Shown here: piece by piece, positions 1 through 17,196 of the stretch
Layout: the number at the start of each line of letters is the position of its first letter
Numbering within the stretch: the first letter of the stretch is position 1
NCBI GenBank assembly: GCA_009469685.1
Contig: SSTA01000055.1
Location: 1-17,196 of the forward strand
From: Azonexaceae bacterium
GTDB lineage: Bacteria > Pseudomonadota > Gammaproteobacteria > Burkholderiales > Rhodocyclaceae
Length of the DNA: 17,196 nt
Direction: 5' to 3'
The notes under the pieces: model-generated
The model's input: only the letters and a program-made list of their open reading frames with translations
Told to the model about the DNA's origin: nothing
Database searches by the model: none
Translations under genes and position numbers: made by a program

Positions 1-891
1 GAAAACAGCCAGGCCGTCGCCCTGCGGATCACCAAGGAACTCGACGGTCCTGGCTTGCGCGCCGGTTCCTGGGATACCCTGACCATGCCGCGCCTAGGCA
101 TCAGCATGGACGCGGGCGTCACCTTCGACGACAACGTCAGTCGCGCCGAGGACGGCCAGGACAAGATCTCCGACGAGTCCTACAACGTCAATCTCGGCAA
201 ACGCTGGAATATCACGCTGGGAAGCCAGACCCGGGCTGTGGTGAATGCCTTCTTCGGCGGCGAGAAATTCCACCGCTACTCGGGTCTTGGTCATCTGACC
301 CTGGGCGGGCAAGCGGAAATCCAGTATCGCAGTTCCGGCGACTTCCTGGCGCCCACTCTGGGCCTCTTCACCCGCCTGAGCGGCGAGGATTACCAGTCGT
401 CCATGCGTGATGGGTACCGGACCTCCACCGGCGTCAGCATCCGTCAGCCGGTGACCGACCGCATCAACCTGTTCGGCGCCCTTGCCTACAACACCCGCAA
501 CGCCCATGCGAAGGTCTTCGATACCCGCGATGTCTCAGCCCGGGTCAATCTCGATTACGCAGTCACCGCGACCAGTTCCCTCTACCTCACCGGCGAAGTG
601 AGACGGGGTGACGTGGTGTCCTCCGGGCAGGCTTCGCTCAAGAATCTGGACATGGCGACAGCCTTCGCTCCCGACGACGTCTTCGCCTCGCGCCAGTTGT
701 ACGACTACCGGTTCCGCGGACGGACCTTCCTCACGACCCTGGGCTACAGTTTGCCGCTCGGCCCCACCGATGCCATCGATCTTTCCTGGCGTCGGGTTCA
801 ATCCCAGCCGCTGCACGAGCCGCCTTACGTCACGTCGGCAACCCGCTACTACGTCGATCAAATCTCCTTCAGCTATCTCACCCGGTTCTGA
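1..891 (+). CDS. Outer-membrane beta-barrel protein, 5' end outside window
   Basis: The frame is open from base 1, so the gene starts upstream and only its C-terminal 296 codons are here; a TTG at 55 is just an internal codon. The protein is rich in alternating polar and hydrophobic strands separated by short turns, with little cysteine, and ends in Tyr-Leu-Thr-Arg-Phe. A C-terminal aromatic residue after an amphipathic strand is the usual BAM-recognition signal of outer-membrane barrels. A stretch near window residue 35-45 (Phe-Asp-Asp-Asn-Val) is of the kind often seen at the start of barrels linked to envelope or exopolysaccharide systems. Its stop lies 3 bp before the heme-motif lipoprotein gene, so the two are probably co-transcribed and may work together at the outer membrane. 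I cannot name a family; a porin-like conduit or an assembly/translocation barrel are both possible. Confidence 0.75.
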   Translation, partial: ENSQAVALRITKELDGPGLRAGSWDTLTMPRLGISMDAGVTFDDNVSRAEDGQDKISDESYNVNLGKRWNITLGSQTRAVVNAFFGGEKFHRYSGLGHLTLGGQAEIQYRSSGDFLAPTLGLFTRLSGEDYQSSMRDGYRTSTGVSIRQPVTDRINLFGALAYNTRNAHAKVFDTRDVSARVNLDYAVTATSSLYLTGEVRRGDVVSSGQASLKNLDMATAFAPDDVFASRQLYDYRFRGRTFLTTLGYSLPLGPTDAIDLSWRRVQSQPLHEPPYVTSATRYYVDQISFSYLTRF

Positions 892-894
892 TCC

Positions 895-2865
895 ATGAGC
901 CCCAAAATCTCCCGACTCAAGAAGACTTTGCTCGTAGCCGCCGCGGCGGCCACCCTCGGCGCCTGCGGTGGTGGTGGCGGAGGCGGCGGCGGGAGCGGGA
1001 GCAGCGGAAGCGGCTCCTCCAGCTCGCTGCTTCCTGGCTTTCTGGAAATCCCCAACATCTTCCTGCTCTTCCCCAATCCCCAGAAGCAGGCCGATGACAC
1101 CATCCAGACCAACACCCCGGCGTACGCGACTGCCTACTATCAGGCGATCGATCCCCTCAACGAGCGCACGACCAAGGCCGCATTCATGGCCCGCAACGGA
1201 TTCGGCAACCCCGGCACCGGTACCGAGGTCACCGTCGTCTTCGGCGACACCCTCGATCTGGGCTACGGCCGCCGAATGACCGCCCGCCACAACGCCGACG
1301 GCACCATGGCTTTCGTTGTGGATAACTATCTGGTGGATACCGGCGGTAGCTACGGTTATTCACGTCTCAACGTCGATGCTGCGGTCGTCCAGTCTAACCA
1401 GCGCTTCATCGGCACCAATGCCATCGAGTTCAGCCCCGGACCGGGGGGCGGCCCCAATTTCGTCAAGTTCTACAATTTTGCCCCCGACGGAAGCCGGAAT
1501 CTGGCTGCCGACCTCGACGGAAAAGGGGCCAAGGCCATGCCCGGCATCTGCACCAACTGCCACGGCGGCCGGGCGGATGCACTCACCGACACCGGCGCCT
1601 TCCCCACCGTCGGCAATTCCGTCTCCCAGGCCGCCGGCGATGTCCAGGGCCGTCTGCAGGCACTCAAGGTCGATACCTTCGACTACTCGACGCAGAGCGC
1701 CACCTTTACCCGCGCCAACCAGGAAGCGAATCTAAAGACTATCAATGGCTGGGTGCTGGAATCCTACCCTCTGGCCGCCGCCTCCGCATTTCCGGAAGAC
1801 GCCGCCCGTCCTGCCGCGGGAGCGAACGAATGGCAAGGCACCGCGGCAGCGTTCATCAAGGACGCCTACGGGGGAGATGGAATGCCCAATGCGAGCTACA
1901 CGGCGCCGGGAGTGCCCAGCGCCTGGGTGACGGCTGGCCAGTCGAGCCTGTATCAAAACGTCGTCATTCCGGGTTGCGCAACATGCCATATCCTGCGCGG
2001 GACAGCCAACAATTCCGACCTGGACTTCCAGACGTACGCCAAGTTCCTCGGCTATTCCGACCGCATCAAGGCGCATGTGATCGACCGTGGCAACATGCCC
2101 TTGGCCAAGATCGTCTACAACGACTTCTGGCAGACCGGCTCCAATGCACCCGCGACGTTGGCCAGTTTCCTGGAGGACGCCGCCCAGCCGCCACCCGGCC
2201 CCTATACCGTGCGCAGCGCCGGTGTGGTCCTGCAGCCGGGCAGACCCATCGCCGACCCCGGACCGAACCGGGTGGTGCGCCAGGGCGCAACGACGCTCTC
2301 GGCCGGTATGAGCCTCTACGCGACGAGTTTCGCCTGGACCCTGGTGTCCCAGGACGGCGGCGCCGTCACCAACGCAACCCTGACCAATGCCACCACCTCC
2401 GCCCCGGTGTTCAACGCCACGGCGGATGCGACCTATGTCGTCCGGCTGGTGGCCACCAACGCCACGGGGACTGCGAGCGCACCGGCCGATCTGACCCTGG
2501 TCGTGGACAATACCCTCGCGCCGGCACCGGCGGCGATCACCTTCACCGACATCAAGGCCGCCTTCGTCAGCGCAGGCTGCACCGCAGCCTGCCATGTCGC
2601 GCCGCTGACCGCCGCAGGAAAACCCCCGCTGTCCTACGTCGCCGCCGACTACGCGGGGGGGGACACGGCTTTCTACGCCGCCGTGCGCAGCCGCATCAAC
2701 TTCACCGACATCGTCGCCAGTCCCCTGCTACGCAAGCCCGCCGGATTCCACCACGGCGGTGGCGCGCTTGGCGGGTTCACCAGTACGGCGGCGCCGGGGG
2801 CTCCGGCCCGCGCCACCTACGACCTATTCCTGAACTGGATACTGAACGGCGCACCGCGAACCTGA
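895..2865 (+). CDS. Poly-glycine lipoprotein with c-type heme-like motifs and a PKD-like domain
   Basis: This 656-residue protein has a type II signal peptide: Lys/Arg-rich start, Ala/Leu core, lipobox Leu-Gly-Ala-Cys with the lipidated Cys at 24. Nine glycines and a Gly/Ser linker (25-44) follow, as in surface-tethered lipoproteins. Three heme-binding-like motifs are visible: CTNCH at 219-223, CATCH at 361-365, and CTAACH at 562-567, which has an unusual three-residue spacer. A Met-Pro at 401-402 after the second motif could be an axial ligand. Residues about 452-537 resemble an Ig/PKD fold (ADPGPNRVV opening, later YVVRLVATNATG). It lies 3 bp after the barrel gene, suggesting a shared operon and an outer-membrane complex. 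The family view is a periplasmic or surface multi-domain cytochrome; electron transfer versus redox-enzyme function cannot be told apart. A run of eight Gs occurs at 2655-2662. The CDS is secure; the function is inferred. Confidence 0.8.
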   Translation: MSPKISRLKKTLLVAAAAATLGACGGGGGGGGGSGSSGSGSSSSLLPGFLEIPNIFLLFPNPQKQADDTIQTNTPAYATAYYQAIDPLNERTTKAAFMARNGFGNPGTGTEVTVVFGDTLDLGYGRRMTARHNADGTMAFVVDNYLVDTGGSYGYSRLNVDAAVVQSNQRFIGTNAIEFSPGPGGGPNFVKFYNFAPDGSRNLAADLDGKGAKAMPGICTNCHGGRADALTDTGAFPTVGNSVSQAAGDVQGRLQALKVDTFDYSTQSATFTRANQEANLKTINGWVLESYPLAAASAFPEDAARPAAGANEWQGTAAAFIKDAYGGDGMPNASYTAPGVPSAWVTAGQSSLYQNVVIPGCATCHILRGTANNSDLDFQTYAKFLGYSDRIKAHVIDRGNMPLAKIVYNDFWQTGSNAPATLASFLEDAAQPPPGPYTVRSAGVVLQPGRPIADPGPNRVVRQGATTLSAGMSLYATSFAWTLVSQDGGAVTNATLTNATTSAPVFNATADATYVVRLVATNATGTASAPADLTLVVDNTLAPAPAAITFTDIKAAFVSAGCTAACHVAPLTAAGKPPLSYVAADYAGGDTAFYAAVRSRINFTDIVASPLLRKPAGFHHGGGALGGFTSTAAPGAPARATYDLFLNWILNGAPRT

Positions 2866-2882
2866 ACCTGGATCTGGAAAGC

Positions 2883-2904
2883 CACGGCAGCCAAAAGTGC
2901 CGTG
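2883..2904. terminator. Intergenic hairpin after the lipoprotein gene
   Basis: A perfect 7-bp inverted repeat (CACGGCA / TGCCGTG) surrounds an 8-nt loop, starting 17 bp after the lipoprotein stop. No clear T tract follows on the + strand, so intrinsic termination is only a possibility. The position between two convergent genes supports a terminator or mRNA-end-protecting role. Confidence 0.4.
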
Positions 2905-2972
2905 AACTCCCAACCGACGAAACCGAGGTCGCGTTCCTCGACCCAATCCGCCACCCCGCAACAGGGGAGTAC

Positions 2973-2993
2973 GGCGGACCAAAGCGGTCCGCC
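2973..2993. terminator. Strong intergenic hairpin after the FecR-domain gene
   Basis: A perfect 8-bp inverted repeat (GGCGGACC / GGTCCGCC) has a 5-nt loop. It lies 8 bp beyond the stop of the minus-strand FecR-domain gene and 107 bp beyond the lipoprotein stop. It is GC-rich and stable but lacks a T tract, so it could act in both directions or only stabilise transcript ends. Confidence 0.45.
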
Positions 2994-3001
2994 CGTTACG
3001 C

Positions 3002-3736
3002 TCAGTACTCCTTGCGCGGGGCGCTGTACTCGCCTCCGGCAAAGACGAAGGGCGGTGTACGACCCACCAGGGTCTCGATCAACATCAGTTCCTGGTCGGT
3101 ATGATTGATGAAACCGGCGCGCCGCACATTCTTGCCGGATTGCGCGTTGTTGGTGATGTAGAGGGGTTTGTCGTGGTGGGTGGCGGTGACCGTTTCGCTG
3201 CTGGTGGGATCGGCGACGGAGGCAATGTCGGTCTGGCCGTAGCAGGTGCAGAAATAGGTCAATTCCGGGTCGGCCTCGACGTAGAAACCGGTTCCCCGGA
3301 TACCGATGGTGGCGGTGGCAGTGGTCACGGCGTGCTTCTGATTGCGCGAGACCGAAAGCAATTTACCGGACAAGAGTCGCAGGGCGGAAATGAAAAACCC
3401 GGACTCTTCCTTGCCGCCGTCGAGTTTGAGCACACTGTTGCTGCGGACGATCATCGAGTTGCCGCCAACGACGAAGACGATCTCGCTCTTGTCCCCGGTC
3501 TCGATGGTGTCCTTGGGGCCAATGGCGGTATCGAGCCGGGCACCAGCGCCGTTGACCCGGACGTCGCCTTCTAGGCGATAGATCGACTGCTCCGGAGGCA
3601 GTTTTCGGGGAGGCGTCCCGAAGAAGGTCGCCGCAAGGGACTCCCGCGCGACAAATCCGGAAGCGAAGACGCCAGCGGTCAGCGCCGCGATCAGTTGCCG
3701 GCGACGCGGATCGTCGGCTGCCTCGAAACCATCCAT
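3002..3736 (-). CDS. Orphan FecR-domain exported protein
   Basis: The longest open frame runs further upstream, but the start at 3736 is preferred: an AGAAGGAT ribosome binding site precedes it, and the 244-residue product then begins with a signal peptide. That signal has RRRQLI at residues 11-16 followed by a hydrophobic core ending near LAA at 34-36, compatible with Tat export. The FecR domain covers about 55-155, with the typical strands around VVGGNSMIVRSNSVLKL and the hallmark TIGIRGTGFYV (143-153). A Cys-Thr-Cys pair follows at 163-165. FecR proteins normally relay an iron signal from a TonB receptor to an ECF sigma factor, but no transmembrane anchor, sigma factor or receptor is seen here. 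It converges on the lipoprotein gene and diverges from gspC. Stand-alone exported FecR-domain proteins are known but poorly defined, so I assign only the domain. Confidence 0.8.
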   Translation of the reverse strand: MDGFEAADDPRRRQLIAALTAGVFASGFVARESLAATFFGTPPRKLPPEQSIYRLEGDVRVNGAGARLDTAIGPKDTIETGDKSEIVFVVGGNSMIVRSNSVLKLDGGKEESGFFISALRLLSGKLLSVSRNQKHAVTTATATIGIRGTGFYVEADPELTYFCTCYGQTDIASVADPTSSETVTATHHDKPLYITNNAQSGKNVRRAGFINHTDQELMLIETLVGRTPPFVFAGGEYSAPRKEY

Positions 3737-3928
3737 GTTTGTTATCCTTCTTGGTTGGGGTTGAAAACTGGAACTCCCTGGGCGGACGCTACACCCAGAC
3801 AAATCACCATCGCCCTGGCGACGCCCTAGTTTAGCGCAATTCGCGGCCCGCGCCCGCCTATGGCAATTCAATAAATCCCATGGACTCGCCGCCCCCTTTT
3901 TTGTCCCTTGCCCGATCCGGTAGACGGT

Positions 3929-4480
3929 ATGATTCGCCCCTGCGCAAATGTCCGTAATCCCGCCCCGATGGCCCCTTCCGTCCGCTTTTCCCCCTCGCCT
4001 TCGTCCGCGCGATGGCCCGGAGTCCTGGCTTGGGCGGTGGCCACGGGAATTGCCCTCTGGCTGCTCTCCGGCTGGGTCGTCATCGCCCTGACGCCGCCTC
4101 TGGAGCCGCTTCCTCCCGCTTCTCTGCCCCAAGCCCGGGAGGCGGCGCGGGCCATCGCTGCCCGCCAGTGGTTCGGATCCGACGCAGGGGCCGCAACCGC
4201 TCTACCCTCCGACCATTCCTGGAAACTCCTCGGCGTATCGGTAGGCAGTGGTAGGAAAGGGCCGCGCAACAACTTTGCAGTCCTGCGCGACGGCAGCGGC
4301 ACGGCGGTCTCCGCCCTGGAGGGAAGCGAACTGGTCCCGGGAGTCACCCTCGCCAGCGTCCGGCCCGACGCCGTGATCCTCGACCAGGCGGGTTCCCGTC
4401 GCGAAATTCGCTTCGACCCCCCGCTCTCTGCCGCATCCGCGCGGTCACCGGCTGTCCTTCCCGAATCGAGTCCGAGATGA
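3929..4480 (+). CDS. gspC: Type II secretion inner-membrane protein GspC
   Basis: GspC links the inner-membrane platform to the periplasmic N domains of the secretin GspD. With a start at 3929 the product has 183 residues: a short cytoplasmic N terminus, one membrane segment at about 33-55, a Pro-rich linker, and an HR domain at about 95-165 (WKLLGVSVG..., ending in REIRF). There is no C-terminal PDZ domain, so this is the short GspC type. Start choice is uncertain: 3929 (ATG) lacks a good ribosome binding site, a TTG at 3908 is in frame, and the ATG at 3968 would give 170 residues and still keep the membrane segment. Its stop overlaps the gspD start (ATGA). It is the first gene of the gsp operon. 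Identification rests on domain layout and position as much as on sequence. Confidence 0.85.
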   Translation: MIRPCANVRNPAPMAPSVRFSPSPSSARWPGVLAWAVATGIALWLLSGWVVIALTPPLEPLPPASLPQAREAARAIAARQWFGSDAGAATALPSDHSWKLLGVSVGSGRKGPRNNFAVLRDGSGTAVSALEGSELVPGVTLASVRPDAVILDQAGSRREIRFDPPLSAASARSPAVLPESSPR

Positions 4481-6555
4481 ATCCGACTGTCTGCCGCCTT
4501 TTCATCGTTCCGGCCCTTGCCCTGGCACTCGCGGCTGCCCGCCCGGCTTGCGCGGAGGACACTTCCGACCTGGTCACCCTGAGTTTCGTCAACGCCGACA
4601 TCGCTGCCGTCGTCCAGGCGATGGGCAAGATCACCGGCAAGAACTTTCTCCTCGACCCGCGGGTGAAGGGAACGATCAACATCGTCTCGGCTCAACCCGT
4701 TCCACGGGACCTTTCCTACCAGATCCTGCTGTCCTCGCTGCGTCTCCAGGGTTATACCGCCATCGAGAACGACCGCGTGGTCAAGATCGTCCCCGAGGCC
4801 GACGCCAAACTCCATGCCGTACCGACCGTCCGCGGCAAGAACGCCGGAGCAGGGGACCGTCTGGTCACCCAGGTGTTCCACATCCGCAACGAGTCGGCCG
4901 CCCAGATCGTCGGCGTCCTGCGGCCGATGATTTCGCCGAACAACACGATCGCCGCGTACCCCGCCAACAACACCCTGGTCATTACCGACTACGCCGAGAA
5001 CATTCAGCGACTCGGACGGATCATCGAGTCCATCGACGTCCCCCAGGGAGACGTCCAGGTCCTGCCCATCCACCATGCCTCGGCCATCGATCTCGGAGCC
5101 ACCATCGTACGCCTTCTGGGCGACACGGCTGCGACCATCCCCGGCAACGGTACCGCAGGGGCTCCTACCGCAGTCCCGGGAGACGGCAGCCAGCGTGTCC
5201 AGATCGTCCCCGATGCGCGAACCAATTCACTCCTCGTACGCTCGGACAACCCCTCCAAGATCGCTGCGGTGCGTCAATTGGTCGCCAACCTGGACGTTCC
5301 CGGGGCCGGCGGCAACTTTCACGTGGTCTATCTGAAGAACGCCGAAGCGGCCCGGGTGGCCCACACGCTTCGCGCCCTGCTGGCGGGCGAATCGGGAAAT
5401 GCCCCGGGATCGGTACCGCCCCCTGCGCCAGCCGCGCCGACATCGGCGCCCGCCGCCTCGCTCTCCGGCAACCCTGTCGCCACGATCCAGGCCGACACCG
5501 CCAGTAATGCGCTCATCATCACGGCGCCGGAACCCGTGTTCAACAATCTGCGCGGCATCATCGACCAACTCGACCGGCGCCGCGCTCAGGTCTACGTGGA
5601 AGCCCTGATTGCCGAAGTCACCGCCGAACGGGCGGCGGAATTCGGCATCCAGTGGAATGCCTTGAGCGGCGGCGCGGTCAATTCCAGCCGTGCATCGGTG
5701 ATCGGCGGCACCAATTTCGGGACCGGCGGCCAGAATCTTCTGAATGCCATGACCAATCCCACCGGGGTCGGCCATGGCCTCAACATCATGGTCAGCAAGG
5801 GCACCCTGGACGTACTCGGGGTCAAGATCCTGAATCTCTCCATGCTGGCCCGCTTCCTCGAGAACGATACCCGCACCAATATCCTCTCAACCCCCAATCT
5901 GGTCACCCTCGACAATGAGGAAGCCAAGATCGTGATCGGCCAGAACCTGCCCTTCGTCACCGGCCAGTACACCAATACCGGCGGCGGCACCACGCCGGCC
6001 AACCCGTTCCAGACCATAGAACGCAAGGATGTGGGCCTCACCCTCAAGATACGCCCGCAGATTTCCGAAGGAGGAACGATCAAGCTCACCATCGCCCAGG
6101 AGACGTCGTCGGTCGTGCAGACCACCGCGGCCAATGCCACCGGCCCGGTGACCAACAAGCGTTCCCTGGATTCGACGGTCCTGGCCGACGACGGCGCCAT
6201 CATCGCCCTGGGGGGACTGGTCCAGGACGCCTTCGAGGGCGGCGACGAAAAGGTTCCCCTCCTCGGCGATATCCCCGTGGTAGGCGGCCTGTTCAGCTAC
6301 AACAGCCGCAAGCGCAGCAAGACCAATCTGGTGATCTTCCTGCGGCCCGTGATCCTGCGCGACCGCGATGCTTCCCGGGACCTCTCCGCCGACCGCTACG
6401 ACTATCTGATCGGCGAACAGAAGAAGCAGAATGCGGATGCCCGCCTTCTGCGCAACGAGCCGGAAGCGCCGGTGCTGCTGTCCATCGACCAGGCCCTCGG
6501 CGGTCAAGGACTCCTTCCGCGGGAGACTCCCGCGCTCCCGACCGGCGGCCAGTAG
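4477..6555 (+). CDS. gspD: Type II secretion outer-membrane secretin GspD
   Basis: This 692-residue protein forms the multimeric outer-membrane channel of the type II secretion system. A Sec signal peptide spans about 1-26 (cleavage after ACA). The N0 domain is at about 30-108, with the [12 protein letters not shown] element at 60-71; N1 is at about 130-190, N2 at 195-275 and N3 at 280-368. The secretin core runs from about 370 to 628 and contains VEALIAEV (374-381), the [16 protein letters not shown] segment (468-483) and the conserved end [14 protein letters not shown] (593-606). A Pro/Ala-rich spacer at 311-327 interrupts N3. The tail after 630 is about 60 residues and could hold a pilotin-binding segment, but no pilotin gene is nearby. 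Overlap with gspC (ATGA) indicates translational coupling. Length and domain order are as expected for GspD. Confidence 0.97.
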
Positions 6556-6559
6556 ATCC

Positions 6560-8029
6560 GTGCTTGCCTCGCCCGTCATCCCCTATGTCTTCGCCCGCAG
6601 CCAGGGCATTCTGGTGGTCGGGGAGAGCGGAGCCGGGTTGGAAGTGCTGTCCCGGGTTTCCACCACCGCAAGTGCCATGGCCGAAGTACGGCGTACCCTG
6701 GGCCGACCCTTGCGGGTGCGCACCGTGGCTGACGCCGATTTCGATGCCGCCCTGGGCGAAGCCTACGCCGAAGGCTATGGTCCCGCTGCCGCGATAGTCG
6801 ACGACGCCGGCCAGGAGCTCGACCTCTCGCAACTGATGCACGACCTGCCGGCGGTGGAGGATCTGCTCGACGCTCAAGACGAGGCGCCCATCATCCGCAT
6901 GGTCAATGCCCTCCTCACCCAGGCAGTGCGCGAGGGAGCCTCGGATGTCCATGTCGAGGCCTTCGAAAAATCGTCGGTGGTGCGGTTCCGCCGGGACGGC
7001 ATGATGCGCGACGTGGCCGAGCCGCATCGGGCGCTTCATGCGGCCCTGGTCTCGCGGATCAAGATCATGGCCAACCTGGACATCGCCGAGAGGCGCCTCC
7101 CCCAGGACGGCCGTATCTCGCTTCGCCTGGGCGGGCGGACGATAGACGTGCGGGTTTCCACCCTGCCCACCGCCCATGGCGAGCGCGCGGTCCTGCGCCT
7201 GCTGGACAAGGACCAGACCCGACTGCGCCTCGACGCGCTCGGGATGAGTCCGCTAATCGAACGCCGCTTCGCCCGACTGCTCGCCGAACCCCATGGCATC
7301 GTCCTGGTCTCCGGCCCCACCGGATCCGGAAAGACGACGACGCTCTACGCTGCCCTCTCGGGGATGGACGTCCGCCAGCGCAATATCGTCACCGTAGAGG
7401 ATCCGGTCGAATTCGACTTGCCGGGAATCGGCCAGACCCAGGTCAATCCCCGCATCGCCCTCGATTTCGCCCGAGCCCTGCGCGCGATCCTGCGGCAAGA
7501 CCCGGACGTCATCATGATCGGCGAAATCCGCGACGTCGAAACCGCCCGCATTGCGGTTCAAGCCAGTCTCACCGGCCACCTGGTCCTGGCTACGGTCCAT
7601 ACCAACGATGCCGTCTCCGCGGTCACGCGTCTGGTGGACATGGGCGTCGAGCCGTTCCTCCTGGCTTCGACCCTGCGCGGAGTCCTGGCCCAGCGTCTGG
7701 TTCGCCGCCTGTGCCCGGAATGCCGCATTGGCCGCGCCGCCGACGCGGCGGACAGGGAAATCCTCGGTGCCGACTGCCCGCCGACCCTCTGGCAGGCTGC
7801 CGCATGCCCGGCGTGCACAAAGAACGGCTATCGAGGGCGTACCGGAATCTACGAACTGTTGACCATCGATGACGAGTTGACCCGCCTGATCCACTCGGGT
7901 GCCGCCGAACACGCCCTACGCGACGCCGCCCGGCGGGCCGGATTCGTCGATCTGCGCAGCGATGGTCTGCGCTACCTCGCGAGCGGAGACACGACGCCGG
8001 AGGAGTTGTTGCGGGTCACCCGTGACTGA
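6560..8029 (+). CDS. gspE: Type II secretion ATPase GspE
   Basis: GspE is the cytoplasmic hexameric ATPase that drives pseudopilus assembly. I chose the GTG start at 6560, 4 bp after the gspD stop: it gives 489 residues and an N terminus ([13 protein letters not shown]) typical of GspE, whereas the longer open frame runs through the end of gspD. Visible motifs are Walker [10 protein letters not shown] (252-260), the Asp box around VEDPVEF (279-285), Walker [12 protein letters not shown] (315-325) and the His box [13 protein letters not shown] (338-350). The zinc-binding C-M domain has CPEC (385-388) and CPAC (416-419), all four cysteines present. No good ribosome binding site precedes the GTG, so translation probably depends on coupling to gspD. 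All catalytic motifs are intact. Confidence 0.97.
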
Positions 8030-8038
8030 GGCCTATCG

Positions 8039-9235
8039 ATGACCGCCTTTGCCTACCGGGCCGTGGACGCAATGGGCCGCGAGACTCGCGGGATGTTGGA
8101 GGCGGACACCGCAAAGGCTGCCCGCCAAGCCCTGCGGGAAAAAGGATTGCACCCCGTCGAAGTCGGCCCATTCGCCTCGGGCCGGGCAGGTCGCCGCAAA
8201 GCTCTGGGCACCGCGTCGCTCTCCCTGCTGACCCGCCAATGGGCCACCCTCTTGCTCGCCGGCCTGACCACCGAGCAAGCGATCTCCGCCCTCATCGACC
8301 AGGCCGAGAGCGAGGGCGTGGTCGCCCTGCTGACCGGTGTCCGCAGCGAAATCGTTGCCGGCTTCAGTCTCCATTCCGCCCTCGACCGATTTCCCGAGGC
8401 TTTTCCCGCCCTCTACCGCGCCTCGGTGGCAGCCGGCGAGAAGGCCGGCCGGTTGCCCGACGTGATGTTGCAGCTCGCCGATTACCTCGAACGCGGCGCA
8501 GCCCTGCGCCAGAAGATCGTCCAGGCCGTCGCCTATCCGCTTCTGGTGGCCACCGTTGCCCTGCTGGTCGTCAGCGGCTTGATGGTTTACGTCGTCCCCC
8601 AGGTGCTTTCGGTTTTCGAGCACGGTCGCCAGGAACTGCCCTGGCTGACTCTGGGGCTCCTGGCGGTGAGCCGCGTGGCCAGCCAGTTCGGGCCTGCCGC
8701 CGTGCTGGCCCTGGCGCTGGCTGGGGCGGCCCTCGGCCTTGCCCTGCGGCGTGAATCCTTTCGGCGCCGCTTTCAGTCATGGCTCCTGCGCTTCCCTTTG
8801 ATCGGCCGGCAGTGGCGAACCGTCGATACCACCCGCTTCGCGAGCACCTTGGCCATTCTGGTCGGCAGTGGCGTCCCCTTGCTCGCAGCCCTCGAAGCGG
8901 GTCGCCAGGTATTGACCCTCCTTCCGCTGCGGGACGCGGTTGCCGATGCTACCGACCGGGTTCGCGAAGGACTCCCGCTTTCCCGCGCTCTTGGCCGCAG
9001 CCGCAGCTTTCCGCCAGTGCTGGTCCATCTGATCTCAAGTGGGGAAGCTACCGGCCAGCTCGCGCCGATGCTCGAACGGGCGGCCCGCCTTCAACAGGCA
9101 GAACTGGAATCCCGCAGTGCCCTGCTCACCACCCTCCTCGAACCCGCCTTGCTACTCGCCATGGGGAGCTTCGTCCTTCTCCTCGTCCTGGCGGTCATGC
9201 AACCGCTGATCGAAATCAACAGCCTTTTCGGATAG
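8039..9235 (+). CDS. gspF: Type II secretion inner-membrane platform protein GspF
   Basis: GspF is the polytopic platform protein that contacts GspE and GspL and helps extract pseudopilins from the membrane. The 398-residue product begins MTAFAYRAVD, a common GspF opening, and has two repeated cytoplasmic domains (about 65-165 and 265-365), each with the pattern Leu-Ala-Gly-Leu / Val-Gly-Ser-Gly-Val-Pro followed by Ala-Gly-Glu or Ser-Gly-Glu near the end. Membrane segments lie at about 166-190, 217-236 and 368-390. The start at 8039 has a GAGG eight bases upstream and lies 9 bp after gspE, the widest gap inside this operon. Length and layout are normal for the family. Confidence 0.96.
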   Translation: MTAFAYRAVDAMGRETRGMLEADTAKAARQALREKGLHPVEVGPFASGRAGRRKALGTASLSLLTRQWATLLLAGLTTEQAISALIDQAESEGVVALLTGVRSEIVAGFSLHSALDRFPEAFPALYRASVAAGEKAGRLPDVMLQLADYLERGAALRQKIVQAVAYPLLVATVALLVVSGLMVYVVPQVLSVFEHGRQELPWLTLGLLAVSRVASQFGPAAVLALALAGAALGLALRRESFRRRFQSWLLRFPLIGRQWRTVDTTRFASTLAILVGSGVPLLAALEAGRQVLTLLPLRDAVADATDRVREGLPLSRALGRSRSFPPVLVHLISSGEATGQLAPMLERAARLQQAELESRSALLTTLLEPALLLAMGSFVLLLVLAVMQPLIEINSLFG

Positions 9236-9239
9236 CTTC

Positions 9240-9674
9240 ATGAAGCTTCTATCCCGTCGACAAGTCCGCGCCTTCACCCTCATCGAGGTGATGGTGGTGA
9301 TCGCCATCCTGGGCGTTCTGGCCGCCATGCTCGTCCCGCGCCTGTTGGGCCGCCCGGACGAAGCCCGCGCCGCCGCCGCGCGCCAGGACATCGCGACCAT
9401 CATGCAAGCCCTCAAGCTGTATCGCCTTGACAACCGGCAATATCCGACCACAGAACAAGGCCTTTCGGCGCTGGTCCAGCGCCCGGGCCAAGGGCCCGCC
9501 CCCGCCAACTGGAAGGGTTATCTCGACAAAGTTCCCCACGACCCCTGGGGCCGTCCCTATCTTTATCTCAATCCGGGCTTGCACGGCCCCGAAGTCGAGG
9601 TCATGAGCTACGGCGCCGATGGCCTTGCCGGAGGAGAGGGTACCGACGCCGACATCGGCTCCTGGATGCTATGA
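9240..9674 (+). CDS. gspG: Type II secretion major pseudopilin GspG
   Basis: GspG polymerises into the pseudopilus shaft. The 144-residue precursor has a short basic leader (MKLLSRRQVRA), then the class III signal FTLIEVMVV with the conserved Glu at mature position 5 (residue 16). The residue before the predicted cleavage site is Ala 11, not the usual Gly. The C-terminal part carries the GspG signature: YPTTEQGLSALV (about 62-73), DPWGRPY (about 101-107) and the calcium-site loop SYGADGLAGGEGTDADIGSW near the end. It starts 4 bp after gspF and overlaps gspH (ATGA). Everything except the cleavage-site residue is typical. Confidence 0.97.
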   Translation: MKLLSRRQVRAFTLIEVMVVIAILGVLAAMLVPRLLGRPDEARAAAARQDIATIMQALKLYRLDNRQYPTTEQGLSALVQRPGQGPAPANWKGYLDKVPHDPWGRPYLYLNPGLHGPEVEVMSYGADGLAGGEGTDADIGSWML

Positions 9675-10156
9675 ATCGAGTGCCGGCCCACGGTTTCACG
9701 CTGGTCGAGCTGCTGGTGACCGTGGTCGTCGTGGCGATTGCGGCCAGCCTGCTCACCCTCGGCCTGGGCCGCACAGTGCTCGCGGGATCCGATCGGGAGC
9801 TGGAACGCCTGGGACTGGCGCTTGCCAACGCGGCCGAGCGCGCGCAAGTCACCGGGACTGCGGTTGCCCTGGAGCGGCAGCCCGAGGGTTATCGTTTCGT
9901 AGAACTTGCCGGCTCCGAAGAATGGCGACCCGCGGTCGGCGATCCGCTCCTGGCGGAACACCGATGGTCCCCCCACATGGCCTGGGAAGCCCTGACGATC
10001 GGGCGCAGCACGCAGGCGACACCGGATCGCCTCATCTTCTCCGCCTACCCGCCGCAATTCCACCTGACCGTCCGCACGGCGACCGGCCTGGCAATCTTCC
10101 GGGGAAACACCCTGGGCGCGGTCACCCGTGTCCTTCCCGGCGAGGAAACCCCGTGA
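9671..10156 (+). CDS. gspH: Type II secretion minor pseudopilin GspH
   Basis: This 161-residue prepilin-like protein has a seven-residue leader, Gly 8 / Phe 9 cleavage site (HGFTLVELL), Glu at mature position 5 (residue 13) and a hydrophobic stretch to about residue 30. The rest is a variable, strand-rich globular domain. Within this conserved gene order, the position between gspG and gspI identifies it as GspH, a minor pseudopilin that joins the tip complex to the GspG shaft. It overlaps gspG by ATGA and gspI by GTGA. The assignment to H relies mainly on order, since minor pseudopilins are divergent. Confidence 0.9.
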   Translation: MNRVPAHGFTLVELLVTVVVVAIAASLLTLGLGRTVLAGSDRELERLGLALANAAERAQVTGTAVALERQPEGYRFVELAGSEEWRPAVGDPLLAEHRWSPHMAWEALTIGRSTQATPDRLIFSAYPPQFHLTVRTATGLAIFRGNTLGAVTRVLPGEETP

Positions 10157-10515
10157 AGTGCCGAGGTTTCACCCTTCTCGAAGCCGCGGTGGCACTGGCC
10201 ATCCTGGCCGTCGTTCTCGGTGCGGCATTCCGCGCGATAGGCGCCGCGACGGCCGGCGATGAGGAGTTTCGCCTGCGTCTCGTGGCCAATTGGGTGGCAC
10301 AGGACCGCCTCGCCCTGCACCGGGCGCGCGGCGAATGGCCCGCACCTGGGCAGCGGCAGGGAAATTCCGACGAAGCCGGTCACAGTTTTGTCTGGCGCGA
10401 GGAAGTCGTTCCGACGCCAAATCCGCGATTCCGCCGCATTGAAGTCAGCGTTTCCGCCGGCGACAGCGGGCACGTCATCGCGCGGCAGACGGGATTTCTG
10501 GTGCATACGCCGTGA
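10153..10515 (+). CDS. gspI: Type II secretion minor pseudopilin GspI
   Basis: The GTG start at 10153 overlaps the gspH stop (GTGA) and has a GAGGAA ribosome binding site just upstream; a longer open frame in the same phase is a shadow through gspG/gspH. The product has 120 residues with a very short leader (MKCRG) and FTLLEAAVALAIL, typical for GspI: cleavage after Gly 5, Glu at mature position 5. The segment ANWVAQDRLAL (45-55) resembles the conserved A-x-x-QLE-like region after the helix in GspI. Length fits the family. GspI nucleates the tip complex with GspJ and GspK. The stop overlaps the GTG start of gspJ. Confidence 0.92.
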   Translation: MKCRGFTLLEAAVALAILAVVLGAAFRAIGAATAGDEEFRLRLVANWVAQDRLALHRARGEWPAPGQRQGNSDEAGHSFVWREEVVPTPNPRFRRIEVSVSAGDSGHVIARQTGFLVHTP

Positions 10516-11099
10516 CGAGCGCCGCGACTCCCCCCAACGTCCGTCGCCCCCGACGCCGAATGGCAGGGTTCACCCTGATCGAGCTGCTGATTGCCCTGAC
10601 TCTGGCGGCATTGCTGGCGGCAACATCCTACCGCGCCGTCGCCCTCCTGGTCGCGAGTCACGACCGGGTGGCCGAAAGCTCCCGCCGCTGGCGGGACATT
10701 GCCCTGTTTTTCGGCCGCCTCGAAGGCGACCTTCTCCAGACGACTGTACGCGCTGAACGCCAGGAGAATCCGGGTGGCGTGTGGACACCTGCTCCCGGGG
10801 TGCTCATGCTGACCCGGTTTCGGGGCGAGGCTGGCGGGGTGGAAACTGTCCGTTACGCGCTGGAGAACGCCACCCTGGTCCTCCGGGAGGGGGATCCCCT
10901 GGCAGCGGACTCCCCGCGAAATGCCGATCCCGTGCTTTCGGGTGTCCGCTCGGTGCGTTGGGAATTCCTCGGCCTGTCCGATGACTGGAGCGACCGTTGG
11001 CCGAACTCCGGCGGGATGGTTCTTCTTCCGCGAGCCCTGCGGGTCACCCTCGAGGTGGACGGCATCGGCTCACTGGTCCGCATATTCACTCCCCGCTGA
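10512..11099 (+). CDS. gspJ: Type II secretion minor pseudopilin GspJ
   Basis: The 195-residue product starts at a GTG overlapping the gspI stop (GTGA). Its 19-residue leader is strongly basic (RRPRRRMAG), then FTLIELLIALTLAALL with Glu at mature position 5 (residue 24). A start at the ATG at 10560 would leave only Met-Ala-Gly as leader without positive charge, so I prefer GTG. The globular part includes RWRDIALFFGRLEGDLLQ (63-80), which matches the usual GspJ segment after the first helix (R..L...ERDL.Q). Length is as expected. It forms the tip heterotrimer with GspI and GspK. gspK follows 3 bp after the stop. Confidence 0.93.
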   Translation: MTSAATPPNVRRPRRRMAGFTLIELLIALTLAALLAATSYRAVALLVASHDRVAESSRRWRDIALFFGRLEGDLLQTTVRAERQENPGGVWTPAPGVLMLTRFRGEAGGVETVRYALENATLVLREGDPLAADSPRNADPVLSGVRSVRWEFLGLSDDWSDRWPNSGGMVLLPRALRVTLEVDGIGSLVRIFTPR

Positions 11100-11102
11100 C
11101 CC

Positions 11103-12101
11103 ATGACGCACGCTCCTGCGCCCATCAAGAGAGTTCGCGGTGTCGCCCTGCTCAGCGCCTTGGCGGTGGTCGCCCTGGTGGTGGTCGTCTCCTCCGGCCT
11201 AGCCACCCAGCAGGCTTCCGCCCTACAGTTACTCCAGGGCAGACAGGATCAGGGACAGGGCCGCTGGCTTGCCCGCGCTGCCGTCGATTGGGCTCGGAAC
11301 ATACTCGCCGAAGACGCGGCGACGACACGCGAAGACCATCTGGGTGAGCCTTGGGCCGCCCGGATTCCCGCCATCCCACTCCCCGCGGAAGGCGATTTCC
11401 CCGGCGGAGAGATCAGCGGCGCCATCGACGATCTCAGCGGTCGCTTTAACCTCAACAATCTGGCGGCCGAGGGAACCATAAATCCCCTTCAGGAGCGGGC
11501 TCTGATCCGCCTGATGACCTCGCTCGGCATTGAGGGTCCGCAGCGCCTCGCCAATGCACTGGGTGACTGGCTGGACGCCGACGACCTTCCTGCAGCCCCG
11601 GATTCGGCTGAGTCTGCCTATTACACAACCCTGACTCCGTCCTATCGCGCAGCCAACAGACCCTTGGACGATGTGGACGACCTCTTGCGGGTGCGCGGAT
11701 TCACTCCCGCAATCGTCGCCCGGCTACGGCCCTGGGTATCGGCCCTGCCGGTGCCCCGGGGCCAGCTGGCGACCGCCATCAACGTCAATACGGCCCCTCC
11801 TGAGGTGCTCAGTGCGGTGATCGATGGCCTGCCCTTGGAAGCGGCCCGCCGCCTCGCCAGCGGACGCGCTACCAACTGGTTCGTAATGCGCGGTGGAGAC
11901 CGTCTCGCCGACTTCCGCGCACGCCTGCCCGCGGGCACCCGACCGATCGAGGGAATCCCCCTGGACGTTCGGAGCCAATACTTCCTCGTCTCGGGCCAAA
12001 TCCGGCAAGGGAGATCCACCGTCGCACTGCGGGCACTGCTCCAGCGTTCGGATGCCCTGGGGGCGCCCTGGCCTACCGTCATCTGGCAGCGTCTCCGATG
12101 A
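11103..12101 (+). CDS. gspK: Type II secretion tip pseudopilin GspK
   Basis: GspK is the large minor pseudopilin capping the pseudopilus tip. The 332-residue product has a basic leader (IKRVRG) and a hydrophobic helix starting at Val 14 (VALLSALAVVALVVVV); mature position 5 is Ser, matching the family's known lack of Glu 5. It has the large inserted alpha domain. Conserved blocks include DLSGRFNLNNL (about 109-119), LGDWLDADD (about 152-160), and the INVNTAPPEVLSAV region with a helix-hairpin-helix-like segment. It ends in QRLR and its stop overlaps the gspL start (ATGA). Domain layout and size are typical. Confidence 0.96.
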   Translation: MTHAPAPIKRVRGVALLSALAVVALVVVVSSGLATQQASALQLLQGRQDQGQGRWLARAAVDWARNILAEDAATTREDHLGEPWAARIPAIPLPAEGDFPGGEISGAIDDLSGRFNLNNLAAEGTINPLQERALIRLMTSLGIEGPQRLANALGDWLDADDLPAAPDSAESAYYTTLTPSYRAANRPLDDVDDLLRVRGFTPAIVARLRPWVSALPVPRGQLATAINVNTAPPEVLSAVIDGLPLEAARRLASGRATNWFVMRGGDRLADFRARLPAGTRPIEGIPLDVRSQYFLVSGQIRQGRSTVALRALLQRSDALGAPWPTVIWQRLR

Positions 12102-13324
12102 GAATCCTGCGTCTGCTCATCTCTGAAAACTGGCCCGAAGTCTCGGAGCTGGATTGGTGGCTTCTGGATCGCGATATGCGGGAAGAAATCCCGCTGCAGA
12201 GCGGCCGCAGCGATCTTTCTGCCCTGCCCGACGCTGAACTCTGCGAAGCGATCCTGACAGGTCCGCAATGCACCTTTCATCGCCTGCAGGTGCCGCCCGG
12301 ATCTCAGCGCGACCGTCCCCGCGTCCTGGCCTATGCCCTGGAGGAGGCCCTCTGCCAGGAACCCGAGTCCCAGCATTTCACCGTTCTCGAGGGGTCAGCG
12401 GGCGGCGATGTCTTGGTCGCGGTGGTGGCGAAGAGCCGCCTGCAAGCCATCCTGACCCGGTTCGCCGATTGTGGGCGACGACTGGCGAGTCTGTGGCCCG
12501 CCGGTGCCCTGCTGCCAATCGCGCAAGTCTGGCAAGGAAGCAGCGATGCCGGAGGTGGGATTCTGCGTGCTGATGACGGCCGCTGCTATGCCTGGGACCC
12601 CTCAGAAGACGAGCAGCCGCCCTGGATCGTGCGCCAGGCGATCAAGGAAGCCGTCGCCGCCGGTCGCACCCCGGCGGGCGTGACCCTGCGCCTGGCCCCC
12701 GCCCTGGCCCCCGAAAGCGTCCGGGCTTGGGCCTCGCCCCTCGGCATCGAGGTCTCGGTGGAGCGCGCAGAACCCGAGGCCCCGCCGACCGCCGGATCGA
12801 CGAAAGATAACCTGCTGCACGGCGAGTTCAAGCCTCGCTCCGACCGGAAACATCCGCTCGTCCCCTGGAAACCGGTCCTCGCCCTGGTCGGCGTGGCGCT
12901 GGCCGTCCACCTCGCCCTGGGCGCAGCCCGCATACTCCTGCTGGAAAGGGAAGTGGCGAAACTGCGGGAAGATCAGGCGGCGCTCTTCAGTCAGCTTTTT
13001 CCCGGAGCAGCCTTGGTCGCACCGCCGCTACAGACCGGGCGGTTACTCGACGATGTCCGGAGCGCCCGCGGTTTGCCTCGCCGCGACGATTTTCTGATGC
13101 TCGCCTACGACCTGAGCGAAGCTCTGGGTCCCAAAGGCGGTGGTCTGTTGCGGCAGCTTGCCTACGCGGACAGCGTTCTGCGCGTCACGCTGGCGGTCGG
13201 CGATGGGGCACTTCCCCAACTGGTGGACGAACTCGCCGCCCGGGGGATCGGCGCAACGGTCCAGGCGAAAAACGGCGGCGGAGGCGGAACCTTGGAACTG
13301 ACACTGCGCCGGGCGGCCCCATGA
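12098..13324 (+). CDS. gspL: Type II secretion inner-membrane protein GspL
   Basis: GspL recruits the ATPase GspE to the membrane and pairs with GspM. The 408-residue protein has a large cytoplasmic actin-like domain (about 1-235), the juxtamembrane motif NLLHGEF (238-244) that is typical of GspL, one membrane segment at about 258-278, a short coiled coil (about 281-300) and a periplasmic ferredoxin-like domain at about 310-405. A run of five glycines at 393-397 precedes the last strand. Overlaps with gspK and gspM are both ATGA. Length and topology fit the family. Confidence 0.95.
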   Translation: MRILRLLISENWPEVSELDWWLLDRDMREEIPLQSGRSDLSALPDAELCEAILTGPQCTFHRLQVPPGSQRDRPRVLAYALEEALCQEPESQHFTVLEGSAGGDVLVAVVAKSRLQAILTRFADCGRRLASLWPAGALLPIAQVWQGSSDAGGGILRADDGRCYAWDPSEDEQPPWIVRQAIKEAVAAGRTPAGVTLRLAPALAPESVRAWASPLGIEVSVERAEPEAPPTAGSTKDNLLHGEFKPRSDRKHPLVPWKPVLALVGVALAVHLALGAARILLLEREVAKLREDQAALFSQLFPGAALVAPPLQTGRLLDDVRSARGLPRRDDFLMLAYDLSEALGPKGGGLLRQLAYADSVLRVTLAVGDGALPQLVDELAARGIGATVQAKNGGGGGTLELTLRRAAP

Positions 13325-13794
13325 AGAAAATATTTCTCGACTGGCTTGAGCAGCGCTCTCCCCAGGAGCGCATCACGCTTTCCGTAGGCGCCGCCTGCCT
13401 GGTCGCCCTCCTCGTCTGGGCAAGCCTCGACTGGGCTGCATCGCGGCAAAAGCGCCTGGAAAGAAGCGTGTCGACGCTCAGTTCCGAACTCGCTGCGATG
13501 CGCCTGCAGGCGGAGGAGATCCGGCGCCTAAGGCAAATTCCTCCAACCCCCGCGGCCCGCCCCGAGACTCTGGCCGCCTTGCGTGCGACAGCAGCAACCC
13601 ATGCCCTCGCGCTGGAGGTGCAACCCAACGGTCAAGACGGTTTCAACGTCCGCGGGCACGGCAATTTCGGGCGCTGGGTCGAGTGGCTCGCCCAGGTCCA
13701 GACGGAACACCAGTTGCGGCCCGCACAGGTCGTAGTCGTCGCGGCAGAGGGCGGCGTCAGGGTCGAGGCAAGCCTGGTCTACGGTGGCCGGTGA
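13321..13794 (+). CDS. gspM: Type II secretion inner-membrane protein GspM
   Basis: This 157-residue protein has a short cytoplasmic start containing WLEQRSPQER (8-17), common in GspM, a membrane segment at about 18-40, a coiled-coil-like helix at about 41-72 and a small periplasmic alpha/beta domain at about 80-157 that should be ferredoxin-like and pair with GspL. It overlaps gspL by ATGA and gspN by GTGA. It belongs to the inner-membrane platform. Confidence 0.94.
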   Translation: MKKIFLDWLEQRSPQERITLSVGAACLVALLVWASLDWAASRQKRLERSVSTLSSELAAMRLQAEEIRRLRQIPPTPAARPETLAALRATAATHALALEVQPNGQDGFNVRGHGNFGRWVEWLAQVQTEHQLRPAQVVVVAAEGGVRVEASLVYGGR

Positions 13795-14567
13795 AGCCGT
13801 TGCCGAAGCGCATTCTTTTATGGCTGGCGGGCTTCGCGCTCCTCGGCGCACTGGTGGCGGTGCGCGCTCCCTCCGCCTGGCTGGCCGCCTCACTTCCCGC
13901 CCTGAGCGATGGGCGACTGCGCCTGGCTGACCCGGAAGGCTGTCTCTGGAAAGGCAAGGGCCGCCTCTTCCTGGTAACGGCCAACGGGACTATCCATGCA
14001 CTTGGCGCTATCACCTGGTCATTTTCGTTGGCCGGACTGACCGCCCTCGAGGCAAGCTGGCGCATTGAGGGGAAGCACATCGGAGCAGAGTCCGCGTGGA
14101 TCGGTCCCCGGCGCTTCGGCTTTCGCGAACTCCATCTCTCCCTGCCCGCCGCGGTGGCACTCGCCGCCGCCGGCCCCCACGGTCTTGCCCCCGGACTGCA
14201 CGGCGATCTCGCCATTACCATCGGCAAGCTCGACTGCCCTTGGCCCCGGCCAGCGGAAGTCTGTGATTTGCAGGCGATGGCCCGCTGGGAGCACGCCGGC
14301 CATGACGCCCTGACAGCGAACACCTTGGCCGATTACCAATTTGCCCTGGATGCCAAGGCAGGCACCCTGCAAATGTCGTGGTCGACCATCGCCGGCAGAC
14401 CCGAGATTCGGGGGCAGGGCGAGTTCGGCGCAGGCCGGTGGACTATGAACGCCGAAGTCATCGGCGACCCGGAGTCGCTCACCCCGTTGATCCGGCTCTT
14501 CCCGGATTGGGTTCGTCCGGGAGCTCGCTCCGGAGAGCTTGTGCTGAGCGCTCACGGGAAGTCCTGA
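13791..14567 (+). CDS. gspN: Type II secretion protein GspN
   Basis: The GTG at 13791 overlaps the gspM stop and gives 258 residues; the longer open frame in this phase runs through gspM. The N terminus has a basic start and one membrane segment (about 7-26), and the rest is predicted periplasmic and strand-rich. The segment DPEGCLWKGKGRLF (47-60) matches the early GspN pattern Gly-x-x-Trp-x-Gly-x-Gly. GspN is present in only some type II systems and is often dispensable; its exact role is unsettled. It is the last gene of the operon, and a tRNA remnant begins 30 bp downstream. Confidence 0.88.
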   Translation: MKPLPKRILLWLAGFALLGALVAVRAPSAWLAASLPALSDGRLRLADPEGCLWKGKGRLFLVTANGTIHALGAITWSFSLAGLTALEASWRIEGKHIGAESAWIGPRRFGFRELHLSLPAAVALAAAGPHGLAPGLHGDLAITIGKLDCPWPRPAEVCDLQAMARWEHAGHDALTANTLADYQFALDAKAGTLQMSWSTIAGRPEIRGQGEFGAGRWTMNAEVIGDPESLTPLIRLFPDWVRPGARSGELVLSAHGKS

Positions 14568-14596
14568 AGCCGCCTGGAATGCCCCGCACAGGAATG

Positions 14597-14638
14597 GGCG
14601 TTCCCGGAGGGACGCGAACCCCTGACCTGCTCCTTAGG
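14597..14638 (-). pseudogene. 3' half of a tRNA-Arg (CCT-like) gene, probable attachment-site remnant
   Basis: Read on the minus strand, the fragment begins with the anticodon-loop bases CCTAA, then GGAGC (stem), AGGTC (variable), an imperfect T arm (AGGGG / TTCGCGT / CCCTC), CGGGAAC (acceptor 3' strand), G, and CC with C instead of the final A. Segment lengths match the intact tRNA-Arg(TCT) at 16843-16919 exactly, and 37 of 41 aligned bases agree. Upstream of the anticodon there is no matching 5' half, so it is not a functional tRNA. A break at the anticodon loop is typical of the att core used by tyrosine integrases. The CCT anticodon suggests the parent was tRNA-Arg(CCT), not the nearby TCT gene. 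Confidence 0.7.
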
Positions 14639-14697
14639 CAGGAAAACGAGGCATGGTGCGCTCACCAGGCGGTCCTATACACCGCATTCTGGGTTCG

Positions 14698-14712
14698 ACC
14701 GGCTACGCCGGT
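14698..14712. terminator. Short hairpin between convergent gspN and STAS-like gene
   Basis: A perfect 6-bp stem ACCGGC / GCCGGT with a 3-nt loop. It lies 131 bp after the gspN stop and 64 bp beyond the stop of the minus-strand STAS-like gene. There is no T tract on either side, so a terminator role is only suggested by position. Confidence 0.25.
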
Positions 14713-14775
14713 GTGAGGACGCCGTTTCTTCCTTTCTGCGCGACGCGGGAGCAAGTTTGCCGCAGCAGTGCGTTG

Positions 14776-15144
14776 TTACTTTTCCGCAAAGGCCAGCGCC
14801 GCACCAAGATCGGGAAAGATTGTTAGCTTGCTGCGCGGGATCAGGCCAGACGACAGGTAAGCCTCCGTCATCCTGAGGACATCGCTTCGAGTGGTGACGA
14901 CGGCCACGGTGTGGGGTGGCTTGCTGAGCGCTGCCGCAGCGTCGGTCGCTGCCAGCTCCAGGACAAGATCTTCCGAAAATACCAGGCCGAGACAATCCGT
15001 AAAGTCGTGAATGATGTGCCGAACCGTATCGTACCGCTCATCCGCCTGGAATTCTCGAACTGCAGCGGCGACCTCCCGGTCAGAGCTATAGCCGGAATAA
15101 CGGACGTAGATTCGGTCGGCTTGCCAGGTGGTAACGTGCGCCAT
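14776..15144 (-). CDS. Small STAS/SpoIIAA-like protein of unknown function
   Basis: I start at the ATG at 15144, giving 122 residues; the upstream 66 codons of the longer frame are Arg/Gly-rich and do not look like protein. The product is soluble, without signal or membrane segment. Alternating strands and helices (DRIYVRYSG, VRHIIHDFTDC, HTVAVVTTRSDV, KLTIFPDLGAALAF) suggest an alpha/beta sandwich like SpoIIAA/STAS-type small proteins of proteobacteria; the pattern RYDTVRHIIHDF is the best clue. The ribosome binding site is weak (GGAAAA about 11 bases upstream). It is divergent from the 57-codon ORF and sits just beyond the tRNA remnant, so it may be element cargo. The CDS is likely, the fold is a guess, and no function is assigned. 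Confidence 0.7.
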   Translation of the reverse strand: MAHVTTWQADRIYVRYSGYSSDREVAAAVREFQADERYDTVRHIIHDFTDCLGLVFSEDLVLELAATDAAAALSKPPHTVAVVTTRSDVLRMTEAYLSSGLIPRSKLTIFPDLGAALAFAEK

Positions 15145-15347
15145 CGTGCCCGGTTTTCCAAAAAAACCAATCCAGTTCACTCGAAGTCCATCGGCGCCAG
15201 CAGAGACAAACGTGTTCCCGCTACCTTTGAGCCTGACAGGACCTCCGCGTAGCTTACCTTGGCTGGGGCGCTGTAGTCTTTGACGATGAAACAATGTCGT
15301 AATGACCGCGGGTAATAATCCGGTGACCAATCGCAAGGACAAGAGCC

Positions 15348-15521
15348 ATGATCGAACAGATGAGAGACAAAGCCCGCCAACTCTGTGCCGAGCATGGCAT
15401 CACCGTGAGACCCTACGCGGGGGCCTGGTGGCTCATCGGCCAGAACATCAATTGTGTCGTCGGCGAACTGGCTGGGCTCTGCCCTTCCGACATCAAGCCG
15501 CTGCCGGTTGTGGCACGGTAA
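15348..15521 (+). CDS. 57-residue conserved-looking small protein
   Basis: This short frame starts at an ATG with AAGGA eight bases upstream, a good ribosome binding site. The 57-residue product begins MIEQMRDKARQLCAEHGITV and continues RPYAGAWWLIGQNINCVVGE, ending in PLPVVAR. It has an amphipathic N-terminal helix, then a Trp-Trp pair and likely strands, resembling a small winged or zinc-free alpha/beta domain. It has three cysteines (13, 36, 45) but no CxxC pair. I do not recognise the family with certainty; the general style is that of small accessory proteins carried by integrative elements. It is divergent from the STAS-like gene and has no partner downstream. Confidence 0.65.
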   Translation: MIEQMRDKARQLCAEHGITVRPYAGAWWLIGQNINCVVGELAGLCPSDIKPLPVVAR

Positions 15522-15826
15522 GCCTCACAAGTCTTCAATCCCAAGTTGCCGGCAACCTGTCACCGGGCGACACAGAGCGACCTGTCTTGGACGGTCCCGC
15601 ATGCCCTGGCCCGTCCAAAGTCTCGCAAAACTTGATTGCCGTTTCGCGCGCCGACCAGAACCGGTTCGTATAGCGCCGGACCCGCTGGGCGTCCGAAGAA
15701 TGGGGGCACCCGGCGCAACCGCCACGCCCCATGGGCGATGTCCAGGACAAGCTCGTCACGAATTGGCAACGGGAACTTGACCACGTCTCCAGGGAGTTTG
15801 ATGCCATCCTGGCTATCAGTCTGACC
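15522..15826. other. About 300 bp without a convincing gene
   Basis: Several frames on both strands stay open here but none has a ribosome binding site. The best is a 47-codon + strand frame from the ATG at 15731, which runs 48 bp into the 3' end of the zinc-ribbon gene; its upstream extension is broken by TAG at 15671. A perfect 12-bp palindrome GTTGCCGGCAAC lies at 15545-15556. The stretch could be a decayed gene, but I cannot identify one. Confidence 0.4.
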
Positions 15827-16006
15827 TCAAGCATGGGCAGGCTCCTTGAGGATTTCCCTTGCCGCTTGCCCTGACTCGCATGTTGCCTGAGGGAAGAGCG
15901 AATCGCAGTCGGGGCAGACGTAGTAGTTCTCGCGCTGATCAGCCGCTTCCTCAAGATCCACGGTGCCCAGGTGGGCGCGGCAATAGGGGCAGATGACGAG
16001 AGGCAT
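15827..16006 (-). CDS. 59-residue zinc-ribbon protein under a LexA-type box
   Basis: The start at 16006 is preceded by GGAGGAG with about 6 bases spacing, the best ribosome binding site in this region; a longer frame upstream runs through the operator and SRAP remnant and is rejected. The protein has two Cys pairs, CPYC at 6-9 and CPDC at 31-34, spaced as in a zinc ribbon, with an acidic middle (DLEEAADQRENYYV). A fifth Cys is at 43 and the tail is helical (GQAAREILKEPAHA). No signal or membrane segment is present. A LexA-type operator lies 15 bp upstream, so SOS induction is expected. It is divergent from a decayed SRAP gene. Small zinc ribbons often bind nucleic acid or a protein partner; no specific function can be assigned. 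Confidence 0.75.
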   Translation of the reverse strand: MPLVICPYCRAHLGTVDLEEAADQRENYYVCPDCDSLFPQATCESGQAAREILKEPAHA

Positions 16007-16021
16007 GCAAACTCCTCCGAA

Positions 16022-16041
16022 TACTGTTCTTAAATACAGTC
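16022..16041. promoter_or_regulatory. Putative LexA (SOS) box between divergent genes
   Basis: The site reads TACTGT, eight bases TCTTAAAT, then ACAGTC: a perfect CTGT-N8-ACAG core with an A/T-rich centre, one base off the full 20-bp palindromic consensus at the last position. It lies 15 bp upstream of the zinc-ribbon start and 35 bp upstream of the probable SRAP start, so one LexA dimer could repress both. A -10-like TATTTA on the minus strand falls inside the box, consistent with operator-promoter overlap. Confidence 0.75.
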
Positions 16042-16076
16042 TACCGCATCGACCCGAATCCCGATAGCGTTTCAAG

Positions 16077-16708
16077 ATGCATCCCAGGGACATCCCCCCG
16101 GTCCAAGGGGCCTTCGAGCGGCCCGGAAGATCGGCCGCCACAGCCAAGCGAGGTGGGTTTATAAACTCAATCCCCGGGCGCGAGGGCACTCCCTCCGCCT
16201 GAACCCTGCTGGCAATCTTGAACTGATCGTGGGTACCTGAAAGCTGCTCCCTGTCTGGTCGAAAACGCCGCGGCAAGCGTGCGCAACGCTGAACTGCCGC
16301 TCAGAGGATGCCGCAGCCAAACCCACGTTGCGCGAGACCCGGCGCCCTGGTCAGCGGTGCATCGTTCCTGCGGTCCAGTTCGACGAATCGTGGAGGGAGT
16401 CCGGCAAGAGAGTCGAGTGGCGTTTCCGGCATGCCAATGGTCATCCGCCGGGATTGGCCGCGCTCTGGACTACCTGGGTGGTTCAGACCCTCGGCGAAGC
16501 CGTCGAGAGAGACACCAGGCTCACCGTCAATGGCGGGCATCCGCCGATGATGACGAGGATGCAAAAGCCCGATCCGATGCTGCCACCGGATCGGCAGGGC
16601 AATCGCAGCATCGTCGCAATCGCGCCGGCTGACATCGAGCGGCGCTTTCTGGGGAGCGTCGAGGCCGTGAGACAAATGCTCGCTGCACCAGCTGTTGAAC
16701 TGATATGA
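16077..16708 (+). pseudogene. Decayed SRAP (YedK/HMCES-type, SOS-associated) gene
   Basis: SRAP proteins crosslink through Cys 2 to abasic sites in single-stranded DNA. The frame from 16241 to 16708 encodes an SRAP C-terminal two thirds: LLPVWSKTP, then NCRSE in place of the NARSE motif, RPGQRCIVPAVQFDESW, LAALWTTW, and MTRMQKPDP, ending PAVELI. The same frame upstream of an in-frame TGA at 16238-16240 still matches (LELIVGT before the stop, where relatives have a Trp). The N-terminal part appears in another phase from the ATG at 16077 (MHPRDIPPVQGAFERPG), stopping at 16200, so a frameshift lies at about 16150-16200. Position 2 is His, not the catalytic Cys. The RMHKP motif known in relatives is RMQKP here. 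Nonsense, frameshift and lost active-site residues together mark it as a pseudogene. It is divergent from the zinc-ribbon gene across the LexA box. Confidence 0.8.
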
Positions 16709-16842
16709 GCTGAACCGGAGTCGTACGCGGACGCGCTACCCCACGCCGACCACATTCCTCCGAAAAACCTACATGGCGCCTCCAGGACCGAAAACGCGGT
16801 GTAGCGGAAGGCCAGCGTAACAGCGGAAACACTTGGCATTGT

Positions 16843-16919
16843 TGGCGTGCCCGGAGGGACTCGAACCCCCGACCTGCTGCTTAGAAGGCAGCTGCTCTAT
16901 CCAGTTGAGCTACGGGCAC
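16843..16919 (-). tRNA. tRNA-Arg (anticodon TCT)
   Basis: Folded on the minus strand: acceptor GTGCCCG / CGGGCAC is perfect, D arm CTC/GAG, anticodon stem GCTGC / GCAGC with loop CTTCTAA (anticodon TCT), variable AGGTC, T arm GGGGG / TTCGAGT / CCCTC, discriminator G, and an encoded CCA. It is 77 nt including CCA. It follows tRNA-Pro by 23 bp on the same strand. Confidence 0.97.
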
Positions 16920-16942
16920 ATGAGGGTGATACTGAGAGGAAT

Positions 16943-17019
16943 TGGTCGGGGCGGTGGGATTCGAACTCACGACCCTCTGCTCCCAAAGCAGATGCGCTAC
17001 CAGACTGCGCTACGCCCCG
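16943..17019 (-). tRNA. tRNA-Pro (anticodon TGG)
   Basis: Folded on the minus strand: acceptor CGGGGCG / CGCCCCG is perfect, D arm GCGC/GCGC, anticodon stem TCTGC / GCAGA with loop TTTGGGA (anticodon TGG), T arm GTGAG / TTCGAAT / CCCAC with one G-C/G-T style tolerance, discriminator A, and an encoded CCA. It is 77 nt including CCA and is first in the two-tRNA transcript. Confidence 0.97.
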
Positions 17020-17033
17020 ACACGAGAGGCCAT

Positions 17034-17039
17034 ATTCTA
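17034..17039 (-). promoter_or_regulatory. Probable -10 element of the tRNA-Pro/tRNA-Arg promoter
   Basis: TAGAAT on the minus strand lies 14 bp ahead of the tRNA-Pro 5' end and is followed by a GC-rich stretch like the discriminator of stable-RNA promoters. No good -35 hexamer is seen at 16-18 bp, so the call is tentative. Confidence 0.4.
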
Positions 17040-17096
17040 TCACCACGTAGAAACACACGCCAGATCAGGCAACTATCTTTCGCCAACAAACAATTC

Positions 17097-17125
17097 TTGC
17101 TTCACCGCCGCCTTCATGATATTTA
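17097..17125 (+). promoter_or_regulatory. Sigma-70-like promoter for the gene starting at 17165
   Basis: TTGCTT (17097-17102) and TATTTA (17120-17125) are separated by exactly 17 bp, followed by a T-rich stretch. It points to the gene beginning 40 bp downstream and is divergent from the tRNA pair. Confidence 0.5.
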
Positions 17126-17164
17126 ATCATTTTTTTGGTCATCAGGCGCACAAGGCACAAGAAC

Positions 17165-17196
17165 ATGGCAGAAGAACTGCTCCACAAGCATTTCAC
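17165..17196 (+). CDS. Start of an unidentified gene, 3' end outside window
   Basis: Only the first ten codons (MAEELLHKHF) are present. AAGG lies nine bases before the ATG and a well-spaced promoter precedes it, which supports a genuine start. The fragment is too short to identify. Confidence 0.5.
   Translation, partial: MAEELLHKHF

Follow-up and report, generated by a model that had tools for sequence, protein, structure and literature searches.

Comparison of a rhodocyclacean locus with its relatives leads us to conclude that the CTGT-N8-ACAG palindrome found there is a probable LexA operator, and that the small zinc-ribbon gene behind it would represent an undescribed SOS protein family, which these searches found only in Rhodocyclaceae. 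In SOS control, LexA sits over the promoter until RecA stimulates its self-cleavage and the gene is induced; outside a few model species little of such regulons has been mapped, and annotation easily overlooks small proteins. The zinc-ribbon family (hereafter the ribbon) is tied to DNA damage control by its operator, by the spacing of that operator and by its operon position, heading mutagenic polymerase and helicase operons. On these grounds the ribbon is, in our view, a strong candidate to join the proteins of the damage response as a new member.

The window, by which we mean the whole stretch of 17,196 nucleotides analysed here, is GC-rich (65%) and, by the look of its open reading frames, carries a general (type II) secretion gene cluster, after which come a short stretch with few genes and a pair of tRNA genes. 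Of 37 rhodocyclacean genomes, 12 contain a match to its GspD at E 1e-50 or better, the best being 63% identical, and we accordingly place the window in that part of the Betaproteobacteria. By eye, positions 14600-14680 resemble part of the tRNA-Arg gene at 16843-16919; a former integration site, or a tRNA copy now in decay, may account for this. A 188-residue minus-strand reading frame at 14776-15342, beyond the orf90 remnant (Table 1), has no Pfam match and is not obviously part of the SOS unit.

The sole exact CTGT-N8-ACAG within the window is CTGTTCTTAAATACAG, which in context reads TACTGTTCTTAAATACAGTC. As read towards the ribbon gene it is CTGTATTTAAGAACAG; between it and the ATG (16006-16004, minus strand) lie 17 nt containing the ribosome-binding-site-like GGAGGA. 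From base composition, 0.18 exact copies would be expected per 17,196 bases and 0.0006 per given 60 nt. An earlier note on this DNA had described a perfect palindrome with an A/T centre, lying exactly between two divergent starts. Both half-sites are indeed perfect and the centre is A or T at seven of its eight positions, whereas the placement is certain on the ribbon side only, because the start of the SRAP gene opposite has itself been lost.

Table 1. Features of the window at and around the putative operator.
Feature	Position	Strand	Basis or remark
LexA-type operator CTGT-N8-ACAG	16024..16039 (extended form 16022-16041)	no strand	sequence and conservation upstream of homologues
Mini zinc-ribbon gene, intact, 59 aa (CPYC...CPDC); first cistron after the operator	15827..16006	minus	stop codon 15827-15829
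orf90 remnant, frameshifted	15560..15834	minus	ATG 15834-15832 overlaps ribbon stop; homology mostly in other frame
Decayed SRAP gene	16130..16720	plus	one-frame homology to full-length SRAPs; in-frame stop 16238; no MC start

The case for the operator is carried by the homologues of the ribbon. A first profile, made from three sequences, was run against 297 genomes of the family to which a rhodocyclacean entry genome belongs; 19 of them had weak matches. An exact box was present at 15 of the resulting 21 loci, two of the 21 being duplicate contigs of one genome, and at the 14 distinct loci with an exact box it lay 2-24 nt before the start. The second profile, A2, joined 15 of the 20 distinct first-round loci with the window, P0001 and P0002, omitting four near-duplicates and a protein whose tail was long and unusual; the boxes were already known when it was built, but no selection was made on them. 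It found 66 places, or 65 once a duplicate (G294:C5) had been dropped. Sixty of these are distinct family members in 54 of 395 Rhodocyclaceae genomes, all at E <=1.2e-9 and separated by a gap from five unrelated zinc-ribbon proteins at E >=4e-5, which served as controls. Searches at the level of the order and of the class found the ribbon in two of 399 genomes, both already known, and in none of 369 genomes, respectively.

Upstream of the 60 ribbon starts the box is exact in 36 cases, has one mismatch in 17 and two in seven. When these 60 regions were shuffled 200 times with dinucleotides preserved, the mean was 0.08 for exact boxes and 2.0 for boxes with no more than one mismatch. Because near-identical relatives inflate such counts, we collapsed similar ribbons to 39 dissimilar ones, among which the box is exact in 25 and has one mismatch in nine. 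None of the five unrelated controls has an exact or one-mismatch box. In the rest of these loci, 629,302 bases contain six exact boxes. Among 1088 other ORFs of at least 150 residues, 14 have an exact box upstream, 13 of them sharing the ribbon's own box and one being lexA. Of the 36 exact boxes, 34 lie 14-27 nt from the ATG; the commonest distance, 17 nt (14/36), is that of the window. The earlier note had reckoned with homologues that lack the box; a box with at most one mismatch in fact precedes 53 of the 60.

A second conserved element, CATACAGT(A/G)TTG, was seen upstream of the LexA box at seven of the 60 loci (L046, L047, L049, L050, L051, L052 and L101), 44-67 nt upstream of the ribbon start. 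It has a single ACAG half-site, and could be an additional site for LexA or an element of the promoter. Upstream of the ribbon in the window, the core CATACAGT does not occur.

The window protein has one CPxC knuckle at residues 6-9 (CPYC) and another at 31-34 (CPDC), with 21 residues between them, and we take it on this basis to be a zinc-ribbon that presumably binds zinc. The four cysteines (C6, C9, C31 and C34) are invariant in all 77 aligned sequences, while the tails past the second knuckle vary freely in both sequence and length; most family members are 58-90 residues long. Against 5.8 billion proteins the window ribbon found two homologues, 97% and 61% identical, both keeping all four cysteines, the closer one being a cluster of 6 member sequences on 20 contigs. 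Where family members are named in the database listing, the names are 'hypothetical' or others of an uncharacterised type, and a literature search of partial coverage gave no description of the ribbon in SOS operons among the matches listed. An AlphaFold model of the window ribbon (mean pLDDT 73.5, tail poorly predicted) has five short strands in a small beta fold, and its fold matches are generic zinc ribbons.

One named family was considered and rejected. The window ribbon scores 26.7 bits against Pfam PF10058 (Zn_ribbon_10, lunapark), above the cut-off of 24.2, and P0001 carries the same label; none of four other family members scanned matches PF10058 at E 0.1. The hit looks like a generic ribbon match rather than kinship with the eukaryotic ER protein, and the label would mislead automatic annotation.

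Around the intact ribbon gene of the window, two neighbours are broken. The SRAP homology, in a single plus-strand frame, matches full-length SRAPs at E 3e-45 and is interrupted by an in-frame stop; its longest open piece scores 22.1 bits, below the Pfam cut-off of 27.1 for the SRAP domain. SRAP peptidases have an N-terminal catalytic Cys2, encoded by an MC start, and such a start is present in all 13 SRAP ORFs of relatives; none occurs in the window's SRAP frame before the homology. The earlier view of a broken SRAP partner beside an intact small gene thus stands, except that SRAP is not the only broken partner. The second is orf90, an undescribed 90-residue beta protein that lies directly behind the ribbon in five of the 60 relatives. 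Its homology in the window (15811-15584) falls mostly in another frame than that of its ATG, as a frameshift would produce, and several near-invariant residues are lost. An orf90 partner also looks broken at L134 (its orf90 homologue also being L184), where orf90 has an in-frame stop and is divergent from a ribbon-umuDC operon, with SRAP further out.

With two of the three genes beside the operator broken, and with the ribbon patchy among relatives (54/395 genomes), the whole locus could be decaying in this lineage, SRAP and orf90 being already dead and the ribbon simply next. We consider this unlikely, though worth keeping in mind. Ribbons 97% and 61% identical to that of the window exist with all four cysteines kept, and the operator retains perfect half-sites at the commonest spacing. 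The state of the window agrees with the suggestion of an operator now retained on behalf of the small gene; it agrees equally with a locus in decay.

In the relatives the ribbon stands first in what looks like an operon. The next gene encodes UmuD and/or UmuC at 14 of the 60 loci, a UvrD/PcrA-like superfamily-1 helicase at 25 and orf90 at five, the remaining 16 having other or unclear next genes. The helicase count comprises 24 loci assigned by cluster and one split gene (L105), which lies outside the measurement of start distances; the UmuD/UmuC count of 14 is the one used throughout, with L112, whose UmuD looks truncated, labelled umuDC in the partner-tree analysis. Pfam and NCBIfam name the UmuD and UmuC examples and Pfam the SRAP examples, while the helicase example matches UvrD/PcrA/Rep models below their equivalog cut-offs. 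Mapped on the ribbon tree, the partners require 13 changes, compared with 30.6 for shuffled labels; they have mostly been inherited and have been exchanged several times. These neighbours strengthen the proposal of the ribbon as a candidate damage-inducible protein, since UmuD/UmuC or a UvrD-like helicase comes next in 39 of the 60 relatives.

A short first cistron in such a position might also be a translated leader that controls the next gene by coupling or attenuation and yields no working protein. The distances would suit this: at all 38 measured loci of the 39 with UmuD/UmuC or a helicase, an in-frame start of the next gene lies at most 16 nt from the ribbon stop, and at 22 of the 38 stop and start overlap by 4 nt. 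The freely varying tails would suit it as well. Invariance of all four cysteines in 77 of 77 sequences speaks against a leader, however, as does dN/dS, which is 0.05-0.60 in the 26 closest ribbon pairs (and at most 1 in 907 of 916 usable pairs, these pairs being non-independent). Moreover, the same ribbon precedes unrelated genes. Because the cysteines are constant, the closest pairs show such low ratios and the position is held before unrelated enzymes, we argue for a working protein, as far as sequence can tell, and think a mere leader distinctly improbable.

Whether the box belongs to the ribbon or to SRAP can be judged from the relatives. SRAP genes (YedK/DUF159) adjoin UmuC-UmuD and a superfamily-I helicase related to RecD in LexA-linked neighbourhoods, according to the part of the published survey drawn on here (PMC3765255), so that the SOS linkage of SRAP claimed in the earlier note is on record to that extent. 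In our set SRAP lies near the ribbon at 13 of 60 loci and is divergent at 10 of those 13. At four loci 119-140 nt separate its MC start from the start of the ribbon, and the box lies in that interval (one exact, three with one mismatch); at the other six divergent loci the distance is 268-985 nt. By comparison, the window seems once to have had the close divergent arrangement. The earlier note's picture of a box shared with SRAP needs correction on this point, SRAP being just one optional neighbour. With SRAP near so few ribbons, the operator appears to belong primarily to the ribbon and its operon. The converse, that the box is a leftover of a SRAP promoter with the ribbon as passenger, could appeal to the SRAP remnant in the window and to the linkage in the consulted part of PMC3765255; it is already largely refuted by boxes with at most one mismatch at 53 of 60 ribbons, as against 13 with SRAP nearby, and by their mostly fixed spacing to the ribbon start, and we give it very little credence.

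LexA itself scores above its curated cut-off in all 30 ribbon-bearing genomes of relatives examined, so that the absence of LexA, which the earlier note had allowed for, does not arise there. Upstream of lexA in these 30 relatives the same box is exact in 24, has one mismatch in three and is not recognisable in three. For recA, which the earlier note had also proposed to search, eight of 15 upstream regions contain an exact box, one a box with one mismatch and six none, one of these six being cut off by a contig end. One genome places the ribbon about 1.6 kb from lexA. The exact pattern occurs 6-28 times per genome in the 30 genomes, a reversed control pattern 9-37 times; since the pattern is no commoner than its control, it is placement, not mere presence, that carries the argument. 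Binding by another S24-type repressor (of phage or UmuD-like) or a chance palindrome would draw on just this similarity of counts, by which a single box proves little, but is scarcely credible given boxes before homologues far beyond chance and the same box type at lexA in most of the same genomes. From the motif and its placement we hold it very likely that the window ribbon is a LexA-controlled gene.

A deviating box, CCC(A/C)TACGAAA..ACAG, stands before the ribbons of three genomes (L097, L118 and L119) and before the lexA of a fourth (L170). It is possibly a shifted LexA motif.

Homologues of orf90 also occur away from the ribbon. At 13 such loci (L182, L183, L185-L190 and L192-L196, the partial match L191 being left out) a LexA-type box lies upstream, exact in four and with one mismatch in nine as raw counts, and SRAP is next to orf90 at four of the 13. 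This makes orf90 a candidate for a second uncharacterised SOS-linked family, to be considered alongside the ribbon.

The best explanation of the locus, and one we think probable on the comparative evidence, is that the palindrome is a LexA operator, that its main client is the zinc-ribbon gene, and that the ribbon is a small accessory protein. In this model the box, which ends 17 nt short of the start codon and presumably overlaps the promoter, would be occupied by LexA, keeping the ribbon gene off. DNA damage would activate RecA, LexA would cleave itself, and production of the ribbon would come first; the coupled gene next in line, be it pol V, the UvrD/PcrA-like helicase or orf90, would follow. 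The ribbon would then most likely dock on DNA, on lesion-bypass or unwinding enzymes, or on LexA/UmuD, and tune them. SRAP and orf90, its neighbours in the window, have decayed, whereas the ribbon and the operator are still there.

The simplest role to fit every context in which the ribbon occurs is that of a small factor that docks on, or regulates, the enzymes acting at damaged DNA. That the ribbon is an accessory factor of SOS enzymes we nevertheless rate as an evenly balanced proposition, with any single partner graded lower; the main alternative, suggested by analogy, would be a co-regulator in the manner of DdrR of Acinetobacter, a protein of 78-81 residues. More tentatively still, the ribbon and the PH-like beta-barrel orf90 might be two LexA-controlled small families forming an exchangeable SOS accessory module in Rhodocyclaceae. 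Such a module would sit before pol V or a UvrD/PcrA-like helicase, or else next to SRAP, and would recruit or restrain these enzymes by physical contact at damaged DNA. If the ribbon does tune pol V or a helicase, it would offer a new handle on damage-induced mutagenesis, and the partner swaps behind a constant ribbon make that idea directly testable.

Several known systems invite comparison. At the level of the fold, the zinc ribbons of ZifS, RPB9 and NrdR give no clear match; the second domain of NrdR is an ATP cone, and the 59-residue ribbon is without a second domain. DdrR, as far as the consulted part of its description goes, is likewise small, lineage-restricted, damage-controlled and encoded beside a umuD-type gene (PMC7273328), and so, compared by description, provides a model for a small co-regulator of pol V genes. 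It differs in that its genus is reported to lack LexA, and the same part of that account mentions no zinc ribbon for DdrR (PMC7273328). Two uncharacterised Zn-ribbon-like domains are mentioned for SRAP-Ku neighbourhoods in the part of the SRAP survey used here, where they can be set beside the ribbon family by description alone (PMC3765255); one regular expression found no Ku-like motif in 2294 ORFs neighbouring ribbons. There is likeness, too, to the SRAP neighbourhoods themselves, which, in the consulted part of that survey, share with our loci SRAP, UmuD/UmuC and a superfamily-1 helicase in a LexA-linked setting (PMC3765255). What sets the present family apart from that partial account is that the ribbon is a separate first cistron, standing before UmuD/UmuC or a UvrD/PcrA-like helicase and mostly without SRAP.
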